Positions 1 to 64,000 of a stretch of DNA of 64,000 bases are shown piece by piece. The stretch comes from Polytrichum commune (lineage: Eukaryota > Streptophyta > Polytrichopsida > Polytrichales > Polytrichaceae). The stretch's first letter is position 1. Each line of letters starts with the position of its first letter. Position numbers and translations under genes: made by a program. Under the pieces are notes generated by a model, which was not told the DNA's origin, ran no database searches, and worked only from the letters and a program-made list of their open reading frames with translations. Location of the stretch: positions 53,816,001 to 53,880,000 of the forward strand of contig OX485804.1 of assembly GCA_950295325.1 (NCBI GenBank), read 5' to 3'.

Positions 1-836
1 CTTGATGTGTATACACCCTCCATAGTTTGAAACGACTAACCATGAAGGAAACGAATGTGAATCAACATCACGTGAGAAAGACTCCGAAGACATGGATGGC
101 AACACTAACCCCAAATTGGAACATGAACTCTGGTATATCACTGAATTTCCAATTACAACACCATACCAGGAATCTGACATTTCACTAAATGCAACTTCTC
201 TTCCGAGTGGAAAAAGGAAAGGGAGTTAGAACCCTGGACCCCGAACCCTGAACCCTGAACAATGCATTTCTCCCCATGTTCCCGAAACGGATTGTAGCAG
301 TGGCAACAAAATGTGCAGTTGGTGAAAGTACGAAGTAGAGAGAAGCACTTACAGGCAAGGAGTGTCAGCCTTAGAGTTGAATCATCGTCGCAACATTATC
401 GGAAACAGAGGAACGAACCCTAAAATTTGTATCGCCACTCACAGATAGACACAAGACTCTATAAGTTGGATTCTACACACAGCACGGTTGTTGGAAGGAG
501 GAAAACTTGAGCTTCGGTCTGCTCCAAGATAAGCGGTAAGCCTGGCGACCCTTACCCTAACGTAGATGTGTGTTATTCGGATACTTTTCTCTTTGCACCC
601 ACTTTCTTGTAGGATATGGAAACACGCAATTACTTAGCCCGCATAACATTATTCGGCTGCTACCAGCCGTTCCATTCTAATCATATTCAGTGACAGTGCT
701 TCACTCGAATCTCACTCATTTGCAGGCTAAATTTATAGACTAACAAGCATCCGTAAGGTATAAATCTAGTACTTTACATGACATATTTCCAGTCCCACCC
801 AACTAGCCGAATAATGCTATGTAAGGTAGAGGGGTC
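1..836. other. Gene-free stretch, left edge
   Basis: No convincing coding region was seen on either strand. Around 226-260 there is a short run of degenerate CCCTGAAC/CCCGAAC heptamer-like units, loosely telomere-like but too short and imperfect to call. The rest is unremarkable AT-rich sequence. Confidence 0.5.
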
Positions 837-839
837 TTA

Positions 840-1421
840 GGGGTTGTTTACATCATGGAACACAAAGTTGTCCCATGTCAGATGGCAATTTTCCATGGCC
901 ACACACCATGATCACACTTTCACGGTCAAATTTTTGAAAACATGCAGTTTTAAAGGCTTTGGGCCCCTCACTAAGTGTAAACCGAACATGGACCAAGAGG
1001 AGTGACCATGCACCAAAAACTGGATTTTCTTTTTTATATATATGTATGGCCAAATAGGACATTTTTAGGATTTCTTTTCATGTTTTATGGTCTTCCCTTC
1101 TTTCTCCTTAACAACAATAACATTTGGAAAGACAAAAAAAAACAAATAAATAAGTAAACAACAACAACATCATTTCTCTACCATGGTCCCTTGACTTTTG
1201 CACTATGAGAACCTTTTTTGCCTCTCTCACCGCAAAACCCGTAGGACCATGACAATGAATAAGGTAGGTCTAAAAATAGTCATTTTGGGAACCTCAAGTT
1301 CCATGGTCACTCTTACATTTTCCTTTGATATAAATAGTGGTATTGGGACAAGTTCAACAACCAGTCACATATTTAAGGGGAGCAAAGGGACAACTTCATG
1401 GTCCATGATGTAAACAACCCC
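840..1421. mobile_element. Tourist-like (PIF/Harbinger-type) MITE
   Basis: The two ends are inverted copies of each other, starting GGGGTTGTTTACATCATGG on the left and reading the same on the complementary strand at the right, with about 35 bases matching in part. The element is flanked on both sides by the trinucleotide TTA (837-839 and 1422-1424). A GGGG.TGTTT end with a TTA target duplication is the known signature of Tourist MITEs of the PIF/Harbinger superfamily. The 582-base interior has only short chance ORFs. A degraded inverted relative lies near 56.4-56.8 kb. Confidence 0.85.
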
Positions 1422-1424
1422 TTA

Positions 1425-4400
1425 AGTGGCTCGTTTTCTTAATCAGGCCCTTAGATTTGATAGGTATGTGGTTTGGTGAGGATTGGATAGCAAACATCAT
1501 AAGAACACATGATTAAAAGAATTTGGACTACATCTTCATTATTAATAACTACTCTACACTCAATAGTACATTTTCACATATTACTAACTACTCTACACTC
1601 AATAGTGAATACAATTGGGAGACCTGTGTATCTAGTTAAGAAATCCACAAACATGCACTTCCAATAATCATAACTAAATCAAGGGAGGTCCAAATTTTGC
1701 ATATGTTTCATCATAGATAAGCTAATGCAACACGAGTTTTTTTGTGTAAATCTAACCGGTAGAAGTTGGAGAACATGCAAAACGAACCAAATAACACCAA
1801 CATACCTTAGTGCATAACCATTAGCAAAGTCAAATCATTTCCATATCTACATTCTTCATGATTTTTACATATCGTTGTGCTCATTAAGTGGTCACATAGG
1901 TCTCTCCAATCACATTGAATATTGAACCTATAATGGTTAGCATATTTTGAGCACATAGTCCAATCTATTGTTTTTTGGGTGTTTGTCTTTAGAATCACAC
2001 CTAATCACATACCATTCAAATACAAATGTCTAGATTGTCATTATGTTGGATTATATAGGTGTACTTTAACATTTCAGTTGCTCTTCTACCAAATTAAAAA
2101 AAAAGATATAAGGGCCAATTTACACTACCAAACGCCCAAGAAGCCAAAGAGTGGTTATGAGCGTTTTTCAAAGATATATCTCGCAAGGCATTTTTTTCCC
2201 TTTTCTTTTCTTTTTTCCTTGCACCTTGACATAATAAATTTTAGCACAATCTAGTGCAAACATGTCAAAATTTTATATCAATGACTTTAAGATATGGACC
2301 TTGAAGTGGTTTTAACCCTTAATTTTTTGTTTGTTACAAAATTGGCTATTATGGGAAAGTAACAATGTCAATGACATTAACCTTTTAGGTTTCTCCCACC
2401 AAATTATGCAACTCAAACTTTTAGCCTATCATATCAAAGATCAAGTGATTTTGATATATCTTGGAATTTTTATTATTTTTGAAGGAAAATGTGGAGCCCA
2501 AGGTTAAAGATCCGTATTCCAACCATAAAGATGTGATTTAAAACTAACTCCCTAAAACTTTCTCTTGAATGCCAACACAAAATAAAGCTCTCAATTCATA
2601 CTTTATACTACATATTTGATTCAAGCTAAAACCCACAAGCTTTTAGGGGTTAAGGCGAGTGGGCCTTCAATGGACATTTTAAACTATACACCCACTTCTT
2701 GTAGGATATGAAACATGCAATTAGTGTGAGATGATTAGCGAATTTAAATCATGCATGTAGCCACTTATCCCATAAATTTTAGAGCTCATATGAATATTTG
2801 ATTCCTTATGATAATGGAGATTCTTGCCCTCATTAAATGAATGGATGAGAAACCTACATGGAGTTGTAAAGTATCCTTTGTGGAAATTCCTTAAGGTATG
2901 TGGCCCTATTGGGGGCTCTTCCAACCCACAAACATTTAGAGCATTGGATCATATTGCGAACTGCCTCATTTGATTAGCAATTGCAAATCGCAAAAATTGC
3001 CACCTCAAGTTCAAGATTTGGAGTTAGATGCAAACACTATAAAAAGTCAAAATGAAGATTCTCTTCCTCTTGAAACAATCACGTAGACCATCTTAATTTT
3101 GTTGACAACTAAACCCATAGTGATGACTATATTCTAAACACATGGTCTAATCTCATCGTAACACAAAACCATAGTCCTCACAAAACCATGCTCTCAAACA
3201 ATGAAGAGATTCAAAGCAACCGATTAACACCATATTTGGGTCTTGGCCTAAATGGCCAATAGGTAAGATATTTCAAAGTAAGTAGCCTTGAGGTTCTTGA
3301 TATGAGACTTTTTCAGCCTCCACTAGTCCAACATTAAGGTGAGTCCAATCTATGTTAGATCATGGCCATTTTTTAATGAGACCCCCCCCCCCCCAAAAGA
3401 AAAAGAAAAGAAAAGATGGGTCTTAAAGCGGTTACTTTTTCTTACTATCCCACTTCTCATACGATACGAAATATGAAATAAGGTAGCAAATCCAAATCAA
3501 GGCCACAACCACTTTCCTCATAATTTTGGGATCTCATATGAAATTATTATTCATTATCACAGTGACGTTCTTGCGCTCATTAAAACTTCGTATAGGTTCC
3601 CCAAATATGTTGACTATTGAACCTAGAATGATTTGACATATTTTGAACACATCTCCTTTATACACATATCTTTTATATATTCATTCTCGGAGCCACACAC
3701 CTAACCACATTAAGATAAGTAACCAAATTAGACACGTCTACTTTAGTCTAAAATTTCACTCTTCGCTTTTTTAACTCAACTCCACAATAAGCCTTGACTT
3801 AGAGTAGACAAACCTATTTCCATCAACTTAAGCAATTTCACAGAAGTGTAGTACATGTGTGATTATTGGGGTGATTTTACACAGGTGTAGAAATTGCTAT
3901 CACAACGTTTAACAAAAAGAATATTATTTATTTTCAAGTTTTGAAATTATAGTAAATTTTCAAAGGCAAGATGTCTCCCAACCCATATTCACAGCATAGG
4001 TCAACCTATTTCTAATAATTGGGAGATGAAAACTTGAGTACACATTTAATGCCCTTGTCAAGGAACCCAAATCCATGCCCTTTTAACTTACTTTTTCCAT
4101 CTTGTTAGAAAATGACGGCTATATGTGTGGGACTTCACGACTTAAGGGGATTCTATATATATAGTAAGATTTTGGGGGGGGGAGGGAGGGATATCGGAAA
4201 TGGGTCTATCTAATCTAATTTGAGGTCAACAACCCAAACTTTCTAGGGGACAACATCATCATTTCCACACACATAAACATCCAGTTGCTCGTTCTTTGTT
4301 ATCATGATCCTTCTCATATTGCATTGATGTTCAAACTTTTCACTGTCAAAACACTGTCAACTTATCGGCACTTGAGTCAAAACAATGTATATGTCATTCC

Positions 4401-4675
4401 AAAAAAGTGCAGGAGCACTAGCAAGGAGGAGAGACAGACATCCCCACTTGGCAACCCACATTGACCTCACAACATCATGTATAAAAACAACTGGAGGAGG
4501 CTACCCATTCAGCCAAAGCTTCATTTAATGGTTACCTGTAGGGGTTTGCACAAGAAGCTACCCCATTTTCTCACTACGCCTGTAATTATTTACAAGTGAT
4601 CTCTATGCTAATAATGCATGGATGTGCCTGAGGATCTTCATCACATCACTCTCAAAGAATTGGTACAGATACATA
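1425..4675. other. Gene-free AT-rich stretch
   Basis: I see no gene here. Notable details are a short local duplication of the phrase ACTACTCTACACTCAATAG near 1548-1605, a homopolymer of about 14 C at 3387-3400, and a G-rich tract near 4174-4190. The right end runs into the 3' flank of the minus-strand coiled-coil gene. Confidence 0.5.
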
Positions 4676-7600
4676 TCAAACTAGAGGTTCTAGAAGCTCC
4701 TCCATTTCTGCCGCCAACTGTGTCCCACCTGGACCACTAGGTCTCCCAAAGTTGCGCAGCCTCGGCCAACACATATCAAACAAACCCATCCCGATCGGCC
4801 CCCTGTACTCCCTGATTCTATCAGCATCCTCCAACTGTTTGTTCAACTCCTCCAACCTTTCTCTTAGCTCAGCAGCTCTTTCATCAGCCATTTGAAGAGA
4901 ACGTTCTGCTGCTGTACGTGCAGCTGTAGCTGCTGCTGCCATCTCTTCTTTAGAGCGTAGCTTTGCTACTACTTCCTCTCCTGTGCTCTTGAGCTGAGTG
5001 ATTTGTTGGTTGAGTCCAGCAATCTGCCCAAAAACCAGAATTGTGGCTATTACATAACCAACGTGAAAAACATAGGTAAATACCATCTACTGCTCTGTGC
5101 CTTCCAATGGAGTTGCATGTTAGATTCAAAAAAGTGACTAGGTACCACAAATTCCACTTTTCTCTAGGATTCTAGAAGTGCCTGAAGAAAATAGTTTACA
5201 AGGCCAAGCCTGTCCAAAGACTCCATTGTCTCCATAAATGTAAGAAATTTATAACATCTGAACTTGCAGATTGATAAAAGGCACATCAGATGTCGAAAAG
5301 TGAAGCATCTTCATCTTATCTACATAAAACCTCTTGAAGAATTTTTTTAAATTCAGATCCAATTTGATTCTACACCAAGTTAGAAACGAGTATCAGATGC
5401 TGGTCATCAGCAATTAGAAAAACCATGAAGCACAAACTGGATATTATGGACTTGTGAGGTACCTCGGTTTGCAAAGATCCCTCATGCAATTATTTCCTCA
5501 CATTTTTTCAAGCTTATTGTGGCGATGCATGTGCAACATTTGCATTGATATCCACCTTAATAGACAGGCAGCCACTGCAATGCACTCTACCTTGAGGATA
5601 CGAATGTGATATAACTAGACATTAGCACCAGACTTGCCTCATCTTGGCATCTCTCAACATCCTCAAAAACTGCAGCTCCAGCAGCTGCTTCTTCTGTGGC
5701 TGCCTCCTTCCACCGTTCTACTTCCTCTTCTAAAGCCTCAATGTCTGCTTGGAAACGCTCCACCTTCAACACAACAATATAACTGATTCTTTGAGATGCA
5801 GGCAAACCATATGTGTCTAAACATCTTAATTTGGCATTGAAATATGTTTTAGCCTAACCCAGCTCTCACATGTGTCCATCCATCTTCCTCTCAATTGATT
5901 ATGTAGACAACCTCTTTCTGGATCCACAGATTCATTACCATTATATAGCACCCACTGCTCTCCATGATGATGTTCAACAAAATTCAATATGCACTAATTA
6001 GTGTTAGGTGTGTACTTTGGATGTATCATAAATGACATATTTAATTTTACTTTATTTACAGCCTTTGCTTGTGGTACTCACCCTCAACATGAGTTCTCGG
6101 ATTTGTGCATTCTTGTCTCCAAGCTCTTTTGACTGAGTGCTTGCTAGGGATTTCAATTCTCCAACTTCTGACCTGCACATCCAAATAGCAATTTAAAACA
6201 AAGATGTCAACAATTTGCATTAATGTGCCGTAACAAATATCAGACATGTGTACTGCCGTTAATCACGCCTCTACCAGATATGTCTGAAGTTCAGCAGGAG
6301 ACTTCAAGTTTTTCACTTCATCCATTCTCTGATTCTTACAATGTTTTTGTCTTATATATTGACAAATAACTGTCCTTGTTAAGTGGTCGAAGCTAGCAGG
6401 CACACAAATTGAATACTTCATAGATCTGAAAAACTTTTTCATAGTCCTACAAGTTGCATGCCATCTGACACATCAAACTTTGCCACATTCATCTCCTACC
6501 CTTAACAGTTCTGATGGCAGGTAGATGCCAAAATTCACATTTATAAAATTATAAAATAAATAAATAAAAGAAGATGAGAAGCATACAGACAGGATAAATC
6601 CAGACCCACCTTGATTTTGCTAAGACTGTTTCAAGCTCCCCAATTTGCTGCCTCAAATTTGTTATCTCGCCCTCAAGGGCAGATGCCTGTGAGTGAACAA
6701 AGCAGCACTTAGTGATTGCTCACCAAAAAAACATTGCATGTACAGAGATTACTGCTCCTACAGATTGATAGCATAAACTTATTTAAACCAGTCTTCCAGA
6801 TATACCCCAATACATTTTAGATCTAGACTATACATTTTGGTTGGTTGAATCAACCTCCAATTCTAATAAATATCACAAACTTGTCAGGCAGTTACAGTTT
6901 TGTAGTTAGCAAGCGTGCCTTAACATCAGCACATGGAGGTATGCAATAAAATTCATCCTCAAAAGGTCTAGATCGAAGAAATTCCATGGATGTAAAAGCA
7001 AAAGAAATCCTTAGACATTTTGTTCCTTCCATCAAACAGTCTTCTTTAGTTAACTGAACCAAACTTGAACTAACCAGGTTTGCTCAAAAGACAATATAAG
7101 GTTTAAGCATTCCACGGGCAAGGACAATATCTCATTGTTTATGGCTCGTTATTAAGTAATATGTATATTCAGAACAAGAAGATGTCCACCAAATGTGTTC
7201 ATCACACCCATTGACATCACCATTGATCAGAGAGCCTCGACTCCAGTTGACATCACCAGAACCTCAACCCTTCCATGCAAGTACTACTAAATAAGCACAA
7301 AATGCTATGAACTGCAGAAAACTGGGATGGAACTGCAGAAATAGATACCAATGGTCGTGATGTTAGATAGCGGATGTTTAGCAATTCTACCTTTGAAAGA
7401 GCTTCATCTCTAGTTTGCGCAACTAGACTCAGCTCAGCTCGGATTCTCACAAGCTCCTCGTTTTCTTCTTCCACCTCCTTGTCCAACTCTGCCAATTCTT
7501 GAGCATCTTTCAATGACAATTGCAACCTCTCTACCTCAGAATGCTGCTGGCTCAATTCAACCCGAAGATCTGATATGGTCCCCAACACTTGTTGCTTCTC

Positions 7601-8830
7601 GGCAAGAGCAGCAGTCAAGAGGTCTGCCGCATCTTGTTTTTGTCCCACCAGCCTTTCTATTCTACTCACATGCTCTCGAGTCACAGTTCCACATTCCTCT
7701 TTGTATTGCTTCCAAGAGCTCCCAATGGTTGCAGAGAGCTCCACAAGTGACTTAAGCCCTGCTACACATTCTTGAGGCAAGTTCCATTTCACATCACCGT
7801 TCCCATTTGAAACCGCTGATGTGGAGGGCAAAGGGTCCTCAGAGTCGGATGCAGGAGGTGCATCATGTGGCAATTCAAGCAAGTATTTCCTTAACTTCCC
7901 TATATACTTCAATTGCTCTTGCAGCAATTCCTTGTGCTGAACCAATTCACTCTTGAGGCTCTGAAACTTGCTATCAGCCTCTTCAAGCTTCTCCTGCAAA
8001 GAATGAGCTTCTTTTTCAGCTGCAGCAAACTTTTTTGACCACTCTTGCTCCAAGTCCAAGAACTGATCGTCCTTGAGAATTGCCCGCTTCTGCCATAGCT
8101 CGGCTTCTGAGGACTTCTTTGTGACCTCCTCCTTCAACTGCTTTACTGAAGCTTCCAGCTTCGACACCTCAATGGCAATGGCGTAATTCCGCTGCTCCAT
8201 CTGCTCCCTCACCTCAAGCTGAGTCTTCACCGCCAAATCCCTCTGCTTCAACACCTCCTCCAGAATTTCCTCCATCCTCTTCCCAAACCCAAATGCAATA
8301 GCGGAAAGTCCATTATACTTCGAAGCCGGCAGACTCCTCCCAAAACTCTTCACAGTGCCATTCACCATGGATGACACCTTGTCATTGGCACCAATCAGCA
8401 ACCGTGCCACCTCCCCAATTTCTGCCTTGGCCGCATCTCTACCCCTGCCAAACTCGTCTCGCTGCCGCACCGCCTCCTCCTTCCGCCGCACCACCTCCTC
8501 CAGCTGCCTTGCCGTCTCATCCCGTTGATGATAGGCCTCGTCCCGCTGCCTCGCTGCCTCCTGTATCAACGCCTTTAAACGCACAAAATTTGCGTCTCCC
8601 TCTGCCTTCACTACTTCCAACGTCTTCCGCGCCTGCCTCTCCACCTCCAGCTCCGCCAATGCGGCTCTTAAGCTCGCCTCTAATGCACCAATTGCTCTAT
8701 CTTTATCCTTATCTCCACCTCCAGGTACTGCCGTTCCCGAAGACGCATTCGATGGCAATTCCACAGGCGCTGCTTCTTCCAGCTCCTCATCTTCGAAGTC
8801 GCTGAGCTCTGCATCTTTATCCTCCGCCAT
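4676..8830 (-). CDS. Plant long coiled-coil protein, five exons
   Basis: Exons by eye, in transcript order: 8830-7391, 6686-6610, 6172-6082, 5763-5638, 5023-4676. They join in frame to 693 residues. The start is the ATG at 8828-8830, followed by an acidic N-terminus (MAEDKDAELSDFEDEELEE). From about residue 50 to 640 the protein is almost all heptad coiled coil rich in E, K, Q, L and A, with a Ser/Pro-rich break near 330-360. The tail has a conserved-looking CWP...AEMEELLEPLV segment. From memory this layout resembles the Arabidopsis At1g24560 type, which has a similar length, an acidic start, a CWPW motif and an EPL ending; its function is not established. It could act as a tether or scaffold, but that is inference. 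The fourth intron appears to use a GC donor. Confidence 0.85.
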
Positions 8831-8938
8831 AGCGCTACAACAATCACTCTCGCTATTTCTCCTTCACAAACTCCTGCTGATGAAGGATGGGTGGAAGGGT
8901 GTCAAAGGTAGATCAAGTCCTGCTGATGAGGTGTAGTC

Positions 8939-9394
8939 AAATCAGGAGACCATGCAACAGAAGACACACACCCATATGACCAAATAAAGTGGTAGTTTTA
9001 TTCTCAAAATAACCTCTTCCGGAGCATATGGATTTAAAACCGCTTCCCAAACATGAGAGTCCCCAATTTCTTGTATGTAAACAGGCTGCGTTTTGTGAAC
9101 AAAAGCATATGCCTCTTCTACGAGCAAGGAGTTCTCTAGCTGTCAGTACAAAAAGGTTTGATGGAGGAACTTGACAATAGGAACATTCGTCCCGCAAAAG
9201 AATGGAACAGAAGATAGCTGGTTCAGAGATGATGTGCACCAACCTTCAACATAGTTAAGATCTTCCAGTTTGAAGCTGAAAGAAGATTAGCGTCCCTGCC
9301 AGCAGAAATTGCCACAATGTGACCACTGGGGCTCCACCTCATCTGCCGCACACCCTTCACAGATATCTTATGTATTTGCACTGGCCTGCAGTGA
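8939..9394 (-). pseudogene. Two orphan exon-like blocks, WD40-like
   Basis: On the minus strand a block at about 9386-9245 reads VRQMRWSPSGHIVAIS followed by AGRDANLLSASNWKILTML, which has the look of one WD40 blade; it has a plausible AG acceptor before it and a GT donor after it. A second block, about 9141-9010 (after ACTGACAG), reads in phase as VEEAYAFVHKTQPVYIQEIG...NPYAPEE and then meets a GT. I found no further exons upstream in 9.4-11.5 kb and no clear stop, so this is either a remnant of a WD40 gene or a small gene that I cannot complete. It sits just upstream of the coiled-coil gene on the same strand. Confidence 0.3.
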
Positions 9395-11551
9395 ATTCAA
9401 TGAGAAGAACTATGTGATACATGAAGAATCAACTAGATTGAAGAGGTTTCAAAATCGTCAAAAAAGTCCTACAACAGTCCGACAAGCCCAAGACAGTCTT
9501 TTTTCGGCACATGAATTTCTTGATTTAGGTTAGTGACTCCAAAATTTGTTGGAAGGGCAACCGCGAATTACATCAACCAAAAGACCTTGAAAATTTGTAG
9601 AAAAAGGGGACACATATACTATCGATGATGCAAGCAATTTGTATATCTGACTTCAACTGGAAAGAAAGTCATAAAAATAGGGACCCATAGTACAAACCTT
9701 TTCTCATAATGGGCAAGTAACAAACTAAGAAAGCTTGTTCACAAATCTCAATTTTCATAGCAACAGTGTGTCTACAAGGATGTCGACTCTGAAACCTAGG
9801 AGATATTGTTATAGGCGCATCTCACACTTCTCTATCTATCAAAACCCTGTAGCTCAAATGCCAACATAACCTTTGGCATTCACATCTTCACTCCAACATC
9901 CCAATGTGTAGATCAGCATTGCCCTGCTCAAGGTTGGCAGGAATGTCATGCACACTCCTAACCAACAGTCCTAAGGAAATTGAAGTCAGCAGCTACTGCA
10001 GCAGTCAGAATGGTCTCTCTCCCCAGAACAGTGAGACTGCGTGTTCAAACAGCATGCACGGTGATCAAACACCCGTGCACATTAACAAATAAAGTCACTC
10101 CCAATACTAACGCAATTTGCTCATGTTCGTGTACAATATGAGAGAAGAATGTGATCAGCTTACTAGAGCGACACAGCCTTCGAATCCTGCATGCCAGTGC
10201 CAGTCCTCTACATAAATACCAAAACCCTACAATACGAGAATTTCGTCTCGAAAAAAACGCAGCTCTCCAAGTAACATGCTAGCAAAAAGGAGAGAGAAAC
10301 CCTGCTTCAAGACACTAAAAAGATGGCACGTCACTGCAGTTGACTTGACCAATTTAAGTGTTCTTTCAGAAAATTCGGAGATTTCGTTAATTGAAAATTT
10401 TGGTATGAACAGACCTCGCCTAATTCGGAATAAACTAAGTGACCAATATTCCACGCCTACCTCGTGCTCCAAAAATCAACACACCTGTACAATACTTCTC
10501 GGCACTCATACAAAACCCTAGCAAATAATTAACTGATCCTGAGTCGATCTTGCAGGCTCCTTTTCATAAGGATACAGATAAGCCATGGTTACAAGAAGCA
10601 TGGATTGCAATTTCTGCTCAACTCTGTCTCCTCTTTGATGTTGCACTTGCAGACTGCCTTATGTCGAAATCACTGCTGTACGCCCTAAATTAGGATACTG
10701 CATATGCATATCCATATGCATAAGAATGATGTCCAATAGAATCGTATACATATGCATATGCTCGAAGCAAATCGCGACGACCCGTTCACTAAAAAAGAAA
10801 CCCTCGCACTTGGGCATCTTCTCTTGATGTATTGACCACCAAGAGCAAGCTCGACAGCTTGAATTCCACAATACACTAGCCTAAAAGTATTATCACCATG
10901 GGAGATGTTCGTAGAGATAAATTGAACAGCACATAAAAGTCGAGTTCGCCATTCCAAACGAAGGAGCTGCTGGGCAGGGCGAGTAAAGACATAAAGAATC
11001 TCACCTACACAGTTGGCAGCAACGTGGATGAAGACGATGAAGTCGACCAAGGGTTCGAAATACTGGGAAAGTGGAAACTCCTCTCTCTCTCTACTCGCGC
11101 ATGGCAAACCAGATTAGGGCAACCGAATCCCCGATGAAAACCCTGTGAAACCTCGTGGACTCTTGCACCGCTGCTGCAGGCCAACCTCTCCGGACCTTGA
11201 ATCACTTGCCCAGGAACAACATGCAGCTGATCCGAAGAGCGCCGAGTCACCAATCCATACTCGGAGGATTGCAAATTGCAAATTGCATACCCCCTCAGTC
11301 ATTCGGAACAGTGGGATCAGAGCGCTAAAGCTAATTGCTTCGGACGCAGAGTGCCGCGAGCACTCAATGAATGAGACTGCCCGCCCTCGGCTGCCCGTCG
11401 ACCAAAAACACGATCTACACGCACCTGGGTTCTGTAGAATGTTTTGACGGGCAGCCTTGCTAATAAGTTAGTAGCTTACTTACGTAAGCAATAGCGTCGT
11501 GTAGTGCCCTAGGTGGCACACGTGTCACCATGGCCAGTTCGACACAAATTA
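9395..11551. other. Unassigned stretch
   Basis: The ORFs here are short, lack domain signatures and overlap on both strands; I could not build a gene. The region 10.9-11.45 kb is more GC-rich than its surroundings and could hold an unrecognised promoter or first exon, but nothing proves it. Confidence 0.4.
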
Positions 11552-12143
11552 GGGCCGCTTTCACACTATGGCCGTCCAAGTGGAGGGGCCGTGGGATTGA
11601 ATGGCCAAACTTTGTTAAGAGTCCAAAGAAATGGGTTGAAAATAATTAGTCAATAAAATATAGGAATTGGAGCATTTGGCCAGGCATAATGTGAAGCTTC
11701 CAAAGGTCAAGTCCAAAGTCCAAACCCTTGGTCATGAACTCCCATGGCCTCTCAACTTGGACGGCCATAGTGTGAAGCTTTCAAAGGCCAAGCCCAAGCC
11801 CAAAGTCCAAAGGAAGAAGGAGCATCTTACTTTATTCCCTGCCCAAAACAACCCCTCCAATCTAACGGCCAAGATCTTGTCAATTTTTTTTTTATATGAA
11901 AAAATATCGACGGCCTCTCGACCATAGTTTGGGTTCCCAATCCTGTCCGACCCAAACTTCCTTCAAGAGTCTGTCGCCTTCATCAAAAAATATTATCATG
12001 TAGGCATTTTGGAGAGCAACGGCCTTTGGACTTTGGCCTCTAGTGCAAACGGTCGAGAAGCCGAATTCTTGGTTTCTTGCAATCTGGTTGGTGAAAATTT
12101 GGTCGACAGCTTCTCGACTTTCGACCATAGTGTGAACAGGCCC
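11552..12143. mobile_element. TIR element, PIF/Harbinger-like
   Basis: The left end GGGCCGCTTTCACACTATGG and the complement of the right end GGGCCTGTTCACACTATGG are inverted repeats of about 24 bases. The left flank is TTA and the right flank TCA, an imperfect three-base duplication. The interior is 592 bases without coding content. The GGGCC..TTCACAC ends resemble those of the element at 30979-31478, so the two may be one broad family. Confidence 0.7.
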
Positions 12144-13189
12144 TCATTCTACAATATTTAGAATAATATACATGTAGAAAAGCATTGATCTAAAAGTAAA
12201 TAATTTAAAAAAAATTAATCTCTTGACTTACCCGAACTACCTTTATTTTTATTTATTTAGTTAGTTAGTAAGAAAAATAATCATTTGGCATATTGGTGTG
12301 GACTCTTGGATTCAAATGGGCATGGTTGAATGGAAAGTCGGTTTAGCACAAATTCAATCAAATTACGAGCCAAACCTTCATGTGGAAATTTTCAATTAGT
12401 CAAAACCTCTACAAATTTATATGTGTCACCTTCAAAAAATAGCATTTTAACACCAAAAAGTCAAACGTGCTTATCACTTATGGTATCTTTGTTAAGTTAT
12501 TTTTTCAAACTAAGCACTATCATTTGATGTTGAAATTGAATTGATCTTCATGTCATCTTCATGTCATATCGATTTTCCATGTATTTCATTTTACAAGTCA
12601 TGGCATGTGTCACCCTCGCTCAATAAAATGTGTTGAAACTAAAAAAAAACGTGATATAGAGGTTGCCTAAGGTCAATAAGTAGTATGTTTTCCGTGTGTA
12701 TACCATAATCTTCTGAGTCAACATTTCCTTATAAAAACTACATTGATTATCCCAATTAGTGAAATAGGGTTAATAGTGAGTGTGAGAAATTAGTGAAAGT
12801 GATACTCTATACATATATGAATGATTTGGGTGCAATTTAGTGGGTGCCCACACACTATCATGGGCCACCCATACTTCAAATTGATGTGTGGTCTTCCTAC
12901 AAATTATTGAAGCCTCTTGTCTCGGTGTCACCTACCATAATACCGATAATTTATTAACTAATTTTGATCCATGTTCTTCATAAATAACGTGGTTTATGAA
13001 ATTTAACATCAAAAAGAAAAAAGAAAGTGTTAATGAGAATCTATTGTAGCCAACGTAGCAAGTTTAAAATTCATTGTCGAGGCATGCCAGTGATGAATAG
13101 AGTGGCTCGCACTAAAATCAAATGTATAGTGTAGCATGCTTCGATATAATCATTTTGCCATACTTGTAGAGGTAAGTTTGGATGAGTCA
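12144..13189. other. Gene-free, AT-rich
   Basis: No gene seen. At about 12741-12765 there is a lone match to one terminal repeat of the TA-flanked MITE found at 13457-13675 (ATTGATTATCCCAATTAGTG), probably the remains of a truncated copy. Confidence 0.45.
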
Positions 13190-13198
13190 CTAGGTAGC

Positions 13199-13437
13199 AA
13201 AGAGAAGGAATCATCACATATGAGTGCACCTCTTATTCATTCAACACAATAGCCACAATATAGTATGCAACCCAAAGGTCACTTTTGAGTTGATTTGACA
13301 CCGAAATTAGCCTCAAACAACCCAAAATACTCCATTCAAGGTCGTTTGAGATGAATAAGCAACAAACCTACCCGAGTCACGTTTCAAAGTTGGATGGGTG
13401 AGAGGTACGTTTGTATGTGACGATTCCCTCTCTCTCC
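13199..13437. mobile_element. Mutator-like MITE
   Basis: The ends are inverted repeats of about 35-40 bases (core GGAATCRTCACATA...ACCTCT). They are flanked by a perfect nine-base direct repeat CTAGGTAGC at 13190-13198 and 13438-13446. A nine-base target duplication with longish inverted ends is the known habit of Mutator-like elements. It is 239 bases long and non-coding. A diverged copy lies at 39880-40122. Confidence 0.75.
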
Positions 13438-13456
13438 CTAGGTAGCGAGTTTAGTA

Positions 13457-13675
13457 CATTGGTTATCCCGATTAGTGCGTGTTATTATTCGGAGTCACGC
13501 AATGTTATAACTATTTAATGAAAATGTAATATTTGATGAATCAAAATCATTTATGTTTTATAGTGTCCGAACAACCTATTCGACTTTCGTTAGGAAAAAT
13601 CGAACTCCCGAGGAAGACGTTATAGCACTACGTAACTCCAAATCTTGTAACACGCACTAATTGGGATAATCGGTG
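13457..13675. mobile_element. TA-flanked MITE
   Basis: The 219-base element has inverted ends CATTGGTTATCCCGATTAG and, read from the other strand, CACCGATTATCCCAATTAG, continuing GTGCGTGTTA on both sides. The flanks are the dinucleotide TA (13455-13456 and 13676-13677), which points to a Tc1/mariner-type mover, although the ends are not the classic Stowaway sequence. A left-truncated relative is at about 20919-21114. Confidence 0.75.
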
Positions 13676-13801
13676 TAGTAAGTGCTCGTTATATTGAAGT
13701 TGAACCCTGTAGAGAAACATGGCTTGAGGAATAAGGTTGAGGGGTGGTGGGTCCAGCCTCAAAGGAGGGTGGGCCCCAATCATGCTTTAGACATGGACTT
13801 A

Positions 13802-14349
13802 GGGCCAAGTTCCATGTACCAGTCCCGGTCCGTTTTTTTCAAAATAAATGGGTGGGCCGGTGAAAAGAGGGTGGTGCCATGTGCCCATCCTTCTCACCCA
13901 AGGACTGGTACCCCCCATGGATGGGTGTCCCACATTTTGTGTTGTGCAAGAACGGGTGCCAAAGGACCGGCGATCCTAACGGTCACAAGAAGGACATGTG
14001 CCGGTTAGAAAGCTCCGGTGACCGGATCGGCCGGTCACCTAGGGTGCACCCTTGGATACTAAAGGCCACTTTGTTCTTCTAGTCTCTTCTTTTGAGGAGT
14101 ACTCCTAGGGAACGTGTATTTTATGATGTTTTTAGAATCTAGATGACCTTCATTGCCGGTGACCTTCATAAAGTGTCATGTCTTATCACTCACCAAATTT
14201 AGTTAGAAAGTAGGAAATCGAAAAAAACCGGCACCCCACATAGAAGTACCCCTCCATAAAATGGGTGACATCACCCATTTTTTGGATGATGTCACCCGTT
14301 TCTCACCCATTTAAAAAACGAACCGGGACTGGCACATGGAACTTGGCCC
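13802..14349. mobile_element. TIR element with >45-base inverted ends
   Basis: The left end GGGCCAAGTTCCATGTACC and the complement of the right end GGGCCAAGTTCCATGTGCC continue as inverted repeats through CAGTCCCGGT and a run of T. The shared flank is TA (TTA on the left, TAA on the right). It is 548 bases long; the interior holds chance ORFs only. The long, well-matched ends suggest a fairly recent insertion. Confidence 0.8.
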
Positions 14350-14375
14350 TAACCGGGTGGAGTTAAGGAGGGTTA

Positions 14376-14763
14376 GAGCAAGCCCAGTCGTTCTTGGATC
14401 TGCATCTGCATCCGGGAATGAAAAGTGGCCTCCACCCAGAATGCAGATGCATATCCAGGAAAAACTGCCACTCATTCTACCTTACTACCAAAGAATTTCC
14501 TCTAAAATGATTTGTAGTTTTTTGCGGCCCTACCACATTGAGTTGTCTTTAGTTAAAAGCCGCCATGAAGTTGTTTGTCCTTAGTTGATAGCAGGTTCCC
14601 TGCATATCTCGCCGAAATGCAGGGAGTTTTGCACTTCCTGTATTACTTTACATCCAATTTTAGGGTGTAGCGCGGTGACTGGGCCAGTATCCTGCATCTG
14701 CATCCGCATCGCGGATGAGAAAGCGCAGATGCAGATGCAAGTGCATGGTCACTGGGCTTGCCC
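14376..14763. mobile_element. Harbinger-like MITE with TTA duplication
   Basis: The inverted ends are GAGCAAGCCCAGT (left) and GGGCAAGCCCAGT (complement of right), flanked by TTA at 14373-14375 and 14764-14766. Subterminal copies of the phrase CTGCATCTGCATCC occur in both orientations near each end. The element is 388 bases with no coding capacity. It lies only 26 bases from the preceding TIR element. Confidence 0.75.
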
Positions 14764-14854
14764 TTAGAGGGATATCCGACTTCAAATTGCATGCGTCCGG
14801 GTATGGACCGACGAACCTCGGTAGGAGCCGAATGTAACCCACGTGGTATATACA

Positions 14855-15453
14855 TGCAAGGGCGGGGCCATGGGGTTCAGCCCCCTTGACATCAGTAGTA
14901 GAAAATTATGCCAAAATGATTAGAATTTTATTTTTTATTTTTGTTTTGCAAGTGTAATGTTAAAATTTTCGGGACGTGTAATGCACCGTTGGAAAGGTGC
15001 TTTGAAGACCTTTCTGACGATAGATTACAAGCCCCCAAATTCCTAAAATTTGAGTTGGTAAAACCAAAAAAAAAAATTGCAGTCGTTTAGCGACCGCAGA
15101 GCGGGCTGGTCAAAAGAACTGCAATGGGAAATCGACAATGGTTTTTTTTTGCAATTGTTTCTACGAGTGCATCGAAGGAAAGTCGGGCATCCACTTATTA
15201 TTGACGATGTTTATTGGCGATGATTGGGTGGTCGATTTGATGATCATCCATATCGAAAAGAACATTGCCAAAACTTTGGATATTAACGACATTATCAAAA
15301 AAATTATAGGGATGTCAACTCGATGAGTCCAAATCCCTCAATATATAATCAAATTCAACCACCTATTAAAACTTGAAAATAAAATATACATTGAATATTT
15401 CCATATTTTGAAGTCAACCCCCCCCCCCCGAGTCAAAATCATGGCTCCGCCCC
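14855..15453 (+). mobile_element. Internally deleted hAT element with transposase fossil
   Basis: A perfect eight-base direct repeat TATATACA (14847-14854 and 15454-15461) flanks a 599-base element whose ends both carry GGGCGGRGCCATG in inverted orientation, followed inward by a G/C homopolymer (11 C near 15418). Eight-base duplications and GGGGCGGAGCCA ends are characteristic of plant hAT elements. The small plus-strand frame at about 15180-15310 reads GDDWVVDLMIIHIEKNIAKT, which resembles the C-terminal dimerisation tail of hAT transposases. The rest of the transposase is gone, so it cannot move by itself. Confidence 0.8.
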
Positions 15454-15479
15454 TATATACAGGGCATCGGCCGACCATG

Positions 15480-15625
15480 AGGGGTAATTCAACCAAACAG
15501 CTATGTTCTCTATCCAGGTTTCTATCATTCATCAGGGGTAGCTCGCCCAGAAGGGCATGTTCTCTTGCCATGTATCATCCGCCCATCAAGGGGTAGCTCG
15601 GCTAGAAGGGGTATGTTCTCTCTCT
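15480..15625. repeat. Three-unit tandem repeat, about 54 bases
   Basis: Three successive units begin GGGGTA(A/G)(T/C)TC and end in TGTTCTCT, spaced about 54 bases apart; the last runs into a short (TC)n tract before GTTAGGTTG. No coding role is apparent. Confidence 0.6.
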
Positions 15626-15639
15626 CTCTCCGTTAGGTT

Positions 15640-16490
15640 GTTGGGCTGTGATTTAGAGTTTGGACTTTGGAGAGCTTGAATGTGTTGATCTTGCTCCTCT
15701 TGTCGGTAATTCTTGGGCCTTGCAGCAACAGTTTGTTGATGGTTGTTCTTCAATAAGCTTCAAAACCCTCTTTTCCTTTTTGTTTTTTGTTTTTTTTTCT
15801 CCTCTTTTCTTGCTTGCTAGGTTGCAAACCACAAGCTACTTGCCATGACTGACTACAATCTATACTAAAACCTCTGCATTCACTCACACATTGAGAGAAA
15901 ATTCTGCCCCGGGTTCGACTTGATGCAGAAACCTCGACTTGCCCTGGGATTGCAGTTAAAATTATTTGGGTGATTCATCGTTTGCCTACCCCTCCCAATG
16001 AAAGACCAACTACGTCAACACCCCCCAAAACCCTCACCTTTTAATAGCAAACCCCACAGGAAAAAATAAATCCTCGTGTAAATTTCGACTTTCGATCGAG
16101 TAACCACAATCTGAGCTCGACCCTCCTCCGATCGATGTGTCTCCTCCTCCGGAAAACTTCGAGACTAAGTTTTCCGGGTCTTGATAAGTTCGCGTTGCAA
16201 TCAAACTTGTCAAGGCATTCCTAGAGCCCGGGGTTAGAAATCGCTCATGATAAATGTCTCACCGGAGACACCAAATGCATGAGCTAGGGGTTTTGAAACT
16301 TGGCGCAAAAATTTAACACAAAACTACGTGAGAGAGATTCAACAGGGTTCCCTGTTGGTGCACGACAAGCATCATTTCTTCGACCGAAGGTGCGGGCAAC
16401 GGAGGAGACATAATCGAAACCCTAACCCTAGAGAACGTGACGTGGCCGCCTCACACGCCTGCATTTCGGGAAAGGCCCACAAGCCTGCTT
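15640..16490. repeat. Module B copy and flanking gene-free sequence
   Basis: 15640-15835 is a diverged copy of the T/G-rich module B (TTGATCTTGCTCCTCTTG, then TCTTGGGCCTTG, then a T-rich tract and GCTAGGTTGCAAACCA) that recurs at 18.36, 19.38 and 19.78 kb. The remaining sequence to 16490 shows no gene; two plant telomere-like units AACCCTAACCCTAG at about 16417 are too few to matter. Confidence 0.5.
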
Positions 16491-16495
16491 CTCGA

Positions 16496-16690
16496 CAATG
16501 TCTAGTGAGATTTTTGGGCATAAGTGGTCCATATCATGTTGCTTCCATGACCAACCGGTTACGTGGTTGATAAGTCATGGTAAGTAGTTTCACGAAGTCT
16601 TCAATTTGAACCGGTTATTTCTCAAACTCGACCGGTGCATCTCTAAATAGTGGTCGCTTATTTAGAGATGCACCGGTTCATCGTTGGTAG
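16496..16690 (+). repeat. Degraded copy of CAGTG-end hAT-like MITE (module A)
   Basis: It starts CAATGTCTAGTGAGATTTTT and shares GGGCATAA, CCAACCGGTTAC, AAGTCTTCAATTTGAA and CCGGTTATTTCTC with the intact copy at 32122-32347. Near its right end it contains a local hairpin made of TCTCTAAATA and its complement. No clear target duplication survives. Confidence 0.6.
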
Positions 16691-16699
16691 GTTACTCCT

Positions 16700-18360
16700 C
16701 TTGCTCATCTTATTTTGTTTTTTTTTGTTCGATCTTGCTCGTCTTGCTAGTAGCTCTTGAGCCTTTGTCAGCCCAAAACCCACACCCTTGCATGCATCCT
16801 AGTCCAGGTGGGGGGGTTGGTACTCACATGTCATTACTTCCACACAGAGTTTCAATGTATAATTCCAAAATACTCACTTGGAATTCACATGAGTATACAA
16901 CTCAATTCAAATAACATAAGGTCATGAGTATTGAAAGAATACTCTGCCTCTTTATACTCAATTCACACCGGTTACTTCCTAACCATTACTTCATCTAACT
17001 CAAACCAACTAATTCTAAAGTCTATGCTATCTATCTTTCAAATCTTAACATTTAGTGGCAAATCCTCACTAGGCCCAAGTAACTAACTACCCCATACTAA
17101 TATCAGCAAGAGATCAGCACTTCAGTCTTCAAGGATCGGATGTAATTCCACGTTGTTCCCCTTCGGTGGGAGCCCGTCAGATGCCCGTCATCCCACCCTT
17201 CAACACCCGTCAAAACGGCCAGTCGAACCTGGGATCGCCTACTCGGCTGATCTAGTCCCCAAGTCTGCAGAGGCTCTAACTCTGTTTCCTCCTCTCCGTT
17301 ACTCGCACATTCGGCCAGCTGCAGCTCATGCCCAGCTCAACGACTTACTTGCTGATCCCACCGAACCCAATCCACTTGGCAGCATCCTCCCTCTTCCAAC
17401 TGATTAGTGAGATTTCGTAACAGCTTGCATGCTGCCTTGGCTAGTATTCGACACTCATACCTAGTCGCCGAGAGGAGAATGACGCTTCTCGATTCCCCGC
17501 TTCCCCGGCGCAACCTCACAGACAGAGCGCCTTCGGCTGCCTAGCAGTCTGTAGCAATTTTGCATTCAAATGGGTGACTGTGCAGGTCGATGTGCTTCGA
17601 CTGAGGTAGCACCTGCTAACGCCTAAGCCAATCCTGTGATTCGATTCTCCTTTTCTGTCCCCATCCTTTGTTCAATTAGCACCCGAGTTCACACTCTCCC
17701 AGTTGGGAGCGGCAGCCATTCAACCAGAATGAATCGGCAGCCTCATTCATCTTTGATGGCTATTGATTCAAAGACCCACCGCTTAAGGCAGAGCCTTGTC
17801 GCCCAGCTGTGCTTCAATCTTCCCCCTTCCGATCCAATGCAGGGGTTCTCCCACATTGTTGCTCTCCCTTAGCCATTCAACTCTCAACCCTCCCAGCCAT
17901 CGCTGCTTCCCGATCTGTGTCGGACCGAATTCGGCCAGCAACCTCGCATGGTAGCCGCCCCTGTTCACCGTACCGAGAGAGAGGAAGAGAGAGGAGGGAG
18001 GGAGATGAGAGAGGGCATCCCACAACCATGACCTCTCTAACCTTTTCCTACTTAGTAGGAACTTATCTTATCCACTAACTCCTTACCCCCTAAACCAACA
18101 AGAACACGTTCTAATTCAAACATTTAAATTCAAGGCTCTTCCCCTTGCCTCATCAAACACTACTACTCTAATCAAAACACTCCCTAATGCCACTAATCCT
18201 CTACTTAACCACACAAAATGGCTTAAGGCCTAAACGTAAATCCACACCAAGCCTCACTCTTTTTATACTTTTACTTGTCTTAACAACACTCCAAATGCAA
18301 TTCTAAGTAGATCTTAAACATAAAACAAATATGAGCACTCATTTTGGGCTCATAGCCTTG
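16700..18360. other. Gene-free; GC-richer patch 17.1-18.05 kb
   Basis: The patch at 17.1-18.05 kb has more G and C than its surroundings and several overlapping short ORFs, but none carries a motif I recognise and they sit on both strands. It may be a captured gene fragment or an eroded element. Nothing else was seen. Confidence 0.4.
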
Positions 18361-20010
18361 GAGCAATTAATGTTGTTGATGGTCACTCTTTCCAGGTAAT
18401 CTTTGAAAGTTTTTTTATACATGTTTTTTATTTTCTTGCTTGGTAGGTTGCAAACCATGTTTGGGGAGATTTTTGGGCACAATCGGCTAAGATCCTAGTG
18501 TTCCCATAACCAATTGGATACATGTTAGTAAGTCATCGTTAACCCTCTTGATAGCTAACCATTGGGATTTTAGGCATGTAGAACCCGGCCACGGACAATG
18601 CACAACGTTTATTTGCATAAAGTGGAGCTCTAAGGCTCTACATTATCTTATGCAAGAAGGGGACGACACACTATGTGGATTCTCATGTGAGCACTCCCAA
18701 GCTTGGGCGGTAACCAATGTGACCAACATTAAACAAGTTTTAAAGCCCTACTTCCTTAACCGGTTTTCTTTTAATGCAATATTTGAGCCCTTATCCAAAA
18801 TGCTACCCATTACCCGTTGGTTGGTGTGATTCCTAACCCTGCCACGTATCCTTTCTTTAGCCGCCTTTGTTGCTTTCTTCGGAGGGTGGGTTAACAATCA
18901 TGATAAATAGTTTTCATGAAGTCTTCAACTTGAACCGGTTATTTATGAAAGGTAACTAGTGCATTTGTAACTAGTGATCGGTTTTCCATGTTTATTGTTG
19001 GTAGGTTGTAGGGCACCACGGGCCTTGGCTTGATGGTCAGGGCTCATGGCCCCCAATGAGGAGGTTGTGGGTTCTATTCCCCATGCTGGCGTGGTGCTCA
19101 CCACCTTAGTCCACCCAATTATGGTGGGGGGTCCTTGGACCTTGTTGTATGGGTACCTCAAAGCCCTTTGGGGGGATTCCATGTCCGGTATCCTCAAGGC
19201 ACTAGTGGCTAGCTAGGAACTAGTATAGTGTGTCACTATAGTGCCCACCCCGAGAGGGGTTAGTAGTCCTGCACCACTGGTATTATGCCCTGAGGGTATA
19301 AATACCAAGGGTGGGTCAAACAGGCATTCCAATCACGTTGATCACATGGTCAACGTTTCTTCTCTCTCTCTCTCTCTCTAGGTTGTTCTTCTTGATGATG
19401 TTGTCCTGTTTGGTAGATCTTACTCCTCTTACTAGTAGTTCTTGGGCCTTGGAGCTATTGTTGGTCATCCTTCCAAGGTAAGATTTGAAAATTTTGCTTG
19501 TTTTTTTCTTGTTTGGTAGGTTGCATGCAGTGTTTAGGGAGATTTTTGGGGTAATCAATAGATCCTAGTGTTACCACAACCAACCGGTTACATGTTGACA
19601 CCTTTCGGTTTAATTTAATAAATTTGAAGAACGATTTTGTAGATTACTCTAAACTCTCAAACATGAGAAGTCATGATAAGTAGTAGTTTTCTTGAAGTCT
19701 TCAATTTGAACTAGTTATTTCTCGAACTCAACAAATGCATATGTAACTTGTTGTAAGTTTTTCCCATTCATTGTTTGTAGGTTGATCTTCCTGTTGATGT
19801 AGTTATTTTTGGTTGACCTTGCTCCTATTTGTGGTAGTTCTTGGGTCTTGGAGGAGGAGCAAATGTTGTTGGTTGTCCTTCTAACTTTTGCTTTTATTTT
19901 TTATTTTTCTCTTCTCCTTTCATCCTAGGTAAGTGCATGCAATGTCTAGGGAGAATTTTGGGCATAATTAGTCAAGAGATCATGGTGTTCCCCTAACCAA
20001 TTGGATACAT
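18361..20010. repeat. Composite tandem array of modules B and A
   Basis: Two modules alternate: B (T/G-rich, about 155 bases, with CTTGGGCCTTGGAG and TTGGTAGGTTG) and A (the CAGTG-end MITE, about 220-250 bases). The order is B 18361-18450, A 18453-19001 (interrupted at about 18545-18890 by unrelated sequence), then a SINE, B 19379-19525, A 19528-19775, B 19783-19938, A (partial) 19945-20010. The B-A unit repeats with a step of about 410 bases around 19.37-19.78 kb. TTGGTAGG occurs on both sides of the A modules. Confidence 0.65.
19009..19378 (+). mobile_element. tRNA-type SINE with target duplication
   Basis: The seven-base direct repeat TAGGTTG (19002-19008 and 19379-19385) flanks a 370-base insertion that begins GGGCACCACGGGCC, has an A-box-like TGGCTTGATGG and a B-box-like GGGTTCTATTCCCC about 40 bases later, and ends in a (TC)n tail. 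These are the known marks of a tRNA-derived SINE. The insertion splits the composite array exactly at the join between an A and a B module. Confidence 0.7.
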
Positions 20011-20918
20011 GTTAAGAAATCTCGATAAGCAGTTAACAAATCATGAATATGTAGTTTTGTTCATTTTTGGGTATCTTGCTCCTCTGGTTGGTAGTTTGAG
20101 TACGATGTTGGTCATTATCTTCTATTTCTTAAATTGTTGAAGTTTGTGTAAGTTGTGTTGTTGTTGTTGTCCTCTTTTTTGCTAGTCCTAGCTCTTCAGG
20201 TTACTCATGCTAATGTTCTTGTTATTTACTGATGTTTTCCCATTTTTGTTGCTCATAATGTTTTTGTTGGGTGTGCAAATTTGTTGGCATTCATCAACGC
20301 TCTTCACGGATATAACGATCCTTGTTGTTTGTGTAGATTGATTTTTTGCATTTGTATTGCCATTGTTTCATTTTCATGTTTTGTTTTCTTTTGTTAAAGT
20401 ACATTTTAGTGTAGGTGTAGGTGTACATGAGAAGCAACAACATGTATTGTCTTTGTGTTGTGTTATACATGTTAAGTGTTGATTCATAGATTGGGTTTTT
20501 GTTGTCACTAGTTGTAACTGTTAGTGTTTTGAAGTTGTTGAAGCCATTGGATGTTTGGAGGGTTGGGAATTTTTAGCTCCCAACCAGTGGGGGGCTTCAA
20601 GCCAAACACAATTATGCTAAGGGAAATATGTCTTTTTCTTTTTCTTTTTCTTTTCTTTTCTATTTTTCCCCCAAGTTCAAAGGGATTCAAAATTAAGACT
20701 AAAAAAATGAAAACTAGCTAGAATTTCAACCAAACATGTGATTTTGAAAACCGACTATAATTTTGAAAATCCATATTTCAACCAAAGTCTCATTTGCAAT
20801 GAAGGGAAATCAATCATTTTAGGTTGATAGGGCCCAATTTCAACCAACCAAGTTTGGGCTCCGACTAGTTGACCCCAACTCAACCAATTTTTGGAGGGTT
20901 GGTTGAAAAATCTTTTTG
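20011..20918. other. Gene-free, T-rich
   Basis: T/G-rich sequence, probably more eroded module B material, with a TTTTTC microsatellite near 20630-20660. No gene seen. Confidence 0.45.
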
Positions 20919-21114
20919 GTGCATGTTACTATTTGAAGTTATGCAATGATGTAATTATTAGATGAGAATGTAATATTACCAAACAAAGTCATTTATGTTC
21001 CATATGTTTGAATGATATATTGAACTTTCATTAGTCAAAATTGAACTCATGAGTAAGATGTTATTGCACTGTGTAATTCCGAATAGTTCCACACACTAAT
21101 TGGGATAATCGGTG
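20919..21114. mobile_element. Left-truncated TA-type MITE
   Basis: Over about 190 bases it follows the element at 13457-13675 (ATGCAATGATGTAA, ATGAGAATGTAATATT, ATTGAACT and the right end ACACTAATTGGGATAATCGG), but the outer part of the left inverted repeat is missing. Confidence 0.6.
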
Positions 21115-21120
21115 TAGTTA

Positions 21121-21320
21121 CATATGGACCGGTTGAATTTGAAAAATAACCGGTCGAGGTTCAAGACTTGAGAAAAATTACCAATCTTTTAGAGAACTCT
21201 AGAGAATGTGCCTTGAATCAATAATGAAAATCCGAAAGACGTAAACATGTAACCGATTGGACTTAGAAACACGAGGATCTTCATCTCTTATGCCCAAAAA
21301 TCTCCCCGGGCATCGTCAAG
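21121..21320 (-). repeat. Reverse-oriented partial hAT-like MITE (module A)
   Basis: It reads as the complement of module A: GGACCGGTTGAATTTGA, AACATGTAACCGATTGGA, CTTAGAAACACGAGGATC, then TATGCCCAAAAATCTCCC, matching the internal and left-end features of the copy at 32122-32347. Its right-hand end (the MITE's 5' end) is CCCGGGCA rather than the expected CACTG, so it is degraded. Confidence 0.55.
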
Positions 21321-22132
21321 AACTCATTTGCATGGTTCACAGTCCACATCCATTTGAAGGTGAATATTGGACCCCCCCCCCCAAAAAAAAAAGGAAAAAT
21401 AAAAGATGAAGAAAAAATTAAAAAAACCAAAGGTACCCACTCGTTCTCACTATGTATATCACTAATCTGGAGGTGCATTCCTTCTTCTAAGGGCATTTGA
21501 ATGTTCTTGTGAAGCAAAACAAAGTTCATTGACATCAATGAAACTCTTGCCAATATCTTCAAGCATCTTGATGATCAAGTACTTTCATGTGCAGCAAGGG
21601 GGGGGGGGGGACAACATATGATAAGAGTATATTTGTTTTGTTATGTGACATGCATGTTGGAGTGTGACTATCCTCAAACTTACCCAATTTGAATGTTGTG
21701 TGCCTGGATTGATTGAGCTTTATCTCTTGAGATGCTAGAAAAACAAAAACAAATCCAAAAATCATGAAAATTTTGGGCAAGGTTTGAATGATAAGAATAT
21801 AGGACCATGAAAACAAATAGTTTTATATGCAACAATCTTGAGTGCACACTAAGAGAGAAAAAGAGAGAAAAACTTCGGTCTCCGGAGGAGGCCGACGTGA
21901 ATTAAGTGTTTGTTCGATCCACCCCCAATCCGATGCCCACAGGACAAAGGTATGAAAGTACAGATCTACTCCTCCCTTTCGAGAGTAGACACTATAGTCA
22001 CCAGTCACCAGTAACAAGGACCATAATGGTTAGTTTTTAGGTATTATTAATATGAGTGTGGCCATCCATTCTTTAGTGCATTGTTAGTAGGTGGAGTGGG
22101 GTGGCTTAGTTGTTAGGGTTTTATAGCTTTAT
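21321..22132. other. Gene-free; homopolymers and LINE 3' flank
   Basis: Contains about 12 C followed by 10 A at 21371-21392 and a run of 13 G near 21598-21611. No gene seen. The 3' untranslated end of the LINE on the minus strand must lie somewhere in the right part, but I see no poly(A) or simple-repeat tail to mark it. Confidence 0.45.
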
Positions 22133-23214
22133 CTATGGGGGGTCTAAAGATTGGGGAAGTGGTTGATGGTTTTCTATTCTTCTTTTGTGGAGGAGGATAG
22201 ACATGGCATATTTTATAGCGATAGTATTGATGTTTTTAAAGGTGTTTTTAATGGTAAGCATAGGTATTTTAAATTTATTTTCGAGTGATTTCATTGATGG
22301 GATGTATGTGGTGGCTCTGGCGCCTGCAGTGATTATAATAAGGGGGTCAACTTTCCATCCTCTGGTAGCAATGTTGTCTATTAATGGTCTGTATTTGCTA
22401 TTTTTTGCTTCGATTGTTTCAGGTGAGAATCTGTCATTACAGTATGTGAATTCGATGAATTGTATGGTGAGGTTGGGGTCTATGTCTGTGGGGGGGGGGG
22501 GGCATTTTGGTATGGTAATCCTCTAACACAAAGGATATTAGGTCTAAATCTGGCGTTACAATGGCATCTTTGTGTACCGCATGTGCAAGGGAGTAGCCAA
22601 TTGGGAACGGTGTTTTCTTGGGGTGTGTTATTGAAGGTGCCAGCATTCATGAGAGTATAGCATCGAGATTTTTCGGATGAAATTAATAGTTTCCTAATTT
22701 CCCATACTGCTTTGTTGTGTCTTTTGACATGAAGTGAGTGTATGTGTTGTTGCTTACAAGTAAGTAGTACATGTAACCATGTATCCGGTTCGTAATGGGG
22801 CATGTAATAGATGGATTGCAAATGGGGCACGTAATAGATGGATATGTTTGCCTACCAAAGAACAATTGTTTTCGAGCATTACCCATATAAGTTCCAGTTC
22901 AGAATTTGATGAGGCATGATTTTTGTTTATCTGTGATTTCCGGGTTTTCCCAAAATTCATTAGAGAGTTCTTTGTCTATATCTGCATTTCCTGTCCATTT
23001 GTAAGTGTTAGGGGTTTGTGTGGCCATGTTTTCCAAGTTATTTTCCCTATCATATTTTATAATTTGTTTTTCTAGGAATCTAACGGGGCCTTTATCAGGA
23101 ATTTCCGTCATTGAGGCCCAGACATCCTTTTGGTAATAGTATGGGGTAGCATGGGCATGTTCATATGGGTGAATGGCAATTCTGTGGTCTAGTTCTAGGT
23201 GTAAGCTCGATTTT
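22133..23214 (-). pseudogene. LINE C-terminal domain: CCHC knuckle and putative RLE
   Basis: The frame reads HAHATPYYYQKDVW...FLEKQIIKYD...NARKQLFFGRQTYP, then CPIC and, after a local duplication of about 30 bases near 22793-22845, EPDTWLHVLLTC, giving a C-x2-C...H-x4-C knuckle. It continues RHNKAVWEI...NTVPNWLLPCTCGTQRCHC, FRPNILCVRG, and after a poly-G tract at 22488-22502 (coding C run), TIQFIEFTYCNDRF...GWKVDPLIIITAGARAT. A CCHC knuckle before an RPD...E fold is the known layout of restriction-like endonucleases of R2/NeSL/Dualen-type LINEs. Here the presumed RPD is RPN, which would remove one metal ligand. Confidence 0.65.
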
Positions 23215-24963
23215 TTGGCAATCGCCTGGCTTCGAAGCCCAACTTGCTAAATTAGTGATTAGTAATAGCAATAGTCACTCAAGGGCAATCAGCCAGTGTG
23301 AACATAGGGCAATAGCCAGTGGGCAGGCGGTTGTAACCACCATCTTCTCCTCCGCTTATAGGGAGGAGGCTGGCCATTGCCAAGACAGGCTATTTTTCCA
23401 ATGCAGTAGAATCTGACGTAGCCTCAGCATAGATTAGCAATAGGCAGTGAACGTCGAAGCTCAGTGATTGAGTTCGGCCATAAACACTTAGCCTGGCAAT
23501 ATGCTTTTAGGAATAGACATAGGGAGAAGAGCCGAGTGATTCGGACTCTAAGTGACCTTGGAACTTTTTACAGTTGGAGTAAAGTATCTTGGAAATGCAA
23601 GTGTCTTTGAAGTAGTTGTTGTATGAGTGTGTGCAGGAATAAAGAAAGTGTCTTGTGTGATGTTTGGCAATAGTCTTGCGTGCTAAAATAGATGTATTAT
23701 CAGCCAAGAGGGCGATGAGCTTTGAGAGAAAGATTGTCGTAAGAGCAATGGTCAAAATCTGAGAAGGGCCATAGGCAAGTGAGAAGTTTCTTTGAGTCTG
23801 AAGTAGAAGGGAGAGGCTATTGTCAGTGAGTGAAGGCAAGGGCAATAGTCTGAATGTGGCCATGGTCAAGAAAGTGGGTCCTTCAAGTCCGAAGGGAGGA
23901 CAAAGGGCTATAGACATTGAGCGTAAGTATCTGGGCAATAGCCGTAGGAAGCTACAGGGAGCATTGGCAATTAGGCGAGTGAAAGGTCGAGTCTGGGAAG
24001 AGACCAGCAGGGTAGAGACAGGATAAAGGCCATAGCCAGCAGAGAGAGAAGGAGAGAAGGCAGGAAGTCCAAGAAAGACAATCGCCTGTGGTATTTGGCT
24101 ATCGCCTACATGTAACCAGTGAGGCAATTGACAGGAGAAGGAGAGCAATAGTCTTCATGGCCGTTGAGAGAGGCGGAGTCGGAAGAGGAGAAGACTGGCT
24201 AGACTATAGGCTTTACAGGTGTGTCCCTGAGAGGGAAAGGGTACCGAGAGGCTAGCATGATAGACTATAGCCTGGGCATGGGTACTAGACATTACCTGGT
24301 GTGAAACCAATGCAGTGACTGCACAGACAAGGATCTTTAACAGCAGACCAAGAGCTGCTACAGACATTACCGAGGGTGCATCCCTTCTAAGCTGGAAATA
24401 ATCCTGAGCTTGGATCAAAGATTATCGCCTGATTTGTCGATGCATTGAATATATATATATATATATGTATAATCTTGTGTTGTTTGTGGTGATGAGTTGC
24501 CAGATAAGTGGCAGATGAAGAGGATGGTTACAGTTTTGAAAGGAATGGCCGAAAGACCGTAAGTTGAATTAAACAGGATTAATTTGAATTTATCGCAAAG
24601 TTCAAATTCTTGTTGTGAAAGATGTTATGGCATGCAAAAGACATTACCCCAGACTTCGGTCCTGACGAATTGCCAAGGATTACTTGCCAAGCTTTTGAGC
24701 TTCACGACGGACATATGTCGAAACCATAGAATGATAGAAAATTACCTTTTGATAGGACGGAGTCACTCACTACTGAGGAAGCACAAAAGAACCTTAAGAG
24801 TGGGAAAATAAATGGAATTAAGAAGTAATGAAGGAAGAAAGACCCTAATATGTTATTAAAATCCTTAATCCAATGTGACATTAACCCTTATAGACACTAT
24901 CTCAGTCTTCCTGGAGACTTTGTTCCCTGGGTTTTGTTGTTTTAAAGTCATAGCAAAAACTTA
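23215..24963. mobile_element. 1.75 kb insertion inside the LINE, GCAATAG-rich
   Basis: It separates RNase H (ends 24964) from the rest of the LINE reading frame (resumes at about 23214 as KKSSLHLELDHRIAIHPYE). From 23215 to about 24435 the block is studded with a short motif GGCAATAGYC and variants in both orientations; I count at least seven exact GCAATAG. From 24435 on it lacks the motif and contains an (AT)n tract at 24450-24468. Dense short motifs of this sort are typical of subterminal regions of DNA transposons, but I found no clean inverted ends or target duplication. A 213-residue minus-strand ORF (23507-24148) inside it has no domain signature and is probably chance. Confidence 0.55.
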
Positions 24964-26373
24964 CTACACTAGGCCTTCTTTTGCCAATTTATCTGCTTGT
25001 TCGTTGCCGTCAATGTTGACGTGTGCTCTTACTTTGTATAGTGTGATTGGTTGTGTCCGATTTTGAAGTAGTTGTACTATGGTGGCGAGGGTGATTTGAT
25101 CTGGGTGGCTATTATGCAGTGTGGGGTGTTTAATTTGTGTGTTAAGTAAATATAATACATTTAGACTGTCGATAAATATGTATGCGGGTTCGTTTGGGTA
25201 TAGTGTATTAATGATTATTAATATTTTATGAATGACTATCATTTCTGCTCTTAATATGTTTTGGTGTCCATGGAGTCTTTTGGATATGTTGAGGCCTTTA
25301 GGGCTATAGATACCGTACCCGGCTCTTTCTCTTCGCCATACTCCAGGGTTAATTTCTTTGGGTTTCATAAAGGAACCATCTGTGTAGTAGCTGAATTGAG
25401 GGTGAAATTTTAGTGGTAAGTTTGTTTGGTAATTTGGGAGTTGTGGGATAGGTATGTTATTGCTTGCGGGTGCGTTTGGATAGTTTGATTTAGCCCATTT
25501 TTTGCTAGGATTAACGGCAGTATTTAAGGGGGTGGGTGGTGCAGTTTGTGTATGAATTTGTAATATTTGAAGGTTATTCGCTATGTCTATGAGTTGATTC
25601 ATTTGTTCGTAGGTGCCGATGTGGTTGTTTTGGTGATGGATGCAGAATATTCGTAATGTTGATACTTCTTTCCTCGTGCTATTGAGTTCGGGAGGAATTA
25701 TAGGTTCTTCGTATATGATGGTATCTGCGGCAAAGTGGGCAATGATGTGTGTGTCCGGGAATGGGCCAGTGTATGGGTTGAAGTTGTGGTTCCAGTCATT
25801 ATCCTTTGAGATAAGTAAAGTGATTGTATTGGGGTCATTTTTTGCTGCGATACGAGCCCAGTGGATGGCTTGTTGTAAGTCTGTTGCGCTATGGGGGTGG
25901 GCATATCCAATTCCCTTCCATTTTTGGTCAAACGCGTTTCCTAAATATCCAAATATTCTATCCCTAGAGAATGGTGAGTAGAATTGGGTGAATTGTGTAG
26001 GGCATGTAATTGGGGATGAGAAGTATGAGTGGTTGATGTTAAATGATGTAATTAGGAAATCCAGTATTGGGGTTGGTATTGTATATTGGGCACGTTTAAG
26101 TGGGTCATTTTTAGGAATACGGTATTTATATCTCTGGTACAGCCAGACGATTTCGGTTTTGAATGATTGGGTAGGTGGTTCTAGGTTATGTGGGGTATTT
26201 TTAGCTTGGTGATATTGTTTCCATAACCACAGTAATCTAGTTTTTGGGATGGTAATGAGGTGCCGGCCATTGTCTTCGTATATATGAGCGACGTCAAATT
26301 GTGTTTGGATAGTGTTAGTATTTGTTTCGATGTCACTCTCTGGGTTGCATTCATTAATGGAAATATGTGCCAA
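24964..26373 (-). pseudogene. LINE RNase H domain
   Basis: This open segment continues the RT frame exactly (273 bases from the upstream stop). Its last 150 residues form an RNase H of the retroelement type: YYTDGSF (first Asp), LRAEMIVIHKIL (Glu), YIFIDSLNVL (Asp) and GNEQADKLAKEGLV (final Asp), so all four metal-binding residues are present. RNase H removes RNA from the RNA/DNA hybrid after reverse transcription. The reading stops at 24964, immediately where the inserted block begins, so the stop is probably created by the insertion. Confidence 0.85.
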
Positions 26374-28320
26374 TGGAATTATTGTGGCAGGGATAACGTA
26401 TCTAGTATCTCTATGTTGTTATGTGGAGAAGTAGACATTGATAATGTTTGAGAAGTGTTTGTATTGTCTTTTCGTATAATATTGGGTAAGTAGTGCGGTG
26501 TTGTGGCGACTAGTATTGGCGTCACAATAGGGGAATAAATCTCTTTGGGTACGGCATTTGTTGTATGTGTTATTATTTGGTGTAATCCATTGGCATAGGT
26601 ATGATGTGTCTTTTCTTTTTATCCTATTAGGATCTATGAGTTGTCGTTATTTGTGATCGAGTATTGTATGTATAGGGAATTGACGGGGGTTGTTAAGCAT
26701 GTTATTGGGAGGGGGGGTAGGTGGGGGATAGGGGGGTTCGGGGGTGTACAGGAGGGGTTGGGTGTTGAGGGAGAATGTTGTGTTTATTATAATGTAATCA
26801 TTCTTTAGGGTTCGTGGGGGGTAGTGGTGTAGGCATGGTAGGTTACATTCTTGATGGCAGGTAGGGTGACAGAATAGTTGATTCGCGATGTTTAATGCGC
26901 TCTTGATAAGTTTTGTAGGATTGGAATGATATATTTTAAAGTCGTATGGGTTCATTAATGTGGTGCCATTAGACATAATTATTTGTTCTAATTTTATTAT
27001 ATTATGCAGTAGAAGTTTTTGTAGTAGTTTAAGTGAAGTGTTGGGGTTTAGGCCTTGTAGATTTTGTGTTTCTTTCATCCATGCGGTTTCAAGTGGGGAT
27101 GGGTTTAATAGGAAGCTATCTATTGTGCTTTTTAGGTGGACTCCTGCTTCATGTTTGAGTAGGAATAACGTTCTGGTGATAGGTGATCTAACACAGTGAT
27201 GATATTTAATACGGGTTTTTTCTTTGGAGCCTCCGAATTTTGCAAATATAAATTGTGTCAAGCCGTAATAGATTTTGCCGAATCTACCTTTATCATTGAG
27301 GGTGTTTTGTAGTTGTTCTCCGATACAACGTAAGTAGGCATTTTGTAGTGAGAATGCTTCAATTCCGAATAGATCGTGTGGGAGTTGTGTGGCAATATTG
27401 GGTGTACTTTTTGGTAATCCGCATATTGTTTTATGTAGTGCTATAATCTTTTTATCAAGTTTTCTGATAGCCGGAATAGAGTATGATATTACGTAAAAGT
27501 TGTAGGCTATTCCAGCACGTATCACTGTATCTGCCATATTGATTTTTTGTTTCATGGTGGCTGGACATGCAACAAGGGCTTGACATTATTTGATAACTTT
27601 AGTTGTAATGATATTTATTTGTGTTTTCCATTTAAGTGATGGCGCAAGATTTATTCCAAGATAAGTGTATGGTTCATGTTGGTTTAGAACTGGTAGCGGT
27701 TGGTTTCTATAATTTATATTGGTAGATTGGATCAGGGCTTTGAATGTTATGGGATTCATTTTAGATTTATTAGGGCATCCCGTCACTGCACATTTCGGTA
27801 TTCCTAAGTTCATTCCTGCCCATTCGCAGAATTTGTCTAATTTGTTTAATTGTATTTGTAATGATTTTAATTTGTTAGCAATTGCTGCTAAGTCGTCCGC
27901 ATGTGCTGTGGATGAGATTTTGACTTTAGATGTTCCGAAGGTGTATCCATTATTATCATGTTGTAGCCATCTTAGGAGAGGTTCTAAAAATATTAAAAAT
28001 AAATATGGACTTAAAGTATCTCCTTGTATTGTACCTTTTTGAATGGGAATAGCTAGAGTTTTACCAAAGTATTCTCCAAGATATATAGTAGAGGATTGTG
28101 AGTATATATTTCCGATGAGGTTTATGGCGTCGGTTGGGTATCCAAGGTCTTTCATTATGGCTAAGAGTCTTGCGTGGTCAATGGAGCCGAAGGCGTTTTT
28201 AAAGTCAATGTAGAGGATATATATATCTTAGTTTGTAAGTCTAGCGTCTTCTAGTGCTGCAATGAGGAGTTGAAATTATCTGAATGTTCCTCTTTCTGCC
28301 CTGAATCCTTGTTGGCTGAG
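26374..28320 (-). pseudogene. LINE reverse transcriptase region (broken)
   Basis: The frame enters at QGFRAERGTF, passes YIDFKNAFGSIDH (catalytic Asp of RT motif A), GTIQGDTLSPYLFLIFLEP (motif B, substrate binding) and SSTAHADDLAAI (motif C, here ADD in place of the common YADD), then the thumb region. Stop codons TAA interrupt the frame near 28230-28285, at 27586-27588 (VIK*CQ), at 26644-26646 (DHK*RQ) and near 26432; the frame itself is kept across these, so they look like point mutations such as CAA to TAA. Between RT and RNase H there is a Cys/His cluster CHPTCHQECNLPCLHH that may bind zinc. The N-terminal RT motifs and any ORF1 or apurinic endonuclease are missing through truncation. Confidence 0.85.
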
Positions 28321-30978
28321 TGCACACTAACATGTTTATAGGAATCAAATTTTCTTTTGTTCAAATGAAAATCGATTTTCAAGTTTCAAAGAAGAGATGC
28401 AATCAAACCCTTCTTCTCAAACTACAACTACCCCTTACAATCATGTCAATCATAGACTTTTGTTTTCCGTGGAAATTTAGAGCACGTTTCCATGTGGATG
28501 TTGGGTCAACAAATTTGTTGCCTACATTGATATGTGCAATTGGGTTGCTCCACACTAGTTTATGAACATTCCAAATTATTTTGAATATTTATTGCCACTA
28601 TAACAAAACACATTGTTTGATTAGCCATATAGCAACCACGATTTTGAACAATCGAAGTTATGAGTTTTGTGATATGGTTTTGACCCAAGGTGGTTTGCAT
28701 GGGTAAAGAGGTAACCTATTCACAAAGGCAACCTAATTGCACATATCGAAGTAGTGAATTTTGCCAACTTCCCCAACACATGGAAGTGTGCCCTGAAGTC
28801 TTCTGTACTACAACACTACATAACTTACAGAGGGGTGATATCAACTCCTCTAGAAGGGAATCAAATATGAATATCTCGTTCTTTGATCAAATACAAACTT
28901 AACTTTAAATGTTATTATGTAACTTACTCGTGTGTTTTTGTAAGATATTAATTTTGCTCATGGACCCACAACTTATAGTGCTCATGTAAAGTGAACTTGT
29001 TTGACATATACCCGGGGAGTAGACTCTTTAGTGGAAACCTAAATGACGTGTGTGGGTCACTATGAAATTAAACCCCCTATATACAAGAAAGTTATAGAAG
29101 AAGAAAAAAATGTATATGCACTAATGGCAATTTAGGAAATGAACTCATGTATTTATAGTGAGCTTTTCAATTTAATGTGATAATTGCATCTACTACATAT
29201 ACAAAATATATATATCATAAAACAAATAGGCGTTTATAACTTTTTTTTCACTTTCCAATGAAAAGGTCATTTTGATCCATAGCATGTAACTCGATGACCA
29301 TATTGGGGGGGGGAGGGGGGGGGACAAAAAACAAACAAAAAACAATAGCACAATGATTTTTCCACAAACCAGAGAGTATAACACAAGGAAACCCACAAGC
29401 ACTCCAGGGGCCTCTAGTTTGTAGAAACCTGAAACCCAAATGCAAACTCTAACAAGAACACACATGGTACGTAGTCATTGAGGACTACGACCATATGACA
29501 ACAATGGATGAAAAAAACGTGAAGTAAATGAAACTAGCACATCTATTGTCAAAAATTTCTCTAAATCTTAAGGCCCCTTTTGTAGATATGCCTTTATTTC
29601 AAAAAAATTAATAGCCTTTTAAATGTACACACTAGAGAAAAAAATAAAACCTCTCCCTTTTGTGTACTATGTACACTATTGCCTCAAATAATACATGTTC
29701 TTACACTCGCGTTAGTTCATACGTGGAATGCATAGCACATACACCCCCCATAGACATATAGAATGATTACTCTCCTCTGGAGTGATTCACATGATTTAAC
29801 ACCCCTTTGTGTTAGTTTTTGGTGTACAACGTGTAGTCGTGCTCTTACCCATCTCACTTGCAAACAAGGATGTTGAAAAGGGGTTTAGGGTTTAGGGTTT
29901 GAAAAGTGTGTGGAAATTATAGTTTCCTTAGAAGTAATATAGGTTCTCCAATAATGAGTGTTAGTTTTTTTCAAATGAAATAAAATTAGAGTGCTACTAT
30001 GAATGAATTGGGTTGAAGGGATGGATGAAAACTGACAACTTTTGTCCACTTTGGACTTACAAATGGTGGATGACAAGGTTCTAGAGTATGGTCAACCCAA
30101 TTCCTTAGAATTGGGTTTGTAGGGTTCCAAACCCGGGGAGGTCACTATTGAGAATCGTAGAAACAACATGCGATAAAAAAAATAAGGTCTGATATATTCA
30201 TTGTGGATAAATTTTGCAAAAAACATACATATAATATAGGGGTTTTTAAAATAATGAAACATGTTTACATGTAAAATATCATCACATATAATGGCCTCTT
30301 GCATCTAATTAATACATATAAAATAATGTGGAACAAAATTACTAGGGGTGGCGGGTCTAGGGTAAAGGTATGTGCTAGTGGATGAAAAGAGGTGATTTTT
30401 TGTTGAAAAAGCTTGGATGGATGACTTTGTAGGCTGGCTGGCTTGAACGTTAAATATTGAACCAACGTATCCAATGAGTTTATGTTCTTTACCTACGTGC
30501 TGGGACGGAAAAACTCAACGCGTTACTTGAATTGCAATCTTCTTTCCAAATTTCTTTGACATGTGAAGTAGAACAAGGTATTTTTAAAATGATTCCCCCA
30601 AAACATTTACCTTTATTTTGAAAAGTACCACACCTCATAATCTTTTCTACAAGGTAAATAACCCCCCGATAAATAAGTCTTGAGCGCACGTGTATGCATC
30701 AATATAAGAGGAACCGACCTCCCAGAGGTTCCAAACTCACTCTCTATTGCAAAAGCGTGACATTTACCGGATGAAGGTGTTTTTTCGTGTGACTTTGAAT
30801 GTGGTTCTAAGAAAGATTTATGCAGTTTGTTGGTGTGGCTGTGAGGTTGATTGTGTGTATTGGTTTCACTTTCAAGCTTTGGCGCATTGCGGTGTTGTTT
30901 CCAGTTTTGAAGCGCCAAGGCTTTTGTGACACACATTCCGTGTTTGTGAGTTCAGGGCTCGAGGTATGCGAACTCTTA
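28321..30978. other. Gene-free stretch
   Basis: No gene seen. Holds a G-rich compound tract at 29305-29323, two TTTAGGG plant telomere-like units at about 29884-29899, and chance ORFs. Confidence 0.45.
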
Positions 30979-31478
30979 GGGCCACTTCACACACGGGACT
31001 AAGAGCCCATGACCATTACACTCCAAGCACTCTCATTGGTGGAAAGGACGGAGCCGGTCCAAGTTCGCTTCACACTACGCTTGAGGGACCAACGGAGTAT
31101 GTGAATGCAAGATGGATGTAAAGTCTACATGGATGGATTCCTAACCAAATGGATCATGTTTCACGGTCACTTGGACTATTTTCAAAAGCCACCTCTTGGA
31201 GGTAGGCCTAACACAAAACCATTGGGAGACCATGGCACTCCTAACGCTCACAACCGTTGGTTTATTGTATTTTATCATGTGTGAGGACCCGCATGAATAG
31301 AATTTCATTGAAATAGCATTTGGTTGAGGGCCCGGTCACGTATGACTTCACACTACACTTGAGGGTCCGTGACCACACTACGTGATTTTGGAGGTGTGTT
31401 GGGACGGCCTTTGGACACTTTCTTTTGGGCTCTCACAATCTCATGGTGACGGCCCTTGGCTTGTGTGTGAAGTGGCCC
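30979..31478. mobile_element. Harbinger-like MITE with TTA duplication
   Basis: The ends GGGCCACTTCACACAC are inverted copies, with perfect TTA flanks (30976-30978 and 31479-31481). The 500-base interior has repeated phrases such as TTCACACTAC and CTTGAGGG but no coding capacity. The ends resemble the 11552-12143 element. Confidence 0.8.
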
Positions 31479-31481
31479 TTA

Positions 31482-32113
31482 GATGGTTTCTTCAGTGCCG
31501 CTAAATAAGGTGGTGATGAGGATCAAATTGTCTAATATTGAAGAGGAGGGAGCAACGCCATCGAACTTGGGTTTCATGAGCTTCAACTAAGGTAGAAATA
31601 CCATAACCCGTGAAAATAAGGTGATTCGCATTGAAGATCTGGTATGACAATCATGAGATAATTTTCCAAGATAGACGAGAAGGATTCATGAAGAATGCAA
31701 GTTGTTTCTTATTTTTTTGCCCTATACAAAAAATGCTACAATTTTTCAAAGTGGAGAGTTGTCCAACCCCCTACTCGTTCACTAGATTCTCCCTACACCG
31801 AACACGGTAATCCGCATTTCCATACACAACATCGCCTAAATCGGTTACCTCATGAGTACATTAACACTTGACTCCCATTGGCTACACTAAGTGTACACGC
31901 ATTGCAGTGTTGCCGAGCCATGATCGGTTTTAGAAATGGCACTTCACCATTATGACAACGGTCTAGTGCACGGCTAGAGGGTGGTTAACGGGTTATGGTA
32001 TTTCTACCTTAGTAGGTAGCAAGTCCCAACTTTTGAACCTCGAGTAACCATTCGAATATGGATAATTATCACGAAAGTCGGATTTTGATTATTTAACATA
32101 TCGCATGACTTGT
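31482..32113. other. Gene-free stretch
   Basis: No gene or recognisable element seen. The phrase GGTAGAAATACCATAACCCG near 31591 recurs as its complement near 31988-32012, so an inverted pair about 400 bases apart may mark another, unconfirmed element. Confidence 0.4.
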
Positions 32114-32121
32114 GTTGAGAG

Positions 32122-32347
32122 CAGTGTATGGGGAGATTTATGGGCATAATCGGTCGATATCCTAGTGTTTCCAAGTCCAACTGGGTTATATGTTGACATC
32201 TTTGGTTTTTCTTTACTAATTTGAGGCATATTCCACAAATTCCTCTAAAATGATAGGTACTTCTGCTGAAGTCTTGAACTTCAACCAATGATTTCTCAAA
32301 CTCAACCGGTTCATTTGTAACTAATAGTCAGTTCTCCCCATTCATTG
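32122..32347 (+). mobile_element. Intact hAT-like MITE (module A reference copy)
   Basis: The 226-base element begins CAGTGTATGGGGAGA and ends, read from the other strand, CAATGAATGGGGAGA. It is flanked by GTTGAGAG (32114-32121) and GTTGTGAG (32348-32355), an eight-base duplication with one mismatch. CAGTG-type ends and eight-base duplications are hAT features. It is the best copy of the family seen at 16.5, 18.45, 19.5, 19.9, 21.1 and 40.1 kb. Confidence 0.8.
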
Positions 32348-32355
32348 GTTGTGAG

Positions 32356-33520
32356 TTGGGTCTAGCTTTTTGCTCAACCGAACTCTCAACACAAGCCCCA
32401 AGCCTCACCTCCAAAAAATGTTGCCATGTAGGCATGCATGTCATACTTGGGACTTAGGACTTGGGACCCATGTGAAGTCCCAACTTCCATGCTCTCAACG
32501 GCTGAGATTGCATGGATTGACCTCAAGTGACTTGGGACCCATGTGAAATGGCCTTTATTCCACATAATGCACTCCCCCTCATGCATTACCTCTTACTTAA
32601 GTTCTGCCCCCTCCCCACTCGACGTTAGCTAAGCCTAAAAGTTGGCTCTAAAAACACGGCCTTCACACCATCGATACTATCTAGTGCCGAGCCTAGTTGG
32701 CAAATGATGTGGCATGGCTTAAAAGTGGAGGTTTTAAGCCTCAAGCACCGACCCTCCCATCGGTACCTAGACGTACATGAGCCAAGAATGTAGGACCTTT
32801 AAAAGTGTCGCCTCCCACCCTTATGATTGGTTGCTTTTTTAGTCTTAGCTACGAGGGCATGAGGAGCTTCATTAACAAAAACCGATGGTAAGATAGGTGA
32901 GTAGTAAGGCATTTGGGGATGGGACAAAAACTACCCAACATTCATTACTTGATAGATAAAACAATGAACATGTGTGAAAGCTACTTAACTAAAACCTACT
33001 TGAAAATCTGCGGACCAAGTTCTTGTAGGTGCATTGGGAGAGCTGGATGCCTCCACTATAACCGAGGGAGCTTTACCCGGGTTTTAGGAAAAACTTTGGT
33101 TATTTGGTAAAGTGAGGTGGGGAGGGGGCATTAGGTACCCAGGAGCCCACGGAATTCAAAAAGAAGAGAAGAATGGATGAATGAGATGACGGGCATGGCA
33201 GCAGCAAGAGTGTAAAGGGCGAGAGAGCCTAATAAGCCTAAGAAGAAGAAGAGCGATGGAGGGAGCAAAGAAGGAAGGAAGGCAAGAGCCAACCAAAGTG
33301 AAGCTTAAGAGAAGAGACCGTTTGATAGAGACAGAAGTGAGCGACCCAGCGAGCGTCTCTCTCTCTCCCTCTCTCCCTCTCTCAGACTCATAATGATGGC
33401 AGTAAGTTGTAGTGTCATCAACAGCATTGCCATCGCCATCGCCAACGCCACAACACTCCCCCATTTCTGCCATCCCTCGTCTGTCGCCTTCTCTCGTGCC
33501 CTACCTCCCGTGCATTGCCC
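32356..33520. other. Gene-free, NPSN upstream region
   Basis: No gene seen. A phrase GACTTGGGACCCATGTGAA occurs twice near 32457 and 32528. A CTCTCTCC tract lies at 33354-33384. The right part is probably the promoter region of NPSN, but I cannot point to a TATA box with confidence. Confidence 0.4.
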
Positions 33521-33529
33521 ATGGAGCTC

Positions 33530-33905
33530 TCAGCTAACTTAGCCTTCTCTGCATAGCTAATTCAATTCACGCTGCTCGTCGCTATTCAAATCGCCTACGA
33601 GGAGGTCACAGCATTGCTCTTAGGTTTCCTCCTTTCTTTGCTTCTTCCTAAGGACCATCTCGTTTTGGAGGCGAGGCGAGGAGAGGAGAGGAGAGGAGAG
33701 GAGAGGAGAGTATCGCCCGATTGCCGTATTTTAACTTAAGCTTAGCCTTCTCTGCATAGCTAATTCAATTCACTCTGCTCATCGCTACTCAATCAACTAC
33801 AGGGAGGTCACAGCATTGGTCCTTAGGTTTCCTCGTTTCTTCTGTCTCTTCCTAAGGACCATCTTGTGTTGGAGGAGAGGAGATTATCGTCCGATTGCCA
33901 CGTCT
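33530..33905 (+). repeat. Tandem duplication in the NPSN leader
   Basis: A block of about 195 bases starting near TTAGCCTTCTCTGCATAGCT (33538 and again 33741) is present twice, each copy running through GAGGTCACAGCATTG, TAGGTTTCCTC and TAAGGACCATCT. The first copy contains a GAGAG microsatellite (33673-33709) that is mostly missing in the second. It ends about 50 bases before the NPSN ATG, so it lies in the leader or core promoter. Confidence 0.8.
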
Positions 33906-33957
33906 GTCCACTGTGTGCGTGAGTGTTGATTAAGGAGGAGGAGCAGGAGCGGCAGCA

Positions 33958-36900
33958 ATGCCTTCGGGGATGTCGCCTCAGCTGGCCAACATTGAGAAAG
34001 AAGTGCAAGAAATCTTCAAGATCCTCTCGTAAGTGGTTCCATTTCCTTGGACTAACCTGAGAGTAAGTTCAAGTGCACGTGTCGTCGTCGTCGTCTGCTC
34101 TTTCTAATGTTGTGGCTAGATGGACTTGGTACCAATTTGAGTGTCAGTGTGGGGGTAGGGTCGAGACCAAGGTGATGTTCCTTGTAAGGCGAGAGCTTAA
34201 TCCGTCGTTTTTGTAATTCAAAAAAATGTTCGTCCAGCACAGGATGTTCTTCAATGGTCAGTACCTATGCATAGTAGGGGTTGTTTGGGAGCTTTTTACA
34301 TGTTGGCAGCTGCAATCTTAGTTTGCATAGAACCATGGTGGCGAGTGCTATATCTGAGTGATGGACTTGGTGCCAATTTGAGTGAGTGTGAGTCTGCGCG
34401 ATGGTTTGGCATGTGCGAGTAGAAGGGGGCGATGAGGATAGTGTCGAGACGAAGATGATGTTCCTTGCATTGCTAGCGGGAGCTTAATGTGTCGTTTCCT
34501 AATATTTGAAAATGTTCCTCGAGCACATGATGTTCTTCAATGGTCAGTATGCATAGTTGGGGTAATTAGGGAGTTTTTTCATGTTGGCAGGTGCAATCTT
34601 AGTTTCATAGGACCATGGTAGCGAGTCCCATATCTTGGTGTAGGAATCGAGTCAGTAAATTGTCTCCCAGGCATTTCTTTTGTAGTCACGGTTGAAGTAC
34701 TAGTTTGCACAGAGGTTAATTGCTTGTCACAAAAGTGTTTTGTCAATTGAGCTTCTCAAAGTAGTATCTCTACACATGGGGACAAATTAATTCTGTCAAT
34801 CTTCTGAATATGGACTTGTCAGAAGCTCAGCTTTCGTATCCTGCTTAATTGAGATCTCGAAATGCACCTCTCTGTCTATTAATCTTCGACATCAGGGTGG
34901 TGGCAGCTTGCCCCTGCTGTCTATGGCAAAGGTGGTTCCTACACGAAGTGGGCTCTACCTGTGGCCTGGTAGAGCAGTTCTTCTGTAACACACGGAAGTT
35001 TCGAGTGCTGATCATTAGATGTTCTTGTCTTACATCTTCTCATTTAATGGGTATGTAGCTCTCTGTCTTCCCACCTTTTTTTTTTTCAAATGCTGGATGT
35101 CGTACTGGTCAGCAATGAGGTGGGTCTCATGAGGACCTTGGGTGGAGTTATTGACCTCGGGTGGGTGGCGTAAGCACATACTTTGAGCCCTACTTGACAA
35201 TTGACAGACATACTGTGTCGGATAGTGTGTGTGCTGAATAATATCTGTCATCTAAATTAACAAGAATAATGGATTGTGGCAGAACTGGGTTTCAAAAGCT
35301 AGACAAGATTAAAGATGTCAACAGACAGAGCAAGCAGATGGAAGACTTGACTGCCAAGATGCGGGAAGCTAAGAGGTGTCCATTGCTTTCCTTGCACCCA
35401 CCACCAATTCCCATCCTTGTATTTGATTGAGGTCGCCCTTTAAGATATGTCCTTCCTTTCCCATCATTTGTATTGTGGTTTATTTCGCTTTATTCAGGTG
35501 TTCTTGTCCTCCTGCTAGTTGCTGTCCAGTTTGTGTTGGAAACTCAACATTGTGACCTTTTTGAATCTCCCATAGTTCTTATCTTTTGCAGTTTCCTTTG
35601 ACTCCCATCTTATCCATCAAGGATGTAATACTCCCTTATTTATCTTTTGAGTGATATTTCACTTCCTTTCAGTCGCAGTTCCAAATTTCTTAGTAGTGAA
35701 GTGTTTCATTACACAACAATATTATGTGGTGGTGAGGTTAAGTGGTTTGTGTGGGATGCTGTTCCAGGCTCATTAAGGACTTTGATAGAGAGATCAAGGA
35801 TGCGGAAGCCCAAAATAATCTGGAAACCAATAAGCTGCTCAATGAAAAGAAGCAATCACTAGTAAGCAGAGTCGACAACCACTCATGTTGATGCTTCCCA
35901 AGATTAGAATTGATGTAATGTTGGAAAGTAGGAGCCGACTATCCACTAACTATTTGTTTTGCTTTGCAGATCAAAGAGTTGAACTCTTATGTTGCTTTAA
36001 GAAAGACATACACAAGCTCGTTGGGTAATAAGCAAGAACTTCTCGATGGAGGCTCATATGCAGGTCCTGCTCAGGACGTGGATGTGCGTGTCGCCTCGGG
36101 TGAGTAATTAGGTACCCTGCTGCTCAATGTGTCTCCTGTCTCCCCTTGAGATTTGTGCACAAATCACCCAATGTGAAGATTGTTTTGTACTCCAGTGGAT
36201 AACATATACTAATTAGTATGTGCTAGCATGAGAACACCGTATACTTCCCATGTTCTCAAGGGTTTACTCTTGTTCTGTGCAGTAGTTGGTTGAGCATATG
36301 GGTCAAACTTCAAGTTGTCCTCTCTTGTTCTGCAGTCTCGTTTTCCACTGGTGATTCCTTGGCAACAGTTTTAGTGTATGAAAGTGTAGTCCTTCCATGG
36401 ATCAGAAATGTTGCAATTTAACTTGTGTGATGTTTTCCATCTGAAGCAATGTCGAATCAAGAGCTTATTCAAACTGGGAGAAGGCAGATGGATGAAACAG
36501 ATCAAACTATTGAAAGATCAAAGAAGGTGGCTAAATCCATTCCACAAGACTTTGAAGATTCTTTGAATACTTTGATTACACTTCGATTACTGTTGGGGAA
36601 ATGTATAAGCATAGGTCATGTACTGCACATTTTATGAAGTGTGGCTCACAAATATTCTTACTGGTACAGGTTGTTGAAGACACTATTAATATCGGTGCAC
36701 AGACAACTGTGACTCTAAAAGGACAGGTATGCTGGACCATAGGAATTGATGGGTCTTTCAGGAGCCTTTGGTCATACACAAGTACTAAACATGTTCTCAT
36801 TTGCTGGGACTCAAATGATATTTTTCCAATTTATTCTGATTGCTGAGAATTTTTGATACAGTGTGACTTTTGTTACAAAGAAATAAACAGTAAGTACTTC

Positions 36901-38267
36901 ATAGAATCCTGAAATTAATGGAGCTAGGGAGGACAGTGGCCGATTTCAGGTTCAAGTAACCGTTACATTCACAACAGCTCTAGGATCAGTAGAAATATGG
37001 GGTGTAAGTAAAATTTGGTGGTGTGTCTTAGGTCAGAGACAACCCTATCTTCTTTCTCTAGAATGAGATTTTAAATGTAGCTGTTGCTGACAACAGTCTG
37101 GCCTTTGCATTATAGACAGACCAATTGGGCAGGATAACGAATGAGCTAGACACAATTCAGTTCTCAATTCAAAAGGCTTCCAAGCTTGTGAAGGAGATTG
37201 GTCGACAGGTACACCAACAATTTTCTAACCTTCCTGGTGCCTTTCTGAATCTACACTTTTGACTCTGCCTTTGTTGTTTGCAAGTGATTAAATCTAAACC
37301 TAAACGTGGAGACTAAAAAGTAAGTCAGAGGTTTGTTTTCTCTTGACCTTGAAGCTGGCTACTGTGCTGGTTGTCAGGATGTGTGCACTCATTATTGGTC
37401 AGTTCTACCTCCTAGATTATGTATCATAGATGCAGTTCTCAAACACATTTGGAGCTAATAGAAGTAAATGTATACACTGCAGATTGCAACTGACAGGTGT
37501 ATCATGTTCTTTCTGTTTCTCATCGTTGTGGGTGTTGTTGCAATCATCATTGTGAAGGTATCCTTTCTCTCATCTCTGAAAATTCTGTATGATGACTATT
37601 TGTAGCATTTGAAGTCCCATGACCATCTCCTACAGTTAGAGCCCAGGTTGGCGTTAGTAACTGTCTCTATCTACAGTCGGTGTTGCTTGCCATTGTGAGC
37701 TTAATGCTGTATTGTTACCTCCACTTCTTGAGGGTGCCTATCCTGTGTTCATGACCATGACAATGTGGATGCTGTTTGTCCCTCTCCGAAGGAGGGATAA
37801 CTCCCGAGTGCTGGGTAACCAGGTGAACTATATGGCTTTTGTGGTTTACCCTCTAGATCAAATTGGGATAAAAATCTATACACTCTTCCAGTAGTTAGTG
37901 AGGATAGTTTGCAGTGCAGTACACTGTGTTTGCCTCAACTTGAACTATAAGTTTGCCACTACACCACCTAGTATGCAGCCACCAGAAATTGTGCAGCTAC
38001 AGATGACAATAGGCTCCACAATATGTTTTCAAATAGTGTAACCAGTAATTATTTTTAGTCAATTAAATCCAACCACACACACAGCACATCTACTGATGTT
38101 TTGGACGAGATTCTAACGGTTGATTTACCAACTCTTGTTTCCTGATTACTTCGACTGTGCAGCTTGTCCATCCCAACAACAAAGACATTCAGATGCCAGG
38201 GTTGGCGCCTCCAGCTGGCGGCCGCCGGTTACTGCTCACATTGTTGGACTTTGATCCAGCTCTGTGA
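33958..38267 (+). CDS. NPSN: Novel plant SNARE (NPSN), Qb-SNARE
   Basis: Nine exons: 33958-34028, 35283-35375, 35768-35861, 35970-36099, 36447-36526, 36670-36726, 37116-37208, 37483-37557, 38163-38267. They join in frame to 265 residues, the usual NPSN length. Landmarks: N-terminal helices (FQKLDKIKDVNRQSKQMEDL), the strongly conserved MSNQELI..G.RQMDETDQTIERSKK, a SNARE motif (LKGQTDQLGRITNELDTIQF), in which the Gln of LKGQ is the likely zero-layer residue, then a membrane anchor MFFLFLIVVGVVAIIIVK and a short tail HPNNKDI. NPSN proteins act at the plasma membrane and the forming cell plate, pairing with syntaxins such as KNOLLE during cytokinesis. The ATG is the first one in the exon and gives MPSGMSPQLANIEKEVQEIF, as expected. 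Both leader and first intron carry local tandem duplications. Confidence 0.95.
34118..34650 (+). repeat. Tandem duplication in NPSN intron 1
   Basis: A unit of about 240 bases starting GATGGACTTGGTRCCAATTT is repeated head to tail (starts 34119 and 34360). Shared phrases include GATGATGTTCCTTG, GATGTTCTTCAATGGTCAGT and GGTGCAATCTTAGTTT or close variants. The second copy has an extra segment of about 45 bases. Confidence 0.75.
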
Positions 38268-39529
38268 ACGCATAATTTGCTCGTGTGCCTTTCCCAAGAG
38301 CCTCCTAAGAGACTCGTGTATTTCACTGTCCTTGTCCTTATTCTTGTTTTCTTGGAGAAACTTGTGGCACTTGGGCATTGAGGATCTGCTCACCAGACTG
38401 GTGACTAATATTCTTGAAGACTCTCGAACGGTGCTTTTTTCAACAAAACCCATTTCACAGCAGAGTGAAAGTTTAATACTAATAATTAGTTGTAATTACT
38501 CAGCTTAACTCGGGCTGTGATTATATCTGCAAAATGGAATAGTCATACAGTATTGACATGATGGCCTATTTGGCCAATTCTATTGAAGCTATATAATTTG
38601 GGAGGACCAGAGGCCCTACAATTTTAACAAAACATCCAACTCCTAGATGTGTGTTTCTAGAAGATGGTCCCAATGTGTTCCAGCCTGTAGGATAGATGAA
38701 CCTTCGCTTATTGGCTCAAAATCTAATTCATTCTATGTGATTAAATTTTTTCTGTGTTACTACCTGTGGATTGTAGTGTACCCACCTGACAAATCCCAGA
38801 GATGCCACGCAACTGAAAGAATTAGAAACACCAAATTACAACAACCATTTTATTGCAAGCTGATATTGACTATGTAACTCAGTGACTGCATTGCGGCTGT
38901 TCTAAAAATCGGGACAACTCCAATGTCTTCCAAACATATAAACATCTACTATGGGCAGTTAAAGCAATCGCAGGACATGCCCCAAGTATATGGATAAGCT
39001 CAAAATAAGTTAATTGCATCTTTTCTACTCTCTGCATTGTCCACCTGCAGACTCCACAGATACCAACTTTGTTCCCGAGGCAATCTACACTCGGAAGCAC
39101 ATGAGCTTGACAGTACTCTCTTCAGCTTCTTTGTTTGCCTGATATTTACAGAATCACAAGTTTCAAGGAGGCCATGTTAATCCGGTTCTTGTGTTTTACA
39201 AAGGTGCTGTTCTACACCACTGATTGTGCATGTAAGTGATAAAAGTCTCAGAAATAGAATTTTGGAAACATAATTTCTTGGTCTGTCAAGGTGATTGACT
39301 TCTGAAGCAGCAACTGGCGTAGAGGCTTCGAAGAAAGCAGCTGCACACAGTATATTGTGAAACAGCCTTGTCAGTGATCAGTTGAATACTAAATTTAGTT
39401 GTGACCAACCAACATTGTCACAATAAAGGCAGTTACATCACCATATAAAGGATATGCACAAAAAGGATACACTATACTCTGCCACAAAGCCAGAAAGACA
39501 GAAAGAAGTAAGAAATAAAAATGACTCCG
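38268..39529. other. NPSN 3' flank, no further gene seen
   Basis: Probably the 3' untranslated region and intergenic sequence. Short ORFs on both strands lack motifs. Confidence 0.45.
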
Positions 39530-39879
39530 ATGCTGAGGCAACATGTTGACATGGCGTTTGCTTCAATTTTGAATTGGACCTAAGTCTATAAGTAATCCCG
39601 AAATGGGCAATACGAGGATTAGAGGATCCCTGAAGACTACTATTGCCCTTTAGAAGGTGAACACATTGAATGGGTGCGAACAAGTGGTTCCCACCTAGCC
39701 TCTAGGTTCCCACATGGTTGGTTGAAAATATATGGTTTATTTGGATACCCCTACTAGGATTTGGTGGACATAGGTGGTAGGGTGCACTGGAAATTAAGTG
39801 CTAGGAGGGTCACTCATCCGAGTACTATTCTGACCTTAGGCTGCTTAAGCTTGGAGTTCCCATGGGATTTGGGTTAAGG

Positions 39880-40122
39880 GTAAAGGGAGTGTCTCATACG
39901 AGTGTGCCTCTCATCCATCCAGCATAAAAACTTGAACTCCTATAGGTTTGTGGCCAATTCATATCAAATGGCTTGGACTAGACTAATTTGAAGTCTTTGA
40001 AGCTAATTCTGGTGTCAAATCAACTAAACCTAATAACCTCTGGGCTGCATACTATTTTATGGCTTCTTATATCGGATGAAAAGAGAGGTAAGAGGTAAGT
40101 TTGTTTGCGATATTCTTCTCCT
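39880..40122. mobile_element. Mutator-like MITE nested in the 5S SINE
   Basis: It is a diverged relative of 13199-13437: its ends contain GTGTCTCATACGAGTG.GCCTCTCATCC and the inverted AGAATATCGCAAACAAACTTACCTCT. It is flanked by GGGTTAAGG (39871-39879) and GTGTTAAGG (40123-40131), a nine-base duplication with one mismatch, as expected for a Mutator-like element. Confidence 0.65.
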
Positions 40123-40132
40123 GTGTTAAGGC

Positions 40133-40329
40133 CAATGTTTGGGGAGAACCGTCTGCTAGTCAAACCGGTTCAAAGCTTCAGGAAAGTTACAGATCATTCG
40201 TTTTAGAAGAATTTATAGAATATACCCCAATTTAATAAAGAAAAGCCGAAGGATGTCAATATGTAACCGGTTGGACTTAGAAACACTAGGATATCAACCG
40301 ATTATGCCCAAAAATATCCCTGAACACTG
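40133..40329 (-). mobile_element. hAT-like MITE nested beside the Mutator-like MITE
   Basis: A reverse-oriented module A copy of 197 bases, with ends CAATGTTTGGGGAGA and, from the other strand, CAGTGTTCAGGGATATTTTT. It is flanked by GTTAAGGC (40125-40132) and GTTAAGAC (40330-40337), an eight-base duplication with one mismatch that reuses the target left by the earlier insertion. Confidence 0.75.
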
Positions 40330-40389
40330 GTTAAGACCTTGGGTTTAAGCCACCCTTCACAGCACTACACACGCAACTTCACAACACAC

Positions 40390-42767
40390 CTACCTTCGAG
40401 GCGCTTGTCTGGCTTGCTGGATATGCCTTGGATCCTTTCCCAAATCTGGTGTTATTAAGGAGTGGTTTCTTGCACGTTTTGAAGAGCTTCTAATGAACCT
40501 CGCTCGACGTGATGAACTTGCACCAAGAGTGACCGATCGCTGCGCCAATCCTGGAATAACAGACGCTGTTGTGGCACTTATACTTCCAAACATAAAATCC
40601 CAAGCTACTTTGCTTGCAGACACCATCTCTGCCTTTGTCCTCCTCAACTGCACAGCATAAAACATCTTTGTCAGGAACATTCAATCATACTCTCACAATG
40701 TGAAGTCCAATTTTCTCAATCTCAGCTCATTTGAATATCATATCCTGCAAATTGCTTCTTACCCAGTGCAAATTACCTTGTGTCAAAATTAGATTACAAA
40801 AACTTATAACTTTGTTTACGCATCTGTATACTAACCACAGTAAACAAATGAATTCCTGTGTTTTGTTACTGTGGAAATGAGTGTCAAGATAGTGTGGAAT
40901 GTCGATAAATCAGTGTGGGATGACCTAATTGCACATGTCAGTGTAGTTTATTTGCTAGCCTCATTTTTTGAGACTAAGGATTACTAGGAAGAAAAAGTGG
41001 GTTAAGAGTCTACCCGTTCCATAGTGTTCCCGACAGCTAGGACGGCTGCATCACCAGCATTTGCAAACCTATTCACCCAAGCTGCACCCAAACCACAACA
41101 CAACCAGCCCACAATCTCCAGTCACCAAAACAGTTCGACAAAAATTCAGTAAAACATTTCTACTCTCAGTCACGCACAGGGGTAAGTTTGGGTGTGCAAA
41201 CAGATCCCATACGTTTGAATGGAACAATAAAACAAACCAGAATCATATCAAAAATCAAGTAGAGTTTGAATTAAACACATGATGATATTCTTCCTTCTGG
41301 GATCATCCATCCTTTCTCCTGAAGTAGAAAGTAATAAAGCATGTGGTGTGAAGTGCAAAAAGTAGGTACATGGAATTTTATGCACCCCCAGTCTCGAACA
41401 CAACTCCTCGCAGAAATGGTTGCAGTTGCGGGAGAGGAGATCATAGGAAGTGCCTGCCCACTTATTACTAAGCTCATTAATTATCTGGTTTACCCTTGTT
41501 CTGGTCATCCTGGTTCGGCCAAGAATCACAGTCTCCCGGTACGTGTACATGGGATTGGACTTTGGTGCACAGCTGAAAACTCCAGTTCCAAAATCGCAGA
41601 ATCCATATGACCATTCTTCATTGTATATCTGACATCAGGCCCATAACTCCAAATCAGTAGATTCTTGAGATGCAGTACTAATCACAGAATAGGGTGGTGA
41701 TATCCCGGTGACTGGATTTTTTCAGAGAGAGCTCAAGACCAGGTTGCAACATTTAGGGTTAACCCAAGGGTATACTCGTCGATGTAACGATGGACGTGAC
41801 ATTAAGGAGACGCTAATATTTTATCATGAATCAGATTACCTATTAGACCTGACTTGAGTTTTACTGAAAGGTGGAGGATACTCATTACCAAGAAAACTTA
41901 TGTTTTCGCCACTCTGAAGGCATGTAGACCTGACGGTAGACATTGTTGGATTAACAAAGGTAAGCTGATTTTCCACTGAGGAATGAAATACAAGGTTGGC
42001 TTCTTTCTGAAGATGAGTTACGCAAGAATTGGGTATATGGCCTGACCGCAAGTTAAATACCACCTTGTTCTCTTGAAAAGTACATTTCTGGTTGCTCTTA
42101 ACTATTAAATTTTGAAGAGGGTTTACCATTCTCCTACACGGTTGAGGTTCTAGCCGGACTCAATCAAGTTCGTGACAACTAAGGGATTCGTTCCTGTAAC
42201 ATGAATTGAAAGTTTCTTAGAAACTCAATTGCTGACTCACCCCACTCTAAATTTTCTCTATCAATCTATATCTCGTATCGAATGTAAAAATCATTACTAC
42301 ATAGGCAAGATATTTATGAGTAATTATTCCGATGGAAGTGGCCATGTCGCAAGAGAGGTGATCGCCCATGCGTCGAAAAGAAAAGAAAGGACACTTATGT
42401 TGACAGTATCGCTTACTTTTCTGCGTGTGATCAAACGCAGAGATCACATTACACCACAACACCAACCGAGGCTCCTGAAATTTCACATGACATGATGATG
42501 TGTACCTACTCCGGAGGTTATTCAAACAACTGTATCCGATTCTCCCTTGAGCGCGGAGGGCAAACATAAGGGCAAGCATTTTCCATAACAGACCTGGACG
42601 GCGCCATGGAATACCCCTCCAAGTCGGATGCCGTCGCGCAAAATCTTGTTCAACTTCAGAATGGCCAAGTTTGCCCGTCCATTGACACAATTTGTCACAT
42701 CGTACACATGCAACATCACCTCCGTGACCTCCCCCATCCCCTTCGACTCAGCTTCCGCCAATTCCAT
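40390..42767 (-). CDS. deSI-like PPPDE-family isopeptidase
   Basis: Exons by eye: 42767-42594, 41628-41370, 41081-41014, 40647-40390; they join in frame to 252 residues. The PPPDE domain starts right after a short N-terminus: VMLHVYDVTN (catalytic His), GGVFHGAVQ, EEWSYGFCDFGTGVFSC, YRETVILGRT, then SYDLLSRNCNHFCEELC (catalytic Cys in NCNHF), GVHKIPSWVNRFANAGDAA and ERLRRTKAEMVSASK. This is the plant deSI-like group; animal DeSI-1 and DeSI-2 remove SUMO or ubiquitin. Substrates in plants are poorly known, so the exact activity is inference. The ATG at 42765-42767 is the first in the exon. The stop lies only 27 bases from the copy of the 5S SINE, so repeat sequence probably lies in the 3' untranslated region. 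Confidence 0.93.
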
Positions 42768-43714
42768 ATCTTCTACCTAGTAGGTTATACAGTACTACTG
42801 CAGGAGCGGATTGCAAATGACATTCCCTCCTCTTCCTTTCAGAATGGCCTCACTACACTTTCTGCCGAATCTGAACAGATGAAGTACAGAATAAGGAACC
42901 CGGAACCGAGGACATGGAGTAGGATAAGTTTTCCAACATTCACAGTACTCAATTCCGCCACAGAAATACTGCGATTCTTTCAGCATAGATGATCTCAACT
43001 CAGTAAGGGTTTAGTGTGCCATGGCCATGGGTTTAGTAGCACCCAGCATCATTCATAAGCTGGTCCAAATCTAGGCCTTTCCAGACTCACTACTTACAAC
43101 CCCTATCCCTGGAGATGTCCATTGATGAGTTCAAGCTCAAAACAACATTGAGAGCTCAACTGAGATTGATTGTTCCCCTTCCTCCCCAGCTAGGAAGGCA
43201 GAGAGGCAAATGCGAAATGGCATATGATGATGTGAGACCTAAACCATGGACGTGAGACCAATATGCAGGCAGCATATTTTGGCGCCACACATGACTCCAG
43301 CAGCTTATAGCCTGGCAGCACCACGAGCACTTAACCTATCTGCACGACAAAGCTCTTCCAAAACGGTAAGGACTAAAAGGACTTTACAGCCTTCGCAGGT
43401 GCAAGCACGTACGAACATAACTAACAAGAGTGTTCGCATCATGTGTACGCCAGTAGCAGGAGGTTGAAACAGCTAGCCGACCGAAAGTGCTCTTCTTACA
43501 GGACCAGGCCAACTCGATAATTAAGGCAAAGCACCGATGTAACGTCGATATATAATTGCAGCCTGTCGCAGCGAGCTGTCAAGAAGCTCAAACTGGATAT
43601 TGAGAATGACCTGATCGGAGACACATAAGGTAAGTAATTTAGATATTGCATGAAGGCATTTATATTGTTAGGCACACGCCTAAGTTCACTCACCTTTCAT
43701 TCAAGGCCATGAGT
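42768..43714. other. Upstream flank of the deSI-like gene
   Basis: Likely leader and promoter for the minus-strand gene; no further coding region recognised. Confidence 0.4.
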
Positions 43715-44155
43715 ATGTGTGTGAAAATCCAATCTCCAAGCCGGACTAACATTACTCATCACAGAAACTCCGACAACGTAGCACTTTAAGTAATTAAGCA
43801 GCTCGCACTTATTCCTTTCGTGTGTGCCGCCGCGCCTATGACAGTTTGGAAATGCATGTAAGTAGTTAGGTACGCTTGCGGCAGAAGTATTGAAAGGTAA
43901 GCTGTGAATTGGGGGTGCCAAAAGAGGTACGTGCAATCCGATCCTCAAGCCGGACTAACTTAACTGAAAGAAACTCCGACAACAAGAAAAACTCGATGTA
44001 TGTTGTAGCACTGTAAGTAGGCAGCTTGGTTCCACTAATTCCTTTCTTGTGTGCCACGCCTATGACAGTTTGGAAATGCATGTAAGGTACAGTTGCGGCA
44101 GGAGTATCGATGAAGGGTAAGCTGAGAATTAAGAGTGATAAAAGAGGTAAGTCCT
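43715..44155. repeat. Intergenic tandem duplication, about 210 bases
   Basis: Two head-to-tail copies share AAGCCGGACTAAC, AGAAACTCCGACAAC, TTCCTTTC, GCCTATGACAGTTTGGAAAT and TTGCGGCAG (first near 43740-43890, second near 43952-44105). No coding function is apparent. Confidence 0.8.
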
Positions 44156-45612
44156 TGCACTGACAATGTGGCAAGGAGTGCTCCAGAGGTTTACATCCTG
44201 TAGGAAGACTGCTTGGGGGAAGGAAGAAGATGGCAAGGCGAGGCAAGGCTAAGGATTGTCAGTAGGTTAGCCATGGTGTGATCGTCTTGATGTTGTTTGC
44301 CATGCAAAAAAGAAGTTACATACAAAATTTAGGTCTGCTCCCTTCCAACACGGCCGGCCCATGGCCGGAACAATACGTGACTATGACTGCACCCAGGATA
44401 ACTTCCGTAAAACGGAAGATGAGCTTAAAGTACAAGGTCAGTTTCCTTTCATTGAATGGGTCGATGCAGCAAGACTGGGTAATTAAGTTGATCTCCATAC
44501 CCATCTGGTGTAAACATCTCATGGACAGGCTTAAGCAAAAACTACTTATCTGGAATAACCTTGCCCAGTCCAAACTGAAGTAGAATTGGGTTAACCTTGC
44601 TTTGTAATTAATAATACTGACAGGGGAAGCTACTGATAGGGGGAACCACTTGTTATGCATGTCTTTTCGCTCTTTGACTTGGTCTCACATATGTATCTGA
44701 AGGTTTGGGAGGAGTATCTGTTGATTGAAACCCTAATATTTATTGGCTTATATGCTACATCCGGCGTCCATCTTACATGAATTAGTTGGTTCCTGGGGAT
44801 GTTCCATAGAGGCACTGCCACCTCTATGTGTGAAAGGCAGCAGATGTTTCGGGATTGGTAAATTGATGGCTTGATTTGCACAAAACCAAGCTCGTTTCCA
44901 AGACCATCGTTGCATTTGCCAATATGAAATCCAATGGAGAAAGTTTATAAGGTGTTTATCAGGTACACAGATCTGTGGGCCACAGATATGCTTTTGAAGT
45001 ATGGGACGGCTTTTCGTTGATAACCATGTGTCCTAGTCTCCTTAGGAAAAACTCAAAAATGTAACAGAACAATTTTGATTATAATTACATAGCTTGTTCT
45101 CTGACATGCACACTCCCAAGTGCAAGTGGCCACTTGCAGGCTGGTTTATTAATGCGACCATAGTGCAGGCTTTGGCTGTTCCAACTAAAAAGATTTGAAT
45201 GGTTGGTTTACTTGTTGAAACAGATCTACCTCATTTGTGTAAAAACATTATATAGACGAAAGCGGCTATTTGCCAATGAGTCACACCTTATAGTTTGAAG
45301 ATCACTTGTTTATGTGAACTTTGCTGATAAGTTAACAACAAAACGACCAAGCTTCTAGAGCCAACTTCAATGCTCATTGCACTGACAGTATTTGGAAAAC
45401 AAGAATAATCTTGCTCCAAGACCTATAAACACTACAAAGAGATTTCAAAATCACACAAAATGACCCACGGAAATAGTAAGGACATGCTGAAAATAGTAAC
45501 ATGCCAACAATGGTTTGTGGTTTGATTGATTAGTTTCATAACAAAGACATAGCAGACTACAGGTACATGAGTCAACTCAATGTTGAGAACCCAAGAATAA
45601 AATTTAACAGAC
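44156..45612. other. Gene-free stretch
   Basis: No gene seen. The right part is the 3' flank of the minus-strand J-domain gene. Confidence 0.45.
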
Positions 45613-48600
45613 CTATCTGACTTTCAATTGGCCCTTGAGCAAGTGGTAAGACTCTAACAACTGCTTAAACTTAATCTCCGCTAGTTGCTTGTTACCTTGA
45701 TTTTGGTCTGGGTGGTACTCCAGTGCTTTGGATCGAAAGGCAGCCTTTATATCAGCATCTGAATATGGTTGAGACCTTGTGGCATCTAGTCCTAGTACAT
45801 TAAAGTGATGCGCAAGCCTTGCTTGTTTGAGCAGCTCGTAGCCAGAAACATGATGTTTTCGTTCTTCGTTCCGTCTCCAGTCCTGCTCTCTCTGTGCGCG
45901 TTGCCTCTGCTCCTCCCCTTTCCATTCCCATCGATCACCCTCCCATCTCCAGTCCCACTTGTCACCGTAACGCTCCTGCCATGTATTATGTGTGTTGCCA
46001 TGCACCTTCTCTCGAGTAAACGCCTCCTTTACTCGACGAATGCGCTCCTGCAACCTCACGAGATTGCAAGTAAAAATCAATGCCACTGAGTAAAAATTGG
46101 CTTATTCAAAAGAGTTATCCTTTAATTCAGCAAGTCCTTTCTTTGGGAGTTGGTTGTTTTGGATACAAGACCTTCCAGTTTGGTAAGTTTTTGGTGCACG
46201 ATTGGTTGTGGTGTGAAGATTTGAACAAATGACATTCTATATCGGATCATTGCGGTTCAAACTCATTTTGACATGCCAAGGAGTGCTAAAATGAGTTTGA
46301 TCCTCAATGAACCAAAATAGGTTGCTCTTCATTCAAATTTAAACACTACCTCCAAGCATGCACCACAAGTAGAAAGAAATTATCAATTTTGTATCCAAAA
46401 CAACCAATGGGAGATCGTAGGGGACCAACTCATTATGAATACTCCCATTCAATTGAAGGATAACTCTAATGCCCAATGCCTGCTGTCTAGTCTGAGTGGA
46501 GCGTGAAGCTTTCAGCCTATGTCAATCACATCACCAAAGTATGGAGAGACAGTACAATTTAAGGGACAGCCTTGACCAGAATCCGTGGACCCCTTAGCAT
46601 CTCCTCTCATGGACCTCTAAAAGGGCCTCTACAATCGGCTTTTTCGGTCTTTTGAAGCAAGACCTCATGCTCCCACCTCCAAAGTCCATATATATAGGAT
46701 TGCCCACTGATAATGTCACGAGGACACCGACATCTATAGATCCATATAGGGGGCTTATGGGTGGGACATACAATGCGAACTTGCCTTCAAAGACCTAAAA
46801 AGCCAATGGTAGAGGGGCTCCATGAGTGGAGACGCCCTTAACCTCACAAATGGCATTCCCTACTCCCGCCCCCAGACTAGGTAAACAAACCTTGCACTCT
46901 CAGACTCACGTTCCAATTCCCCAAATAACTACTTCCAGCCGTTATTTCATATTTTGTGTAGAGTCCAACCCTGAAAAAGGAGAGGAGCTTTTGGTTAATG
47001 TATACTGCTGCTTGGGAGCAGCGTATGGCTATCTGGCATTGTCGACAAAATACTCATTCAAGTACATTTTCAAGCATCTCTCTTTCAGCTTTCAGAACTA
47101 AAGCCATTCTTGCTCTAAACCTCTGCTGATCATTTGTCTAGGCTGGCCAAAACCTGAAGGAAATCAGAAACATCAAATTTCATGGTTCCACTATACAATA
47201 CACATTTTGCGCTTGCTTGAGGTGTTTCACAAATTGTCACCAGTGTCTTGCCTTTGCAATGAGATAACGAGGTCAGGTTCAATGGCCCATCTACCCATGC
47301 CCATAAGAGATGGGTGATGAGTATCAGAAACTTTACCCGTCGTTGTTGCTCGTCTACTTGGGCTTGCCACTGCCGTTGAGCTTGTTGAGCTGATCTTTCC
47401 TCTTGATGGTGTGTTTGACTTCCTCCCATCCTCTGACTCCATCTTTCACCCTGGGCAGAGCTGCCATAATTGCCACGCTGCCACGAACCATTTCCCTTCC
47501 ACCCTCAGCTACACACTGTTAATTTGATGAATGCACCCAGGAACAAAACTCCACAACAACAAAGGATAAACAAACGCCTATGTTTGCCGACACTAGCATG
47601 GATTGTGAAGTCTCTTTGCCTGCAGGTTCGTGCCACCTCAATTAAGAGGTGAACTCTTCCTTACAGCTGTCAGTGGGGCAACTCCGATGGATCACCCAGA
47701 AAGAAAGAGACAACTCCGATGTTGCCACAAGCATGAATTATGATGTTGCTTCACTTTTGAGTTGGTCTAAGTCTATGTGGAACCCAGAAACGGGCATTAC
47801 AAGAACTAGAGGGCCCCTGACAACTATCACCTCCTTTCAAAGGTGAACACCTTGAACAAGCGTGGACAAGCTGGCCAACACCTATCTCCCCCAAGGGCAA
47901 GCCCTTACATTCCCACATGATTGGCTGAAAATATCTGATTCTCGCGGATACCCCCACTATCATTGGGTGGACAATAGGTGGTAGGGTGCACCAGAAATTA
48001 AGTGCTGGGGAGGTCATCCATCTGAGGACTATTCCGGCCTTAGGAGACTTAACCATGGAGTTGCTATGGGATCTGGGTTAAGACCTTGGGTTTTGTTCCT
48101 CCCCTACTAGGCTCAACAATAATATGCACCAACAACCTCTTGCTTTAGAAAACAAAAAGAAACTTTGCTTATTAATATCAATACATCACACAGGTTCAAT
48201 CATTGGTGAAATTAGAATTTGAAAATATAGGTCATTAAGAATCTTGACAGAGGAATGATGATGATTCTTTTTGTGGGTTCAGATTGATGAACAAGTTCCC
48301 AATGGAGAGAGAGAGACTTAACTACCTGTTGTGCAGATTGTTGCTCAATGTTCAATAGGCGCCTCCGAAGTGCAAAGACATTTCCAATCTACAAATGCCA
48401 ACTTTTTTGAGGTGAGTCTATTGTTGCATGTGGAAACATCCACTAATAATGTCAATCATCCAGTCAGAAGAATCTAAACAGCATCTAGCTTCATCACACG
48501 ATGGGACCAGAGTTAAGCACAGCTTCCAAGTAACAATCTCATTGCAAGCCTTCTTCCTGATAACAGAAAGAGCTCTCTCCAACAAGAACATTCCGAAACT

Positions 48601-49931
48601 GTAACCAGTGTATATTAGAAATTGCAAGTTGTCTTTTCCTCACAGCACTGCTATTGCTTCTTGAGCTTGTGTTCAAACCAAGAATGTCTAAACCCTTGCA
48701 GAGGGAGGTTTCCAGAGAATAGTAATTAGTATTTTGTTTGACCCGTGGCATTGACACAAGTCCTTACAATAAATTTATACAAGGTTCTGCAGCTACATGT
48801 TTCAAAGAGGGATGAACGTCTGTTGTGACATCTCTACGAGTTCTTCTCTTCTAAAGTCATATATGCAAATATATCGATGATGCATTGGAATGTTTCCTTC
48901 ATGTCCGGTACTGCAAACCTAACAGCATCCAAGAAGTTCAAGACGTACCATCTCAAATTCAGGTGTACTGCTACATTTCTCTTGTTCACAGATCCTGAGG
49001 GAATTCAAAACCTTGGCAGCATTACAAGGGCGGACACTGAAGCTTCCTAATTCGAAATTCAAACCATACCTACAGAAACAGGCGTCAAGTGCGAAAGGAA
49101 GAAAGTTGAGAGGTAGAATGTCCCACAAGCAAATCTTCCATTAAAGAAACAACTGTCTCAGCATTCAGAAATAGGTATCACACAAATCGCAACGCTTAGA
49201 AAGAGGAGATGCTTTAACAGCGGCGCTTGAACGGGCAAACGGACAAACCCTAGTTTCCATACCCTGCAAACAGAAGTGTATTTTCTGCCGTGCCTAACCC
49301 TAAATTGCGTCACGCCTGTAAGATCTGTGATTGCGTCAACGGCAGAACCGGTTTCGGAGTGAAGTGATCCTAAACATGTGTACACAACAGCAACAGTCCA
49401 TACAGCAATTACAAGTTCCGAATGCACGAGGGGATTCGTGGCAAGCATCTGTAAAATCTGTAATTGCTTAATCAATTTCGTGGTGAGGTGAATTTAAACA
49501 TGTGTACATATAGCAACAGTCCATACAGCAATAACAAGTTCCAATTGCGCAAAGGGATTCGTGGCAAACATCTGTAAAATCTGTAATTGCTTAATCAACA
49601 GAATCAGTTTCGAAATGAGGTGATTCTAAATATATGTACACATAGCGACACTCCATACAGCGATAACGAGCTCCGAATGAGCGAGGGGATTCATGGCAAA
49701 GCCTAACAGAATTGGAGAAAGAATTAGAACACCTTTGATTGCTAAAGGGGAGGAAGAACGTACAGCGGCTGCGCCCAGAAAGAAAACCATCCAAAGCCCT
49801 GTTTCTCTTCTCAATCCATCGCTCGTCAGCCCCCTCCCATGTTCTTCCTCCCTCCGTCGCTGCCTCTCCCTTTCATTGTCTCTGTCTCTGTCTTTGTCTC
49901 TGTCCCTGTCCCTGTCCCTGTCGCTCCACAT
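45613..49931 (-). CDS. J-domain (DnaJ) protein with C-terminal J domain
   Basis: Secure exons: 46047-45613 (last, 144 residues plus stop), 47495-47337 and 48388-48326; a probable one is 49069-48949. The last exon ends with the J domain, in which YYHV-type helix I is HHFNVLGLDA, helix II has ADIKAAFRSKALEYHPDQNQG with the essential HPD, and helix III follows; the protein stops shortly afterwards. Upstream lies a Gln/Arg/Trp-rich charged region (WQAQVDEQQRRERIRRVKEAF). A first exon is proposed at the ATG 49929-49931, giving an Arg-Asp repeat (MWSDRDRDRDRD...), but its splice phase does not fit the next exon, so an exon is missing or the start is wrong. J proteins stimulate Hsp70 ATPase; a C-terminal J domain with a charged arm is a class C type. 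The introns carry a MITE, a 5S SINE and a tandem repeat. Confidence 0.8.
46150..46407. mobile_element. MITE with TTGGTTGTTTTG ends, in the J-protein intron
   Basis: 258 bases with near-perfect inverted ends TTGGTTGTTTTGGATACAA. The flanks share TGGGAG (46143-46149 and 46408-46413), a probable target duplication. A second copy is at 54129-54385. Confidence 0.75.
46622..46819. mobile_element. Small TIR element in the J-protein intron
   Basis: About 198 bases whose ends form an imperfect inverted repeat of some 35 bases (CCTCTACAATCGGCTTTTT on the left, CCTCTACCATTGGCTTTTT from the other strand on the right). No clear target duplication. Confidence 0.55.
47705..48104 (-). mobile_element. 5S rRNA-derived SINE copy 2, uninterrupted
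   Basis: On the minus strand the first 125 bases (48104-47980) follow plant 5S rRNA: GATCCCATAGCAACTCC, box A-like GGTTAAGTCTCCTAAGGC, ATAGTCCTCAGATGGATGAC (intermediate element and box C), CTCCCCAGCACTT, then GTGCACCC. These match the known 5S internal promoter layout. The remaining body, to about 47705, is shared with copy 1 and not with 5S. The two copies lose similarity to each other just upstream of the 5S start, which suggests that the 5S head is the true 5' end, as in SINE3-type elements. It lies in an intron of the J-domain gene, in the same orientation. Confidence 0.75.
49320..49710. repeat. Three-unit tandem repeat of about 125-130 bases
   Basis: Three successive copies share ATGTGTACA, CAACAGTCCATACAGCAAT, GGGATTCGTGGCA and ATCTGTAATTGCTTAATCAA with growing divergence (anchors near 49375, 49500 and 49632). 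It falls between the proposed first and second exons of the J-domain gene. Confidence 0.75.
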
Positions 49932-51180
49932 GTTGTAGTTCAATTCAGCTTCACCCTGTTGAGTTTGAGGAATCAGAGCTAATTTCCGCAGAGAGGAGAA
50001 CTACCGAAGAATCTGACGTCCAGTACCACCTAAATCATATATAAGCATGTCACCCATCGCTCCCGCATTTTGTCAATGCCTTCTGTCAATACCGCTTCGA
50101 TAGAAAGTAGGTTTTAAAACAGTTGAAAGAATACTGTTATCTCGGACTCTTTCACCTGACTAACTAAAATGGTTCGCAATCTCTTTCATACTTCAACAAG
50201 GTCGAGCGTCCATATGTTATTCTCTTGGTGAGCTTGGCTGGCGGTCACAAACTTAACAAAGTACCTATAAGTCGCCCGTGAGTTCCTCAGGATGAATTGA
50301 AACATAATGATGACCTAATTGACCTAATTAATTATATCAACCTCATGTGGATGAACATCACGAAGAAGGGGAAGAAGAAAATTTGTTCCTACATAGAAAT
50401 CCCTCCTTGTAAACGAGTAACAAATTCTCCAAGAAACAGAATCTCCATCTCTTTCAAAATATTGCTCTTTACCTACACTATACACCTCTTCAACTTTTGC
50501 ACTTCTTCCCACTCGCCGACGATGAGGGGAACGATAACATCAATAACCAAAACTGTCGAATGTGGTCCCTCATCAATTTACTCTGCCACTCATCAATTGA
50601 GACAAAACCCTGGATTCCACTCCCTAAGTGACACATGATGGCAGATGTCCAGCGCGGCAGGTGCATGGGACAACACACTACCTATACTTACATTCTTCTC
50701 AACTGAATCATCGTTGGAATTTCATTTCCCTGTAACAAGCTAACCCATAAGTTATCGAAGCGAGGTAGGATGACATATGTCAGGGCTGCCAGAGATGCCG
50801 CCTTTTGCCCAGGTGGCAGAGAAGTGGGCCAGCATCCAAAGATCCGTGGAACTTTCTTATGTTAGGGCAAAGCCTCCTCAAAACCCCAATTTCCATTTGC
50901 TTCAAATGCTATTTATGGTATGTGTCCCTAATCGTGATGAAAATTCCACACCAGTTAACATAAGACTGGACAACAACCACTTTACATCGCACGGCTAGCC
51001 GCGTCCCGCCATCGACGTCTCCGCCTTCCAGGCTTCAAACTTCAACATAACCTTAAGCTTAACTTACGTACTTCTCCCATTGGCACTTCTCCATTGAAGC
51101 GTGACTCACTCGCCATTTCTTTCTTTCTTTCTTTCTTTCTTTTTGTTTCTTGGCATTCGAGTAATTGAAGCAGTGGCAAG
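49932..51180. other. Intergenic region between divergent genes
   Basis: It separates the minus-strand J-domain gene from the plus-strand phosphoglycerate mutase gene and should hold both promoters. Visible: a TTTC microsatellite at 51117-51141 in the leader of the mutase gene. No gene recognised. Confidence 0.45.
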
Positions 51181-54100
51181 ATGGCGTCAGCATCACTTTG
51201 TTACCCTTTAGCCTCTGCATCAACAAGTTTGTCTTCATCTCCTTTGGCCGCATCCAGCAACAGAGTCAGTGACGCCGCTCCAACGATTGTCTCCGTTGCT
51301 CCTCAGGTGGGCTATGGGAGTTTGAAGAGTGTGGGTTTGCGTAGCAACAACAAGGCAACAAGATTTTGGAACTCTTCGTCATGGGTGAGGAGCGAACAGC
51401 GGGGAGGGGAAGCAGGTGTAGGAGTGGGAGCATCTGGGAGGAGTGTGGAACAATTCTTGGGACATAATGGCGATCTCCGCTCTACGTCTACAAGTATTGT
51501 TATTCCTTGTGCCCATATTGCAGTGTTGGTTGTTGGTTCGGTTTTGATGATTTTGGTTGTCAATCAAGCTGGATTCTCTCCGCCTTCCATTGGCCCCTCC
51601 TTCCCTGCATCCCTGGTCTATCTTGGTTTGATGGCCCACTTTTGCTTAGTACTCTGGCAAATTTTGTTGTTGTTGGTGGTGACGAGAGGGTTGGGTTGGA
51701 GGAGAATGCAATATTTTGAAAATATGAGATTTTGTTATCTTTGGGGTAAGTTTGTGGTCCTTTGCGAATCCTCGGGGCATAATGGAGATCTCCGCTTCAC
51801 AACTACAAGTTATCTTATTGCTTGTGCCAATTTGACAGTTTGGTTGTTTTTGGTTCTGATAATTCTGGTTGTGAATCGAGCTAGATCCTTACTGCCTCTT
51901 TTTGCGACGTAATTGACATCGGCCCTCTTCCCTGCCTCCCTGGTCTACTGTGCTTTGGTGGCCCGCTTTTGCTCAGTGTTTTGGCCAAGTGTGTCGTTTG
52001 TGATGGCGGAGAGAGGGTTGAGTTGGAGGAGAATGCAACAATGGTGGATGCATGCAATCATATCTGTGTTGTTTATGGGGTTAGATTTGTTCTCATTATT
52101 CGAAGGGCTTGGCTTGACTTGGGTATTCAGAAGAGTCGGCATTAATTCTGATCCGACATGGCGAGTCTCTGTGGAACTCCAAGAACTTGTTCACTGGCTG
52201 TGTGGACGTCCCCCTATCACAGAAGGGTGTGGAAGAGGCCATAGAGGCTGGCAAGCGCATCAGCGAGCTCCCTGTGGACATGATCTTCACCTCGGCTCTC
52301 ATCCGGGCACAAATGACTGCCATGCTTGCCATGACTCAACACCACCGCCAAAAGGTATGATTGTCTATCTAGCTTTTTCGCCAATGTGAATGATGCAGCA
52401 GGTGCTGCAGTTTCAAATTGTGGTGCGGAGGAGGGTTCAGAGCATAATACTGCGGCTACTCCAGAAACCACTGTCCATCGCCGACCCGACGAACGGAGCT
52501 GCATTCTGGGAAGAACTTACCAAATTGGACTAGATGTTTGACGGCAAACCGAGTATAGAGAGATTGACCATGATATGTGCCAAGTTGACGCGGAGGAGAA
52601 GACTAGGTGGCTTCACATGTAGCCTTTGTGCTCTGGACCCCTCCTCCGGAGCAGTATGTGAGTGCTGCTTGCGGGCAAAGAAAACTGCGTCTATTGGTGA
52701 ACATTGTTGATGGGCTTTGTGACAGGTCCCGGTGATTCTTCACAATGAAAGTGAGAGGGCAGAAGCATGGAGTGCAATTTTCAGTGAAGATACAGACGAA
52801 GAAGTTATTCCTGTGGTGACAGCATGGCAGCTAAACGAGCGCATGTGAGTTCTTCAATCTCTCATCCATCACCCTGTAACGGTGCTCAATTTTCTGGACT
52901 CGGGAGCATTTCGGAATGTGTTCACAGGCAAAAGACTAGACAAGAGTGTTTTAGAAATAGGACTGATTCAGCAACAGAAAAGTCACACGTAAACTGATAG
53001 ATCTGTCTCAGATGAATCTTGTATCCTGATCGGGTTTAGGGTAGATGATGGATGTTCACTGTGAGCTAATGAGATCAATTGTGATGTAATGGGTGTGGGC
53101 CATCAAGGTAGACAACCTTTATTCGTTACTTTCCTTACTAGGACACGTATATTTGAGTGGTGTGTGGGGTGGTGTGGCTTTAGAATGAATACCAATAAGA
53201 TGAGCTTGAGAGAGATTGGTCTATGTGCACAAAATACGATAACAATTTTAGTCTCAATAGTCAACATAATTGGGGGAACCTGTGTGGCCATTCACTGAGC
53301 ACAAGAATCTTCACTTTGATAATGAGTAAGATATTCCTATGAGCATTGAAGATCATGAGGAAAGTGGCAACGGCCTTGATTTGGATTTGCTAACCATCTT
53401 GTACTAAATCACATGTTTCGTATCCTAGGGGAAGTGGACAAGTCGGAAAAGTAATTATTTAAGACCTATCTACCTCACTCATTGTATGGATTGTATGTGT
53501 ATGTGCTATAGAGATAAGAGGTTCAAATTCAATGAACAACCGATTGAGTGGGCTTGTTGTTGTTGTTGGTGGTGTTATTAGTTGTTCTTTTAATAACTGC
53601 AATATGTATGGGTACATCAAATGGTATATATAAATGGTGAAGTGTGCTCTGAGCAGGTATGGTGAATTACAGGGCTTGAACAAGAAAGAAACAGCTGATA
53701 AGTTTGGAGAAGATAAAGTTCGGGAATGGCGACGAAGCTATGACATTCCTCCCCCAAATGGAGAAAGTCTGGAGATGTGTGCAGAACGTGCTGTCAAGTA
53801 TTTCGTAGAAATGGTGAATGGCCTATTCTACTTGAATCAAGCGGCATCCTTGTTCTGATTGTCCCATTAAAAAACATGTGCACATTTGATCAGTTGATTG
53901 ATTCTCTATGATTCTCTACAAAGGCTTTAGGTATTGATCAGTACTTGTTCGAGCAGGTTGTCCCAGAACTTGCATCTGGAAAGAATATCATGATTGCAGC
54001 TCATGGCAATTCTCTGCGCGCGATTATCATGTATCTGGACAAACTCACGTCACAAGAGGTATACTAATACGAAATTACTGCAGTTTTTTCTCTCTGTGGT

Positions 54101-54838
54101 GACCTCTAAGACGACTTTTGGTACAGAGTTGGTTGTTTTGCATATAAGACCTTCCATGTTTGGTAAGTTTATAGTGCATGCTTGGAGGTAATGTGGAGGT
54201 TTCATTGAAGAACATTCTAGATCGGTTCATCAAGGGTCAAACTCATTTTTGCCATGCCAAGAGGTGCTAAAAAGAGTTTGCCCCACAATGAATTGAAATA
54301 GGGTGCTCTTCATTCAAATTCAAACACTACATCTGAGCATGCACTGTAAGTAGAAAGGAATTATTGAATTTGTATGCAAACCAACCCTGAAAAGTCATAG
54401 GGGACTTAACATCCCATCCAGCTGAATAACTCTAATCTGTAGGTTGAGTTGTATTTGCATCTTAAGTGAAGGAAGTAGGTGACCTGAGTGGTGTGGGGTA
54501 TGTTTGGGTAATTTCTACAGGTAATTGAGCTTGAGCTGATGACAGGTATCCCTATGCTCTACACCATTAAGGATAGCAAATTCCACCGCCGAGGAAGTCC
54601 AGTGGGGCCAACAGTTGCTGGTGTTTATGCTCTGACTAAGGTCAGCCTAAAGTTAATCCACTCACTTTGCGAAATGATTCATTTCTGCTTGTTACCAGTA
54701 CAAATATTCACTTGAGTCCTGATTTCATTCTTTGCATTCTCGGGCCTTCCCTAATCTGTTGTTGTGTCTTGATTGCTGCAGGAACTTGCTCGATATCGTG
54801 ATCAATCAAATCCTTTAAATGGCACTTCTCAGGATTAA
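51181..54838 (+). CDS. 2,3-bisphosphoglycerate-dependent phosphoglycerate mutase, plastid-type
   Basis: Exons: 51181-51415 (donor chosen by phase), 52131-52354, 52726-52844, 53657-53813, 53957-54058, 54521-54640, 54782-54838; the join gives 337 residues, close to the plant homologues. The N-terminus is rich in Ser and Ala ([20 protein letters not shown]), consistent with a plastid transit peptide. The core shows [12 protein letters not shown] (phosphorylated His in RHG), [78 protein letters not shown] (second catalytic His) and [12 protein letters not shown]. The reaction is interconversion of 3- and 2-phosphoglycerate in glycolysis. An alternative donor near 51747 would extend exon 1 through a duplicated hydrophobic block. 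The core call is certain; exon 1's end is not. Confidence 0.94.
51455..52060 (+). repeat. Tandem duplication in intron 1 of the mutase gene
   Basis: A unit of about 315 bases starting GG(A/G)CATAATGG is repeated (starts near 51460 and 51775). Shared phrases: GATCTCCGCT, TTCCCTGC.TCCCTGGTCTA, TTGG.GGAGGAGAATGCAA. In both copies the same reading frame encodes GHNGDLR..TTS followed by a hydrophobic run ending ILVVN.A. Confidence 0.8.
54129..54385. mobile_element. MITE with TTGGTTGTTTTG ends, in a mutase intron
   Basis: It matches the 46150-46407 element along its length (ACCTTCCA, GGTAAGTTT, TTCATTCAAAT, AGTAGAAAG), with inverted ends TTGGTTGTTTTGCATA and GTTGGTTTGCATACAAA. It sits in the intron between exons 5 and 6 of the mutase gene. 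No clear target duplication. Confidence 0.7.
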
Positions 54839-56397
54839 CACCAGATTCCTTTCCTTATAATTTTGCAAGGCAGCGAGTGAACTTGCACCATAATTTGAAC
54901 TCTGGGATTCTTGTTGATGTTAAGAATTCCTGGTTGTTTTAAGAATATGAATAGCGCTGGGCTTCAGGGAAGGACCCAGTATACTACTTGTAGCATGTAT
55001 CATAATTCTTTGCACTGAGTAGCACCTTCGTAAATTACCATAGAGCGTCTCTCTTATCCTGGGATTAGCAATATCACCTTCGTAATCTGATATGCCAATG
55101 ACTCACAAGGAATCAAATCTTTGATTTGTGAATGTGGATCCTTGGTAGCACTCTCATGTGCACATGGGGTTTTAATGTAAACAGCATTTCATTGCCCTTC
55201 TTGCCCTTGTTTCATTACTTTCACCTTGATGATAGTACATACTAGAATCCTTTAACATTGGGAACCTTGATTACTGAAAGCATGGAATGGCACTTATGGT
55301 GGTTATTAATTGAGTCAATCACTGGAGTATACTTTCACACAGTAAGTAAACCCTTGTGCTTCTGGTACAACTCTTGAAGCATTGATGTATGGAAAGTGGG
55401 TGTTATTTGGTTTGTTTTCATGTTCTCCAACTTCTACTGATTAGATTCACACAATGAAACTTATATTGCAATAGCAAATGTATGATGAAGCATTGGGGAA
55501 AATTGGAATAAAATTAGACCTGCCCTGATTTAGTTTTAGTTATTGGAAGTGCAAGTTTGTTCATTTCTTAACTAGATACATAGGTCCTTTCCATTATGTT
55601 CACTATTGAATGTGGAGGAAGGAATGAAATTTGAAGATGTTGGCTGATCACTTTTAAACATGTGTTTTTATGGTGTTTGGTCTTCCATCCTCACACCAAT
55701 CAAATATAGCAGTCTGACTAAGAAAAGCAACCGAATATTATCCGCTTACCTTATGAAGCAGTCATGCACCTGCTCATACAAAAGCAACCCTATTATGTAA
55801 CCCTGCACTAAAAACTCTTGACAGCAGAAAGAGAAGCCAGACTGGAAATTGAGTATTGTTGCTAGGTATTTAGGAATAAGTAGCTGATCAAAATTAACAG
55901 GAAATTGTGGTCATTTGATGTTACAGGGGGCATTGTGTATTATCCATCCTGCCATTGTCCTTTCTTACTCCTTTCCTGTGCATTGCTTCAAACAAGTAGA
56001 TTATACTACCTAGCACATTTTCTTCAATTGGCAATCACCATCTTGGATGCATATTCTCCAACTAGCAGATTACTTTGTGCTCAAAGAATTTGTAAATTAA
56101 GATGATTGTTACATCTTTGCATTTTTTTTGGGTGTTTAAGCTAGGATAAGCTAAAACCATTTATTCAAGAACGAATTGAGGGATGTGGTGCAAAAGGCAT
56201 TGAAAAATGAGGGAAGCCCCTATTCTTGGCAAGGTTTTCGTTGATCTGCCTAATTCATGCACCCACTGTCTCAAAATGTTGCAGTCTATCACCCTGTGCA
56301 AATGAGTCTTACGAGCTATTTACTTCATGAAGCATGAAGTCATCACTTGCTCTCGTAAAATATGTGATTGGCCATTGAATTTGTTCATGGGACCACT
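54839..56397. other. Gene-free stretch downstream of the mutase gene
   Basis: Probably the 3' untranslated region and spacer. A phrase near 55390-55490 (TTTGGTTTGTTTTCATGTTCTCCAACTT) closely resembles the complement of 1745-1790, so a diverged repeat is shared with the left end of the window. No gene seen. Confidence 0.4.
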
Positions 56398-56840
56398 TAG
56401 GTTTTACATCAAAGAAAAAGTGTACTAAGAGTGACCATGGAACTTGAGGTCCCCAAAAGGCCTATTTTCAAGCCTACATTATCCATTGTCATAGTCCAAC
56501 GGATTTTGCAGTGGGAGAGGCAAAAGAGGTTTTTTCACTGCAAAAGTTAGAAGACCATGGCATATTAATGATTTTTAATATTTTTTTAATATTTTTATTC
56601 ATTTCTTCCAAACATTACTATAGTTTAGGAGGGGAGAAGAAAGGGAGAAGGCAAAACATGAAGAAATCCCAAAACTGCCCTTTTTGGACATATAGTAAAA
56701 ACATCAACATATCTTGTGCGTGGTCACTCCTCTTGGTCCAAGTTCAATTTACACCTAGTGAGTGGCCCAAAGGCTTTAAAACTTGTAATTTTCGGAAATC
56801 TGACCATTTTGAGACTTGGATTGCAATCTGGTTATGTAAC
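56398..56840 (-). mobile_element. Degraded inverted relative of the Tourist-like MITE
   Basis: Read in reverse it follows 840-1421: GTGGTCACTCCTCTTGGTCCA, CCCAAAGGCTTTAAAAC, ATGAAGAAATCC, and near the left GTTTTACATC with GACCATGGAACTTGAGGTCCC. The outermost ends are eroded and I find no TTA pair. Confidence 0.55.
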
Positions 56841-58356
56841 CTATCCAAGAAGCATAATAATGTTGGAATTGAATATAGCTGAATAAATGGAATTGCTGAC
56901 ATAAGTTTGCAAACTGCTAGACACATTAATAGGCGCCATATTAATTTATAGGATATCTGTCATTAATTTGAGCAGTGTCATGTAAGGTTTAACATAAATA
57001 CCTCAGATCCCTCCCTGCTACAGTGTACACTATTGTCAATATTAGATTATCATGTGTAGAAATTTAGGAAGATAGGGACTTGCTTTGTGAGGCATCTAGA
57101 TATCTTTAGGGTAGTATGGTTGCGCTCTTTGGTTTGTGCTCATTTCTCTTGATACTGTCTCTGTGCAAAGAGCTTCGTGCAAGGTTATAAAATAGATTTG
57201 TACTGTTATGGTTCTGACTTGATTAACTTGCTGGCTGGTTGACATCATCATAAATCCTCTATATCCTGTATAGTGAGCTGCATAGTGAGCAGCTTACAGG
57301 GAGCTAACTCAGATACAGTGCATGCTAATTAACAACATCAGTTTTCAGAATAGCATATACTGGAAAGGACTGTCTGGGAAGAAGCCATCAAGTGTTGAGC
57401 ATCTTAGAATTAATTCCCATGAGTCTAAGCCATCCTCGAAGTAGTTTACCATCCTGATTTCACTGAAGTGATAATTTCGACTGGTCGTCTTTTTCAAAGA
57501 AAATGAGCAGTCTCAATTAATCAGGTCACTGTGATAAATCACTTTCTTCTTGGTGCAATACGCTATAGTTTCATGGCTGTTGATGATGACATGTACTAGC
57601 ACAAGAGGATAAAGCATGCTGAGTAAGTAAAGGTTTGAAGGACTTAATTGACAGAACATATATCATCTTGACAAGACGAGGAGGTTCTGATCAATGTAGT
57701 GGAGGTCTCAGTGAAGATCAATATACCCGAATATTGTAGTGGCCATACAGCTGCTGGACACATGATTGACACTCCTCTGCCATTTAGTGTGGCCTTCTGG
57801 ATAAACAAACATCATCGCTCTGGCTGTGATCTGGATACCGATGCTGCTCCCAAGCCATTCTAATTTGACATATCCTGCTCACTTTTACAATTACAGCACA
57901 TACATCATTATGGGTCAATCTACAGCCGATATTGGAATTGCATAGTAAAACCTAAGCTAGGTCTTAGAGCATCAACATCAAGAAAAAATGATTCTCTCAA
58001 TAGTTAGCTTCCTAGGTTTTCTTTTGGCAACACCGCATGCTATTCGACCCACATAGCCTATATGTTTCCAGGATCTTTATTGCCTGCCGATTATTGAGAG
58101 AAGCGGATGTTCCCACATCAAGTCTCGGATGCATTACATTTCAATTCGAAACTGGACCTATACTAATGTAAATATATTCACTGATTACATGCCCACATTT
58201 TCTATGAGGATCATTCTTGATGGGATACATCAACCCAGATATATTTTCTTTGGTGAAAAAAGAAGCAAGTATCAACAAAAAATCGATGTTAAGGTACAAC
58301 TTTTAGAGATGGCAGTAAATGGATTGGCAGGAAAATGTGATGTCACTCAGCTATAA
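56841..58356. other. Gene-free stretch
   Basis: No coding region of note. It may contain a small last exon of the neighbouring minus-strand gene if the GTGAGT at its stop codon is a used splice donor. Confidence 0.35.
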
Positions 58357-61300
58357 TTAACTCACCGTATCCGGCCTGGGTGGAGACTCTCGCAACCTAC
58401 TCATGATGCGGGCTTGCAAGTTCTGAATTTCGACGTGAAGGCTATTGACTGCACTGGGGTCATCATCTATACTCAAGCCCATTTGGAAAGGGTCTTGATC
58501 AGGAATGCAACCACCTCGGTGATCAGGGGGCCGTTCATGCTGGTGGCCCCGAGGGGGCACCTCCTGTACAATAAGCAGCGGGCATTGATAAAATAAGGCT
58601 ATGACAAATGCATAATCTACTCATAAAGAAGTATGAAAGTTTAATAATAAGAGCATCAAATGTAAAAATAAGGTAAAATAAAGCATATCCTCATTTAATA
58701 AGATTTATGAAAACCTTATTGTATCCTAAGAAGCATGCATACTAGATTTAGTTATTCGTCTCTTATTATCCATTGTCTCAATGAAATACAGTGGTCAACC
58801 ATGTTAAGTAAAACCATTGGATTTATCTGTTTCATTTCTTTGCAACAGGACTAAATTCATTGAAAGAATAAGGTTTGTGAAAAACGAGAGAGCATAATAA
58901 ACGGAAATAAATTGCTTAGAATAAAACTCAATTTGGCCCCAGGCTGGTGGCTTACATCCATCACTGATCCATAGCCAGAAGGCTCTGTCATGCCATGACC
59001 TGCACTGGGCGTTGGCCTTGTGGCGGATGATACGACTGAGTAAGATGCTTCCCAGTCAGGCTGTGATGTGTCTTGTGCCTGCTGGAGTGCCCTCAATTCA
59101 TGTTGTTGTAACTCTCCTAATTCATGCATGCCAGCATAAGGATTATTCCCATATACATTATATGGTTGAGCTTCTCCTGATACAGAAGATATGAGCCCTG
59201 AGCCTGCTCCATCATCTGACCTCTCAGCAGCAGATTGACGCTGTAATGCAGTTTTGGCTTGGACGTATGCATGGCGCATGGACTCCTTCACCTGAATTGA
59301 GTGCAAGCCACCTCGCAGGGCCTCACTGGCATCATTCACTGGTGTTGCTGACCAGGAACTTAAACTTGAGACAAAAGTCTTGGCCTTCACCGAATTTTGT
59401 TCTATCAACATAAGTAATGTGAAGGATCAGTGTAGTAGCCAACATCAATCTTGTAAAAGCATTAAACCAATGTTGGACTGGTATGTTGGTGAATGCATAG
59501 TCTCAATGCACAATATCAATTATGGTATCAAAGAACCTACCCAACCAGTATCAAAATTGTAATACCTGTCAAGAACTGATACTTGGTGGGTATCGCAAGA
59601 GAAGATAATCTTTGTCTACCAGAGTCATTATTTGGGTCAATACCATTCTAACACCATCTTGATACTAGGGTAGTTTATCTAGGGCTGAAGGTCAGTGCAT
59701 GGCATATAGGCCTGAATGGTATCATAAAACAAAAATGTCCTCAAATACCCGTATCCTATGCAAAGGACTCATTACGTACACCCATGTGGTCTAGAAAAAA
59801 GGTGCTACCGGTCCAACACTGGTTTAGACTTCCAAAAATGAATGATTACCATGAAATGAGCAGATTTAAGGCTCCAGGAACTAGGAACTAAAAAGTTCGA
59901 AAACAATATGAAGCATGTAAGACTAGGTGCTTGTTGCGTACCAGACATAAGCTTGATCTCATACTCGAGCTTCCGTACACGGCTCTCCTTGGCATCCATG
60001 GCCAGTTCCATATCCTGGAGCTGTTGGTGGCTTTCCTGCACCTGTAATATGCAATACAACGAAGATGAATCCTTGTGCAATGGGTTGGTCGAAACAAGTG
60101 TACAAACCGGTGCTTTAAATACACTTTAAGGAATTTGGAGGCTTCCTTTTACCAAAGTTGATTCAGAACCCAAGATGTCAAACCAATGTAGTTTAGTTGT
60201 GCACCTCTTGCTGCTTCTGTGTGAGCATGTTCTCAAGCTCTTGGATGCGGGAGTCCCTTGATTCCACAGTTTCACACAATGTACAATTTGCAGCTGCTAG
60301 CTTCCGTTGCACCTCTCCCAACTCCAGCTCTCGTCTCTGCATTATATAGTAACAATCTCCAGGAAGAAGATTACTAACATTGTAGTCTTAGAATGTAGAT
60401 TGTCTCAGTTTCTTTGGTACTATAGTCATCAGATTTATTCATTGGTTTAGTTTCAAATTCCCCAGAAGCATGTGCTGAATGCAGCGGTAAATAATTCTCC
60501 AGTAATTATTTTACAACAATGTAAATGTAGTTTTCATTTCAATAGATTATCGTACCCGGCAATTTCCTTCAAGCGTAGCGAACTGATTCTCCCGATCTTC
60601 CAACAGCTTCCTCAAAGATCCCGCAATTTCAAATGCACTTGTCAGTTTCTCTTGCGACTCATCAGATGCACCTTCGAGTCTCTCTGCTGTTTCTCGCAAA
60701 GCCTGCAACACATTTGGTTGGTTAGAAATTTGTTCTGCTGAGTGTGCACGCAAATATTGAGATGACGAAGTGGTCATGTCGAAGTAAATAGTTGACTACA
60801 TCCTCATATTTTGTACAAGCATTGCTCTTACACTTTAGACAGATATAATACCACCAAAGTTTATGTTGAAAGAAATCAATGAAGATGATGTTGACACCGA
60901 AAACCTTTTCATATGAATCTATTTGGGATGTTCTCTCAGCCAGCTGGATGCGGAGTTCCTTCAGAGCTTGCTCCAAGTTTTGAATCTCTAGGGTGTGGTG
61001 GACCTCTCCAGCAGCATCTTCTGCATTTTTCATCTGGAGCTTTTTCTGTGGCACAACAGTGAATGACCACTGATCAACCTTCTGATTCGACTCAAGAGAA
61101 TCTTAATTCTGGACACTTCAGCATCAAGTTTGAGCTCTCAAATGCAAAGAAAGGTTGTCTAATAGAATGAGCACATCAGAGGTCTCATAAAAAACAGGTA
61201 CAAACATTCTTTATAATCCAGATCCTCACAAGTCATACTAATCTAGCAAGGCCTCAGATTTCCTGTTAATGTGCGGCCACATCTTTGCCACTAAAACACC

Positions 61301-64000
61301 TATCACTGAAGTCTGGAAAAAAAGATCTATAAACTGCTGAGTCTCCTTACTAATAGTGCATCCCATATTCACATTGCAGGGAGTTTGTAAAATGTTAGAA
61401 ACTAGTCAGCATTGAATTGTTATTAATTGCTGTAGGTAGTCTGACATGGCTTCATCTACAGCTACTGACTCTGGAACAATATGGTCCATGAGAAATGAAA
61501 GTATCATCCTGTATACCTGAAGACTTTCAATTTCAATTTCAAGCTCTTCACACCGTATATGCTGCTGTTCAATTTCTCCACGCATGGAGCTTTCAAGTAC
61601 AGCACTATCTTCCAGAGCACGATGAAGATCCTCTTCTTGCTTTTGCTTGTCACTGATGGTTGTTTTGAGATAGGCTATCTCTGATGACATTGTATGCAGT
61701 CGATCGATTAACTGGAGATTTTCCACATCCACCGTGGTAACCTGATGCTTTTGTTCCTCAAATTGTGCCTGAATGATGCCATATTGAATGATTGGTTTAT
61801 GATAAATACATACAGTTGGGTGAAATTCAAGGTAACTTGTCTGTACCATATTTATCTGAACACAAATCACTGCAGAAACTCATCAAAATCAGGTATGCCT
61901 GAAAATTCATCAAAAAAAGAGAACATGAGTACAGACAAAATTGCAAACAAACACTTGTAGCGTCAAATACCTGAATCACTATGCAATTCAGAAATCATGT
62001 CTGTAACTAATGCCCAACATTCCCTGATCAAAGATTATCACATTCTTATGACTAACGTTGGTTTGAAATAAGCTGAAAGAAGTTTTAACACGACGAGAGT
62101 GAGAGATGAAAGCCCAACCACCGAAACATTCACATTATTGCCTAAAGTTTCATGAATTCAATTAGGATATGGAGTTGTAACAAGGAGAAATGCTAATCAA
62201 GCCATGACAAGTAACAAGTTGAAGCTACAGCTGGTTTAGAACACCACTGATTTTCTATTTTAAACCACTGCAATGAACAACTTTGCTACTGAGCTTGATG
62301 GTGTATATTATCTCCAGCAAAATTTCTTGACCTCAAAACTATTTTGAATTCAACACGTATGTAGCGAACAAGTTTCAGTGACAGAAAACTGCACTAACCC
62401 TATCCTACAAGTACTACTGTCAGGACTTGAAAACAACTGGCGGAATGGTAGTCATTGCATCACACAAAATTGATCAATATGGTAATAACAACTATGAGGT
62501 TGATCGTGCTCTGTCCAATCGGCTCAAATCTCAGCACAAATAGGCTTTGTAAATCTCAACATTCCTGAACAGGCATACTGAGTACAGACCAGAGCAGACG
62601 ATCTGATATAAAACTGCTCTGCAAACACATCTTTGAGCATGTGGATTGTTGAATCTAATCAGATACAATAATAATTTTGTAGAGACTGTTATAACTGCCT
62701 CCTCAGGGTCCAACAAGAAGTACTAGGAAATTCAGGCAATCTAGTTGCTTGAAATTTAGTCAAAGACACACCAATGAAAATTGGTCTTTGTGGCATTGTC
62801 GCACTCTTAAAGTGACTTCACATACTCACATATTGAAGATAGAGAGGACTTACAAGGCACAGGACCTTTATCCAGCATACATTTTGTCAAGGTGCAGAAT
62901 GAAAATCACTTGTGTCCATGGCTAGTTCACACCAACTTCATTTGTTGTAACAACCTTCATAAATTTCTTCGCTTGCAAGCTTAAAAGTTCCTCAGTCATG
63001 TTGTGCAATCAGGCTAGATTCAGATATTCTCTCCATATTACAAGGCTTTTCTGCTTCATATTATTTCATTACAACAGATATTTAGTTACCTACAGAATCC
63101 CTCCATCTCTCCTCAATGTACGTCCCCAAAAGAACATCTGAGAGCTCTCATTCATCGTTTGGGGACCTCCATTGGGGACATGATCTCAACAATACAGTGA
63201 AAGATAAAGGACACGACCATAGCTCCAAGGAAGAACTAGCATTTCAGTGACCAGATTTACATTTTTAGAGGCACACGAAGAAGACAACAGACCGATTATA
63301 CATTCTGTCTTTTCAAGGAAATGTGGTGGATAAACCAGGCTCCGGGAATGAAGAAATCTCATATTTCATGCCACTGTCTGAACCTCGACATCCTGTTACA
63401 CTTGGTTTGAGGAAAAGAAGGTTCTCTTCGGTGGTCACATGATGGTCTAAATACAAAAATTAGTTCAATAAACAACCGACTTATAGGAATGGCCACAAGT
63501 CATCATGTGCTTAAATAGAATTTTATTAGTCTTTGTGCAGCACCCCGACTGCCAAGGATGGACTCCAGGCTTGGGAAAACAATTGCTTTGTCAGTGAGAA
63601 CTGCTTTAAATAGTGCTTAAATAAGAGCTTAGCACCTGAGCCTCCAGAAGATCATCATGGAATTTTGCATTCGCAAGTAAAAGGCCATCAAACGTGGCAT
63701 GCATCCAAGCATGTAGGCTTTGAATGAGTAAAGTGCGGCGCCGCCGAATGGCCAACAAAAATTCCAACTGAATGGCCCTCCGCTTCCATGCCATTTGCTC
63801 CCACCATGTCCTCAGGATAAATTTGGCCAGCTGCAGTACCACGGACCCAAGATGAACACCATTTCACCCTCTGCAGGTTTTAAAGCTTCCATATGAGAAG
63901 ATGTACCAAAAGCACCATCGTGAATCCTTTTGTTTCACAATTGTAGTCAGACTGGGTTAGAGACAGGGGACTTATATATTACCTTTAATAATCTTCGCTT
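58357..64000 (-). CDS. 3' part of a coiled-coil protein with Sfi1-like helices, runs off the window
   Basis: Exons: >64000-63983, 63830-63636, 61768-61517, 61045-60905, 60702-60556, 60336-60205, 60035-59942, 59401-58956, 58563-58357; all join in frame, most at phase 0, to about 544 residues of C-terminal sequence. The first visible part (LRTWWEQMAWKRRAIQLEF...LLIQSLHAWMHATF) is basic and helical, with Trp about 33 residues apart, like Sfi1 centrin-binding repeats. Next come about 250 residues of coiled coil (EEQKHQVTTVDVENLQLIDRL...), then a low-complexity G/S/Y-rich region (YNVYGNNPYAGMHELGELQQ) and a short helical tail ending LRESPPRPDTVS. I do not recognise the family. A centrosome, basal-body or cytoskeletal role is only inference. 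The 5' end lies outside the window. The stop follows a GTGAGT that may be a splice donor. Confidence 0.8.

Follow-up and report, generated by a model that had tools for sequence, protein, structure and literature searches.

The window, by which we mean the whole 64,000-nucleotide stretch of moss DNA analysed here, carries copies of a 5S-headed SINE of the SINE3 type, a non-autonomous non-LTR retrotransposon and not a Cassandra element. The plastid psaB of the host scores best against three photosystem I chains, 8htu, 6l35 and 7ksq (1705-1701 bits, next 1667), of which 6L35 comes from the moss Physcomitrella patens (PMC7884438), so that the plant host of the initial annotation can be narrowed to, most likely, a moss. 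The initial annotation had read the minus strand at 48104-47980 as tracking 5S rRNA, and we indeed find 5S-like sequence at approximately 48102-47984, from which a multi-copy element continues to approximately 47697. The layout of the element comprises a 5S-derived head of around 118 bp, a body of around 245 bp, a 3' hairpin and a terminal (TTTC)n-like run. The full model that we favour, and consider very likely to be correct, is of a SINE that has a 5S-type Pol III promoter and a LINE-recognised hairpin tail and was born from a joint between 5S and LINE sequences. The features discussed are located in Table 1.

Table 1. Positions in the window of the SINE copies, the sequence nested in copy 2 and the LINE of the probable partner group
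Feature	Position	Strand	Remarks
Damaged LINE of probable partner group, reverse transcriptase and RNase H pieces	24969-28155	-	3' part missing here
SINE copy 2	39513-39879	-	consensus 20-401, 78% identical
Other repeat(s) nested in copy 2 head	39880-40328	.	CTTAACC at both edges
SINE copy 2, detached head start	40329-40355	-	consensus 1-27, 96% (27 bases)
SINE copy 1, whole element	47697-48102	-	consensus 10-401 aligned at 48093-47700
Copy 1, pyrimidine (TTTC-like) terminal run	47697-47712	-	
Copy 1, 3' tail hairpin region (ATTCA...AGT)	47713-47738	-	layout like LINE 3' end
Copy 1, body	47739-47983	-	
Copy 1, 5S rRNA-derived head	47984-48102	-	box A region, intermediate element, box C, terminal GCACCC

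The limits of the element were defined by comparison of copies across the genome (408 Mb, 64 contigs). Searching with the window copy gave, for the 40 scored candidates (the best of 2005), a total of 41 match rows corresponding to the window copy itself, 39 further loci and an additional piece. The consensus alignment contained 39 rows, namely the window copy and all but one of the 39 further loci (38), each taken with about 300 bp of flank. Across these rows conservation sets in sharply at GGGTGGCTTAAACCC and stops at GTC(TTTC)n, the flanks being conserved on neither side, and the consensus, cut where the variable pyrimidine run starts, is 401 bp in length. In window copy 1, the first nine or so bases and a target duplication were not recognisable by consensus alignment and duplication scoring, respectively. 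The family is large: when up to three mismatches are allowed, a 26-base core of the body matches the genome at 862 sites (448 forward and 414 reverse; reversed control, 0), so that it must number at least many hundreds. The element is thus short and dispersed, with many copies and fixed ends, as is typical of SINEs, and its pyrimidine (TTTC)n-like run differs in length between copies, in keeping with the simple-repeat or LINE-like 3' tails of SINEs. An 18-mer of the body matched no viral contig; it was found in 3 bacterial MAG records of the prokaryote set, which we take to be chance. The 39 aligned rows are 84-91% identical to the consensus (mean 87%) and CpG sites in the family are conserved at 0.63, against 0.89 at other sites, a decay that is the expectation for old, methylated copies. 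Together, these identities and the CpG decay indicate that the copies examined are old.

The relationship of the head to 5S rRNA was assessed quantitatively against host 5S copies that the Rfam 5S model had picked out in the genome, seven of which have a TATA-like box upstream. When one of these TATA-bearing genes, L109, was used as reference, the SINE consensus aligned from 5S position 1 with 81 of 121 columns identical and a score of 36, a figure that may be compared with a mean of -19.3, a standard deviation of 4.7 and a maximum of -2.5 for 1000 shuffles. The 5S similarity is therefore retained at the level of the family consensus, where its loss would have spoken against the origin put forward in the initial annotation. 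A nearly equal result (score 34, 80/124 identical) came from the L049 5S, which is the 5S of L107 and forms part of one of the 5S-LINE joints described below. Identity reaches 56/71 over 5S positions 27-97. With the positions of the 5S promoter boxes as we assume them to be, the head matches the intermediate element at 6/6 positions, box C at 15/18 and box A, whose poor preservation tells against the model, at 9/15; from this promoter-like sequence, Pol III transcription of the SINE is predicted. The head has kept complementary ends, GGGTG and CACCC, which would allow an outer helix to form. A 5S-derived head at the 5' end is the arrangement seen in SINE3 elements. Were the likeness to 5S a matter of chance in an otherwise unrelated repeat, this would agree with the behaviour of the Rfam 5S model, which reports nothing at its cut-off within the window and no match at E<=1 in five SINE-bearing loci. 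We regard such an explanation as having a negligible probability, given an alignment score some 11 standard deviations above the shuffles, co-linearity along the length of the 5S and the matches at the intermediate element and box C just mentioned. Furthermore, genome-wide the 5S model makes 42 matches, and 8 of the 37 examined are SINE copies, all of them below cut-off.

A second copy had also been noted at 39.5-40.4 kb, and this proves to be real, lying at 39513-39879. The accompanying statement, that the two copies part exactly at the 5S start, does not hold, since copy 2 also possesses the start of the head, at 40329-40355, split off by an insertion. With this head start found beyond an insert having CTTAACC at both edges, the copies do not part at the 5S start; rather, a later insertion has broken up copy 2. 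The 449 bases inside the copy match other genome repeats, and the first 163 or so bases of the insert query (minus strand) have matches of 85-89% elsewhere in most of the scored rows.

The element has to be told apart from Cassandra, whose LTRs have TG...CA ends and whose insertions leave short target duplications of a fixed length, about 5 bp. The comparison was made on SINE loci fetched in three samples of best-scoring matches, which for that reason do not constitute a random draw; two of the three were picked by 3' end alone. Among the 78 fetched loci, with flanks of around 100-300 bp or more, not one contains a pair of copies arranged as LTRs. The single locus with a second overlapping match on the same strand, L031, represents one SINE nested in another. 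Neither are TG...CA ends present, the SINE instead running from GGGTGG to (TTTC)n. Target-site duplications of 7 bp or longer were considered, and were scored using mismatched flank pairs as control. A score of at least 8 was obtained for 15 of 39 copies compared to around 1.05% of 760 mismatched pairs, while a score of at least 9 was reached, with the three samples pooled, by 17 of 75 copies compared to 4 of 742 mismatched pairs; the other 58 of the 75 single copies fall below 9. The 17 duplications span 9-18 bp with 0-3 mismatches, and exact duplications of 8 bp occur among the 39-copy set. Their length is therefore variable, as for SINEs, and neither two LTRs with TG...CA ends nor, among the duplications of at least 7 bp that were scored, a short duplication of constant length was found.

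Truncation at the 5' end is common. Judged by the best piece of each copy, 51 of 78 begin at consensus 1-5 and the remainder start later, while 75 of 78 extend to consensus position 390 or beyond, 40 of the 78 having been picked by their 3' end. In the two 3'-end-picked samples the head start is present in 8/20 and 13/20 loci. Truncation points cluster near consensus 293-317 in 6 of the 78 copies (L069, L074, L079, L084, L092 and L103), two of which share flanks. Four of these (L074, L079, L092 and L103) are around 92-94% identical to the consensus, above the longer copies, and clean target duplications are seen at L079 and L103. Perhaps these truncated copies constitute a short subfamily.

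The competing reading, by which the copies are solo LTRs of a Cassandra-like TRIM containing a 5S region in its LTR, draws its appeal from size and content: the available text of PMC10853983 describes Cassandra LTRs as plant sequences of around 200-400 bp with 5S-like DNA, so that both the length and the 5S content of the SINE would fit. The same text names a methionine primer-binding site and a polypurine tract for Cassandra, and the moss loci, in which no LTR pair was found, offer no internal region where these would lie. It is nevertheless highly improbable in view of the position of the 5S at the very 5' end of the element, the GGGTGG...(TTTC)n ends, the varying duplication lengths, the frequent 5' truncation and the absence of an LTR pair from the 78 loci. 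On the basis of ends, duplications and absent pair we reject it for the copies examined. The preference of the initial annotation for a 5S-headed SINE over a Cassandra LTR is thus borne out by the ends, the variable duplications, the 5' truncation and the lack of an LTR pair.

A candidate for the mobilising partner of the non-autonomous SINE is a LINE group with reverse transcriptase and RNase H, represented in the window by a damaged copy. Matches between this window LINE and other LINE copies stop at 24968, where a different repeat starts. That repeat, at 24968-24700 on the minus strand, opens with TG at the LINE break, has many copies elsewhere that are 95-100% identical, and has the look of a young LTR-type end lying within or next to the LINE. 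Since the 3' part of the window LINE is cut off at this point, it was dropped as a direct 3'-end match and L107 was used for the complete LINE 3' end. With the L107 3' end as query, the other 39 scored matches are 98-99% identical (best 40 of 1712 candidates). Two LINE copies were retrieved at full length. In one, reverse transcriptase and RNase H lie together in a 1490-codon open frame; the other contains no open frame as long as 250 codons. Comparison of the LINE reverse transcriptase with solved structures gave 82 bits for R2 and 38 bits for L1-type proteins (structure entry 8c8j being taken by us as L1), scores from which no clade is assigned. The LINE protein, encoded at 24967-26373 on the minus strand of the window and at 2992-7461 in L133, also matches PCIF1_WW (PF12237, E approximately 2e-9), a domain unexpected in a LINE.

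The 3' termini of LINE and SINE share a common organisation. The former can be written as ATTCACGCCGG-hairpin-CCGGAGTTTC(TATC)n and the latter as ATTCACGCCGG-hairpin-CGGAGTCGTC(TTTC)n, and the two ends fold alike as TTCAC-hairpin-AGT. In an end-anchored comparison with the LINE 3' end, the last 45 nt of the SINE before the pyrimidine run score 19. None of 5000 shuffles attained this value; random 50-mers did so in 3 of 5000 cases when taken from anywhere in the window, and in 3 of 10000 when taken from outside the SINE copies on both strands. A plain local alignment of SINE and LINE is not significant (142 of 2000 shuffles reach it), nor is the likeness upstream of the last 45 nt (371 of 2000 partial shuffles). 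Derivation of the SINE body from the LINE 3' UTR was accordingly rejected, the likeness being insignificant beyond those 45 nt. Because the likeness is limited to about 45 nt, and the local and upstream alignments are insignificant, we call this LINE group the probable, on sequence grounds, mobilising partner of the SINE. The LINE copies scored are young (98-99%, best 40 of 1712), in contrast to the old SINE, and an older relative might therefore be the actual partner. Movement of the SINE by some other LINE, for example one that reads the pyrimidine repeat alone, would sit well with the shortness of the likeness to the LINE tail, and Arabidopsis SINEs are described, in the available text of PMC3747384, as having no likeness to its LINE. 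We consider this unlikely since ATTCACGCCGG...CGGAGT and the same hairpin layout are common to both elements at the same place before the tail, and since LINEs of the reverse transcriptase and RNase H group are found joined to 5S in the same genome.

These joints emerged from the genome matches that passed the 5S cut-off, 29 in number, all of which were examined and classed as 7 TATA-bearing genes, 6 5S mimics (in L051, L052, L055 and L056), 6 cases of 5S followed by LINE-type 3' sequence (L107, L110, L114, L112, L117 and L121), 1 18S-like fusion and 9 other or unclear cases. In L107, a full-length 5S is joined to a LINE of the probable partner group that lacks its 5' part, and the 10-bp repeat TCGTCCCCCA flanks the whole, preceding the 5S and following the LINE tail. 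L110 and L114 have a perfect 12-bp duplication and the same flanks, and therefore represent one event, subsequently duplicated. L112 has a 14-bp duplication with 2 mismatches. For L117 and L121 the duplications are of 9 bp with one mismatch and score 6; next to ordinary 5S genes, the same script turns up repeats that are at least as good. The flanks of these two differ and the sequence after the 5S begins alike (CATCCATAAG), so that they may trace to one joint. When the last 50 nt were compared to the LINE tail, the score was reached by 0 of 1000 shuffles for each of L110, L114, L117 and L121, and by 2 of 1000 for L112, whose 50-mer includes 13 nt of 5S. Thus, the tails of L117 and L121 appear LINE-like, while the stretch between 5S and tail is only putative LINE sequence. 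Two further loci, both from the other or unclear class, were left out: L120, which has a 14-bp duplication and a hairpin tail but an insignificant likeness to the LINE tail (196/1000), and L118, which has some LINE-tail likeness (3/1000) but whose best duplication needs 4 mismatches. The sequences hence point to at least four separate joints of 5S, in sense orientation and complete or nearly complete, to LINE-type 3' ends, three of them with good duplications.

Other matches of the 5S search deserve brief description. In L111, an 18S rRNA-like fragment, which we presume to be genuinely of 18S identity, is fused to a 5S copy. L051 contains two tandem 5S-like stretches (394-503 and 576-689), lying around 180 bp apart and adjoining zinc-finger coding sequence; L052 and L055 match it over 0.7-1.0 kb at around 94-95%, and L056 over around 210 bp. 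A plant 5S mimic (P5SM) is present in TFIIIA, according to the available text of PMC8617911. The 5S-like stretches of L051, L052, L055 and L056 are probably this P5SM of TFIIIA, duplicated, the identity of the gene being one that we infer.

These observations may be combined into a proposed life cycle. RNA polymerase III would transcribe a source copy, using the internal 5S-type promoter that the head supplies, although the TTTT at consensus 172 could, by its sequence, bring about an early end of such transcription. The resulting RNA would finish in a hairpin with a pyrimidine repeat, similar to what is seen at the 3' end of the reverse transcriptase and RNase H LINE. Recognition of this end by the LINE enzyme would be followed by target-primed reverse transcription of the RNA at a nicked target site. 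The expected products of target-primed insertion are duplicated target sites and 5'-truncated copies, both of which are observed. The family itself was probably born when LINE reverse transcription became joined to 5S RNA, a step suggested by the presence of such joints at least four times in the same genome.

Animal genomes are known to carry SINE3 elements (PMC10886601 and PMC3747384, in their available text), and 5S-related SINEs have been reported in Aspergillus fumigatus (PMC5063351, likewise as available). The moss element looks like a plant example of this type, known from animals and a fungus. A search by title and abstract opening, with subscription journals thinly covered, found no report of a plant 5S SINE among the matches listed, an absence that is thereby unproved. 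As in SINE3, an unrelated body follows a 5S-derived 5' head of Pol III type, target-site duplications are present and the 3' end is, here probably, related to that of a LINE. The differences lie in the host, a moss, and in the tail, which in the moss SINE is a hairpin and pyrimidine tetranucleotide run related to the reverse transcriptase and RNase H LINE. A CR1-type tail is instead what the available part of PMC3747384 gives for the SINE3/DeuSINE pair. With the tRNA-derived SINEs of plants the element shares its short length, its dispersal and its target-site duplications, but its head is 5S and not tRNA. Plant SINEs are described as tRNA-derived in the available text of one review, a rule that a plant SINE3 breaks.

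Resemblance to Cassandra is confined to the plant host and the 5S-derived promoter region: the moss SINE has no LTR pair or TG...CA ends, its duplications are variable and its 5S is at the outer end. In their available text, PMC10886601 speculates that a SINE3 insertion gave rise to Cassandra, while PMC10853983 favours a spatial association. The moss SINE represents a concrete candidate for the type of SINE3 whose insertion was speculated to have created Cassandra. Extending this, mosses might harbour a standing source of 5S-headed SINEs, in which a reverse transcriptase and RNase H LINE whose 3' end forms a hairpin attaches sense 5S RNA of full length to its own tail again and again, one product having expanded into the family of many hundreds, and a plant SINE3 could be the proposed 5S donor to Cassandra LTRs; we put this forward tentatively, as a possibility against which the balance at present leans.

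The hairpin tail common to SINE and LINE bears on the proposal, made in the available text of PMC3747384, that stringent recognition of the 3' end was a property of the ancestral LINEs of green plants. The same source, dating from 2013, lists in that text only three SINE/LINE pairs for flowering plants. The several 5S-LINE joints, finally, would open the birth step of a SINE to study inside one genome. They are akin to the chimeric 5S/LINE-1 insertions of mammals, in that both have target duplications. In the mammalian joints, as far as the available text of PMC13174262 describes them, the 5S is typically antisense and truncated, whereas in those of the moss it is sense and complete, or nearly so.
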